Of a stretch of DNA of 42,453 nt, positions 1-42,453 are shown in pieces; within the stretch, counting starts at the first letter, position 1, and each line of letters starts with the position of its first letter. A model generated the notes under the pieces. That model saw nothing but the letters and a program-made list of their open reading frames with translations. It was not told where the DNA came from and did no database searches. The stretch spans positions 1 through 42,453 of the forward strand of contig JARRJC010000002.1 of assembly GCA_037379885.1 (NCBI GenBank). The letters run 5' to 3'. The position numbers and the translations under genes are program-made. This DNA is from Limibacillus sp. Its GTDB lineage: Bacteria > Pseudomonadota > Alphaproteobacteria > Kiloniellales > CECT-8803.

Positions 1-733
1 CCATGGCCAGCCGCATGTCCTTCAACGCCAAATCCATCGTGAAGGCGCAGTTGTTGGACCCGTTCAGGACGAGCTGCCCTTCGGTCTCATGGGCGAAAGA
101 GTTGCCGGACGAGATGCGAATGCCTTCGAAAGCCTTGGCCAGATCGACGCCGGAGCGCTTGGCTAGCATCATGCCTTCGGCGCTCGCCAGCAGGTGGATG
201 AAGGCCAGCATGTTGGTGATGACCTTGACGATGGAGGCGTGGCCCATCGGCCCCATCAAAGCGATCTCTCCGCCCATCACCTCAAGCAGCGGCCGACACC
301 GCTCGAATACGCCCTCCTCGCCGCCGACGAGAATGGAAATCTCCCCAGTCCATGCCCTGTTGGAGCCGCCGGTGATCGGCGCTTCCAGCGCATCGATCCC
401 CAAGCCGGCGGCCTCCTCCGCGTTGCGGCGCATGTCGCCGACGTCGGTGGTGGACATCTCGATCCAGGCGGCGCCGCGCGGCATCGCCGACAGGATCCCC
501 GAGGGCCCCGGCACCACGGCCGCCACGGCCCGCGGGTTGGGCAGGGAGGTGATCGCCACCTCGCAGCCGGCGACCGCGTCGCGCGCGCTCTCCGCCCAGC
601 GCGCTCCGGCGGCCAGGAGCGGTTCCGCCCGACTTTTGTCGAGATCGAAGAGGGTCATCTCGTGACCCGCCGTCAAGAGGTTGCGCGCCAGGGGGAAACC
701 GACGTTGCCGAGGCCGATGAAGGCGATGCGCAT
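1..733 (-). CDS. 3-hydroxyisobutyrate dehydrogenase-like NAD(P) oxidoreductase (3' end outside window)
   Basis: This beta-hydroxyacid dehydrogenase family member would oxidise a 3-hydroxy acid, or reduce a semialdehyde, with NAD(P). The protein opens with a Rossmann fold starting MRIAFIGLGNVG, with the GLGNVG dinucleotide motif at residues 7-12. It carries the substrate-loop motif APITGGSNRAWTGE. The family's catalytic lysine appears at about residue 170 in the context VKVITN, and the conserved LALKD block lies just before the window edge. About 244 codons are visible; families of this type usually run 290-300, so the C-terminal helical domain is cut by the window edge. The start has a clear ribosome binding site (AAGGAG). 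It lies 33 bp after the enolase-superfamily gene and looks like the last visible gene of the cluster that also holds the Rieske oxygenase. The true substrate is not known. Confidence 0.88.
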   Translation of the reverse strand, partial: MRIAFIGLGNVGFPLARNLLTAGHEMTLFDLDKSRAEPLLAAGARWAESARDAVAGCEVAITSLPNPRAVAAVVPGPSGILSAMPRGAAWIEMSTTDVGDMRRNAEEAAGLGIDALEAPITGGSNRAWTGEISILVGGEEGVFERCRPLLEVMGGEIALMGPMGHASIVKVITNMLAFIHLLASAEGMMLAKRSGVDLAKAFEGIRISSGNSFAHETEGQLVLNGSNNCAFTMDLALKDMRLAM

Positions 734-766
734 GCTGGGAGGCTCCTTAGATTTCGTCGTTGCGTG

Positions 767-1975
767 TCAGAGCGGGTCTTCACCCGGCATGAGGTGCAGG
801 GCGTTCCCGTGATCGGGGTGGGCCCGCGCGACCTCCTCATCCAGTTCGATCCCCAGGCCCGGCTCTTTGGGCGGGACCACGTAGCCCTCCTCCCAGCGGA
901 TCGGGGTCGTGAGCAGCTCCGCATGGAAACCGCCCCAGGTCTCGATGGACTCCAGGATCAGGAAGTTGGGCGAGCAGGCGGCGAGATGCACGTTGGCCGC
1001 GCCCTCCACCGGGCCGCAGTAGAGATGCGGGGCGATCTGGGCGTAATGCGCCTCGGCCATGCCGGCGATCTTCTTGGCTTCGAGCAGTCCGCCGACGCGC
1101 CCCAGCGCCGGTTGCAGGATCGAGGCCGCCCCCAGTTGCAGGACCCGGGCGAACTCGTACTTGGTCGTGAGACGCTCTCCCGTCGCGATCGGCAGGCGGC
1201 AGGCGCGCGCGACCTTGGCCATCTCCTCGGGCATGTCGGGCGGCGTGGGCTCCTCGAACCAAAGCGGTTCATAGCGCTCCAGCCGCCGCCCCATGCGGAT
1301 CGCGCCGGAGGCGGTGAACTGGCCGTGGGTGCCGAACAGCAGGTCGGCGCGCGTGCCGACCGCCTCGCGGATCGCCCGGCAGAATGCCTCCGAGCGCTCC
1401 AGGGACTCCAGATCCGGCTGACGCGGATCGTAGACGCCATAGGGGCCCGCCGGGTCGAACTTCAAGGCGGTGAAGCCCAGATCGAGGTACTCCAGCGCGC
1501 GCTCGGCGGCGGCGTCTGGATCGGTGTAGACCTTGGCCGACTTGTTGTTCGCGTCGCCCTCGCCCTTGTCCGAGCGGGGATAGAGGTAGGTGTAGCTGCG
1601 CACGCCCTCGTGCACACGCCCGCCCAGCAGTTCGTAGACCGGCTTGCCGCAGGCCTTGCCGATCATGTCCCAGCAGGCGATCTCCAGGCCGCTGATGACC
1701 CCGACCAGGGTCGGATCGGGACGGCCCGAATAGCCGCGCCCATAGGCGCGCCGCCAGAAGGCCTCGATATGGAAGGGCTCCTCGCCCTCCAGGTGCTTTT
1801 GGAACACGTCCTCGATCATGGCGACCACGACCGAGGGCGAGAAGGAGGCGCAGTAGACCTCCCCAAGCCCGGTCACGCCGTCGTCGCTGGTCAGCTTCAC
1901 GAAGAGGAAATAGCGGCCGCCGTAGTGCGGCGGCGGGTTGCCGACGACGAAGGTTTCCAACTCCCGAATGCGCAT
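767..1975 (-). CDS. Mandelate racemase/muconate lactonizing enzyme family protein (enolase superfamily)
   Basis: A 402-aa enolase-superfamily protein, probably a sugar-acid or hydroxy-acid dehydratase or racemase. The N-terminal capping domain is followed by a TIM barrel with a lysine in ALKFDP (about K172), FEEP (about E241/E242), TGE (about E267) and a late APH histidine (about H317). The segment that normally supplies the first metal-binding Asp (as in IDFHGRV of galactonate dehydratase) reads FGTHGQF here, so the His remains but the Asp position is Gly. The late catalytic segment reads QPALGRVGG rather than the common QPD form. I chose the ATG giving MRIRELETF because it has AGGAAGAGG about 8 nt upstream; a longer start 15 codons earlier exists but lacks such a site. 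It sits between the Rieske gene and the dehydrogenase gene. The family assignment is firm; the reaction is unknown. Confidence 0.88.
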   Translation of the reverse strand: MRIRELETFVVGNPPPHYGGRYFLFVKLTSDDGVTGLGEVYCASFSPSVVVAMIEDVFQKHLEGEEPFHIEAFWRRAYGRGYSGRPDPTLVGVISGLEIACWDMIGKACGKPVYELLGGRVHEGVRSYTYLYPRSDKGEGDANNKSAKVYTDPDAAAERALEYLDLGFTALKFDPAGPYGVYDPRQPDLESLERSEAFCRAIREAVGTRADLLFGTHGQFTASGAIRMGRRLERYEPLWFEEPTPPDMPEEMAKVARACRLPIATGERLTTKYEFARVLQLGAASILQPALGRVGGLLEAKKIAGMAEAHYAQIAPHLYCGPVEGAANVHLAACSPNFLILESIETWGGFHAELLTTPIRWEEGYVVPPKEPGLGIELDEEVARAHPDHGNALHLMPGEDPL

Positions 1976-2065
1976 GCCCGGCCTCTTCCTGCTGGCGCCC
2001 CTGGAAGTGGCAGCATGCACGGATTCCCTCCGGCGCGAAGCCCCTTTTTTCAGCGCGCTTTCAGG

Positions 2066-3207
2066 TCAGACGAACTGGCTTGCGACCCAGTGGTGGAAGC
2101 AGTGGGTGGGACTGTCCATGACGGGGGAAAACTTGCCGCCGTCGAACTTGTCTCCGTAGCGGCCCTTCTGCATGCCCTCGACCACGCCGATGTCCTCCAC
2201 GAAGATGCCTTTCCAGAGGGTTGAGTTGCGCGCGCGCAGATCGGCGAGATCCCCGTAGCAGGCGTCCTGGGTGGCGTAGTAGAGCTCGACGTGCTCGACG
2301 GTGCGGGTCTGGCTGACCGGCTCCAGCAGGATCGCGTAGGCATGGTCGCGGTGCACGCCGAACAGCACGTTGGGGAAGAAGGCGACGTACTCCGCAGCCT
2401 TGTCCCACTTCCTATCCAAGCCCTCGAAGTCCGGGAAACGCCGGCCGCCCTCGTCGAGCGTCGGGCTGTAGACCAGCGTGCCCTGGCCCGCGTAGTGGCC
2501 CGGCTCCTCGATATGATAGTGATCCTCCAGCCGGGAGTAGCTGTTGAGGCCGGGGTGCACGAAGGGCAGGTGGTAGCTCTCGCAGTAGTTCTCCACCGCC
2601 AGCTTCCAGTTGCAGTTCACCTCCAGCTTGAACGAACTATCCGGCCCCGCATGGAATAGCGGCTGATCGAACTCCCGCCAGCGTCCGATCAGGCTGCCCG
2701 CCTGCTCCTCGAAGGAGGGCGCGTCGCCCGAGAGGTTGACGAAGATCACGTCCCTGTAGACCACGGAGCGGATCTCGATGAGGCCCAGGTCCTCCTTGCG
2801 GACGGCCTCATGGCTGTCGCAGCCACTGCCGCCCACGTGCGGCGTCTTCTTCAGCGCGCCCTCCAGGCTGTAGCACCAGGAGTGATAGGGGCAGCGGATG
2901 ACGCGGTGCAGGCGCGTCTTCTCCTCCAGCAGGATCATGCCGCGGTGGCGGCAGGTGTTCTGGAACACCCGCACCTGATCGTCCTGCCCGCGCACCGCGA
3001 GCAGATGCCCAGGAAGGTGATGGGCAGCGCATCGCCGCGCTCGGCGATATCCTTTGCAAAGCCGATGCCGGCCCAGTTGCGCTGAAAGACGGCTTTCTTC
3101 TCAGCCAGGAAGGCGTCCTGATCGATGTAGAGCTCGTTGGGCAAGCCGCGGGCGCTTTCCACCGGCGCCAGAACGGATTTCAGGATAGAGGCGTCGAAGT
3201 GACCCAT
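2066..3207 (-). pseudogene. Rieske-type ring-hydroxylating oxygenase alpha subunit, frameshifted
   Basis: The gene encodes a Rieske [2Fe-2S] and mononuclear-iron oxygenase alpha subunit, but the reading frame breaks at about 3003-3015. The first part starts at an ATG with a strong GGAGGAAA site and reads MGHFDASILKSV through DALPITFLG, then leaves frame. The rest (LLAVRGQDDQVRVFQ onward) continues in another frame to the stop. Adding one base, for example a C to make GGCCAT, restores a 380-codon frame through FLGHLLAVRGQ. The Rieske ligands are present as CRH and, 17 residues later, CPYH. The iron site is seen in ENYCESYHLPFVHPG. Both halves are otherwise intact with no other stop, so this is either a recent inactivation or a one-base sequence error. 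It is the first gene of the cluster after the LysR regulator. The substrate is unknown. Confidence 0.85.
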
Positions 3208-3310
3208 GGCTTTCCTCCAGCACAAGAAACAATGCCTGCTGGAACAGCGTAAATCCTAATTTCGTGCGTATGGCAATAGCAGTTCACTACAGAGGTCGAT
3301 TGAGATCAAA

Positions 3311-4315
3311 TCAATCGACCCTGGCCATCAGCTCTCCCTGGCCCGGGCCAGCAACCAAACCTTGAGCGCCTCGGCCTCCTTGCTGAGGGGCCGGGTGTCG
3401 TCGCAACCAACCTTTGAGGACCTCGGCCTCTTCACTGAGGGGCCGGCTGTCGTCCCAGGTGAGGTAGTGATGGTCCGGCGCGTCGATATGGGCCTGGCTG
3501 ACGGGACAAAGCCGCCCGGCCTGGATCATGGGTGCGACCAGCCGCTCCCAGCCCAGCGCCACGCCCTGCCCCTCCTCGGCGGCCTGCAGCATGACCGAGT
3601 AGTTGGTGAAGACCTGCCCGCTGAGCGGCGGGGGGCGCAGGTGCAGGCGGCGGAACCACTCGGCCCAGGAGGTCCACTCCACGTTCTCGCTGCGCATATG
3701 CAAGAGCGGCAGCTCGGCGAGCCCTTCGGGCGTCACCTCGGCGTGCTTTCTTGCGAGCTCCGGCCCGGCGACCGGCAGGATGCGGTCGCCGAACAGGCGC
3801 TCGGCCTCCTCCCCCGCCCAGGCCCCGCCACCGTAGCGAATGCGCAACTCCACCTCCGGCACGCGCAGGTCCGCCGCGCGGTCGGAGATCATGTGGTTGA
3901 CGGTGATTTCCGGGTGCGTGCGCCAGAACGCGCCGAGACGTGGCATCAGCCAGAGCGAGGCGAAGGCGTTGGAGCTGCCGAGCGTCACGTTCCGGCCCTG
4001 GCTGCGCCCGCGGAAATCGCGCAGCAGCAGCGCCACCTGACCGAAGCCGCGCGCCAGCACCCCGGCAAGTTCCTCGCCCTCGCGGGTCAGGGCGAGGCCC
4101 CGGTGCAGCCGTGTGAAAAGCGCCAGCCCCAACTCGGCCTCAAGCGCCTTGATCTGGCGGCTCACGGCGCCCGGCGTGACGTTCAACTCCTCGGCCGCCG
4201 CCTTCACGCTCAGGTGGCGGGCCGCCGCCTCGAAGCTGGCGAGCGCGGTCAGACTGGGCAGATCGTAATAGCGGCGCACGTGCTGGGCCTTTCTTCTTGG
4301 AACCGGCAACGGCAT
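3311..4315 (-). CDS. LysR-family transcriptional regulator (GcvA-like), altered C-terminus
   Basis: A 334-aa LysR-type regulator. The N-terminal winged HTH spans about residues 15-75 and shows the typical LPSLTALASFEAAARHLS start and VTPGAVSRQIKALE recognition helix. The effector-binding domain includes ISDRAADLRVPEVELRIRYG, as in GcvA-like regulators. I start at the ATG giving MPLPVPRRK because AGAGGG precedes it by about 8 nt; a longer start 17 codons upstream is possible. The 3' end carries a 52-bp tandem duplication. Because 52 is not a multiple of three, the second copy is read out of frame and the protein ends in an unrelated tail, RHPAPQQGGRGAQG onward. Removing one copy would end the protein at WLLARARES. 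It is transcribed toward the Rieske gene and divergently from cobU, and is a plausible local regulator of the catabolic genes. Confidence 0.88.
   Translation of the reverse strand: MPLPVPRRKAQHVRRYYDLPSLTALASFEAAARHLSVKAAAEELNVTPGAVSRQIKALEAELGLALFTRLHRGLALTREGEELAGVLARGFGQVALLLRDFRGRSQGRNVTLGSSNAFASLWLMPRLGAFWRTHPEITVNHMISDRAADLRVPEVELRIRYGGGAWAGEEAERLFGDRILPVAGPELARKHAEVTPEGLAELPLLHMRSENVEWTSWAEWFRRLHLRPPPLSGQVFTNYSVMLQAAEEGQGVALGWERLVAPMIQAGRLCPVSQAHIDAPDHHYLTWDDSRPLSEEAEVLKGWLRRHPAPQQGGRGAQGLVAGPGQGELMARVD
3351..3454. repeat. 52-bp imperfect tandem duplication at the 3' end of the LysR gene
   Basis: Positions 3351-3402 and 3403-3454 are two adjacent 52-bp copies that match at 44 of 52 bases by my count. 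Read on the minus strand in the ancestral frame, the copies encode DDSRPLSEEAEVLKGWL and DDTRPLSKEAEALKVWL, so both look protein-coding. The unit length (17 codons plus one base) shifts the downstream copy out of frame. Confidence 0.9.
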
Positions 4316-4423
4316 TTTAACCCTCTTGAGGGCAGGATGCCTTGCCTCGATGCTCCGGCGGGTCATTCAAGCCTGACAGGCCGAGCGGGGGGAAGGGAAG
4401 AACGAGGGGGAAAGCGCAGGAAA

Positions 4424-5032
4424 ATGAGCATCAATCCAGCAGAAGGCGAGCCGCTGGTCAGCCGGCTTTTCGTCCTGGGCGGCGCGCGTTCGGGCAAGAG
4501 CAACTTCGCGGAGGCCTGGATTCAGGCGCGGCCCGGCCCGAAACTCTACATCGCGACCGCCGAGGCGCGCGACGCCGAGATGGCCGACCGGATCGCGCGC
4601 CACAAGGAAAGGCGCGGCGCGGGCTGGCGCACGCTGGAAGCGCCGCTGGATATCGTAAAGGCGCTCTCTTCCTATGACAGCGGCGGTATGTCGGTGCTGA
4701 TCGACTGCCTGACGCTCTGGGTTTCGAACCTGATCGAGGCCGAGCGGGACGTCGAGGCCGAGTGCGAGCGCCTGGTCAAGCACCTGGGGCAGAGCCGCGC
4801 GCGCATCGCCCTCGTCTCCAATGAAGTCGGGCTCGGCATCGTTCCCGACAACGAACTGGCGCGGCAGTTCCGGGACGAGGCCGGACGGGTCAACCAGAGG
4901 ATCGCAGCCGAGGCCAAGGCCGTGGTCTTCATGGCCGCCGGTCTGCCGATGCTGCTGAAAGGCCCGAAGGGTCCCCTGGACGGCGGCCGCTTCAGCGGCC
5001 GGGGACGCGGCGGCGAGGGCAGCGACCGCTAG
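4424..5032 (+). CDS. cobU: Bifunctional adenosylcobinamide kinase / adenosylcobinamide-phosphate guanylyltransferase
   Basis: CobU (CobP) phosphorylates adenosylcobinamide and transfers GMP from GTP to form adenosyl-GDP-cobinamide, the step that prepares the nucleotide loop of B12. The P-loop is GGARSGKS at about residues 19-26. The usual blocks follow: YIATAEARDAEMADRIARH, then IDCLTLWVSNLI, then VSNEVGLGIVPDNELAR with FRDEAGRVNQ. It is 202 aa, whereas the family is normally about 175 aa. The excess is a short N-terminal lead and a Gly/Arg-rich tail after the usual GLPMLLKG end (GRFSGRGRGG). The ATG has AGGA just upstream. It is the only plus-strand cobalamin gene here, divergent from the LysR gene, and its stop overlaps the convergent cobQ by 4 bp. 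Confidence 0.93.
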   Translation: MSINPAEGEPLVSRLFVLGGARSGKSNFAEAWIQARPGPKLYIATAEARDAEMADRIARHKERRGAGWRTLEAPLDIVKALSSYDSGGMSVLIDCLTLWVSNLIEAERDVEAECERLVKHLGQSRARIALVSNEVGLGIVPDNELARQFRDEAGRVNQRIAAEAKAVVFMAAGLPMLLKGPKGPLDGGRFSGRGRGGEGSDR

Positions 5033-6498
5033 ACCGGCGCGGCCTCAACTGCCAGGGCCAAGAGCCCGTCGATATCCAGCACCCGTTCCAGCGCCTCGGC
5101 CAGTTCGTCCAGGGCGCTCTCCAGGCTCTCGCCATAGGCGAAAGAGCCACCGGTCACGCCGAGGCTCTCCAGATAGCTGCGGCGGTAGGCATCGGAGGTG
5201 AAGAGGCCGTGCAGGTAGGCGCCGGCGATGCGCCCGTCGGCGGAAACCGCGCCCTCGTCCCGCCCCTCCAGCTTCAGGAAGGGCCGCGCCAGCGCCGGGC
5301 CGCTGCTGCGCCCGGCGTGAATCTCATAGCCGGTGACCCGCGCGCCGCTCAGCGCGTCCCGGGCGTCCAGGGTCGCCGTCACCTTTTCCGGCTCGATCCA
5401 GGTCTCCAGGTCGAGCAGACCGAGACCCAGCGCGTGGCGCTCCAGGCCCTCGATCCCTTTGGGGTCGTGCACCGCGCGGCCCAGCATCTGAAAGCCGCCG
5501 CAGAGACCCAGTAGCCGCCCGCCGCGCCGCAGATGGGCCCGGATATCCAGATCCCAGCCCTGCGCCTTCAGGAAGGCGAGATCGGCGATGGTCGCCTTGG
5601 TGCCCAGCAGGACCACGAGGTCGGCATCGCCGGGGATCGCCTTTCCGGGCGGCACGAACTCGACGGTCACGCCCGGCTCCTGGCGCAGGGGATCCAGGTC
5701 GTCGAAGTTGGCGATACGCGACAGAAGGGGCGCCGCCACCTTGAAGGAGCCGCCCTCTCCCGCAGCGGGTCTGTCCAGCACCACCGCATCCTCCGCCGGC
5801 AGGCGGGTCACCACCGGCAGCCAGGGCACCACCCCGAAGGAGCGCCAGCCGCTGCGCCGCTCGATCTCCTTCAAGCCTTCGTCGAAGAGGCTGACGTCGC
5901 CCCGGAACTTGTTGATCAGGAAGCCGCGCACCTGGGTCCGGTCGGCTTCCTCGAGGACGCTGTGGGTGCCGACCAGACTGGCGATCACCCCGCCCCGGTC
6001 GATGTCCCCGACCAGGACCACCGGAACGCCGGCGGGCCGGGCAAAGCCCATGTTGGCGATATCGGCCTGGCGCAGGTTGATCTCGGCCGGGCTGCCCGCG
6101 CCCTCCACGATCACCAGATCGGCCTGGGCGCGCAAGCGCGCATGACTTTCGAGAACGGCCTCCAGCAGCAGGGCGCGGCGGCTCTGATAGTCGCGCGCGT
6201 CGGCCTCCCCCCAGACCTCGCCCCGCAGGACGATCTGCGCGCCGATGTCGCTGTGCGGCTTCAGGAGCACAGGTTTCATGTCGACCGAGGGCGCGCGCCC
6301 CGCCGCCAAGGCCTGGAGCCACTGGGCGCGGCCGATCTCCCCGCCGCCGGGACAGACGGCGGCGTTGTTCGACATGTTCTGCGGCTTGAAGGGGGCGACC
6401 GATACACCACGGTTCCGCGCCGCCCGGCAGAGCCCCGCGACCAGCAGGGACTTGCCGACATCCGATCCCGTGCCTTGTAGCATCAGCGCGCCGCTCAC
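5029..6498 (-). CDS. cobQ: Cobyric acid synthase (glutamine-hydrolysing)
   Basis: CobQ amidates four side-chain carboxylates of adenosylcobyrinate a,c-diamide using glutamine and ATP to give adenosylcobyric acid. The 489-aa protein is the usual size. The N-terminal synthetase domain begins MLQGTGSDVGKSLL, includes FKPQNMSNNA, and has VGDIDRGGV near residue 165. The C-terminal class I glutamine amidotransferase-like domain has the nucleophile region LLGLCGGFQMLG and a late His in GAYLHGLF. The start codon is GTG at 6496-6498 and overlaps the btuD stop as GTGA, so it is very likely translated from the btuB-btuF-btuC-btuD message and placed under the riboswitch. The 3' end overlaps convergent cobU by 4 bp. 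Confidence 0.94.
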   Translation of the reverse strand: MSGALMLQGTGSDVGKSLLVAGLCRAARNRGVSVAPFKPQNMSNNAAVCPGGGEIGRAQWLQALAAGRAPSVDMKPVLLKPHSDIGAQIVLRGEVWGEADARDYQSRRALLLEAVLESHARLRAQADLVIVEGAGSPAEINLRQADIANMGFARPAGVPVVLVGDIDRGGVIASLVGTHSVLEEADRTQVRGFLINKFRGDVSLFDEGLKEIERRSGWRSFGVVPWLPVVTRLPAEDAVVLDRPAAGEGGSFKVAAPLLSRIANFDDLDPLRQEPGVTVEFVPPGKAIPGDADLVVLLGTKATIADLAFLKAQGWDLDIRAHLRRGGRLLGLCGGFQMLGRAVHDPKGIEGLERHALGLGLLDLETWIEPEKVTATLDARDALSGARVTGYEIHAGRSSGPALARPFLKLEGRDEGAVSADGRIAGAYLHGLFTSDAYRRSYLESLGVTGGSFAYGESLESALDELAEALERVLDIDGLLALAVEAAPV

Positions 6499-7280
6499 CG
6501 CGATTCTCCGTTCAAGCGGGAGAGAAGGCTGATATCGCCCTCCGCACTGCGCCGTACGCGTACGCGGTAGACGGACTCCAGAAGCTCCTCCCGCAAGACC
6601 TCGCCCGGCGTCCCTTCAGCCATCACACGCCCCTCGTCCAGAAGGCAGAGGCGGTCGCAGTAGCGGGCGGCGAAACCCAGGTCGTGCAGCACCACCAGGA
6701 CCCCGCCGCCGCGTCCGGCTTCGGCGCGCAGCGTGTCCATGACGGAGAGTTGGTGATAGGGGTCCAGCGAGACGATGGGTTCGTCGACCAGCAGCAGCGG
6801 CGCTTCCACCGCCAGCGCGCGGGCCAGCAGCACGCGGGCACGCTCACCGCCGGAAAGGTCCGTGACGACCCGCCCGACGAGATGCTTGGCGTCGGCGGCG
6901 GCCAGCGCGCGCTCGACCGCGGCGCGGTCCTCTTCGCCCAGGGACTGCCAGGCGGTGCGGTGCGGCAGACGGCCCAGCGCGACGAGGCGCTCCACGGTCA
7001 GGGGCCAGTGGACTCCCTGCCCCTGCGGCAGATAGGCGGCCCGGCCCGCGAGCGCGTGGGCGGGCTCCTGAGAGACCTCGCGGCCCAACAGCGTGATGCG
7101 CCCGGCCTCCAGCGGCAAAAGCCGCAGGAGGGCGCGCAGCGCCGAGGTCTTGCCCGCCCCGTTCGGCCCGATCAAGCCGACCACCTCTCCCTTGCCAAGG
7201 GAGATATCCACACCGTCCAGGACGCGGCGTTCGCCCAGCTTCGCGGTCAGGCCCTCACCCTTCAGCAGCAGGTCGCTCAT
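6495..7280 (-). CDS. btuD: Cobalamin (or iron-chelate) ABC transporter ATP-binding protein
   Basis: A 261-aa ABC ATPase of the BtuD/FecE type, expected on the cytoplasmic face, powering corrinoid uptake. Walker A is GLIGPNGAGKTS at about residue 37, the signature is DLSGGERARVLLARAL, Walker B is LLLVDEPIVSLDP, and the switch histidine is in VVLHDLGFAARY. The start used is the ATG at 7278-7280. It has GGAGGT about 8 nt upstream and overlaps the permease stop as ATGA; the reading frame stays open much further upstream, but that part is only shadow sequence of the permease gene. It ends overlapping cobQ by 4 bp. The substrate is inferred from the riboswitch upstream and the cob neighbours, since sequence alone does not separate B12 from siderophore ATPases. 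Confidence 0.9.
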   Translation of the reverse strand: MSDLLLKGEGLTAKLGERRVLDGVDISLGKGEVVGLIGPNGAGKTSALRALLRLLPLEAGRITLLGREVSQEPAHALAGRAAYLPQGQGVHWPLTVERLVALGRLPHRTAWQSLGEEDRAAVERALAAADAKHLVGRVVTDLSGGERARVLLARALAVEAPLLLVDEPIVSLDPYHQLSVMDTLRAEAGRGGGVLVVLHDLGFAARYCDRLCLLDEGRVMAEGTPGEVLREELLESVYRVRVRRSAEGDISLLSRLNGESR

Positions 7281-8281
7281 CGCATGGACCTCCGCGTGCG
7301 GTAGACCAGTGCGATGAAGAAGGGCGCGCCGAGGAGAGCCGTCACCACGCCCAGCTTCAGTTCCTGATCCGAAGGCGAGAGACGTACGGCCATGTCGGCC
7401 AGGGTCAAGAGCAGCGCCCCGCCCAAGGCGCTGGGCAGCAAGAGGCGGCCCGGCTCGTACCCGACGAAGGGCCGGAGCATGTGCGGGACCATGAGGCCGA
7501 CGAACCCGACCGTGCCCGTGACCGCCACCGACGCGCCCACGGCCAGCGCCGTGCCGAAGATCACCAGCGTGCGGGTCCGGTTGAGGTTCACCCCCAAGGT
7601 CGCCCCCGCGTCCTCGCCCAGGGAAAGACCGGTCAGCGAGCGTCCCGCGGTGAAGAGCATGGCGCCGCCCAGCAGCATGAAGGGCCCGGCCAGCCAGAGG
7701 TCGGTGTAGCTGCGGTTGGCGAGCGACCCCAGAAGCCAAAGCACCATGTCGCTCAGGGAGAAGGGATTGGGCGCGAGATTCATGGCGAGCGCCGTGAGCG
7801 CGCCCGCCAGCGAGTTCACCGCCACGCCGATCAGGATGATCGAGAGGATCGAGGCCTCGCGCAGCGCCATCATCTGAAGGATCAGGGTGGCGACCAGCGC
7901 CGAGGCGATGGCGAAGAGCGGCACGGAAAGGGCGAAGGCGGCTGCGAAACCGTAGTAGATGGCGATCACGCCGCCGAGGCCCGCCGCGGCGGAAACCCCC
8001 AGCACGCCCGGATCGGCGAGCGGGTTGCGCAAAAGGCCCTGGAGTGCGGCGCCTGAGAGGCCCAGCACCGCGCCCACCAGCGCGCCCAATAGGAGGCGCG
8101 GGAGGCGGATATCCCAGACGATCACGGATTCGACCGTTCCGGCCCCCGGCGCGCCCAGCCCGGCGAAGACCTGGGTCGGCGACAGCGGCGCGAACCCGAT
8201 CATCAGGCCGAGGAAGAGAGCGCCCAGCAGCAGCAGCGCCAGGACCGAAGCCACCAGAAGAGGCGAGCGCCCGAGGTCCAT
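7277..8281 (-). CDS. btuC: Cobalamin ABC transporter permease (FecCD/BtuC family)
   Basis: A 334-aa inner-membrane permease of the BtuC/FecCD family, which has about ten membrane helices. Visible family features include IRLPRLLLGALVGAVLGLSGAALQGLLRNPLADPG in the first third (cited as separate blocks IRLPRLL and RNPLADPGVLG), GSLANRSYTDLW in the middle and GTVGFVGLMVPHMLR near the end, where the coupling helix contacts the ATPase. Its ATG overlaps the stop of the binding-protein gene by one base (TGATG), and its own stop overlaps btuD as ATGA, so the three transporter genes are translationally coupled. It very likely acts with the upstream periplasmic binding protein and BtuB. Confidence 0.92.
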   Translation of the reverse strand: MDLGRSPLLVASVLALLLLGALFLGLMIGFAPLSPTQVFAGLGAPGAGTVESVIVWDIRLPRLLLGALVGAVLGLSGAALQGLLRNPLADPGVLGVSAAAGLGGVIAIYYGFAAAFALSVPLFAIASALVATLILQMMALREASILSIILIGVAVNSLAGALTALAMNLAPNPFSLSDMVLWLLGSLANRSYTDLWLAGPFMLLGGAMLFTAGRSLTGLSLGEDAGATLGVNLNRTRTLVIFGTALAVGASVAVTGTVGFVGLMVPHMLRPFVGYEPGRLLLPSALGGALLLTLADMAVRLSPSDQELKLGVVTALLGAPFFIALVYRTRRSMR

Positions 8282-9162
8282 CAGCTGCCCCCGCCCGAAA
8301 GCCTGGGGTCGGCGGCCAAAGCCCTGTCGATCATCTCCACCGCCTCCACGAAGAACCAGGCCGAACAGGCCACGTAGCGGCCCGGCACGATGACGCTCGG
8401 CCGCTCCTCCAGAAGCTTGCGCACATAGCTGTGGCGCGCAACCGACCAGTGGTTCATGCGGCTGGTCCGAAGATCGAAGAAGCTGCCGATGATCAGGTCG
8501 GGCGGGTTCATCACGAGGTTCTCGATGTTGAGGTCGTACCAGCCCTGCCGCCCGCCCGCAGCACCCAGGTTGGTGAGACCGGCGGAGCGGATCACAGCAT
8601 CGATGAAGGTGCCAGCGCCCGAGGTGAAGCCGCCCGGCGTAAGGTAGATCGCCGTCAGGCCGCCGCCCCGCCCGCGCGCCGCGACCTCGGCCAGCCGCCG
8701 GTCCATGTCGGCGATCAGGGCCTCGGCCCGCGCCTCCCGGCCCAGGGCGCGGCCCACCAGCCGGAGGTTGGAGCGCGCGCTTTCCGGCGAGTCCGAGAAG
8801 CCGAGCTGCACGACCTCGATCCCAAGGCGCTCCAGCATCGGCAGGATCGCGGACTCCCCGCCGAACTGGCGGATCGCGATGTCGGGGGCCATGACCAGGA
8901 CCTCCTCCGCGCTGGCGCGCAAGCTGGGCAGCCCCTCGGCCTCCTCCGCGAGAAAAGAGTACTCCGAGGTGGCGTTGGGGGAGACCGCCAGAAGCTGGTC
9001 CGGTCCGGCCAGGGCGATCAGGTACTGATCGGCGCAGTAGTCCAGGGAGACGGCGCGCGGTCGCTCGCCCGCAAGCGAGATTCCGGCAAGCGGGACTCCG
9101 GCGAAGAGCGCGGTCAGCGCGAGCGCCGCCAGACCCGTTGCTCTCCGCCGGAAATCCATCAC
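8281..9162 (-). CDS. btuF: Periplasmic cobalamin-binding protein (BtuF-like)
   Basis: A 293-aa periplasmic binding protein of the class III helical-backbone type. An N-terminal signal sequence (RRRATGLAALALTALFAG) is followed by the mature lobe RAVSLDYCADQYLIALA, with the conserved segments APDIAIRQFGG and FTSGAGTFIDAVI. Two starts are possible: a GTG at 9160-9162 that overlaps the btuB stop as GTGA, or the ATG one codon later (TGATG overlap). The product differs by one residue. It would hand corrinoid from BtuB to BtuCD. The cysteine pattern does not indicate a lipoprotein. The B12 substrate is inferred mainly from the riboswitch and the gene order. Confidence 0.89.
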   Translation of the reverse strand: MMDFRRRATGLAALALTALFAGVPLAGISLAGERPRAVSLDYCADQYLIALAGPDQLLAVSPNATSEYSFLAEEAEGLPSLRASAEEVLVMAPDIAIRQFGGESAILPMLERLGIEVVQLGFSDSPESARSNLRLVGRALGREARAEALIADMDRRLAEVAARGRGGGLTAIYLTPGGFTSGAGTFIDAVIRSAGLTNLGAAGGRQGWYDLNIENLVMNPPDLIIGSFFDLRTSRMNHWSVARHSYVRKLLEERPSVIVPGRYVACSAWFFVEAVEMIDRALAADPRLSGGGS

Positions 9163-11039
9163 CAGCTCGCCCGGACGCCGAGATAGGCCGAGAGGCCGGG
9201 CGTGCCGTATCCGGGCACCTCCTGATAGTCCTCGTTCAGCAGGTTCTCGACCCGCCCGAAGAGCTCCACGGTCTCGCTCAGGCGGTAGCCGCCCGAGAGA
9301 TCGACGCGGACCCAGTCATCGAGCATCGAGCCGTCCGGCTGCTTCTCCTGGCCGTTGTAGATGACGGCCAGCGTCAGGCTGCTGGCCGCGTCCGGCCGCA
9401 GCGTGGCGCTGGCGGTCGCGCTGTGCTTGGGCTGGCGGACCAGGAGCGTATCGTTGCTCTTGTCCTCGGCGTAGACGAAGGCGTAGTTGCCGCCGAAGGA
9501 GAGCCAGTCGTTGGCGCGCCAATCGGCCGCCAGCTCCACGCCCTCGGATTGCGCCTCGCCGATGTTCACGTAGCCGTTGACGGGGAAAAGGATCAGGTTG
9601 TCGGTCTCCTGCCGGAAATAGATCGCCTCCAGCGTCAGGCTGTCGCCGAGGAGCCGCTGCTCGACGCCCAGGTCCCAGGCGGTGGACTCCTCGGGCTGAA
9701 GGTTGCTGGCGGGCCCCGCGGCGGGCGGGACACAGAAGGTGCAGACGAAGGTCAGCTGATAGAGCGACGGCGCCTTGAAGCCCTGCCCCCAGCTGGCGCG
9801 GAACACCGTGTCGGTCTCCTCCAGCACGTAGGCGCCGGTGAAGCGGAGGGTGGTGGCGCTGCCGAAGTCGTCGTGGTCGTCGTAGCGTATCCCGCCGGTC
9901 AGGGTCAGGTTATCGATCGCCTCGGTCTGGATCAGCGCGAAGAGGCTGTTGATCGCCGTGTCGGCGGAGAGCGGCGTGCCGAAAGACACCTGATCGACGG
10001 AGGTCTCCTCGCGTTCCGCGCCGAACACCAGCGTCTCGGTATCGGTCATGTAGGCCGTGCCCTGGTAGTCGAAGCTCAGCCGCTCGCCGGTCGAATCGAA
10101 GTTCTGGAACCCGCCTGCGTAGTTCTCCCGCTGGGTCTCGTGATAGGTGACGGAAAAGCGGTTCTCCAGGCGGCCTTCGAAGCTGTCGAGCGTCGCCGAT
10201 CCGCCGACGGTGAGCTCGTCCGAGTAGCCGACATCGTCGCCGTCGGCGGGCACGAAGGCGACGCCGTTGAAGGCGAAGGTGTCGAACTCGCTGCGGCTGT
10301 CGGAATAGCGGAAGAGGCCGTCGAGCCTCAGAATGTCCGTGATCGCCGCCCCGAGGTCGCTGGAGAAGGAGAGGTTGCGGTAGCCGTCGTCCTCGCTGTT
10401 GCCGACATCCTCCTCGGCGCGGGAGAAGCCGTCGCTGTCGGTTCCGGTGGCGGTCAGGCGGTAGTCGAAGATACCGCTGGCGCCGGAGACCGTGCTGGTG
10501 CCGCGGACGGTCTGGTAGCTGCCACCCTCCAGGCTGGCCGTGATCTTCGGATCGCCCGAACCGCGCTTGGTGATGATGTTGATGACACCGCCGATGGCAT
10601 CGGCGCCGTAGAGCGTGGACTGCGGGCCGCGCAGCACCTCGATCCGCTCGATATCGGCGACGTCGAGGTTGGCGAAGTCGAAGCCGCCGCCGGTGCCGGA
10701 CGGATCGTTCACCACGACGCCATCGATGATCACCAGCGTCTGGTCGCTGGAGTTGCCCCGGATGCGCACGGTGGTGAGGCTGCCGCGCCCGCCGTTGGAG
10801 TTGACCGTCACGCCGGGCAGCGTGCGCACCGCTTCGCCGACCGTCTTGATCTGGCGTTCTTCGATCTCCTCCGCCGTGATGCTGGAGACCGAGGCGCCGA
10901 CCTTGTCCGTTTCGACCGGTATGCGCGTGGCGGTGACGACGATTTCGGGTTGGTCTTCGGCTTTCGCCAGGTCCGCGGCCAGAACGGCCGGCAGGCAGGC
11001 GGCGGACAGAAGGACCGCCTTTTCGATGGAACGTTTCAT
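9159..11039 (-). CDS. btuB: TonB-dependent outer-membrane receptor, BtuB-like cobalamin receptor
   Basis: A 626-aa TonB-dependent receptor. It starts with a signal peptide (MKRSIEKAVLLSAACLPAVLA), followed by a TonB box-like EIVVTATR at about residues 32-39, and a plug domain with TVGEAVRTLPGVTV, VRIRGNSSDQTLVIIDGV and VEVLRGPQS-like IEVLRGPQSTLYGADAIGG. A long beta-barrel follows with GGIRYDDHDDFG, FKAPSLYQLTF and a terminal aromatic residue (ASW), as expected for BAM recognition. The length matches BtuB (about 600). It is the first gene after the cobalamin riboswitch and is coupled to btuF by a 4-bp overlap. Expression should fall when adenosylcobalamin is plentiful. Confidence 0.94.
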   Translation of the reverse strand: MKRSIEKAVLLSAACLPAVLAADLAKAEDQPEIVVTATRIPVETDKVGASVSSITAEEIEERQIKTVGEAVRTLPGVTVNSNGGRGSLTTVRIRGNSSDQTLVIIDGVVVNDPSGTGGGFDFANLDVADIERIEVLRGPQSTLYGADAIGGVINIITKRGSGDPKITASLEGGSYQTVRGTSTVSGASGIFDYRLTATGTDSDGFSRAEEDVGNSEDDGYRNLSFSSDLGAAITDILRLDGLFRYSDSRSEFDTFAFNGVAFVPADGDDVGYSDELTVGGSATLDSFEGRLENRFSVTYHETQRENYAGGFQNFDSTGERLSFDYQGTAYMTDTETLVFGAEREETSVDQVSFGTPLSADTAINSLFALIQTEAIDNLTLTGGIRYDDHDDFGSATTLRFTGAYVLEETDTVFRASWGQGFKAPSLYQLTFVCTFCVPPAAGPASNLQPEESTAWDLGVEQRLLGDSLTLEAIYFRQETDNLILFPVNGYVNIGEAQSEGVELAADWRANDWLSFGGNYAFVYAEDKSNDTLLVRQPKHSATASATLRPDAASSLTLAVIYNGQEKQPDGSMLDDWVRVDLSGGYRLSETVELFGRVENLLNEDYQEVPGYGTPGLSAYLGVRASW

Positions 11040-11261
11040 GAGCGTCTTCCCCCAAGGATGCGACGTTTGCCAAGGAGGCCCGCCTCAAGAAAAGAAACGC
11101 TCGGTCCTGCCGGAGAAGAAGTCGGATGAAAGGGTCGCCGAATGCCGCCCGATCGTCCTGTCCCGGCCCTGCCGCGCGCCCTTCCCTCAAAAAAGAGCCT
11201 CGCCAGTCGCCTCGGCGGAAGTCCGGTTCCCTGGGCTGACCCGGCCCTGGGAAGGGGCGAC

Positions 11262-11438
11262 GCGATGGCAGGTTTCCTGGCTTTGCGGGTCTCGGCCGGC
11301 GGTCCGTCTTCCCAGACGCGACGACGCGTCCAGTGACAAAAGTGGACCGCAAGCTCGCCGCTCACAGTTGCGGGTACAGCCGCGGATTTAGCACCGCGTT
11401 CCCTTTTACCCCCGGTCCGATGAACCGGGGCACCATCT
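11262..11438 (-). promoter_or_regulatory. Cobalamin riboswitch upstream of btuB
   Basis: On the minus strand this leader shows the conserved cobalamin-aptamer landmarks in order. GGTGCCCCGG is near 11433, then AAAAGGGAACGCGGTG with AAATCC at 11385-11410. GCTGTACCCGCAACTGT follows at about 11364-11380. The B12 box variant TTTGTCACTGGA is at about 11329-11340, then GGGAAGACGGACC. The GACCCGCAAAGCCAGGAAACCTGCC block is near 11268-11292. The element lies about 220 nt upstream of the btuB start, within the only gene-free stretch longer than 300 bp (11040-11522). A possible -35 (TTGTCA, 11471-11476) lies upstream without a convincing -10. A T6 run on the minus strand (11189-11194) follows weak pairing, so the expression platform is uncertain. 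Confidence 0.95.
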
Positions 11439-11522
11439 GATTAAGAGGCTTACACCCCGGCCTTATCGCGTGACAAGTGTGTTAGCGACGGTTTCGGACC
11501 TGATTCCGAAAAGGGCGCCGTC

Positions 11523-12134
11523 TTAGAAGTCGATGCCCTGCTTGGCCTTGATGCCCTGCTCGAAGGGGTGCCGGACCTGGCCCATCTCCGTGACGAGATC
11601 GGCGGCCTCCATGATCTCCGGTTTGGCGTCGCGCCCGGTCAGGATGACGGAGGTCCGGGGATGGCGGGCTTTCAGGCCCTCCAGCACCTCCGCCGCCTCC
11701 AACTGGTCGTAGCGGAGCGCGATGTTGATCTCGTCCAGAACCACCAGGTCGTAGTCGCCGGACTCCAGATAGGCGCGCGACTGCGCCCAGGCGGCCTTGG
11801 CGGCGGCGATATCACGCTGACGGTCCTGGGTGTCCCAGGTGAAACCCTCCCCCATGGAGTGCCAGTCGACCAGCCCCTCGAAGCGCTTGAAGAACTCCCG
11901 CTCGCCGGTCTTCCAGGTTCCCTTGATGTACTGCACCACCGCGACCGAATGGCCCCAGCCGAGCGCGCGGATCACCGTGCCGAAGGCCGAGGTCGACTTG
12001 CCCTTGCCGTTGCCGCTGTAGACCAGCAGCAGGCCGCGCCCGGCCTGTTCCATCGACTTCAGCCTACTGCGGTGTTCGGCCTGCACGGCGCGCATCTTCT
12101 CGCGGTGCCGGGCGTCCTTGTCCTGATCGCTCAT
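11523..12134 (-). CDS. cobO: Cob(I)yrinic acid a,c-diamide adenosyltransferase (CobO/BtuR type)
   Basis: A 203-aa CobO/BtuR/CobA-type ATP:corrinoid adenosyltransferase, which attaches the 5'-deoxyadenosyl ligand of ATP to the cobalt of cob(I)alamin or its precursors. The P-loop is YSGNGKGKSTSAFG at about residues 39-52. The family blocks VVQYIKGTWKTGERE, GEGFTWDTQD, YDLVVLDEINIALRYD and VILTGRDAKPEI are all present. The charged N-terminal helix (SDQDKDARHREKMRAVQAEH) is usual for the longer family form. It lies upstream of the riboswitch, so the riboswitch would not control it unless it shares readthrough into the btuB operon. It is divergent from the amidinohydrolase gene, with 87 bp between them. 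Confidence 0.95.
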   Translation of the reverse strand: MSDQDKDARHREKMRAVQAEHRSRLKSMEQAGRGLLLVYSGNGKGKSTSAFGTVIRALGWGHSVAVVQYIKGTWKTGEREFFKRFEGLVDWHSMGEGFTWDTQDRQRDIAAAKAAWAQSRAYLESGDYDLVVLDEINIALRYDQLEAAEVLEGLKARHPRTSVILTGRDAKPEIMEAADLVTEMGQVRHPFEQGIKAKQGIDF

Positions 12135-12221
12135 GCTGCTGCTTTTCCCATCTTGCGTTGCCGCTGCGGGCGGGCGAGCCTGTCACGGAGCAGTCCCGGC
12201 AGACAAGCAAAAGGATGGCAG

Positions 12222-13097
12222 ATGATCACCGGCGCCCAATCCCCCTGGAAAGTCGACTCGGAGACCGGCAGGCTGCGCGACATCCTGCTCTGCCGCCCGG
12301 ACCACTACAGCTGGCAGCCGACCAACGCCGTCGCGCTCAAGACCCTGGCCGAGGGTTCCAAGGGCTTCGACATCGAGGGCGTGAAGGCGCAGTACGAGGG
12401 CATGGTCACAGCGCTTCGGGAGAACGGCGTCACCTGTCATTTCCTGGAGCCTGAGGCCCACCTGCCCTATCAGGTCTACACGCGCGATTCGAGCCAGGTG
12501 ACGCCCTGGGGCCCGGTGGTGACCCAGCTCTACAGGCCCCAGCGGCGCGGCGAATACGCGGCCATCATCGGCTTCTACAACAAGACGGGCGGGCCCTGGG
12601 CCTATTCCACCACCGGCACGCTGGAGGGCGGCGACATCCACATCATCCGCCCGGGCCTGATGCTGATCGGCCATAGCGGCGAGCGCACCGACGAGGCCGG
12701 AGCCAGGCAGTTCGCCGGCTGGTTCGAGGAGCGCGGCTGGGAAGTGCGCCTGCAAGCCTTCGCCGAGCACTTCCTGCACCTGGACCTGCTGTTCTGCATG
12801 GCGGCCGACAACCTTGCGGTCGCCTGTCTGGAGGTACTGGACGATGACCTGGTCGATTGGCTGCGCGCCCACCAGATCCGCCTGATCCCGGTCAGCTACA
12901 AGGACGCCATGGCGCTGGCCTGCAACCTTCTGTCGCTGGGCGACGGCAAGGTCATCGCCGCCGCGCACGCCCGGGAGATGAACGCAGCGCTCAAGGCCGA
13001 AGGCGTGGAGGTGATCGAGCTACCGCTCGACCTGCTGACCCGGGGCGGCGGCGGGGCGCACTGCATGACCATGCCGCTGAGGCGCGATCCGCTATGA
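12222..13097 (+). CDS. Amidinotransferase/arginine deiminase superfamily hydrolase (DDAH-like)
   Basis: A 291-aa member of the guanidino-group modifying superfamily (five-bladed alpha/beta propeller). The expected catalytic set is visible: YTRDSS at about residues 86-91, EGGDIH at 135-140, the catalytic histidine in FLHLDLLF at about 186, and the nucleophilic cysteine in GGGGAHCMTMPL at about C281. Such enzymes hydrolyse a guanidino (or methylguanidino) group to a ureido group through a Cys-amidino intermediate, or transfer the amidino group. The length is close to DDAH-type enzymes and much shorter than the canonical ADI of the arc operon. The start has AAGGA about 9 nt upstream. The stop overlaps the next gene as ATGA, so it works with a carbamoylase-type hydrolase. 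The substrate is not established. Confidence 0.87.
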   Translation: MITGAQSPWKVDSETGRLRDILLCRPDHYSWQPTNAVALKTLAEGSKGFDIEGVKAQYEGMVTALRENGVTCHFLEPEAHLPYQVYTRDSSQVTPWGPVVTQLYRPQRRGEYAAIIGFYNKTGGPWAYSTTGTLEGGDIHIIRPGLMLIGHSGERTDEAGARQFAGWFEERGWEVRLQAFAEHFLHLDLLFCMAADNLAVACLEVLDDDLVDWLRAHQIRLIPVSYKDAMALACNLLSLGDGKVIAAAHAREMNAALKAEGVEVIELPLDLLTRGGGGAHCMTMPLRRDPL

Positions 13098-14332
13098 CCG
13101 AGAACCTCCTCAGCGTCGACGGCGCGCGTTTCTGGTCGACCATCGAAGCCTCCGCCGAGCTGGGCAAGGGGCCGCGCGGCGGCTTGCGGCGGCTGGCCCT
13201 GGACGAATCCGACGCGGCCATGAGGCGTCTTTTCGTCGAATGGTGCGAGGCCGCCGGGGCCGAGGTCACCGTCGACCGCCTGGGCAACATCAAGGCGCGG
13301 CGAGCGGGCCGCGAGGACCTGCCGCCGGTCATGGTGGGCAGCCACCTGGACACCCAGGCCTCCGGCGGGCGCTATGACGGCATCGTCGGCGTGCTGGCGG
13401 GCCTGGAGATTCTGCGCTGCCTCGAAGAGCGCGGCATCGTCACGCGCCGCCCCATCGAGGTTATGGACTGGACCAACGAGGAGGGCGCGCGCTTCCAGCC
13501 GCCGATGCTCTGCTCGGCGGGCTTCGCGGGCAAGGTCTCGCTGGACTGGGCGCTTTCGCGCAAGGACGACGCGGGCATCACCCTCGCAGAGGCGCTGAGC
13601 CGGGCCGGGTTCGACGGCGCGGCGCCGCCGGGCGGCTACGAGATCGATTCCTACTTCGAGCTGCACATCGAGCAGGGCCCGGAGTTGGAGGCCAAGGAGG
13701 TGCCGGTCGGACTCGTGGTCGGCTCCGATGCCTCCGTCGGGATGCGCCTGGAGGTGACCGGCGACACCGCCCACGCCGGACCGACGCCCATGGCCGAGCG
13801 CAGGGACGCGATCTTCGGCGCGGCGCTACTGGCCGTCGGCGTGAACCAGATGGGCCGCCGCTACGCGCCCGAGGGCAAGGCCACCGCGCCCCGGATCGAG
13901 GCCTGGCCCAACAAGCCCGGCATCATCTCCGAGCGCGCGACGCTCTATCTCGATTTCCGCCATCCGGAGAAGAGCGCGGTCGAGGCCATGACGCGCGAGA
14001 TCGAGGAACTGGTGGAGACCAGCGCGGCTGAGGCCCAGGTCCAGATCGAGATCGCCGAGCGCTGGTCCTTTGGCGGCGTCGACTTTTCCGAGGACCTGCT
14101 CGACCTGCTGCGCGCCACCGCCCGCGAACAGAAGATCCCGACGCTGGACCTGCTGAGTCAGGCCGGTCACGACGCCTATAATCTGGCGGCGATCTGCCCG
14201 ACGGCGCTGATCTTCTCTCCCTGCGAGGGCGGGCTCAGCCATAACGAGCGGGAGGCCACGCGGCTGGAGGACCAGTTGCCGGCGCTCAACCTGCTGCTGA
14301 ACGCCGTGCTGGCGCGGGCCGATCGGCCTTGA
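13094..14332 (+). CDS. M20-family Zn-dependent hydrolase (N-carbamoyl amino acid hydrolase / allantoate amidohydrolase type)
   Basis: A 412-aa amidase of the hydantoinase/carbamoylase M20 family, usually a dimeric di-zinc cytosolic enzyme. Metal ligands and catalytic residues are in GSHLDTQASGGRYDG (about residues 82-96, with H84 and D95), TNEEGARF (E129/E130) and ELHIEQGPELE (H191), plus a late histidine in SQAGHDAYN. The dimerisation-domain motif GDTAHAGPTPMAERRD is present. Family members hydrolyse the ureido bond of N-carbamoyl amino acids, beta-ureidopropionate, allantoate or ureidoglycine. Its ATG lies inside the stop region of the preceding amidinohydrolase gene (4-bp overlap), so the two products are probably made together. 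The exact substrate cannot be read from sequence. Confidence 0.9.
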   Translation: MTENLLSVDGARFWSTIEASAELGKGPRGGLRRLALDESDAAMRRLFVEWCEAAGAEVTVDRLGNIKARRAGREDLPPVMVGSHLDTQASGGRYDGIVGVLAGLEILRCLEERGIVTRRPIEVMDWTNEEGARFQPPMLCSAGFAGKVSLDWALSRKDDAGITLAEALSRAGFDGAAPPGGYEIDSYFELHIEQGPELEAKEVPVGLVVGSDASVGMRLEVTGDTAHAGPTPMAERRDAIFGAALLAVGVNQMGRRYAPEGKATAPRIEAWPNKPGIISERATLYLDFRHPEKSAVEAMTREIEELVETSAAEAQVQIEIAERWSFGGVDFSEDLLDLLRATAREQKIPTLDLLSQAGHDAYNLAAICPTALIFSPCEGGLSHNEREATRLEDQLPALNLLLNAVLARADRP

Positions 14333-14544
14333 TGCACCGCAAGGGTCGTGATCCGAAAGAAGCTGCCAGAACCATCTTTGGGGCGGACCCCCATGGCGGC
14401 CGGCTCGGCAAGCGGCAGGTCTAAGGGCTGCTCATGAATGAGGAGATCACCGTCTTGTGACGCGGGCTTGATGGCCTGACGCCTTTTCTCCTCCGCTTTG
14501 CGGCACCACTTCCTGACGGGTGTGAACCTGCACGGAGGAGCGCC

Positions 14545-15396
14545 ATGACCAGCCGCCGAACCGTCCTGCGCGGACTCTGCTTCCTGGCGCTGTCGCCTGC
14601 CTTGATCGCCTGGCGGTCGAACGAGGGGCTCTTCGCGCCCTCCGCCAAGCGGATAGACTTCTGGGCCGACACCGCCGCCAGTACCGGTACGCAGCCCGAT
14701 TTCTCGGCCTGGAGCGGCTGGCTGGCCGAACGCGTCCAGCTGGGCGGCGACGGCGTCGCGCGGCTCGACTACGGCGCGCAGGGCCCGGAAGACCGCGCAG
14801 CGCTGGAAGCCATCATCGCGGGCTGGGCCGCGCTCACGCCGCGCGGCTTTGAGAGGGACCTGCAGCAGGCCTACTGGCTCAATCTCTACAACGCCCTCAC
14901 CGTGAAGGTCGTTCTCGACCACTACCCGGTGGAATCGATCCAGGATATCGACATCTCGCCCGGCTTCTTCTCTTCGGGGCCCTGGGACGCGCCGCTTCTG
15001 GAGATCGAGGGCCGCAAGGTGACGCTGAACGAGATCGAGCACGGCATCCTGCGTCCGCTCTGGGGCGACCCCCGCATCCACTATGCCGTCAACTGCGCCT
15101 CGGTCGGCTGCCCGAACCTGCGGGCCGAGGCCTACTTGCCCGACCGACTGGAGGCGCAACTGGACGAACAGGCAACCGCCTACGTCAACGATCCGCGCGG
15201 CCTTTCCTTCACCGAGGAGGGGCCGGTCGTCTCACGCATCTACGATTGGTTTCTTGAAGACTTCGGCGGGAACGAGAGCGGCGTGATCGCCCATCTGGTG
15301 AAGTACACGACGCCGGAGCGGGCGGAGCGGCTGAAGGCCGCTGGCGAACTGGCGGGCACGGCTTACGACTGGGCACTGAACGACGCGGCGGACTGA
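14545..15396 (+). CDS. DUF547 domain protein with Tat-type signal
   Basis: A 283-aa protein of the DUF547 family, function unknown. The N-terminus MTSRRTVLRGLCFLALSPALI has a twin-arginine motif (SRRTVL) followed by a hydrophobic stretch, so export by Tat to the periplasm is likely. DUF547 hallmarks are YWLNLYNALTVKVVLDHYP in the first half and the HYAVNCASVGCPNLRAEAY block near residue 180, with two cysteines (CASVGC). GGAGGAGC lies 6 nt before the ATG. The 212-bp gap after the carbamoylase gene shows no recognisable element, so this gene is probably transcribed separately. A bidirectional terminator follows it. Confidence 0.85.
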   Translation: MTSRRTVLRGLCFLALSPALIAWRSNEGLFAPSAKRIDFWADTAASTGTQPDFSAWSGWLAERVQLGGDGVARLDYGAQGPEDRAALEAIIAGWAALTPRGFERDLQQAYWLNLYNALTVKVVLDHYPVESIQDIDISPGFFSSGPWDAPLLEIEGRKVTLNEIEHGILRPLWGDPRIHYAVNCASVGCPNLRAEAYLPDRLEAQLDEQATAYVNDPRGLSFTEEGPVVSRIYDWFLEDFGGNESGVIAHLVKYTTPERAERLKAAGELAGTAYDWALNDAAD

Positions 15397-15399
15397 CGA

Positions 15400-15440
15400 A
15401 AAAGGCCCCCGCCCCTTCTGAAGGGACGGAGGCCTCTTTT
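15400..15440. terminator. Bidirectional intrinsic terminator between DUF547 and peroxiredoxin genes
   Basis: A hairpin pairs GGCC, CCG and CCCTT on the left with AAGGG, CGG and GGCC on the right around a 3-nt CTG loop, with two mismatches. It is flanked by an A-run on the left (T-run on the minus strand) and TCTTTT on the right. The two flanking genes converge on it, which fits termination in both directions. Confidence 0.85.
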
Positions 15441-15470
15441 CATCTCGCGTGCTCCGCGTTGAGACGGCGG

Positions 15471-16028
15471 TTACGCAGCCTCTTCCTTGCCCTCGGACCG
15501 CACGTCGGCGACCAGCTTGTCGAGGATGTTCTGCGGGGAGGACTCACCGTAGGGGTCCGTCTCGCAGTTGTCGGAGAAGCCGGGCTCCTCGTACCACGCC
15601 TCGACCATGCCGTTGTTGACGACGGCGGCATAACGCCAGGAGCGCATGCCAAAGCCGAGGTTATCCTTGCAGACCAGCATGCCCATCTTGCGGGTGAACT
15701 CGCCGGATCCGTCCGGGATCAGCTTCACGTTCTTCAGGTCCTGCTGGCGGCCCCAGGCGTTCATCACGAAGGCGTCGTTGACCGAGACGCAGTAGATCTC
15801 ATCGATGCCCTGCTCCTTGAACTCCTCGTAGAGCTTCTCGAAATCGGGAAGCTGGTAGGTCGAGCAGGTCGGCGTGAAGGCGCCGGGAAGCGAAAAGAGG
15901 ACGACACGCTTGCCGCCGAAGAAGTCGGCAGTGGTCTTGTCCTCCCACTTGTAGGGGTTCGGGCCTTCGATGGACTCATCGCGCACGCGGGTCTTGAAGG
16001 TAACGTCGGGAAGCTTTCTGTTCATCAT
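15471..16028 (-). CDS. Peroxiredoxin (Prx5/AhpC-TSA family)
   Basis: A 185-aa thiol peroxidase that would reduce H2O2 and organic peroxides. The peroxidatic cysteine lies in the family motif LPGAFTPTCST at about C55, and the conserved WGRQQDL and GDGSGEFTRKMGM-like region (PDGSGEFTRKMG) follows. The form is slightly longer than the minimal Prx5 (about 160 aa), with an acidic C-terminal tail (SEGKEEAA). Extra cysteines (IYCVS, LVCKDN, DNCETD) could serve as resolving residues. The start is the first of two adjacent ATGs, with AGGAG 11 nt upstream. A perfect 7-3-7 palindrome sits about 90-105 bp upstream, so metal- or iron-dependent control is possible. It is followed by a strong terminator. 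Confidence 0.92.
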   Translation of the reverse strand: MMNRKLPDVTFKTRVRDESIEGPNPYKWEDKTTADFFGGKRVVLFSLPGAFTPTCSTYQLPDFEKLYEEFKEQGIDEIYCVSVNDAFVMNAWGRQQDLKNVKLIPDGSGEFTRKMGMLVCKDNLGFGMRSWRYAAVVNNGMVEAWYEEPGFSDNCETDPYGESSPQNILDKLVADVRSEGKEEAA

Positions 16029-16116
16029 GGTAAAGGGCTCTCCTGTCTTTTCCTGCGGTTTCGCTCTAGCGCCAAGGTCGGCCCCCGAACTGCGGCGGGC
16101 CTTCTCGACGCTGTAA

Positions 16117-16133
16117 ATTGGAATGATTCCAAT
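16117..16133. promoter_or_regulatory. 7-3-7 perfect palindrome upstream of the peroxiredoxin gene (Irr/ICE-like)
   Basis: The sequence ATTGGAA-TGA-TTCCAAT is a perfect inverted repeat in the non-coding stretch between the ferredoxin stop and the peroxiredoxin start. Its spacing and core (GAA-N3-TTC) resemble the alphaproteobacterial iron control element bound by Irr (TTTAGAA-N3-TTCTAAA type). The regulator is inferred, not shown. A second small inverted repeat (AACGCA with TGCGTT, 16166-16186) lies nearby. Confidence 0.5.
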
Positions 16134-16213
16134 ATTGGGGCTAACCGCACGGCTTCAAGGGGCGGAACGCAAAAAATTTGTGCGTTGCAGCATTATTTTC
16201 AGAAAGCTTGTTC

Positions 16214-17595
<1,382 letters not shown>

Positions 17596-17693
17596 TCAAA
17601 ACTCGCGTCCGTCATTTTTTCGCTGCGCAATATGCGCGAAAGCGTGATGGCTTGCAAAGGGGAGAGACTGTCGCATGCAAGACCCCGGCTGCT

Positions 17694-18407
17694 TCAGAAG
17701 ACCAGATGGTCGCGGGCCAGTTCGGACCGGGCCTCCAGCTCCGCCATGCCTCCGCCATAGCGGATCGCGCCGCCCTCGATGATATAGGCGCGGTCGGCCA
17801 GCGCGCGGGCGAAGTGCAGGTTCTGCTCGGAGAGGAGGACGGTCAGACCTTCCTGCTTCAGGGCCGCTATAGTCTCGGCCAGTTGATCGACCAGGACCGG
17901 CGCGATCCCCTCGGAAGGCTCGTCCAGCAGCAGCAGGCGCGGGTTGCCCATCAGGGTGCGGGCGATGGTCAGCATCTGCTGCTCGCCGCCGCTCAGGTCG
18001 CCGCCCGCGTTGTTCCGACGCTCGTAGAGGTTCGGGAAGAGCTCGAACAAGCGCTCAGGCGTCCAGGGGTTCTGCCCGCCAGCCGCGGGGCGCCGCCCGA
18101 CTTCGAGGTTCTCGGCAACGCTCAGCCCCGCGAAGACGCGCCTGTCTTCCGGCACGTAGCCCAGACCCAGACGGCAGATCTCATAGGACGGCCGCCCGGC
18201 GATATCCCGGCCCTCCAGCAGGATCGACCCGCTCCGGGGCGTCACCAGGCCCATGACGGTCTTCAGGGTCGTGGTCTTGCCCGCCCCGTTGCGGCCCAGC
18301 AGCGCCACCACCTCTCCGCGCCCGACCTCCAGCGAGAGGTCGCGCAGGATATGCGCGCCGCCGTAGTAGCTGTTCACCCGCTCCAGGCTCAGGAAGGGAT
18401 CAGGCAT
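17694..18407 (-). CDS. livF: HAAT-family ABC transporter ATP-binding protein (LivF-like)
   Basis: A 237-aa ABC ATPase of the LivF type. Walker A is LLGRNGAGKTTTLKTVMGL at about residues 36-54, with LGLGYVPEDRRVFAGLSVAENL, the signature GDLSGGEQQMLTIARTL and Walker B LLLLDEPSEGIAP. Its ATG overlaps the preceding livG stop by 8 bp. It is the last gene of the binding-protein, fused permease, LivG, LivF series, and with LivG it forms the nucleotide-binding pair. The HAAT family carries branched-chain amino acids, but also urea, amides and other small compounds; the substrate here is unknown, and the upstream nucleoside phosphorylase gene gives only a weak hint. Confidence 0.93.
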   Translation of the reverse strand: MPDPFLSLERVNSYYGGAHILRDLSLEVGRGEVVALLGRNGAGKTTTLKTVMGLVTPRSGSILLEGRDIAGRPSYEICRLGLGYVPEDRRVFAGLSVAENLEVGRRPAAGGQNPWTPERLFELFPNLYERRNNAGGDLSGGEQQMLTIARTLMGNPRLLLLDEPSEGIAPVLVDQLAETIAALKQEGLTVLLSEQNLHFARALADRAYIIEGGAIRYGGGMAELEARSELARDHLVF

Positions 18408-19152
18408 GGCGCGCCCCTCCGCCCAGATAAACCTCGCGCACCTCGGGGTTCTGGCGGATCTCCCCCGCCGTTCCCTCGGCGATCAGCAGGCCTCGGTTCA
18501 GCACCAGGATGCGCCGGGCGTGGGCGAAAACCACGTCCATGTCGTGCTCGGTGAAAAGGATCGAGACGCCCTTCTCCTCGACCAGGGAGGCGGCCAGCTC
18601 CATCAGTGCGCCGCGCTCGGCCGGAGCCATGCCTGCCGTCGGCTCGTCCATCAGCAGCAGGCGCGGATCGTTGGCCAGCGCGATCGCCAGTTCCAGGCGC
18701 TTGAGGTCGCCGTAAGCCAGCTCGCGGGTTGCGCGCCCCGCCTGTTCGGCGAGGCCGACCCGCTCCAGCAGCGCCTCGGCCTCCTCCCGGTGGAGCCGCG
18801 CGGCGCGGGAGAAGAGGTTGAGGCCGCGCCCAGCCTTGGAGAGCAGGGCGACCTGGATGTTCTCCGCCAGGGTCATGGAGCCGAAGGTGGCGGTGATCTG
18901 GAAAGACCGCCCCACGCCCAGCCGCCAGATGCGGCGCGGCGGCAGGCCGGTGATCTCCTCTCCCGCCAGCGACACCGACCCGGAATCGGGCGCGAGCTGC
19001 CCGCCCAGGATGTTGAAGCAGGTCGATTTCCCCGCCCCGTTGGGGCCGATCATGGCGAGCAGTTCACCCTCGGCGAGCGTGAAGGTGACGGCGTCCAGCG
19101 CCTTGACCCCGCCAAAGGCCTTGGAGAGGTCGCGCACCGAGAGGAGCGTCAT
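18400..19152 (-). CDS. livG: HAAT-family ABC transporter ATP-binding protein (LivG-like)
   Basis: A 250-aa LivG-type ATPase. Walker A is MIGPNGAGKSTCFNILGG at about residues 34-51, followed by the LivG signature region GVGRSFQITATFGSMTLAEN, the helical part LAYGDLKRLELAIAL in place of the common SYGEQR form, and Walker B LLLMDEPTAGMAP. The switch histidine is in ILFTEHDMDVVF. The ATG at 19150-19152 has GGGAGGTG just upstream and overlaps the fused permease stop as ATGA. The reading frame stays open further upstream, but that part overlaps the permease and is not coding in this frame. It pairs with LivF under the fused LivHM permease. Confidence 0.93.
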   Translation of the reverse strand: MTLLSVRDLSKAFGGVKALDAVTFTLAEGELLAMIGPNGAGKSTCFNILGGQLAPDSGSVSLAGEEITGLPPRRIWRLGVGRSFQITATFGSMTLAENIQVALLSKAGRGLNLFSRAARLHREEAEALLERVGLAEQAGRATRELAYGDLKRLELAIALANDPRLLLMDEPTAGMAPAERGALMELAASLVEEKGVSILFTEHDMDVVFAHARRILVLNRGLLIAEGTAGEIRQNPEVREVYLGGGARHA

Positions 19153-21002
19153 GGCCGCACCTCCCGCCGTGGCGCAAGCAACGCCCAGAGTCGCCGCAAG
19201 CCGCCCGCGATGCCATCCGGCGCGGCCGTCACGATGACCAGGATCACCACCCCCAGGATCAGCCGCCAGTAGTCCAGGCGGGAAATCCAGTCCTCCAGCA
19301 GCACGAAGGCGCCCGCGCCCAGCAAGGGCCCGAAGAGCGAGTGGAGACCGCCCAGCAGCACCATCACCAAGCCGTCGACCGAACGCGGGATCGCCAGTTC
19401 GTCGGGAAAGATGCTGCCCTTGGAAAAGGCGAAGATCGCCCCGGCCATCCCGGCGAAGGTCCCCGCCGCGATGAAGGCGAACCACTGTTGGCGCTTCACG
19501 TCGATGCCTATGGCCCCGGCGCGCTGGGGTGAATCGCGCCCGGCGCGCAGCAGGTAGCCGAAGGGCGCGTGGGCGAAGCGCCAGAGCAGCGCGATGCCAC
19601 CCGCCGCGATCAGCAGCGTCAGCCAGTAGACCGCCTCGCGCGACGCAGCCCAGTCCGCGGGCCAAACCCCCAGAATGCCGTCGTCCCCGCCGGTCACCTC
19701 GCGCCACTGGAAGACCAGGGACCAGACGATCTGCGCGGCGGCCAGGGTCAGCATGGCGAGATAGACGCCCGTCAGCCGCACGCAGAACCAGCCGAAGAGC
19801 GCCGCCCCGGCGAGCGCCAGGAAGGGCCCGCCCAAAAGCGCCGGCACCATCGGCAGCGCCGCCTTGGTCGCCAGCAGCGCCGCGCCGTAGGCGCCGAGGC
19901 CGAAATAGGCGGCATGGCCGAAGGAGGTCATGCCGCCCAACCCCATCATGAACTGGAGGCTGGCGGCGAAGAGCGCGGCGATCATCACATCGGTCATCAG
20001 CACCAGCGTGAAGGACTCGGCGAACAGCGGCAGCGCGGCCAGCAACAGCAGTCCCGCCAGCAGCGCCGCCTTCAGGGCCGGGCCCGGCAGACTCAGGGGC
20101 CGCTCGGCCAGCAGCGTCTCATGACCGCCCCGTTCGGGCTTTCCGAGCAGGCCCCAGGGCCGGGCGATCAGGACGGCGGCCATGACCAGGAACGGCAGCA
20201 CCAGCGTGATCTCCGGCAGCCAGAGCACGCCGAAGGCGTTGAGCTCCCCGATCAGGACGGCGGCCAGATACGCGCCGGGCACCGAGCCCATGCCGCCGAT
20301 CACCACCACCACGAAGGCCTCGGCGATGACGTTCAGGTCCATCAAGAGGCTGACGGATTCGCGCGGAAGCTGGAGCGCGCCGCCCAGCCCGGCCAGGAAG
20401 GAGCCGACGAAAAAGACCGAGGTGAAGAGCCAGCGCTGGTTCACGCCCAGGGCGGCGAGCATCTCGCGGTCCTCGGTCGCGGCCCGCACCAGCACGCCCC
20501 AGCGGCTGCGGTAGAACAGCAGCCAGGTCGCGAACAGCACCAGCGGGCCGATGACGATCAGCGCCAGGTCGTACTCCGGGATCGCCTCGCCCAGGATGCG
20601 CACCGCGCCGTCCAGGCCGGGCGCGCGCGGGCCCACCAGATCCTCCGCGCCCCAGATCCAGAGGGCTACGTCCTGGATGATCAGCACCAGCGCGAAGGTG
20701 GCGACGAGCTGAAAGAGCTGCGGGGCCCGATAGAGACGGCTGAGAAGAGCGAATTCGATCAGGGCCCCGATCAGCCCGACGATCAGCGCCGCCAGCAGGA
20801 CCGCGCCCCAGAAGCCCAGGACGCCCAAGGGCAGCAGCCCCACGATGCTGTAGGCCAGATAGGCCCCCAGCATGAAGAAGGAGCCGTGGGCGAAGTTCAC
20901 GATCCGGGTGACGCCGAAGATGATCGACAGCCCGGCGGCCACCAGAAAGAGCGAGGAGGCCGAGGCGAGCCCGGTCAGGAGCTGCGCGATGAAAAAGCCC
21001 AT
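19149..21002 (-). CDS. Fused HAAT ABC transporter permease (LivH-LivM in one chain)
   Basis: A 617-aa membrane protein in which both HAAT permeases are joined. Residues about 1-290 are LivH-like, with LSIIFGVTRIVNFAHGSFFMLGAY, RAATEDREMLAALGVN and VVIGGMGSVPGAYLAAVLIG. Residues about 310-617 are LivM-like, with GGMTSFGHAAYFGLGAYGAA, GVYLAMLTLAAAQIVW, GRDSPQRAGAIGIDV and VMVLLGGLHSLFGPLLGA. The joint is a short soluble linker (RPWGLLGKPERGGHETLLAERPLS, around residues 285-310). Most relatives use two separate genes, livH and livM. The start has AAGGAAAG and it is preceded by the binding-protein gene with a 48-bp gap. No internal start or stop at the joint was seen, so it appears to be one protein. 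Confidence 0.93.
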   Translation of the reverse strand: MGFFIAQLLTGLASASSLFLVAAGLSIIFGVTRIVNFAHGSFFMLGAYLAYSIVGLLPLGVLGFWGAVLLAALIVGLIGALIEFALLSRLYRAPQLFQLVATFALVLIIQDVALWIWGAEDLVGPRAPGLDGAVRILGEAIPEYDLALIVIGPLVLFATWLLFYRSRWGVLVRAATEDREMLAALGVNQRWLFTSVFFVGSFLAGLGGALQLPRESVSLLMDLNVIAEAFVVVVIGGMGSVPGAYLAAVLIGELNAFGVLWLPEITLVLPFLVMAAVLIARPWGLLGKPERGGHETLLAERPLSLPGPALKAALLAGLLLLAALPLFAESFTLVLMTDVMIAALFAASLQFMMGLGGMTSFGHAAYFGLGAYGAALLATKAALPMVPALLGGPFLALAGAALFGWFCVRLTGVYLAMLTLAAAQIVWSLVFQWREVTGGDDGILGVWPADWAASREAVYWLTLLIAAGGIALLWRFAHAPFGYLLRAGRDSPQRAGAIGIDVKRQQWFAFIAAGTFAGMAGAIFAFSKGSIFPDELAIPRSVDGLVMVLLGGLHSLFGPLLGAGAFVLLEDWISRLDYWRLILGVVILVIVTAAPDGIAGGLRRLWALLAPRREVRP

Positions 21003-21050
21003 GGCGTCGCTTTCCTTCCCGGACGGCGCGCCCGCGCGGCCCTCGGGCGC

Positions 21051-22262
21051 TTACTCCGCGGGACGGAGCTTCATGGCCTCCTCGGGCGACGGCAGGTAGT
21101 CGCCGCCCGGGGCATAGCGCCAATCGATCATCTTGGGCTCGCCGTCGACGACCGCCGTGCGCCCGACCCAGGCGCCCATGGTGGACTGGTGGTCGGAGGC
21201 GCGGAAGGTGATCTCGCCGATCGGCGAGTCGAAGGTCAGGTCCTCCATGGCGGCCAGCAGGTCTTCGGTTTCCAGGGACTCGGCCTGCTCCAGAACGGCG
21301 GCGATGGCGAGCATGGAGTTGTAGCCCACGAGCGAGCCGTTCTTGGGCGTCTCGTCCCAGCGCTCCTCATAGGCCTCAACGAAGGCCTGATGCGCGGGAT
21401 CCTCGATGGCGTACCAGGGGTAGCCGGTGACGATCCAGCCCTCGGGCGCTTCCGCGCCCAGCGGGTCGAGATACTCCGGCTCGCCGGACAGGAGGCTCAC
21501 CACCTCGCGGCCCTCGAAAAGGCCGCGCAGGGAGCCCTCGCGCACGAACTTGGCGAGGTCGCCGCCGAAGGTGACGTTGTAGATCGCATCGGGGTCGGCG
21601 GCTTCCAGCGCACGGGCCGTCGCGCCTGCGTCGATCTTGAAGAGCGGCGGCCACTGCTCCTCCACGAAGACCACATCGGGACGCAGCTCGGTCAGCGCCT
21701 CCTTGAAGCGCGCCACGGCGTCGGTGCCGTAGGCGTAGTTCGGCGCGACCGTCGCCCAGCGCTTGGCCGGCAGCTTGGCCGCTGCCTCCGCCAGCATGGC
21801 GGCCTGCATGTGGGTGGAGGGCCGCAGGCGGTAGGTGTAGCGGTTGCCCTTGGACCAGACCAAGGCGTCGGAGAGCGGCTCGGTCGCGATGAAGAGCTCC
21901 TGGCGCTGCTTGGCGAAATCCGTCACCGCCAGCCCGACGTGGGAGAAGAAGGTGCCCCAGAGCAGCACCACCTCGTCGCGGGTCACCATCTCCTCGGCGA
22001 TGCGGATGGCGGTGCCGGGCTCGCCCGCGTCGTCGCGCGAAATGACCTCGATCTCGCTGCCCTTGACGCCGCCGGCGGCGTTGATCTCCTCCAGCGCCAG
22101 CTGCCAGCCCTTCTTGTAGGGCTCGGTGAAGGCGGGAAGGCGGGTGTAGCTGTTGATCTCCCCCACCTTGATGGTGTCGGCGCGCAGCTCAGAGGCCAGC
22201 AGCGAGGTAAAGAGGAGAGCCAGGGCGCAGACGGCGCCAAGCCCGGTGCGGAGAAGGATCAT
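21051..22262 (-). CDS. HAAT-family periplasmic substrate-binding protein
   Basis: A 403-aa type I periplasmic binding protein of the LivK/AmiC/UrtA kind. An N-terminal signal peptide (LRTGLGAVCALALLFTSLLA) leads into a mature protein beginning near DTIKVGEINSYTRLPAFTEPY. Core motifs include KGWQLALEEINAAGGVKGSEIEV and DDAGEPGTAIRIAEEMV, then NYAYGTDAVARFKEAL. It would feed the fused permease downstream. The ligand is not predictable by eye; branched-chain amino acids, amides and other compounds are possible. A 124-bp gap separates it from the upstream nucleoside phosphorylase gene and shows no obvious element. The ATG has GGGAG about 10 nt upstream. Confidence 0.9.
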   Translation of the reverse strand: MILLRTGLGAVCALALLFTSLLASELRADTIKVGEINSYTRLPAFTEPYKKGWQLALEEINAAGGVKGSEIEVISRDDAGEPGTAIRIAEEMVTRDEVVLLWGTFFSHVGLAVTDFAKQRQELFIATEPLSDALVWSKGNRYTYRLRPSTHMQAAMLAEAAAKLPAKRWATVAPNYAYGTDAVARFKEALTELRPDVVFVEEQWPPLFKIDAGATARALEAADPDAIYNVTFGGDLAKFVREGSLRGLFEGREVVSLLSGEPEYLDPLGAEAPEGWIVTGYPWYAIEDPAHQAFVEAYEERWDETPKNGSLVGYNSMLAIAAVLEQAESLETEDLLAAMEDLTFDSPIGEITFRASDHQSTMGAWVGRTAVVDGEPKMIDWRYAPGGDYLPSPEEAMKLRPAE

Positions 22263-22386
22263 GTCCCGAAAACTCCCAATCGGCGGTCTCTTTCAGCCTG
22301 TCAGCGGGCTCGCAGCGCCGCGCAGGCCGGGTTCGCCGCCCAATCTGCGACTTCTGGCCGCCAATCTCAAGAGGGCTGGGGCCGAA

Positions 22387-23190
22387 TCACGCGCGGGGCA
22401 GCCTTGCGCAGAAAGCCTCCACCAGCGCCTCGAAATCGCGGGAAATCGCCGCCGCCTTGGTTTTGGTCTCGCTATGGCTTGGACCTTGCGGGGTCATGCC
22501 CGCGCCAAGGTTGGTGACCGCCGACAGGGCGGCCACGCGCAGCCCCAGGTGGCGGGCGATCAGGGTCTCCGGCACGGTCGACATGCCGACAAGGTCCGCG
22601 CCCAGGCGCCGCGCCATCTCGATCTCCGCCGGGGTCTCGAAAGATGGGCCGGAGAACCAGGCGTAGACCCCTTCGTGCAGCTCGATCCCGCAGGCCTTCG
22701 CCGCCTCGGCGAGACAGGCGCGCAAGGCAAAGTCATAGGCGCCGACCATGTTGACGAAGCGGCTGTCGCCGGACAGCCCGATCAGGGGATTGGCGCCCGC
22801 CAGATTGATGTGGTCGCGGATCGCGACCAGAGACCCGGGCCCGGCCTCCGGGCGCAGCGATCCGGCGGCGTTGGTCAGCAGGACGCTCTCGCAGCCCAGT
22901 GCCGCCAGGCATTCCAGGGGGGCGCGCATGGCGCTGGCATCGCCCGCCTCGTAGTAGTGCGCCCGGCCCGAAAGTAGGGCGACGCGGCGCCCGCCCAGCG
23001 CGCCCAGGACCAGTTCGCCCTCATGCGCGCTGACGCCCAGGCGCGGGAAGCCGGGCAGGTCGCGATAGTCGATGGACTGGGAAAGTTCGAGGCGCGCGGC
23101 CAGCCCGCCGAGGCCCGAGCCGAGCAGAATGCCGAGCGCCACGGGCTCTGCGCTCAAGCGGGCCTTGATGACATCGGCAGCCTCGCTCAT
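22387..23190 (-). CDS. Purine nucleoside phosphorylase (trimeric, PNP/MTAP family)
   Basis: A 267-aa PNP of the low-molecular-mass trimeric class, cytosolic, converting a purine nucleoside and phosphate to a free base and ribose-1-phosphate. Phosphate-binding GSGLGGLA is at about residues 24-31, the SGRAHYYEAGD block at 74-84, TNAAGSLRPEAGPG at about 109-122, and the purine-site GPSFETPAEI and GADLVGMSTVPE segments follow. The length is typical (about 270). Its ATG follows 17 bp after the prfC stop, with AAGGA upstream. It is immediately upstream of the HAAT transporter, which could hint at nucleoside-related uptake, although HAAT binding proteins rarely carry nucleosides. Confidence 0.93.
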   Translation of the reverse strand: MSEAADVIKARLSAEPVALGILLGSGLGGLAARLELSQSIDYRDLPGFPRLGVSAHEGELVLGALGGRRVALLSGRAHYYEAGDASAMRAPLECLAALGCESVLLTNAAGSLRPEAGPGSLVAIRDHINLAGANPLIGLSGDSRFVNMVGAYDFALRACLAEAAKACGIELHEGVYAWFSGPSFETPAEIEMARRLGADLVGMSTVPETLIARHLGLRVAALSAVTNLGAGMTPQGPSHSETKTKAAAISRDFEALVEAFCARLPRA

Positions 23191-23207
23191 GGCGGCAAGG
23201 TCCTTCT

Positions 23208-24800
23208 TTAGCTGCGTTCGCGCACCCGGGAGAAGGTGATGTCGGGAAAGTTACGCTCAAGCCGGTCCAATTCCCAGCGGTTGCGCACAAGAAGCACCGG
23301 ATTCTCGTCCCGGTCCTCGGCCATGGAGCCGCGGTTCTGGTCGATGAAGGTCTTGATGACCTGCTTGTCGGCGGCGCTCACCCAGCGCGCGGTCTCGTAG
23401 CCGGCATCCTCGTAGGAGACCTCGACCTTGTATTCGCCCTGGATGCGCGTCTTCAGCACGTCGAGCTGCAGGGCGCCGACCACACCGACGATCCAGTCGG
23501 ACCCGAAGACGGGACGGAAGACCTGGGTCACCCCCTCCTCCGCGAGGTCCTCCAACGCGCGCTTCAACTGCTTGGCCTTCATGGGGTCGTCCAGGCGGAT
23601 GCGGCGCAGAATTTCGGGCGCGAAGTTGGGGATGCCGGTGAAGCGCAGCGCCTCGCCGCCGGTCAGGCTGTCCCCGACCCTGAGCGTGCCGTGGTTGGGG
23701 ATCCCGATGATGTCGCCGGGAAAGGCCTCCTCCACCAGTTCGCGCTCCTGGGCGAAGAAGAAGATGGGGTTGTGGACCGCCATGGGCTTTCCGGTGCGCA
23801 CCAGGTTCAGCTTCGCCCCGCGCTCGAACCGGCCGGAACAGACGCGCAGGAAGGCGACGCGGTCGCGGTGGTTGGGATCCAGGTTGGCCTGCACCTTGAA
23901 GACGAAGCCGGAGAAGTCCTTTTCCTCGGGCACCACCTCGCGCGGCTCGGCGGGCTGCGGGCGCGGCGCGGGCGCGTGGGCCTCCAGCATGTCGAGAAGC
24001 TGATCGACGCCGCACTCCTTCAAGGCGGAACCGAAGAGGACCGGCGTCATGTGGCCCTCGGCGAAGGCCTGGGCGTCGAAGGGCTTGTAGGCCTCCCCGG
24101 CCAAGAGCGCCTCTTCCTCATAGCGGGCCTTGAGGTCGGGCGGCAGCTTTTCGGTCAGCGCCGGGTCCTCCAGACTCTCGTATTGGCGCTGCTCACCGCC
24201 GTTGGCGGGCGAAAGACGGAAGGTCTTGAGGTCGAGCGCGCCCTGGAAGGCGTTGCCGACCCCGACCGGCCAGGTGACCGGCGAGACGTCGAGGGCCAGC
24301 TGGGACTCGATCTCGTCCAGAAGCTCGAAGTTGTCGCGCCCCTCGCGGTCCAGCTTGTTGACGAAGGTGATGATCGGAATGTCGCGCAGGCGGCAGACCT
24401 CGAAGAGCTTCAGGGTCTGGGCCTCGATGCCCTTGGCCGCGTCGATCACCATCACGGCGGAATCGACCGCCGTCAGGGTGCGGTAGGTGTCCTCGGAGAA
24501 GTCGGCGTGGCCGGGCGTGTCCAGGAGGTTGAAGGTGAGCCCGCCGTGCTCGAAGGTCATGACCGAGGAAGAGACGGAGATGCCGCGCTGGCGCTCGATC
24601 TCCATCCAGTCCGAGCGGGTGCGCCGGCTCTCGCCCTTGGCGCGCACCTGTCCCGCCGCGCGGATCGCGCCGCTCCGGAAGAGCAGCTTTTCGGTCAGCG
24701 TCGTCTTGCCCGCGTCGGGGTGGGAGATGATGGCGAAGCTGCGCCGGTCGAACTGCCGTCCGCGCGCCGCCTGCCGTTCAAGGGCTGCGGTGTCGCTCAA
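23208..24800 (-). CDS. prfC: Peptide chain release factor 3
   Basis: RF3 is the GTPase that recycles RF1/RF2 from the ribosome after termination. The 530-aa length matches the family. G1 is SHPDAGKTTLTEKLL at about residues 26-40, G2 lies in QRGISVSSSVMTFEH, G3 is LLDTPGHADFSEDTYR, and G4 is TFVNKLDREGRDN. The domain-II segment FSGFVFKVQANLDPNHRDR and the C-terminal EYKVEVSYEDAGYETARW are also present. The start is a TTG at 24798-24800; an in-frame TGA seven codons upstream and the absence of any ATG or GTG between make it the first usable start. Its position before PNP and the transporter looks incidental. Confidence 0.95.
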   Translation of the reverse strand: MSDTAALERQAARGRQFDRRSFAIISHPDAGKTTLTEKLLFRSGAIRAAGQVRAKGESRRTRSDWMEIERQRGISVSSSVMTFEHGGLTFNLLDTPGHADFSEDTYRTLTAVDSAVMVIDAAKGIEAQTLKLFEVCRLRDIPIITFVNKLDREGRDNFELLDEIESQLALDVSPVTWPVGVGNAFQGALDLKTFRLSPANGGEQRQYESLEDPALTEKLPPDLKARYEEEALLAGEAYKPFDAQAFAEGHMTPVLFGSALKECGVDQLLDMLEAHAPAPRPQPAEPREVVPEEKDFSGFVFKVQANLDPNHRDRVAFLRVCSGRFERGAKLNLVRTGKPMAVHNPIFFFAQERELVEEAFPGDIIGIPNHGTLRVGDSLTGGEALRFTGIPNFAPEILRRIRLDDPMKAKQLKRALEDLAEEGVTQVFRPVFGSDWIVGVVGALQLDVLKTRIQGEYKVEVSYEDAGYETARWVSAADKQVIKTFIDQNRGSMAEDRDENPVLLVRNRWELDRLERNFPDITFSRVRERS

Positions 24801-24826
24801 GGGTGTCGCTCTTCTTCAATAAGGCA

Positions 24827-24856
24827 CTACGGGCGCGCCTCATAGCGCGCCCGTAG
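24827..24856. repeat. Perfect 12-bp inverted repeat between the molybdenum hydroxylase operon and prfC
   Basis: CTACGGGCGCGC and GCGCGCCCGTAG flank a 6-nt loop (CTCATA). It lies downstream of the MoaD/ThiS-like gene and upstream of prfC. It is strong enough to act as a transcript end or processing site, but there is no T-run on either strand, so it is not a clear intrinsic terminator. Confidence 0.7.
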
Positions 24857-24891
24857 CAGATTGTCACGGAAAGTCGGCTTTTGAAGGCCCC

Positions 24892-25134
24892 TCAGCCCCC
24901 CGCCATGCGGGAGAAGACGAAGACTTCGCTGTCCGGTTCGATGGGCTGGAACCAGGAGTCGCGGTAGATGCGCCCGTCGATGGAGACGGCGACGCCCCGG
25001 TCCAGGGCCGGTTTCAACTCCGGCGCCGCCTCGGCGAGGGCGTTGACCAGCTCGCGGACGTTCTTCGCTTCAAGCTCGAAGTCCGCCTTGCCCGCCATCG
25101 ACTTCAGACCGCCCTGGAGCGTGACAGCGACCAT
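24892..25134 (-). CDS. Small ubiquitin-like MoaD/ThiS family protein
   Basis: An 80-aa beta-grasp protein ending in Gly-Gly (FSRMAGG), the hallmark of MoaD/ThiS sulfur carriers activated by adenylation at that end. Typical parts are VRELVNALAEAAPELKPAL, VAVSIDGRIYRD and PDSEVFVFSRMAGG. Its ATG overlaps the stop of the molybdenum hydroxylase large subunit by one base (TGATG), so it is translationally coupled to that enzyme. A role in molybdopterin sulfuration or cofactor supply for the operon's own enzyme is an attractive inference, but it could also be a general MoaD paralog. It has no partner adenylase next to it in the window. Confidence 0.8.
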   Translation of the reverse strand: MVAVTLQGGLKSMAGKADFELEAKNVRELVNALAEAAPELKPALDRGVAVSIDGRIYRDSWFQPIEPDSEVFVFSRMAGG

Positions 25135-27401
25135 CAGACCAGGCCCTTGTCCTCCAGCGCCTTCAGGACGCGCGGCGGCGACATGGGCAGCTCGGTCAGG
25201 CGCACGCCGACCGCGGCCGAGACCGCGTTGGCGACGGCGGCCAGCGGCGGCACGATGGAGGTCTCCCCCACCCCGCGCACGCCGTAGGGGTGGCCGGGGT
25301 TCGGCACCTCCACGATCACCGTGTCGATCATCGGCAGGTCGGAGGCGACCGGGATCCGGTAGTCGAGGAAACCCGCGTTCTCCATCTTGCCCTTGTCGTT
25401 GTACATGTAGCACTCGTTCAGGACCCAGCCGATGCCCTGCACCGCGCCGCCCTGGAACTGGCCCTCGACATAGGCCGGGTGGATCGCCTTGCCCGCGTCC
25501 TGCACGACCGTGTAGCCGTTGACCCAGACGCGGCCGGTATCGGGATCGACCTCGGCATCCACGATGTGGGTGGCGAAGGACGGGCCCGCCCCATCGGCGG
25601 AAACCTCGTAGTGCCCGGCGATGGGACCGCCGGTGTTGCCCGCCACCGCCGCGATGTCGGCGATGGAAAGCGGCTCGAACTCGCCCGCGTTGGGACCGGC
25701 GGGCCGCGCCTCGCCGTCGACCCACTCCACGGCCTCGACCGGGATGCCCCACATGGCCGCCGCCCGCTCGCAGAGCTTCTTCTTCGCCTCGCGCGCCGCC
25801 GTGATGGTGGCGAGGCCGGAGGCGAAGGTGACGCGGCTGCCGTCGGTCACGTCGTTGTAGCCGAGCGAGGAGGTGTCGGCGACGATGGCCCGTACGTTGT
25901 CGTAGGGAATGCCCAGCTCCTCAGCCGCCATCATGCACATGGACGCGCGGCTGCCGCCGATGTCGGGGGTGCCGACCGAGAGCGTGCAGGTGCCGTCGAT
26001 GTTGACGTTGAGGCTGGTGCAGGTCTGGCCGCCGAAGTTGAACCAGAAGCCCGAGGCCACGCCCCGCCCCTGGTTGGGGCCGAGCTTCTTGGCGTAGTGC
26101 GGGTGGGCCTTGGCGGCCTCCAGCGTCTCGACCAGACCGATGGGGCCGAAGGTCGGGCCGTAGGAGGACTTGGTGCCTTCCTTGGCCGCGTTCTTCAGGC
26201 GCAGGTCGATGGGATCGATGCCCAGCTTGCCCGCCAGCTCGGAGACCACGGACTCCACGGCGAAGGCCGCCATGGGCGCGCCGGGCGCGCGGTAGGCCGC
26301 CTGCTTGGGCCGGTTGGTGACCACGTCCCAGCCGACGCACTTGACGTTCTCCAGGTCGTAACAGGCGAAGGCCGCCATGGCCCCCATCTCGACCGGGGAG
26401 CCGGGGAAGGCGCCGCCCTGATACTTCAGTTCGGCGAAACCGGCGGTGATGCTGCCATCCTTCTTCGCGCCGATCTTGACGTGGATCGCGGTGGAAGAGG
26501 TCGGGCCGGAGGCGAGGAAGACCTCCTCGCGGGTCATGACCAGCTTGACCGGCTTGCCGGCCTTGCGGGACAGCGCGAGCGCCGTCGGCTCCAGGAAGAC
26601 CGTGGTCTTGCCGCCGAAGCCGCCGCCGATCTCAGAGGCCGTGACGCGCAGGCGCGAGACGTCGATGCCAAGCAGCGCCGCGCAGGTGTCGCGCACCATG
26701 AAGTGACCCTGGGTGCAGCCCCAAAGCTCGCCCGAGCCGTCCGCCGACATGTTGGCCAGACAGGCGTGGGGCTCGATGTAGCCCTGGTGCGTCGCCTCGG
26801 TCTTGAAGGAGTGCTCGACGATCACGTCGGCCTCGGCAAAGCCCTTCTCGACGTCGCCGTGGCCGACCTCGATCCGCTGGCAGACGTTGGAGGGGCTCGA
26901 CGGCTTGGGCTCCACGCCCTCGGTGAAGATGTGGTCGTGAAGCACCGGCGCGCCGGGCTCCATGGCCTTCTCCACGTCGGTGACGTGCGGCAGCACCTCG
27001 TAGTCCACCTCGATCAGCTTCAGCGCCTTCTTGGCGATGGAGTTGGAGACCGCGGCGACGGCGGCGACGGCGTGGCCCTCGTAGAGCGCCTTCTCGCCGG
27101 CCATGACGTTCTCGAGCACGTTGGCGGTCTCGCCCTCCTCGACGTCCGTGGCGAAGTCGGCGCGGGTGACGACCGCCTTCACGCCGGGCAGCGCCTCGGC
27201 CTTGGAGGTGTCGATGGAGCGGATCCGGGCATGGGCGTGCGGGCTGCGCAGCACCTTGCCGAACAGCATGCCGGGCGCGAAGGCGTCGGCGCCGAAGCGC
27301 GCGCGGCCCGTGACCTTGTCGATGCCGTCGGGGCGCAGCGGGCGCTCGCCGACGACCTTGAACTGACGGGGCGAAAAGCCGTGTTTGCTATCGAGAGGCA
27401 T
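25134..27401 (-). CDS. Molybdenum hydroxylase large subunit (xanthine dehydrogenase family)
   Basis: A 755-aa molybdopterin-binding subunit of the xanthine dehydrogenase/CO dehydrogenase family. It has the N-terminal DGIDKVTGRARFGADAF block, the cofactor-binding SEIGGGFGGK and AYRAPGAPMAAFAVES segments, the late VVQDAGKAIHPAYVEGQ block and the catalytic glutamate in GVRGVGETSIVPPLAAV. It lacks the CSFR motif of true aerobic CO dehydrogenase. With the separate FeS and FAD subunits it forms a CoxMSL-like heterotrimer. The ATG has AAAGGG and follows the FeS gene by 3 bp. The substrate is unknown: purines, nicotinate-like N-heterocycles, aldehydes or aromatic CoA thioesters are all within the family's range. 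A neighbouring PNP makes a purine plausible but unproven. Confidence 0.92.
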   Translation of the reverse strand: MPLDSKHGFSPRQFKVVGERPLRPDGIDKVTGRARFGADAFAPGMLFGKVLRSPHAHARIRSIDTSKAEALPGVKAVVTRADFATDVEEGETANVLENVMAGEKALYEGHAVAAVAAVSNSIAKKALKLIEVDYEVLPHVTDVEKAMEPGAPVLHDHIFTEGVEPKPSSPSNVCQRIEVGHGDVEKGFAEADVIVEHSFKTEATHQGYIEPHACLANMSADGSGELWGCTQGHFMVRDTCAALLGIDVSRLRVTASEIGGGFGGKTTVFLEPTALALSRKAGKPVKLVMTREEVFLASGPTSSTAIHVKIGAKKDGSITAGFAELKYQGGAFPGSPVEMGAMAAFACYDLENVKCVGWDVVTNRPKQAAYRAPGAPMAAFAVESVVSELAGKLGIDPIDLRLKNAAKEGTKSSYGPTFGPIGLVETLEAAKAHPHYAKKLGPNQGRGVASGFWFNFGGQTCTSLNVNIDGTCTLSVGTPDIGGSRASMCMMAAEELGIPYDNVRAIVADTSSLGYNDVTDGSRVTFASGLATITAAREAKKKLCERAAAMWGIPVEAVEWVDGEARPAGPNAGEFEPLSIADIAAVAGNTGGPIAGHYEVSADGAGPSFATHIVDAEVDPDTGRVWVNGYTVVQDAGKAIHPAYVEGQFQGGAVQGIGWVLNECYMYNDKGKMENAGFLDYRIPVASDLPMIDTVIVEVPNPGHPYGVRGVGETSIVPPLAAVANAVSAAVGVRLTELPMSPPRVLKALEDKGLV

Positions 27402-27404
27402 GGG

Positions 27405-27881
27405 TCAGCCCTTTCTGATTTCCTGTGCGGCGTCCAGGACGGCGCGCACGATCTTGTCGTATCCGGTGCAGCGGCAGAGGTTGCCGGCCAGCCAGTAGCG
27501 GACCTCCGTCTCGTCGGGGTCGGGGTTGCGCTCAAGCAGCGACTTGGCGGCGACCACGATGCCCGGCGTGCAGATGCCGCACTGAAGCGCGGCGTGCTCC
27601 AGCAGCTTGGACTGAAGCACATGCAGCCGCTCGCCGTCCGAGACCCCCTCGATGGTGCCGATCTCGCGGCCCTGGGCTTCGGCGCCCAGCATGAGGCAGG
27701 AGCAGACCAGACGGCCATCGACCGTCACGGAGCAGGCGCCGCAGTCGCCGGTGCCGCAGCCTTCCTTGGAGCCGGTCATGCCGAGCCGGTCGCGCAGCAC
27801 GTCCAGCAGGGTCTCCTCCGGCTCGCAGAGGAATTCCACGGCGTCGCCGTTGATGGTGGTGGATACAGGGATTCGCTTCAT
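27405..27881 (-). CDS. Molybdenum hydroxylase [2Fe-2S] subunit
   Basis: A 158-aa small subunit carrying two [2Fe-2S] clusters. The N-terminal plant-type cluster is in GSKEGCGTGDCGACSVTVDG with a later Cys in VCSCLML. The C-terminal helical cluster is in QCGICTPGIV and GNLCRCTGYDKI. This matches the CoxS/XdhC-type small subunit (about 155-165 aa). I choose the ATG giving MKRIPVSTT, which has AAGGA 10 nt upstream and follows the FAD-subunit stop by 13 bp. A start 13 codons earlier exists but would overlap the FAD gene and lacks a binding site. It passes electrons from the molybdenum site to FAD. Confidence 0.93.
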   Translation of the reverse strand: MKRIPVSTTINGDAVEFLCEPEETLLDVLRDRLGMTGSKEGCGTGDCGACSVTVDGRLVCSCLMLGAEAQGREIGTIEGVSDGERLHVLQSKLLEHAALQCGICTPGIVVAAKSLLERNPDPDETEVRYWLAGNLCRCTGYDKIVRAVLDAAQEIRKG

Positions 27882-27894
27882 TGCTGTCGTTCCT

Positions 27895-28758
27895 TCAGGC
27901 ATTGGCTTTGGCCCGGTCATAGGCGATGAGGGCGGCGCGGCGCGCCAGGACGCCCGCGACCTTGGTGCGGTACTCGACCGTGCCGCGCTTGTCGTCGATC
28001 GGCTTGCAGGCAGCCGAAGCGGCGGCCGCCAGCTTTTCCTGGGCGGCCTCCTCCAGCTTGCTGCCGATCAGCGCCTGGGCGGCCTCCTCCACCAGCAGGA
28101 CCGTGGGCGCGACCGCGCCGAGCGATACGCGCGCGGCGGAAACGCTTCCGTCGGACGCCAGTTCCAGGCTGACGGCGGCGCCGACCACGGCGATGTCCAT
28201 CTCCGTGCGCGGAATGAAACGCAGGTAGGCGTCCGACGCCCCCTTGGGCCGGGCGGGCAGGAAGATGGAGTGCACCAGCTCGCCCTTCTTCAGATTGGTC
28301 TTGCCGGGACCGGCGGCAACCTCCAGCACCGGGATGTCGCGGGTTCCTTCCGGCCCGATCACGCGGGCCAGCGCCCCGGCGGCGACCATCGCGGGCACGC
28401 TGTCGGCGGCCGGCGAGGCGTTGCAGAGGTTGCCGGAGACGGTGGCGCGGCCCTGGACCTGGGTCGATCCGATCAGGCCCGCCGCCTCGACCACGCCGGG
28501 CCAGAGCGCGGTCAGGCCCTCGTGCTCGTTCATCTCGGCGCCGCTGACAGCCGCGCCGATGCGGAAACCGCCCTCCTCCGCGACGATATCGCGCAGGCCG
28601 TCGATGCGCTTGATGTCGATGACCAGGTCGGGCTCCAGCCGGCCAGAGCGGAGCTGCACCAGAAGGTCGGTGCCGCCCGCCAGGACCTTGGCGATCCCGC
28701 TTTCAGCCGCCAGCAGGGCGACTGCGTCTTCCATGGAAGTCGGCGCTTCGTAACGCAT
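27895..28758 (-). CDS. Molybdenum hydroxylase FAD-binding subunit
   Basis: A 287-aa FAD-binding medium subunit (CoxM type). The FAD-binding motif AGGTDLLVQLRSG is at about residues 27-39, and TVSGNLCNASPAADS, matching the family's second FAD motif, is near 106-120. The C-terminal CO-dehydrogenase-like region includes ARVSLGAVAPTVLL. The electron path is Mo, two [2Fe-2S] clusters, FAD. It is the first gene of the four-gene operon FAD, FeS, large subunit, MoaD-like. A GAGGAG lies 13 nt before the ATG. The 186 bp upstream (28759-28944) should hold the promoter, but I cannot pick a convincing one. Confidence 0.93.
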   Translation of the reverse strand: MRYEAPTSMEDAVALLAAESGIAKVLAGGTDLLVQLRSGRLEPDLVIDIKRIDGLRDIVAEEGGFRIGAAVSGAEMNEHEGLTALWPGVVEAAGLIGSTQVQGRATVSGNLCNASPAADSVPAMVAAGALARVIGPEGTRDIPVLEVAAGPGKTNLKKGELVHSIFLPARPKGASDAYLRFIPRTEMDIAVVGAAVSLELASDGSVSAARVSLGAVAPTVLLVEEAAQALIGSKLEEAAQEKLAAAASAACKPIDDKRGTVEYRTKVAGVLARRAALIAYDRAKANA

Positions 28759-28944
28759 GAGCTTCGTTCACTCCTCATTTCCCCCAAAAAGCCGGCGCAC
28801 GGAACTCCGGCCCGGCCTCACCTCGAAAGGGGTCAGTACTGTTCGATGACTGTCTAAGGGAACGCTAGCGCGATTGAAAGGGCCGGACAATAGCCCGCCA
28901 CGCAGCTTTCTGGCGTATTCCGGCTGGCTTGTGAAAAAAGCTTT

Positions 28945-29400
28945 CTAGTGCGCCAGGGCGGCGATCTGGGAAAGCCAGTCCTCGAGCCGGGCCCGGTTCG
29001 CGCCCAGATCCCAATAGCCCTCCCGCGAGGCGGAGTAGAGCGCGAGGGTCGAGCGTCCCGCCTCCAGCACGATGAACTGCGCGCAGACGTCGTCCTCGAA
29101 GCCCAAGAGGCTGGTCACAGCGACGACGCAGAGCAGGTCTTCGCCGCGCGCCGTCACCTCTTCCGCGCCCTCGGCCTTCGCGACGGCCTCGAAAAGTTCG
29201 CCCAGCCGCTCCGCCGAAACATCGAAGACCGGCGCCTCGGCGTCGGGCTCGCCGGGAAAGTCCGCCGGCGCGATCAGCCAGTCGTTGGGCGAGTCGGAGC
29301 GTTCCAGGTCCCTGAAGTAGCCGTTCGGCTCCTGGGCCACGGCGGTCCCCATCGCCATAAGCGCCAGCAAAGCCCCGGCAAGAAGGCGTCTCAGCGTCAC
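28945..29400 (-). CDS. DUF1499 family protein, probably exported
   Basis: A 151-aa protein of the DUF1499 family with no known biochemical function. A signal peptide is visible: TLRRLLAGALLALMAMGTAVAQ, ending with an AQ cleavage site, so the mature protein is periplasmic or secreted. DUF1499 features are NDWLIAPADFP, LLGFEDDVCAQFIV and the arginine/aspartate block SASREGYWDLGANRARLEDWL. I start at the GTG at 29398-29400, which overlaps the stop of the D-2-hydroxyacid dehydrogenase as GTGA; a longer frame starting at an upstream ATG would run through the dehydrogenase gene. Function unknown. Confidence 0.8.
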   Translation of the reverse strand: MTLRRLLAGALLALMAMGTAVAQEPNGYFRDLERSDSPNDWLIAPADFPGEPDAEAPVFDVSAERLGELFEAVAKAEGAEEVTARGEDLLCVVAVTSLLGFEDDVCAQFIVLEAGRSTLALYSASREGYWDLGANRARLEDWLSQIAALAH

Positions 29401-30359
29401 AGCGGGAGTCCGATGCGATTCTCCAGGGGCTCCCCATCGCGCCAACGCGCCAGGTTTCCCGCGAAGAACTGCGCGAAGCGCAGCGGCCAGTCGGTGACGT
29501 TGTCGGCGGCGTGGGGCGTGATGATCAGGCGTTCCTCGGCCCAGAGCGGGCTGTCCTCGGGCAAGGGCTCCTGCTCGAAAACATCGAGGTAGGCGCCGCC
29601 CAGCCGCTCCGAGCGGAGAGCCGCCAGCAGCGCCGCCTCGTCCAGAACCGGCCCGCGCGCCGTGTTGAGCAGGATCGCGCCGGGCTTCATGGCGGCGAAG
29701 GCTTCAGGCCCGAAGAGATGGCGCGTCTCCTCATTGAGACGCAGATGGAGACTGACCACGTCGGCGCTTGGCAGCAGCGCCATGAGCTCCTCCGGACCGT
29801 GCACGCTCTCAGCCGAGGGATGCGGTTCGCGGCTCGCCCGCACCCCGATCACCTTCATGCCCAGCGCCTTGGCGTAGTCCGCGAGATAAGCGCCGATCGC
29901 CCCAAGGCCGACCACCAGGAGCGTCTTGCCGCGCAGCGGCTCAAAGGGGATCGGTCGCCAGACCCGCGCTTCCTGCTGACGCCGGTAGCCAAGGAGATTG
30001 GCGTTCAGCATCAAGAGCGCGCCCAGCGCCGTCTCGGCCAGGAACGGGGCCAGCACGCCCTTGGAGTTGGTCAGGATCAGGTCGTCCCGCTCCAACGGCA
30101 GCAGGTGATCGAAGCCCGACCCGCCGACCTGAAACCAGCGGACCGAGGGATGGTGGAAGGCGCGGCGGTGCAGCGGACCCGGAAAGGAAGAGGACTTGAT
30201 CGAGAGCACGGCCTCGGGATCGCGCGCGAGTGCGGCCTCCAGCTCGGCTTCATTGCTGGCGTAAAGGAACTGCGCGCCCGAAAACGCCGGCTCAAGCGCG
30301 GGCTTCAGGCTGGGCGCGTCCTCATGAAGGATCAGAATGGGGCTCGGTAAGTCAGGCAT
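29397..30359 (-). CDS. D-2-hydroxyacid dehydrogenase (glyoxylate/hydroxypyruvate reductase type)
   Basis: A 320-aa NAD(P)-dependent D-2-hydroxyacid dehydrogenase, cytosolic, likely reducing a 2-oxo acid such as glyoxylate or hydroxypyruvate. The nucleotide-binding motif VVGLGAIGAYLADYAKALGM is around residues 150-168. The catalytic Arg is in LNTARGPVLDE (about R235), Glu in DVFEQEP (about E264), and His in ITPHAADN (about H283). The start is the ATG giving MPDLPSP; the frame extends 12 codons upstream to a GTG, but neither start has a good binding site, so it is uncertain. It precedes the DUF1499 gene and overlaps it by 4 bp. Which 2-oxo acid it uses is not clear. Confidence 0.9.
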   Translation of the reverse strand: MPDLPSPILILHEDAPSLKPALEPAFSGAQFLYASNEAELEAALARDPEAVLSIKSSSFPGPLHRRAFHHPSVRWFQVGGSGFDHLLPLERDDLILTNSKGVLAPFLAETALGALLMLNANLLGYRRQQEARVWRPIPFEPLRGKTLLVVGLGAIGAYLADYAKALGMKVIGVRASREPHPSAESVHGPEELMALLPSADVVSLHLRLNEETRHLFGPEAFAAMKPGAILLNTARGPVLDEAALLAALRSERLGGAYLDVFEQEPLPEDSPLWAEERLIITPHAADNVTDWPLRFAQFFAGNLARWRDGEPLENRIGLPL

Positions 30360-30413
30360 GGCCGGGAGCTTAGCAGTCCCTGCGGGCCGCGCCACCCCGG
30401 AAGGAGGAGCGGG

Positions 30414-31142
30414 TCACCATGGCAGTCTTTCTCCGTCATAGGCGTAGAAACCGCCGCTGGCCGCGGCGTCCAGGCGGTCGATAACAGTGAGCAGCCGCGC
30501 CGCCGACTCTTCCGGTCGCTGAAGTTTCAACCCGCTTTTGGAGAAGGGCTTGGAAAGCTCGGTGTCCACCGTGCCGGGATGGAGCGCCAGGCAGAGCGCC
30601 TCGCGCTTTCTGCGGCCCAGCTCGATGGCCGCCGAGCGGACCATCTGGTTCAAGGCGGCCTTGGAGGCGCGGTAGGCGTACCAGCCGCCCATCCTGTTGT
30701 CGCCGATGGACCCGACCTTGGCGGAGAGGGTCGCAAAGCAGGCCTTGCCGTCGCGCGGGATCAGGGGCAGGAAGTGCTTCATCAGCAGCGCCGGGCCGCT
30801 GGCGTTGATCAGGAAGGCCCGCGCCAGATTCTCAGGCGTCAGATCGCGCCAGGATTTCTCCGGCTGCATCTCCCCGGCGTGCAGGATGCCGCTCGCGTCG
30901 ATCAGGAGACGCAGGTCGAGGCCGCTCGCCTCTACCGCTCCGGCGGCGGTTTCGATGCTGGCCTCGTCCTCGAAGTCGAGGGGCGGCGCGCTGGTCCGCC
31001 CCAGCGCCATGACCCGGGCAAAGCGCCCACTGTCGCCGAGCAGCCGGACGAACGCCCCGCCCAGGCCGCCGCCGGCGCCCACGACCACGGCGAGGCCGCC
31101 GGCCGGGAAGCTCTCCAATGCTGGAACTGTGAACTGGTTCAT
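30414..31142 (-). CDS. Short-chain dehydrogenase/reductase (SDR)
   Basis: A 242-aa classical SDR. The cofactor-binding region is VVVGAGGGLGGAF at about residues 19-31, a glycine-rich variant of the usual TGxxxGxG. The catalytic triad is Ser140 (TLSAKVG), Tyr157 and Lys161 (YAYRASKAALNQ). An NNAG-like segment is altered to IDASGILHAG, so the family's NAG motif is degenerate. The relation to CsgA/C-factor-type SDRs (LHPGTVDTELSKPF) is clear. The gene is divergent from the GNAT gene with 89 bp between them. The substrate is unknown. Confidence 0.87.
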   Translation of the reverse strand: MNQFTVPALESFPAGGLAVVVGAGGGLGGAFVRLLGDSGRFARVMALGRTSAPPLDFEDEASIETAAGAVEASGLDLRLLIDASGILHAGEMQPEKSWRDLTPENLARAFLINASGPALLMKHFLPLIPRDGKACFATLSAKVGSIGDNRMGGWYAYRASKAALNQMVRSAAIELGRRKREALCLALHPGTVDTELSKPFSKSGLKLQRPEESAARLLTVIDRLDAAASGGFYAYDGERLPW

Positions 31143-31231
31143 AGGCGAAGAACTGGCGGCGGCCTAAGAGATTTCAACGCCGCCGGAAAGCGGAGAGATA
31201 GAGACAGAGGCCCTAGAGGAGCAAGCAACCC

Positions 31232-31849
31232 ATGAGTCAGATCGTGACCGCCACCAGAACCGTCATACGCAGAGCCCGACCGGCGGACGCAGAAGCCCTG
31301 GTCGACTTCGTCGAATTCGCGAGCGAGGGCCTGGTCCACCGCGTCTGGGCCGCCATGGCCGAGCCCGGCGAGAGCCTGCGCGCCGTCGGCCTTCGCCGCG
31401 CCCGGCGCGAGAAGGGCGACTTCTCCTACAAGAAGGCCTTCCTCGCCGAAGATGCCGAAGGGATAGCCGCCGGAATGATCGGCTACGCCCTGCCCGAAGC
31501 CCCGGAGCCGCTGGACCTTGACGGCCTGCCGCCGCTCTTCAGGCCGCTGCTTGAATTGGAGTTGCTGGCGCCGGGTAGCTGGTACCTCAATGTCCTGGCC
31601 ACCTACCCCGGATGCAGGGGCCAGGGCTTCGGAACGGCGCTCCTGGAGGAAGCGGACCGGCTGGCGGCGGACAGCGGCTGCCAGCAGCTGTCCATCATCG
31701 TCTCCGACGGTAACCCAGGCGCGCGGCGCCTCTACGAACGCCACGGCTTCCGGGAGCGGGCGAGCCGCCCCATGGTCAAGGAAGGCTGGGAGAACCCGGG
31801 GGAGAACTGGGTCCTGCTGGTGAAGGACCTCCCCGCCTGGGCAGCCTAG
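31232..31849 (+). CDS. GNAT family N-acetyltransferase
   Basis: A 205-aa GNAT acetyltransferase that would transfer an acetyl group from acetyl-CoA to an amine. The acetyl-CoA-binding motif A is visible in LNVLATYPGCRGQGFGTALL (CRGQGFG, about residues 128-136). Motif B follows in NPGARRLYERHGFRERAS. The start has AGAGGAG about 9 nt upstream. It converges with otsA and their stop codons share bases: TAG at 31847-31849 on this strand and TAG at 31846-31848 on the other, inside a CTAG palindrome. The substrate cannot be told. Confidence 0.88.
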   Translation: MSQIVTATRTVIRRARPADAEALVDFVEFASEGLVHRVWAAMAEPGESLRAVGLRRARREKGDFSYKKAFLAEDAEGIAAGMIGYALPEAPEPLDLDGLPPLFRPLLELELLAPGSWYLNVLATYPGCRGQGFGTALLEEADRLAADSGCQQLSIIVSDGNPGARRLYERHGFRERASRPMVKEGWENPGENWVLLVKDLPAWAA

Positions 31850-33213
31850 CTCTCGTAGAGATCGCCCAGGAAACGCTCGCGCCAATGGATCACGTCGTTG
31901 GTCCGGACCCGCTCCATCAGCTTGGCGTGGCGCTCCCGGCGTTCTTCCAGGGGCATGGTGACGGCGCGCTGGAGGGCGGCGGCCATGTCGTCCACGTCAT
32001 AGGGGTTGACGATCAGCGCTTCGATCAGGTCCTCCGCCGCTCCGGCGAACTCGGAGAGCACCAGCACGCCGGGGTCCTCTGAATCCTGGGCGGCGACGTA
32101 TTCCTTCGCCACCAGGTTCATGCCGTCGCGCAGCGGCGTGACGAGTCCCACCTGACTGCCCCGGAAGAGAGCGGCCAGCGTATCGCGCGGCACGGCCCGG
32201 TGGATGTAGCGCACCGGGGTCCAGTCGAAGTTTCCGAAAGCGCCGTTGATGGCGCCGGTCAGGCCCTCCAGCTCCTCGCGGATCTCGGTGTAGGCCTCGA
32301 CCTCCTCACGGGTCGGCGGTGCGATCTGCAAGAGGGTCGCCTGCCGCCGGTTCTCGGGATAGAGCTCCAGCAGGCGGCGGAAGGCCTTGAGCCGTTCGGG
32401 CAGGCCCTTGGTGTAGTCCAGGCGGTCCACCCCGATGATGAGGGAGCGCTCGAAGGAGCGGCGGTGCATGCGCTCGATCAGCTCCTCGGCCTGCTTGGCG
32501 TGCGCCATGGCCGCGAAGTCCTCGACGTCGATGCCGATGGGATAGGCCTTGGCGATCACCGTGCGGCCGAAGGCCTTGAGACGGCCGCCCTCGGTCTCCT
32601 CGCCACCGGCCCGCTCCCTCACGTAGCGGGCGAAGTTCCCGCGGTCGCCGCTGGTCTGAAAGCCGATCACGTCGCAGGAGAAGAGCGAGCGCACCAGCCA
32701 CTCGTGGTCGGGAATGGTCTGCAGGATCTCCGGCGGCGGGAAGGGAATGTGCAGGAAGAAACCGATCGGCACCTCGATGCCGCGGGTGCGCAGTTCGGCG
32801 GCCAGCGGGATCAGGTGGTAGTCATGGACCCAGACCGTGTCGCCTTCGGTCACCAGCGGCGCCAGCGCCTGGGCCATGCGCTGGTTGACCTTGCGGTAAC
32901 CCTGAACGAAGGCGGTCTCGAAGTTGGTGAGGTCGATGCGGTAGTGGAAGGTCGGCCAGAGCACGTTGTTGGAATAGCCGAGATAGTACTGCTCGTACTC
33001 CTCGCGGGTCAGGGGCGTGGTCGCGAAGGTGACGCCCGCCTGCTCGCGCACGTTGGTGGCGAGCCGCCCGCCGTTCAGGATGTTGCCGTCCCAGCCGAAC
33101 CAGAGCCCTTGCGCCTTCTTAAGCGCATCGCCCAGCGCAACCGCTAGGCCGCCGGACTGCGCGCCCTTCTCAAGGTCCGCGACGCGGTTGGAGACGACGA
33201 TCAGGCGGCTCAT
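31846..33213 (-). CDS. otsA: Alpha,alpha-trehalose-phosphate synthase (UDP- or GDP-glucose dependent)
   Basis: A 455-aa GT20 enzyme that makes trehalose-6-phosphate from a nucleotide glucose and glucose-6-phosphate. Family landmarks are the N-terminal LIVVSNRV, the glycine loop SGGLAVAL, the catalytic region [16 protein letters not shown] (D in HDYHL), the phosphate-binding Arg/Lys in [15 protein letters not shown] and the nucleotide-sugar Glu in [15 protein letters not shown]. The ATG at 33211-33213 overlaps the GH15 stop as ATGA. The same frame remains open upstream, but that part lies inside the GH15 gene and is not coding in this frame. It is the last of otsB, GH15, otsA in one operon. 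It is probably a stress osmolyte gene. Confidence 0.95.
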
Positions 33214-35024
33214 ATGACATGCTCCCAGGGCCGCGACAGTCTGACGGCGCCGTTGATGATCCCGACCATGGAGTAGGTCTGCGGGAAGTTGCCCCAGGGC
33301 GCGCCCGTGGTGGTGTCGGTGTCCTCGGACATCAGACCCAGCGGCGTGCGCGCGGCCAGCAGCGCGTCGAAGATCTCCCGCGCCTCGTCCTTGCGCCCGA
33401 TGCGCACCAGCGCGTCGAGCCGCCAGAAGGCGCAGATGTTGAAGGCGGTCTCCGGCTTGCCGAAGTCGTCCGCCTCCTCGTAGCGCAGCATGAAGGGGCC
33501 GTGGCCCAGCACCTCCTCGATGCGCTCCACCGTCGCGATGAACCGCGGGTCCTTGGGGTCGAGGAAGCCGACCTCGGCCATCAGCAGGACCGAGGCGTCG
33601 AGGCTCTCGCCCTCGAAGGATTCCACGAAGGCCTGGCGCTTGTCCGACCAGGCGCGCTTCAGGATCGCTTCCTTGATGGTCTTGGCGCGCGCGCTCCAGA
33701 AACCGGCGCGCTCGCCCAGGCCAAGCTGACCGGCGATCTTGGCGAGGCGGTCGCAGGCCGCCCAGCACATGAGGCTGGAGGAGGTGTGGACCCGCGCCCG
33801 GGTGCGCAGTTCCCAGAGCCCGGCGTCGGGCTGGTCGTGCAGCCTGAAGGCCTGCTCGCCCAGAGCCTCCAGCCGGCGGAACTCGCCCTCGCCCACCGTC
33901 ATGATCAGGCGGCGGTCGAAGAAGGCCTGGGCCGCGCCCAGGATGATGTTGCCGTAGGTGTCGTGCTGGAAATGCTCGTAGGCCTGATTGCCGATGCGCA
34001 CGGGGCCCATGCCCTGATAACCGGTCAGCGCCGGTTCGATGCGCTCGACCAGGGCGTCTTCCAGGCCGATCCCGTAGACCGGCTGGATGTGCCCGTCCTT
34101 GGCGTTGGCCACCACGTTCATCAGCCAGCGGAAGTAGGTCTCCATGGTCTGGACGGCGGCAAGGCTGTTGAGCGCGCGCACCACGAAGAAGGCGTCGCGC
34201 ACCCAGCAGTAGCGGTAGTCCCAGTTGCGCTCCGAGTTCGGCGATTCCGGGATCGACGTGGTCATGGCCGCGACGATGGCGCCGGTCGGCTCGTAGGAGC
34301 AGAGCTTCAGCGTGATGGAGGCGCGGATCACCGCGTCCTGCCAGTCGAGCGGCAGCGCGAGGCGGTGCGTCCAGACCCGCCAGTAGGCGACGGTCTCCTT
34401 CTCGAAGCTCTCGGCGATGGCCGCCGGGCCGTCGCCCAGCGTCTCGTCCGGCCCCAGGATCATGTTCACCGGCTCGTCCAGATTAAAGAGCGTCTCGCCC
34501 AGCAGATAGTCGATCGGCAGGTCGCTGGTGAGCCGGAGCGTGGTCGCGTCGTCCACGTAGCGGACATGGTTGGAGCCGGAGGTGATGCGCGGCGCCTTGG
34601 TGCCGTAGTTGAAGCGCGGGCGCACGCGAACGCGGACGCGCGGCGTGCCGCCGAGCGGCTTCAGGCGGCGCACGATCATCTGCGGACGGAAACTGCGCCC
34701 GCGCGCCTTGAAGCGAGGACAGAAGTCGATGATCTCGACCGAGCCCGAGGGCGCGTGCAGCACGGTCCGCAGCACCGCCGTGTTGGCGACGTAACTCTGT
34801 TCGCTGGCGGTCTGACCTTCCAGTTCGATGGCGAAGACCCCGTCCCGGCCCTTGCCCTTGGCGGCCGTCTCCTGTCTTCCGGCATCGCTGCCGCTGCCCA
34901 GAAGGCCATGGAACACCGGGTCCCCGTCGAAGCGCGGCAGGCAGCTCCAGACGATGGAGGCGTCTCTGTCGATCAGCGCGGAGATGGTGCAGTTTCCGAT
35001 CAGCCCCAGGTTCAGGTCGCTCAC
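33210..35024 (-). CDS. Glycoside hydrolase family 15 protein (trehalase/glucoamylase-like)
   Basis: A 604-aa GH15 protein with an N-terminal beta-sandwich domain and a C-terminal (alpha/alpha)6 barrel. The barrel shows the family block NWDYRYCWVRDAFFVVRAL and the late ICAFWRLDALVRIGR. The DIGNCTISALIDR-like opening reads GLIGNCTISALIDRDASIVW. Bacterial GH15 proteins of this form act on trehalose or maltose-type substrates. I start at the GTG at 35022-35024, which overlaps the otsB stop as GTGA with GGAGG about 10 nt upstream; an ATG 11 codons further upstream overlaps otsB more and is less likely. It lies between otsB and otsA, so a trehalose-related role is the best inference. Whether it degrades trehalose or makes a derivative is unknown. 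Confidence 0.88.
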   Translation of the reverse strand: MSDLNLGLIGNCTISALIDRDASIVWSCLPRFDGDPVFHGLLGSGSDAGRQETAAKGKGRDGVFAIELEGQTASEQSYVANTAVLRTVLHAPSGSVEIIDFCPRFKARGRSFRPQMIVRRLKPLGGTPRVRVRVRPRFNYGTKAPRITSGSNHVRYVDDATTLRLTSDLPIDYLLGETLFNLDEPVNMILGPDETLGDGPAAIAESFEKETVAYWRVWTHRLALPLDWQDAVIRASITLKLCSYEPTGAIVAAMTTSIPESPNSERNWDYRYCWVRDAFFVVRALNSLAAVQTMETYFRWLMNVVANAKDGHIQPVYGIGLEDALVERIEPALTGYQGMGPVRIGNQAYEHFQHDTYGNIILGAAQAFFDRRLIMTVGEGEFRRLEALGEQAFRLHDQPDAGLWELRTRARVHTSSSLMCWAACDRLAKIAGQLGLGERAGFWSARAKTIKEAILKRAWSDKRQAFVESFEGESLDASVLLMAEVGFLDPKDPRFIATVERIEEVLGHGPFMLRYEEADDFGKPETAFNICAFWRLDALVRIGRKDEAREIFDALLAARTPLGLMSEDTDTTTGAPWGNFPQTYSMVGIINGAVRLSRPWEHVI

Positions 35025-35761
35025 GCTTCGCAGGCCTCCAGGTTCTTGTTCAGCCACTCGATCAGGGCCTCGGGCGAGGCGGCGCGGTAGCGGGCGCTGC
35101 TTTCCCCTTCTCCCACCTTAATGGTAAGGCCGCCGAGCGCCTCGACCACCCCGAAGGCGTCCTCGTCGGTCACGTCGTCCCCGGCGTAGAGCGGGCGGCG
35201 TCCGGAAAAGGGCGGCTCCTCCATGAAGTCCCGGATCGCCAGGCCCTTGTCACGGCCCTCCGGCTTCACCTCGATCACGAACTTGCCGTGCAGCAGCACG
35301 GCGTCGTCGATGTCCTCGATGGCGCGCTCCATGGCGGCGAGGCATACCGCTTCCAGATCAGGCCGCGCGCGGTAGTGCAGCGCGAGGCTGCCGCCCTTGG
35401 GCTCCAGCAGGAGCTCGGGCGCGCGCTCCAGCAGCGGCTCCAGACGGCTGGCCAAACGCTCAATCGGCAGCGTCGCCTGATGGCTGTCGTGATAGCGCCC
35501 GTCCGCGCCGCGCCGCACAACGCCGTGGACGCCCGCGACTGGCAGCGTGATGCTGGAGAGAAAGGCGTCGATCTGCTCGATCTCGCGCCCGGTCACGATT
35601 GCGACGGCCCCGCCGAGGCGCGCGCTGAGGCGCACCAAGAGGCTGCGCGCTTGCGCAGTAACCTCAACGTCTTCCGGCCGATCCACCAGATCGACCAAGG
35701 TGCCGTCGAAGTCCAGGAAGACGGCCAGCGTCTCCAGTTTATCCAACTCGGGCAGAGCCAT
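35021..35761 (-). CDS. otsB: Trehalose-6-phosphate phosphatase
   Basis: A 246-aa HAD-superfamily phosphatase that dephosphorylates trehalose-6-phosphate. Motif I with the nucleophilic Asp is VFLDFDGTLVDL at about residues 14-25. The cap region VAGVHGVVRRGADGRYH and the HAD motif region RDKGLAIRDF followed by the DD motif in YAGDDVTDEDAF are present. The length is normal. It is the first gene of the otsB, GH15, otsA operon. The 127 bp upstream contain a GGAACC on the coding strand that resembles the -35 of the general-stress sigma factor EcfG, but no matching -10 is present, so no promoter is called. Confidence 0.93.
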   Translation of the reverse strand: MALPELDKLETLAVFLDFDGTLVDLVDRPEDVEVTAQARSLLVRLSARLGGAVAIVTGREIEQIDAFLSSITLPVAGVHGVVRRGADGRYHDSHQATLPIERLASRLEPLLERAPELLLEPKGGSLALHYRARPDLEAVCLAAMERAIEDIDDAVLLHGKFVIEVKPEGRDKGLAIRDFMEEPPFSGRRPLYAGDDVTDEDAFGVVEALGGLTIKVGEGESSARYRAASPEALIEWLNKNLEACEA

Positions 35762-35888
35762 TTTGAAAGAAGCTTCCAGCCCCCTGCTGTAGAGCGGTTC
35801 CTTGTCGCCGCCGCCCTTTGTTGCAGAGCAGCATGAGCCAAGGCTAGCGCAAGCCGGAGCCCTTTGCCAAATCGTTCGCGGCGGCCGG

Positions 35889-36803
35889 TCAGGCGGCGGG
35901 GGTGAGTTCGCGGATCAGCGCGGCCAGTTCGGTGACGCTTTGGTCGACCGTCTTGCCGGAGGTGTCGAGGCTGGCCTCCGCGCGGGAATAGAAGCGCTCG
36001 CGCGCCTCCAGGATCGCACGCAGCTCGTCCATCGCCGCCGGGTTTCCGGCCATGGGGCGGCGGTCGCCCTGGGCGCGCACCCGCTCCATGTGCTCTTCCG
36101 GGCTGGCGCGCAGCCAGATCGCGTGGAAGGATTTCAGGAGGATCTCATAGGTCGAGGGCTCGCCCACGATGCCGCCGGCGACGGCCAGCACCACCGCCGG
36201 GTTGCGCGCCACCACCATCTTCAGGCAGCGCTGCTCCAGCCGCCGGTACCCCTCCTGCCCATAGAGCGAGAAGATCTCGGCGACGGCGAGGCCGCTCTCG
36301 GCCTCTATCTCCCGGTTCAGTTCGATGAAGGGCAGCGCAAGACGCTCGGCCACCAGACGGCCCAGGGTCGACTTGCCCGCGCCGCGCAGACCGATCAGCG
36401 CGATACGGCCGGTCTTCATGTCGACCCCGCCGGCGTCGCGAATCTCCGACAGCAGCTCGAAGAGGCGCTTGCGCTCCTCCGGCGTCGTGCGCCGCACGGC
36501 GTCGAGGAGGCTCAAAGTCTCGGCGTCGGTCTCGCCCTCGCCCAGGAGGTCCTCGATGCGGATCGCCGTGGCGCGGGCCACCTGGCGCAGCAGCAGGATC
36601 GAGATGTTGCCGGCCCCGTTCTCAAGCTGCGCCAGATAGCGCTCCGACACGCCGGAGGCCTGGGCCAGCATCTTGCGGGACATGCCGAGACGGGTGCGCG
36701 CGGAGCGCACGCGCGCGCCGACGCGGCCCAGGAACTCGGCTTCCCGGTCCAGGGCCTCGGCGGATTTCTCTTCCCTATCGGCGCTCACGTCCTGCTTTTC
36801 CAT
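35889..36803 (-). CDS. boxR: BoxR/BzdR-type regulator: XRE HTH fused to shikimate-kinase-like domain
   Basis: A 304-aa regulator with an N-terminal XRE-type HTH (about residues 26-87: GMSRKMLAQASGVSERYLAQ) and a C-terminal shikimate-kinase-like domain from about 130. The latter keeps the P-loop GLRGAGKST (138-146). The site that would carry the shikimate-binding DxD reads ELN (161-163), which fits a ligand-sensing rather than a kinase role. In BzdR/BoxR of Azoarcus the ligand is benzoyl-CoA. The ATG at 36801-36803 overlaps the thioesterase stop by 19 bp; a GTG at 36786-36788 would give a GTGA overlap instead and is also possible. It is the last gene of the box operon, so it would be co-expressed with its targets. 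Confidence 0.92.
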   Translation of the reverse strand: MEKQDVSADREEKSAEALDREAEFLGRVGARVRSARTRLGMSRKMLAQASGVSERYLAQLENGAGNISILLLRQVARATAIRIEDLLGEGETDAETLSLLDAVRRTTPEERKRLFELLSEIRDAGGVDMKTGRIALIGLRGAGKSTLGRLVAERLALPFIELNREIEAESGLAVAEIFSLYGQEGYRRLEQRCLKMVVARNPAVVLAVAGGIVGEPSTYEILLKSFHAIWLRASPEEHMERVRAQGDRRPMAGNPAAMDELRAILEARERFYSRAEASLDTSGKTVDQSVTELAALIRELTPAA

Positions 36804-37324
36804 TCGGGCAAGGGCCCCTGACGGGCCAGATAGTCCTCGATCGAGGCTCTCATGTTATCCGGAATCGCCACGGCCTTCATCTCGTTGGCGCCGACGAAGG
36901 CGGCGGTGGTGCGGCCGTAGAAGCAGACCGCATCCTCCTGGCGCGCCTCGACCAGATGGCTGAGGGAGGAGCGCCCCAGACGTTCGACATAGACCGAGAC
37001 CAGCAGCGGCGCGCGCGGCGTCACCGGAGAGACGAAGTCGAAGCCCAGCGAGACGAAGGGCGTGCCGACGCCGTGGTCCAGGTTGATCTCGTACCAGTTG
37101 ACGCCCAGACAGGCCTTGTACCAGGCCTCCACGGCCAGCAGTCCCCAGGCGGGGATGTTGGCGGTGTAGGCGATCTGCGCCGGGTCGCAGTCGCCCCAGC
37201 CGACGGTGATCTCCCGGATCAGCGGCACCTGGGCGGCCACGCGGGGCGCATCGAGGTCGCGAAAGGCTCCGGCGGGGCGCATGCCCCTTACGCCGCGCTC
37301 GCGGTGGTCAGTAGGTTTCGACAT
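36785..37324 (-). CDS. Acyl-CoA thioesterase, 4-hydroxybenzoyl-CoA thioesterase-like (hotdog fold)
   Basis: A 179-aa hotdog-fold thioesterase. The family active-site region is seen as VGWGDCDPAQIAYTANIPAW, with the catalytic Asp at about residue 47, matching the GDCDPAGI pattern of the Pseudomonas 4-hydroxybenzoyl-CoA thioesterase class. Its N-terminus is longer than usual by about 30 residues; another ATG 14 codons in is possible. It overlaps the boxA stop by 17 bp. The likely job is to release CoA from excess or dead-end benzoyl-CoA derivatives, in the same operon as the epoxidase. That job is an inference from position. Confidence 0.87.
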   Translation of the reverse strand: MSKPTDHRERGVRGMRPAGAFRDLDAPRVAAQVPLIREITVGWGDCDPAQIAYTANIPAWGLLAVEAWYKACLGVNWYEINLDHGVGTPFVSLGFDFVSPVTPRAPLLVSVYVERLGRSSLSHLVEARQEDAVCFYGRTTAAFVGANEMKAVAIPDNMRASIEDYLARQGPLPEWKSRT

Positions 37325-38513
37325 GGTAGCGTCCGCTGCTCCGCATCTCAGGCTTCAGGTCGGACCAGCTCATACCATGTTCGCGGCAGATATCGGATAG
37401 GGCTTCGTCCACGCCGTTCTCCATGCCCTTCAGGCCACAGATGAAGATGTGGGTCCGCTCGTCGCGCAGCAGCTCGGCGAGGCTGTCGCCGGTCTTGCGC
37501 ATGCGGTCCTGCACGTACTCCTTGGGCTTATCCTCCAGGCGGGAGAAGACCTGGTGCTGCTCCAGCAGCGATGCGGGCACCTTCTTCAGGGGCCCGAAAT
37601 AGGGCAGCTCGCCCGGCGTGCGCGCGCCGAAGTAGAGCACCAGCTTGCCGGGCGCGCCGGGCATGGCGCGGCGGCGGCGCTCGGTGAAGGCGCGGAAGGG
37701 CGCGGAGCCCGTGCCGGTGCAGATCATGACGATGTTGGCCGAGACGTCGCCCGGCATCAGGAAGGTGCCGCCGAAGGGGCCCGTCAGCTTCACCTCGTCG
37801 CCCTTCTTCAGGTCGCAGAGGTAGTTGGAGCAGACGCCCTTTTCCTCCCGCTTGACCGTGAGCGCGATGTTGTTGGCGTTGGGCTTCTCGCCGTCGCGCG
37901 AGGAGGAGATGGAATAGAGGCGGATGTCATGGGGCTTGCCGTTCTCCTGCTCGCCCGGCGGGATCACGCCGACCGACTGGCCTTCCAGGACCGGCATGGA
38001 CTGCTCGCCCAGCGAGAGGATGATGTGGCGCACGTCCGATCCCGTCTCCGGGTCGGTGATGCGGTGGTTGCCCTGCACCGTCGCCACGGCCGGGTTCTGG
38101 CGGCTGAAGAGGTTGATCGAGGGCTTGGAGGCGGAGGCGGGGGCCACCGCCTTGCCGCCGGTCCCGGCGTGGGCCTCGGCCAGCAGCTTGGTGATCTCCT
38201 CCTCCATGGCCTCGGCCAGCTCGCCGCTGTCGGCCTCGCCCAGGTCCTCCTGCTCGGGCAGCTCGTCCCAGGAGAACTGCTCCTCCAGCGAATAGGGCTC
38301 CATGACCAGACGCCAGTTGTCGATGGAGCCGGTCGGACAGGGGGCGATGCAGGCCATGCAGTAGTCGCAGATCTCCGCATCCACCACGACGTTGTCGTCG
38401 TTGTGGGTGATGGCGTCGATGGGACACATCTCCTCGCAGGTGTAGCAGCGGATGCAGATCTCAGGATCGATCAGGTGCTGCTTCATCGGCGAGCCGCTGC
38501 TCTCGGCGCTCAT
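37308..38513 (-). CDS. boxA: Benzoyl-CoA 2,3-epoxidase, reductase component
   Basis: BoxA is the NADPH-dependent reductase that supplies electrons to BoxB. The 401-aa protein has two 4Fe-4S motifs at the N-terminus: CIRCYTCEEMCP (C20, C23, C26, C30) and CDYCMACIAPCP (C49, C52, C55, C59). A ferredoxin-NADP reductase-like domain follows, with IRLYSISSSRDGEK (FAD), GVCSNYLC, MICTGTGSAPFRAF (NADP) and FICGLKGMENGVDEAL. The ATG at 38511-38513 is chosen because AGGGAG lies 7 nt upstream; a GTG two codons earlier also starts the frame but is too close to the binding site. That binding site falls in a copy of a tandem repeat between boxB and boxA. Confidence 0.96.
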   Translation of the reverse strand: MSAESSGSPMKQHLIDPEICIRCYTCEEMCPIDAITHNDDNVVVDAEICDYCMACIAPCPTGSIDNWRLVMEPYSLEEQFSWDELPEQEDLGEADSGELAEAMEEEITKLLAEAHAGTGGKAVAPASASKPSINLFSRQNPAVATVQGNHRITDPETGSDVRHIILSLGEQSMPVLEGQSVGVIPPGEQENGKPHDIRLYSISSSRDGEKPNANNIALTVKREEKGVCSNYLCDLKKGDEVKLTGPFGGTFLMPGDVSANIVMICTGTGSAPFRAFTERRRRAMPGAPGKLVLYFGARTPGELPYFGPLKKVPASLLEQHQVFSRLEDKPKEYVQDRMRKTGDSLAELLRDERTHIFICGLKGMENGVDEALSDICREHGMSWSDLKPEMRSSGRYHVETY

Positions 38514-38523
38514 GGTCACTCTC

Positions 38524-38582
38524 CCTAGTCAGTCGGGCCCTAGTCAGTCGGACCCCTAGTCAACCGGCCCTGGTCAGTCGGG
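38524..38582. repeat. Four imperfect tandem copies of a 14-16 bp unit between boxB and boxA
   Basis: Units begin at 38524, 38539, 38555 and 38569 (CCTAGTCAGTCGG and variants on the plus strand). Read on the minus strand, each unit includes GACTAGG or GACCAGG, and the unit next to boxA supplies its AGGGAG ribosome binding site. Confidence 0.85.
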
Positions 38583-38603
38583 CGCCGCCTCTCGGCGTGC
38601 GGC

Positions 38604-40052
38604 TTACCCGTGAATCTGAACGTACTCGAAATCGCCGGGCTTGTTGTCGATTCCGATGCGCGGCGCGGCGATCCAGTTGGCGTACTGCCCGGCCTCGGTA
38701 ACCGGCTTCATCAGCGAGCTGATGAACTCGCCGTCCTCCTTGGAGGGCAGCCACTGGTCGCGCTTGGCAGCGAAATCCTCCTTGGAGATGAGGAGGCCAT
38801 CCGGCGTCGCCTCGACATCGGCGAAGGCGCCGATCTGACGGTGGAAGGCGACGTGCGGCAGGGTGATCTGGAAGTTGATCCCGGCCTTCTCGATGATCTT
38901 GTTCCAGCGGCCAACGCCCTTCGCGGCGTCCGCGCTGTAGTCGTCGCGCAGGCGCATGTTGAGGGCGGTGAGCGCAGGCTCGTCGACCAGCTCCACCTTG
39001 CCGTCCACGACCTTGGAGACCGGGTAGGTCGCGTCCAGAAGACGGTGATCGTCGTCGATCTTGTCCTCCTGGTAGCGGCCCTTCAGACCGGCGTTGTAGG
39101 CGTTGGCGGCATTGGTCGAGACCTCGGACCCGAAGAGGTCGAGCGACAGCGTGTAGTGCAGGTTGGCCTTCTTCTGCAGGGTCGGCAGGTCGATGACGCC
39201 CAGCGCGCGCACGGCCTCGATGTCGTAGGGGTCTTCGATGCCGGCCTCCTTCATGGCCTCGCAGGTCCGCTGGATGGTGCGGCCCACGCCGGTCTCGCCC
39301 ACGAACATGTGGTGGGCTTCCTCGGTCAGCATGAAGCGGCAGGTGCGCGACAACGGATCGAAACCGGACTGCGCGAGGCTTTCCAGCTGCATCTTGCCGT
39401 CACGATCGGTGAAGTAGGTGAACATGAAGAAGGAGAGCCAGTCCGGGGTCTCCTCGTTGAAGGCGCCCAGCATGCGCGGCTTGTCCTCGTCGCCGGAGCG
39501 GCGGTTCAGAAGCTCGTTCGCCTCCTCCCGGCCGTCCGCGCCGAAGTACTTCTGCAGCAGGTAGATCATGGCCCAGAGGTGACGGCCCTCCTCCACGTTG
39601 ACCTGGAAGAGGTTGCGCATGTCGTAGAGCGAGGGTGCGGTCTTGCCCAGGTGGCGCTGCTGTTCGACCGAGGCGGGCTCGGTGTCGCCCTGGATGACCA
39701 GCAGGCGGCGCAGCATGCCGCGGTACTCGCCCGGCACTTCCTGCCAGGCGGGCTCGCCCTTGTGCTCACCGAAGCCGATCTTGCGGTCCTCCTCCTGCGG
39801 CGCCAGCAGGATGCCCCAGCGGTATTCCGGCATCTTCACATAGCCGAACTTGGCCCAGCCCTTGGGGTCCACGGACACCGCGGTGCGCAGGTAGACCATG
39901 GCCTCCTGAAAGCCCTCCGGCCCCATGTCGTTCCACCAGTTGATGTAGCCCGGATGCCAGCGCTCCAGCGCCTTCAGGACCCGGCGGTCGTCGGCGAGCC
40001 CGACGTTGTTGGGGATCAGGGTGTCGTAGTTGACGTCCAGCGTTTCGATCAT
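38604..40052 (-). CDS. boxB: Benzoyl-CoA 2,3-epoxidase, oxygenase component (diiron)
   Basis: BoxB is the class I diiron oxygenase that epoxidises benzoyl-CoA to 2,3-epoxybenzoyl-CoA. The 482-aa protein matches the family's length. Candidate iron ligands lie at the spacing known for the Azoarcus enzyme, offset by about five residues: E125 (QGDTEP), E155 and H158 (NVEEGRHLW), D216 (FTDRDGK), E245 and H248 (LTEEAHHMF). All six positions are conserved. It is preceded by boxC (61 bp gap) and followed by boxA (90 bp gap with the tandem repeat). Electrons come from BoxA. Confidence 0.97.
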   Translation of the reverse strand: MIETLDVNYDTLIPNNVGLADDRRVLKALERWHPGYINWWNDMGPEGFQEAMVYLRTAVSVDPKGWAKFGYVKMPEYRWGILLAPQEEDRKIGFGEHKGEPAWQEVPGEYRGMLRRLLVIQGDTEPASVEQQRHLGKTAPSLYDMRNLFQVNVEEGRHLWAMIYLLQKYFGADGREEANELLNRRSGDEDKPRMLGAFNEETPDWLSFFMFTYFTDRDGKMQLESLAQSGFDPLSRTCRFMLTEEAHHMFVGETGVGRTIQRTCEAMKEAGIEDPYDIEAVRALGVIDLPTLQKKANLHYTLSLDLFGSEVSTNAANAYNAGLKGRYQEDKIDDDHRLLDATYPVSKVVDGKVELVDEPALTALNMRLRDDYSADAAKGVGRWNKIIEKAGINFQITLPHVAFHRQIGAFADVEATPDGLLISKEDFAAKRDQWLPSKEDGEFISSLMKPVTEAGQYANWIAAPRIGIDNKPGDFEYVQIHG

Positions 40053-40080
40053 GGTCCTTGCCTCCAGTTCCTTGCTCTCT

Positions 40081-40124
40081 CGCGCGTCACACGCGCTTTC
40101 GGTCTTTCGCGCGTTACACGCGCT
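40081..40124. repeat. Two 17-bp copies of a palindromic unit at the boxC stop, period 27 bp
   Basis: CGCGCGTCACACGCGCT (40081-40097) and CGCGCGTTACACGCGCT (40108-40124) differ at one base. Each holds an inverted repeat GCGCGT-N3-ACGCGC. The second contains the boxC stop codon (TAA on the minus strand) and the first carries TGA at the same place. Confidence 0.85.
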
Positions 40125-41766
40125 CCTTGTCGAATTGGGCCTTCTGGCCGCTGCCGTAGCGCTTCAGCGCGCCCTCGCCGCCGACGGCGTTGGGGCGCTG
40201 GAAAATCCAGTTCTGCCAGGCGGTCAGCCGCCCGAAGATCTTGGTCTCCATGGTCTCAGGCCCGGCAAAGCGCAGGTTGGCCTCCATGCCGGTCATGGCG
40301 TCGGGGGAGAAGGAGGCGCGCTCTTCCAGGAAGATGCGGACTTCGTCCTCCCAATCGATGTCGTCGTAGGCGGCCGTCACCAGGCCCAGTTCCTCGGCGG
40401 CCTCGGCGTCCAGGGGCTCGCCGCACCTGGCCTCGGCGGCGCCGACGCTCTCGGGCTCGCCCAGGAAACGGGTCTCAAGCCGCGACAGGCCGTTGGACAT
40501 GGGATAGGCGCCGAAGTTGGCAGCCGAAAGGCTCAGGGTCGCCTCCGGGCGGTTGTCGCCCTCGAAGGCGCCCAGCGCCATGAAGCTGCGGTCGCAGGCG
40601 AAGACGATCTCCGCCAGGAAGCCGGCAAAGCAGCTGCCCGGCTCGATCAGCGCCACCAGAGAGCGCGAGGTCATGTCGACCCGCTTCATGGTGCGCGTCC
40701 AGTAGAGTCGGCACTCGCGCACCAGCCAGTCGTCCGCGTGTTCTTCCAGGAAGGAGTCGAAGGCCAGGACCTTCTTAGGGTCGCCCGCGCTGGTGAAGGT
40801 GATGACGCCGATGGAGCGCTCGTTGTTGCGCAGATGCAGGATCGCGTCGTCCAGCTCGCGCGTCAGGCGCAGCGGCCAGAAGGCATCGCCCAGTTCCTTC
40901 ATGGCGGCCAGGTCGGCGGGAACCTCCTGATCGGGCTCCTTGATCAGGATGTTGGCGATCCCGGCGGCGCGGTCGATCGAAACCTCGACGCAGGAATAGG
41001 TGACGCCGTCCTCGCCGAACTCTCGGGTGAGCGGCCCCAGCGTCACGCCCTTCTCGCCCGCGGGCCGGTCGGAGGTCGCGGCCAGCTTGCCGGCCTCCTC
41101 CTTCACGGTCTCGGCGAACTTGGAGTTGGGCACCACGGCGTCCACCAGCCGCCAGTCGGCGGCCTTCTTGCCCTTGATGCCTTCCTCGATGGAACAGAAA
41201 ACGTCGGCGCGGTCGCGGCGCACCTTGCGCTTGTCGGTGACGCGCGTCAGGCCGCCGGTGCCCGGCAAAACGGCCAGCAGCGGCACCTCGGGCAGCGCCA
41301 CGGAGGAGGAGCCGTCGTCGGTCAGCAGGATGCGGTCGGTCGCCAGCGCCAGTTCGTAGCCGCCGCCCGCGCAGGCGCCGGTCACCGCCGCCATGTACTT
41401 CTGGCCGCTGTGCTCGCTGGCGTCCTCCATGGAGTTGCGCGTCTCGTTGGTGAACTTGCAGAAGTTGACCTTGTGGGCATGCTCGGAGCCCGCCAGCATG
41501 CGGATGTTGGCGCCCGCGCAGAAGACCTTCTCCTTGCCCGAGCGCAGCACCACCACCTTGACCTCGGGATGCTCGAAGCGCAGGCGCTGGATCGCATCGT
41601 AGAGCTCGATATCGACGCCCAGATCGTAGGAGTTGAGCTTCAGCTCATAGCCCTCGAACAGGCCCGCCTTCTCGTCGACGTCCATGACCAGATCGGCGCG
41701 CTCGCCGTCGGTCTCGATGCGCCAATGGCGATACTTCGAGGGGTCGGTCTGGAAGTCGATGCGCAT
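40114..41766 (-). CDS. boxC: 2,3-Epoxybenzoyl-CoA dihydrolase (BoxC)
   Basis: BoxC is the crotonase-family enzyme that hydrolytically opens the ring of 2,3-epoxybenzoyl-CoA to 3,4-dehydroadipyl-CoA semialdehyde plus formate. The 550-aa length is characteristic and much longer than simple enoyl-CoA hydratases. The N-terminal half shows the CoA-site FCAGANIRMLAG and the oxyanion-hole region VTGACAGGGYELALATD. The second half has a weaker duplicate, LVALIEPGSCFAGFLAEIVFACD. The ATG has GGGAG about 7 nt upstream. It is the first gene of the operon, and the AT-rich promoter region upstream overlaps the end of the DUF309 gene. boxD, the benzoate-CoA ligase and benzoate transport genes are not in this window. 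Confidence 0.97.
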   Translation of the reverse strand: MRIDFQTDPSKYRHWRIETDGERADLVMDVDEKAGLFEGYELKLNSYDLGVDIELYDAIQRLRFEHPEVKVVVLRSGKEKVFCAGANIRMLAGSEHAHKVNFCKFTNETRNSMEDASEHSGQKYMAAVTGACAGGGYELALATDRILLTDDGSSSVALPEVPLLAVLPGTGGLTRVTDKRKVRRDRADVFCSIEEGIKGKKAADWRLVDAVVPNSKFAETVKEEAGKLAATSDRPAGEKGVTLGPLTREFGEDGVTYSCVEVSIDRAAGIANILIKEPDQEVPADLAAMKELGDAFWPLRLTRELDDAILHLRNNERSIGVITFTSAGDPKKVLAFDSFLEEHADDWLVRECRLYWTRTMKRVDMTSRSLVALIEPGSCFAGFLAEIVFACDRSFMALGAFEGDNRPEATLSLSAANFGAYPMSNGLSRLETRFLGEPESVGAAEARCGEPLDAEAAEELGLVTAAYDDIDWEDEVRIFLEERASFSPDAMTGMEANLRFAGPETMETKIFGRLTAWQNWIFQRPNAVGGEGALKRYGSGQKAQFDKERV

Positions 41767-41899
41767 GGGGCTCTCCCGTTTTTTCGGTTCTTGTCTCCGG
41801 CCGGGCGGCTCTGCCGCCGCTCTCGCCTCACAGCCTGGAAAGGCCGTGACGCCACCTTATCGCCTCAAGGCAAGGAATCAAGAAAAAACTGCTCTAAAA

Positions 41900-41931
41900 A
41901 GCATATTATAAAGATGTAGAAGCATTATTAT
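41900..41931 (-). promoter_or_regulatory. Candidate boxC promoter/operator: 21-bp-spaced direct repeats and a TATAAT
   Basis: In an unusually AT-rich patch of the otherwise GC-rich window, AGCATATTAT (41900-41909) and AGCATTATTAT (41921-41931) are direct repeats with a 21-bp period, about two helical turns. The second lies in a near-palindrome (GCATAATAATGC on the minus strand) and includes the stop codon of the DUF309 gene. A perfect -10 box TATAAT is on the minus strand at 41905-41910. No convincing -35 is seen. BoxR is a plausible binder because BzdR/BoxR sites contain TGCA-type direct repeats, but this is inferred. Confidence 0.55.
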
Positions 41932-42368
41932 GCATGTTCTGTCTTGATTTCGCTTACAAGCTGCGCCAGACGTTCCTTCGAGACAGCCATGACGGGCGCG
42001 TCTTGCAGGCCGGGCTCGGCGCGCAGCCGGTCCACCTCCGCCAGCAGACGGGCGACGGCCTTCTCCTGGCCCATCACCGCTTTCAGGCGCGCGTTGGTCA
42101 GTTGGATCAGCGCCTGGAGCAAGAGCCGCTCCCGGCTCTGCGGTGCGCAGGCCAGCCAGACCGCCTCCCAGACCTCGTGCGCCTCCCAATAGAAGCCTTC
42201 CTCGTAGAGCCGCCAGCCGTAGCGGTAGGGCAGGTTCTCGGCCCAGGCATCCGGGTCGGTGCGGGCCGGCCCCTCGGCCTTGGCCCGCTCCAAGGGCGCG
42301 CTGTCCGGCACGCTCCCGCTGCCGGGGCGGTGCGGCGCGCGCGGCAGTGGCAGGTCCCCGGCCTGCAT
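41928..42368 (-). CDS. DUF309 domain protein
   Basis: A 146-aa protein of the DUF309 family, small helical proteins of unknown function. The hallmark is the RLYEEGFYWEAHEVWEAVW segment at about residues 53-71, followed by LLQALIQLTNARLKAVMGQ. The N-terminal 40 residues are proline-rich and not part of the domain. Its ATG follows immediately on the TAG of the partial upstream gene (TAGATG), so the two are likely co-transcribed. Its own stop codon lies inside the AT-rich direct repeats of the boxC promoter region. Confidence 0.85.
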   Translation of the reverse strand: MQAGDLPLPRAPHRPGSGSVPDSAPLERAKAEGPARTDPDAWAENLPYRYGWRLYEEGFYWEAHEVWEAVWLACAPQSRERLLLQALIQLTNARLKAVMGQEKAVARLLAEVDRLRAEPGLQDAPVMAVSKERLAQLVSEIKTEHA

Positions 42369-42453
42369 CTAGAGACAGGCGGAGGCCGAGTCCGCCGCCA
42401 GGGCATCGAGCAGCGCGGGCGAGCCCTGGATGGCGCTGCGCTGCATGTAGAAG
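42369..42453 (-). CDS. C-terminal end of an unidentified gene (5' part outside window)
   Basis: The last 27 codons and TAG of a minus-strand reading frame, ending FYMQRSAIQGSPALL then DALAADSASACL. It abuts the DUF309 start codon with no gap. There is too little to name a family; it could be any protein ending in an Ala-rich tail. Confidence 0.45.
   Translation of the reverse strand, partial: FYMQRSAIQGSPALLDALAADSASACL

Follow-up and report, generated by a model that had tools for sequence, protein, structure and literature searches.

An overlapping gene pair of a deiminase-like protein and an M20 hydrolase in Limibacillus, and a possible two-step route for guanidino acids

A known two-step route of this kind is that of AguA and AguB, agmatine deiminase and N-carbamoylputrescine amidase, where neighbouring genes take a guanidino compound to a ureido compound and then to an amine. 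Both steps are carried out by one protein in arginine dihydrolase (ArgZ/AgrE) and in N-succinylarginine dihydrolase (AstB), and Asn71 of ArgZ/AgrE is, going in part by PDB titles, a catalytic residue of the dihydrolases. Arginine deiminases (ADIs) and bacterial DDAHs belong to the same superfamily, and use two arginines for the substrate carboxyl and one Asp for the amine (PMC11659421). Next, the arginine transaminase pathway (AruH/AruI) passes through 4-guanidinobutyrate, on which guanidinobutyrase (GbuA), a ureohydrolase, yields urea in one step. As for the hydrolysis of ureido acids, RrCbAA (PDB 8c46) is an N-carbamoyl-beta-alanine amidohydrolase whose Arg291 forms a salt bridge to the substrate carboxylate (PMC10952681).

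The locus described here lies in a window of 42,453 nucleotides, the whole stretch of DNA that was analysed, from a Limibacillus sp. contig. Gene 1 (12222..13097, + strand, 291 aa) encodes a guanidino-group-modifying hydrolase of the ADI/DDAH superfamily. Gene 2 (13094..14332, + strand, 412 aa) encodes an M20 hydantoinase/carbamoylase-family metallohydrolase of a PNxxG subclade. A previous sequence-only reading had described an overlapping pair, and this is borne out at the same coordinates: both ORFs are uninterrupted, and start and stop share an ATGA of 4 nt (13094..13097, + strand). The same reading called the pair fused, too loose a word for overlapping genes that encode two separate polypeptides. 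The third-position GC, 0.90 in gene 1 and 0.92 in gene 2, is in line with real high-GC genes. By eye, Shine-Dalgarno-like sequences precede gene 1 (AGGA) and gene 2 (GAGG). The pair forms one unit, since the upstream cobO/btuR gene (11523-12134, - strand) is divergent and the gene downstream (14545-15396, + strand) encodes a DUF547 protein. There is no transporter and no regulator inside the unit, and promoter and terminator scans gave no signal above chance. The overlap might also keep the two products at equal dosage.

In terms of family, gene 1 exceeds the curated Pfam cut-offs for PF19420 (94.9 bits, cut-off 23, E 7e-27) and PF02274 (89.9 bits, cut-off 22.8, E 2.3e-25), which places it in the guanidino-group-modifying superfamily (ADI/DDAH/AstB cluster), as proposed earlier. 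Among proteins of solved structure, AgrE, ArgZ and ADI are closest in sequence. A low-confidence model (mean pLDDT 57.9) matches NnhA, ADI, DDAH and AGAT at Z 13-15 (VIA), and in this low-confidence comparison the fold of AGAT, an amidinotransferase, ties with the other superfamily folds. According to the model, gene 1 would have the alpha/beta-propeller fold, the top VIA rows being superfamily members.

The motifs first read as YTRD, EGGD, HLD and a terminal Cys are all present on the + strand. They contain the guanidinium-binding Asp89 of YTRD (12486..12488), the catalytic Glu135 of LEGGD (12624..12626), the catalytic His and Asp of His186-Leu-Asp188 (12777..12785) and the nucleophile Cys281, of 291 residues (13062..13064). 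D89, E135, H186, D188 and C281, together with R108, R155 and N235, never vary across 58 family members. Arg108 (12543..12545, + strand) occupies the position of AgrE R90 and, in the alignment to PaADI, of R185; Arg155 (12684..12686, + strand) occupies that of AgrE R139 and PaADI R243. In those enzymes these arginines bind the carboxylate of the substrate. With the dihydrolases gene 1 has in common the fold, the Cys/His/Glu set and the carboxylate arginines (Arg90 and Arg139), but it has Asp89, as in deiminases, in place of Asn71.

A second difference lies in the alpha-amine site. Where arginine-using relatives such as ADI and DDAH carry the amine-binding Asp or Asn (D65 in the AgrE alignment), gene 1 has Tyr83 (12468..12470, + strand). 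Across the family this position is Tyr in 36 proteins, Met in 7, Arg in 6, Lys in 4, Phe in 3 and Asp in 2, so that Asp is kept only by two sphingomonad plasmid proteins and the rest are aromatic, Met, Arg or Lys. The two retained arginines, Tyr83 at the amine position and Asp89 at that of Asn71 together predict, at the level of sequence, a deiminase acting on guanidino acids without an alpha-amino group. The pocket therefore argues for a guanidino acid, as had been suggested before, and arginine, the first candidate then named, is disfavoured because Tyr83 replaces the alpha-amine-binding Asp/Asn. The same pocket offers a sequence rule, two arginines kept and the amine Asp lost, that would sort amino-acid from non-amino-acid guanidino hydrolases.

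Gene 2 belongs to TIGR01879 (347.3 bits, cut-off 204, E 1.1e-103, NCBIfam), as do RrCbAA and the L-carbamoylases. Its best PDB relatives are 4wjb, 5tp4, 5thw and 8c46, and RrCbAA is the best-scoring characterised relative by name. An alignment with RrCbAA 8c46 and 31 relatives places metal ligands at H84 (13343..13345, + strand), D95, E130, H191 and H383, in agreement with the earlier assignment to an M20 carbamoylase family with every ligand retained. Arg289 (13958..13960, + strand) is conserved in 23/23 sequences and corresponds to RrCbAA Arg291, an equivalence set by aligning four published numbered residues with a +6 offset. Single-sequence structure prediction of gene 2 reached a pLDDT of only 35.8 and gave no usable model.

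The part of the pocket that the dimerisation domain contributes sets gene 2 apart from RrCbAA and the L-carbamoylases. The Ser-Arg-Asn motif shared by the L-carbamoylases and beta-ureidopropionases that were compared is replaced by Lys274-Pro-Gly276 (13913..13921, + strand), with Gly at the last position in 16/16 members of the gene 2 subclade and Asn in 7/7 of the S-R-N set. This subclade, with members 47-60% identical, has PN-x-x-G where S-R-N stands in RrCbAA and the other PDB relatives and in the carbamoylases linked to a deiminase. Further positions specific to it are G216, Q356 and Y362. We found no characterised member of the subclade.

Read together, the two genes suggest a unit that degrades a guanidino acid, most likely 4-guanidinobutyrate, with gene 1 as deiminase and gene 2 as decarbamoylase, and we put the chance of this overall reading at about even. 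The analysis shows the structure of the genes, their families, the residues of catalysis and pocket, the repeated linkage to M20 hydrolases and the neighbouring genes; the two reactions, the coupling between them in the own genome and the identity of the substrate are inferred. Cys281 would attack the guanidinium carbon, held by D89, E135, H186 and D188; ammonia would leave, and hydrolysis would then yield an omega-ureido acid. The substrate carboxylate would be held by R108 and R155, and with Tyr83 at the amine position the substrate probably lacks an alpha-amino group. Gene 2, as a dinuclear-metal M20 amidohydrolase that binds the carboxylate through R289, would convert the ureido acid into an amino acid, CO2 and NH3. 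Overall, 4-guanidinobutyrate derived from arginine would go through 4-ureidobutyrate to GABA, with release of ammonia and CO2 where GbuA gives urea. The unit would resemble AguA/AguB in logic, but the families differ, as AguB is of the nitrilase family and gene 2 is an M20 metallohydrolase with no nitrilase-family match in Pfam or NCBIfam at E 0.001, and the predicted substrate carries a carboxylate.

We then looked at the pairing in other genomes, scoring 59 gene-1 loci, including the window, for an M20 hydrolase encoded on the gene-1 strand no more than 1.5 kb away. The first adjacency test, on loci from near relatives, gave no other pair, and linkage emerged once plasmid and wider proteobacterial loci were added. 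It is found at 17 of the 58 other loci, six with a carbamoylase (seven of 59 with the window) and 11 with an abutting AbgB-like enzyme of a different M20 family. The carbamoylase pair of an Alisedimentitalea (Rhodobacterales/roseobacter) plasmid, L144, has the identical ATGA overlap of 4 nt. In two proteobacterial genomes (L158 and L160) the gaps are 10 and 72 nt and the gene orders opposite. Three rhizobial plasmids (L136-L138) carry both genes in one operon with two ABC permeases between them. On the gene-1 tree, a quick tree with several weak forks, a minimum of 5 changes is required to explain carbamoylase linkage and of 7 to explain M20 linkage. The chance that 50 loci would yield three independent cases of an immediate neighbour on the same strand is about 8e-7, a rough value uncorrected for relatedness and search bias.

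On the other hand, no M20 carbamoylase lies close to any of the four nearest gene-1 orthologues by path (66-73% identity, and 63%). At the closest (66-73%; G004, G031, G015) its place is taken by Pot-type ABC genes with a hydrolase of the nitrilase family, and G015 also has a ureohydrolase 64 nt upstream. In G004 and G031 the orthologue of gene 2 lies at another place in the genome. The pairing of gene 1 with a second-step hydrolase is thus recurrent and the exact pair of the window lineage-specific. Conserved adjacency, which the sequence-only reading proposed to look for, holds in part, with a carbamoylase at six of the 58 other loci but not in the closest orthologues. The two-step deiminase/M20 logic of that reading makes chemical sense, recurs elsewhere and is likely; the carbamoylases of the other pairs, however, are of the SRN type and of a different M20 subclade from gene 2. 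This difference, the varied gene contexts of the gene-2 subclade and the absence of a transporter from the unit weigh against the proposed route.

Some loci show further arrangements. A Komagataeibacter plasmid (L135:10074-10459) has a fragmented M20 carbamoylase beside a gene-1 homologue, a decayed pair. AbgB-like M20 genes, an alternative second-step enzyme, lie by gene-1 homologues of rhizobia and a roseobacter (L149-L155, L161, L162, L140-L142, L105), usually overlapping or within about 110 nt. In L035:14506-15282, L036 and L037 a nitrilase-family hydrolase stands by the Pot-type ABC genes of the closest gene-1 orthologues and may replace gene 2.

The subclade difference raises another explanation, that gene 1 is a guanidino-acid deiminase and gene 2 acts on another N-acyl or N-carbamoyl compound, the overlap reflecting co-transcription only. 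This fits the change from SRN to KPG with its constant Gly276, and the fact that in other genomes genes of the subclade are either isolated or next to those for ornithine cyclodeaminase, EutB, amidases or a ureohydrolase. It also fits G004 and G031, whose genomes hold both orthologues unlinked. Against it, overlapping genes usually take part in one process, and gene 2 keeps Arg289 and all metal ligands. Furthermore, of 384 genomes of the class, the three with the best gene-2 orthologues all carry gene 1 as well, although the two genes co-occur only weakly overall (Fisher p 0.09, leaving out the own genome). We regard this explanation as rather unlikely. In Sulfitobacter and Agrobacterium (L178, L180), genes of the subclade abut or overlap a gene of the ornithine cyclodeaminase family; the same loci hold RraA and genes for TRAP or ABC transporters, in what would be an uncharacterised pathway.

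The neighbours of gene-1 relatives give clues to the substrate of the proposed deiminase and decarbamoylase unit. A 2-ketoarginine (5-guanidino-2-oxopentanoate) decarboxylase lies near the relative L105 (NF005712, 640.9, cut-off 500), with homologues at L106, L108 and L109, and the L141 plasmid carries one by annotation. Ureohydrolases of the agmatinase family are near L037, L106, L113, L114 and L144. The neighbours of L158 include an ALDH, a class-I aminotransferase and a GABA transaminase (TIGR00700, 568.9, cut-off 506.65). These genes point to a route through arginine transaminase, 4-guanidinobutyrate and GABA. The second step has a precedent in the family, as RrCbAA hydrolyses N-carbamoyl-GABA (PMC10952681). 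At the rhizobial loci L136-L138 the neighbours are a class III aminotransferase and a beta-keto acid cleavage enzyme, joined in one strain by acetoacetate-CoA ligase; this hints at a beta-amino acid there, so the substrate may vary. In the own genome no 2-ketoarginine decarboxylase and no GABA transaminase scored over cut-off, a point against the proposed source of 4-guanidinobutyrate and outlet through GABA. 4-Guanidinobutyrate is our best guess for gene 1, a tentative one held at less than even odds, followed by 3-guanidinopropionate.

The Pot-type ABC genes, which are spermidine/putrescine-like, and the nitrilase-family hydrolase by the closest gene-1 orthologues could instead indicate a polyamine route, as could two agmatinase-family genes in the own genome. 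Gene 1 would then be an agmatine deiminase of ADI/DDAH type, and gene 2 would release putrescine as an N-carbamoylputrescine amidohydrolase. Neither agmatine nor N-carbamoylputrescine carries a carboxylate, whereas the carboxylate-binding arginines are invariant in gene 1 and Arg289 is kept in gene 2. Gene 1 has no agmatine-deiminase family match in Pfam or NCBIfam at E 0.001, and known agmatine deiminases form a separate GME cluster (PMC11659421). This route is improbable.

A further alternative takes gene 1 as an ordinary arginine deiminase, dimethylargininase or arginine dihydrolase, with gene 2 turning citrulline into ornithine or being unrelated. It follows the annotations of gene-1 relatives on plasmids, "arginine deiminase family" or "DDAH family". 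Gene 1 shares the catalytic residues and the deiminase-type Asp with arginine deiminase and bacterial DDAH. Its scores, however, are below every NCBIfam equivalog cut-off, and by far: 77.7 bits for arginine deiminase ArcA (TIGR01078, cut-off 489.1), 75.8, 49.6 and 52 for DDAH (NF045659, NF045658 and NF045660, cut-offs 300, 450 and 340) and 65.8 for arginine dihydrolase (NF052232, cut-off 450). With Tyr83 and Asp89 also against it, we give this alternative little credence.

Lastly, that gene 2 is an allantoate amidohydrolase or a beta-ureidopropionase of pyrimidine breakdown, with gene 1 incidental, agrees with a score just over cut-off for the "allantoate amidohydrolase" subfamily NF006769 (456.6, cut-off 452) and with the beta-ureidopropionase 8c46 among the PDB relatives, but is very unlikely, as the subfamily name is no evidence of function when deiminase-linked carbamoylases score higher (629.8 and 613.1) and gene 2 stays under the AllC equivalog TIGR03176 (189.5, cut-off 597.75), and as the own genome has no D-hydantoinase/dihydropyrimidinase over cut-off.

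Returning to the guanidino-acid reading, the enzyme families are ordinary and their combination is unusual and recurrent, a variant of the logic, familiar from agmatine, of deimination followed by decarbamoylation. Literature searches gave no paper on a guanidinobutyrate deiminase or on the pair of gene 1 and gene 2. Gene 1 could found an undescribed class of guanidino-alkanoate (4-guanidinobutyrate) deiminases that occurs across Alphaproteobacteria and has been joined repeatedly with one or another hydrolase for the second step, be it an M20 carbamoylase, an AbgB-like M20 enzyme or perhaps a member of the nitrilase family, a proposal to which we give a little under even probability. If true, arginine-derived guanidino acids would be turned into omega-amino acids with ammonia released instead of urea, a nitrogen-salvage route parallel to guanidinobutyrase with interchangeable second steps. 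Proteins now named "arginine deiminase family" or "DDAH family" would be misnamed in many alpha- and some other proteobacteria.

Elsewhere in the window, molybdenum hydroxylase genes occupy 25134-28758 on the - strand, with a large subunit (under every NCBIfam equivalog cut-off), a 2Fe-2S subunit and, by eye, a probable FAD subunit. Finally, a 617-aa fused permease (19149-21002, - strand) joins a UrtB/LivH-type part (6-288) to a UrtC/LivM-type part (400-600). It sits in a Liv/Urt-type ABC cluster (17694-22262) that adjoins a purine nucleoside phosphorylase gene (22387-23190).
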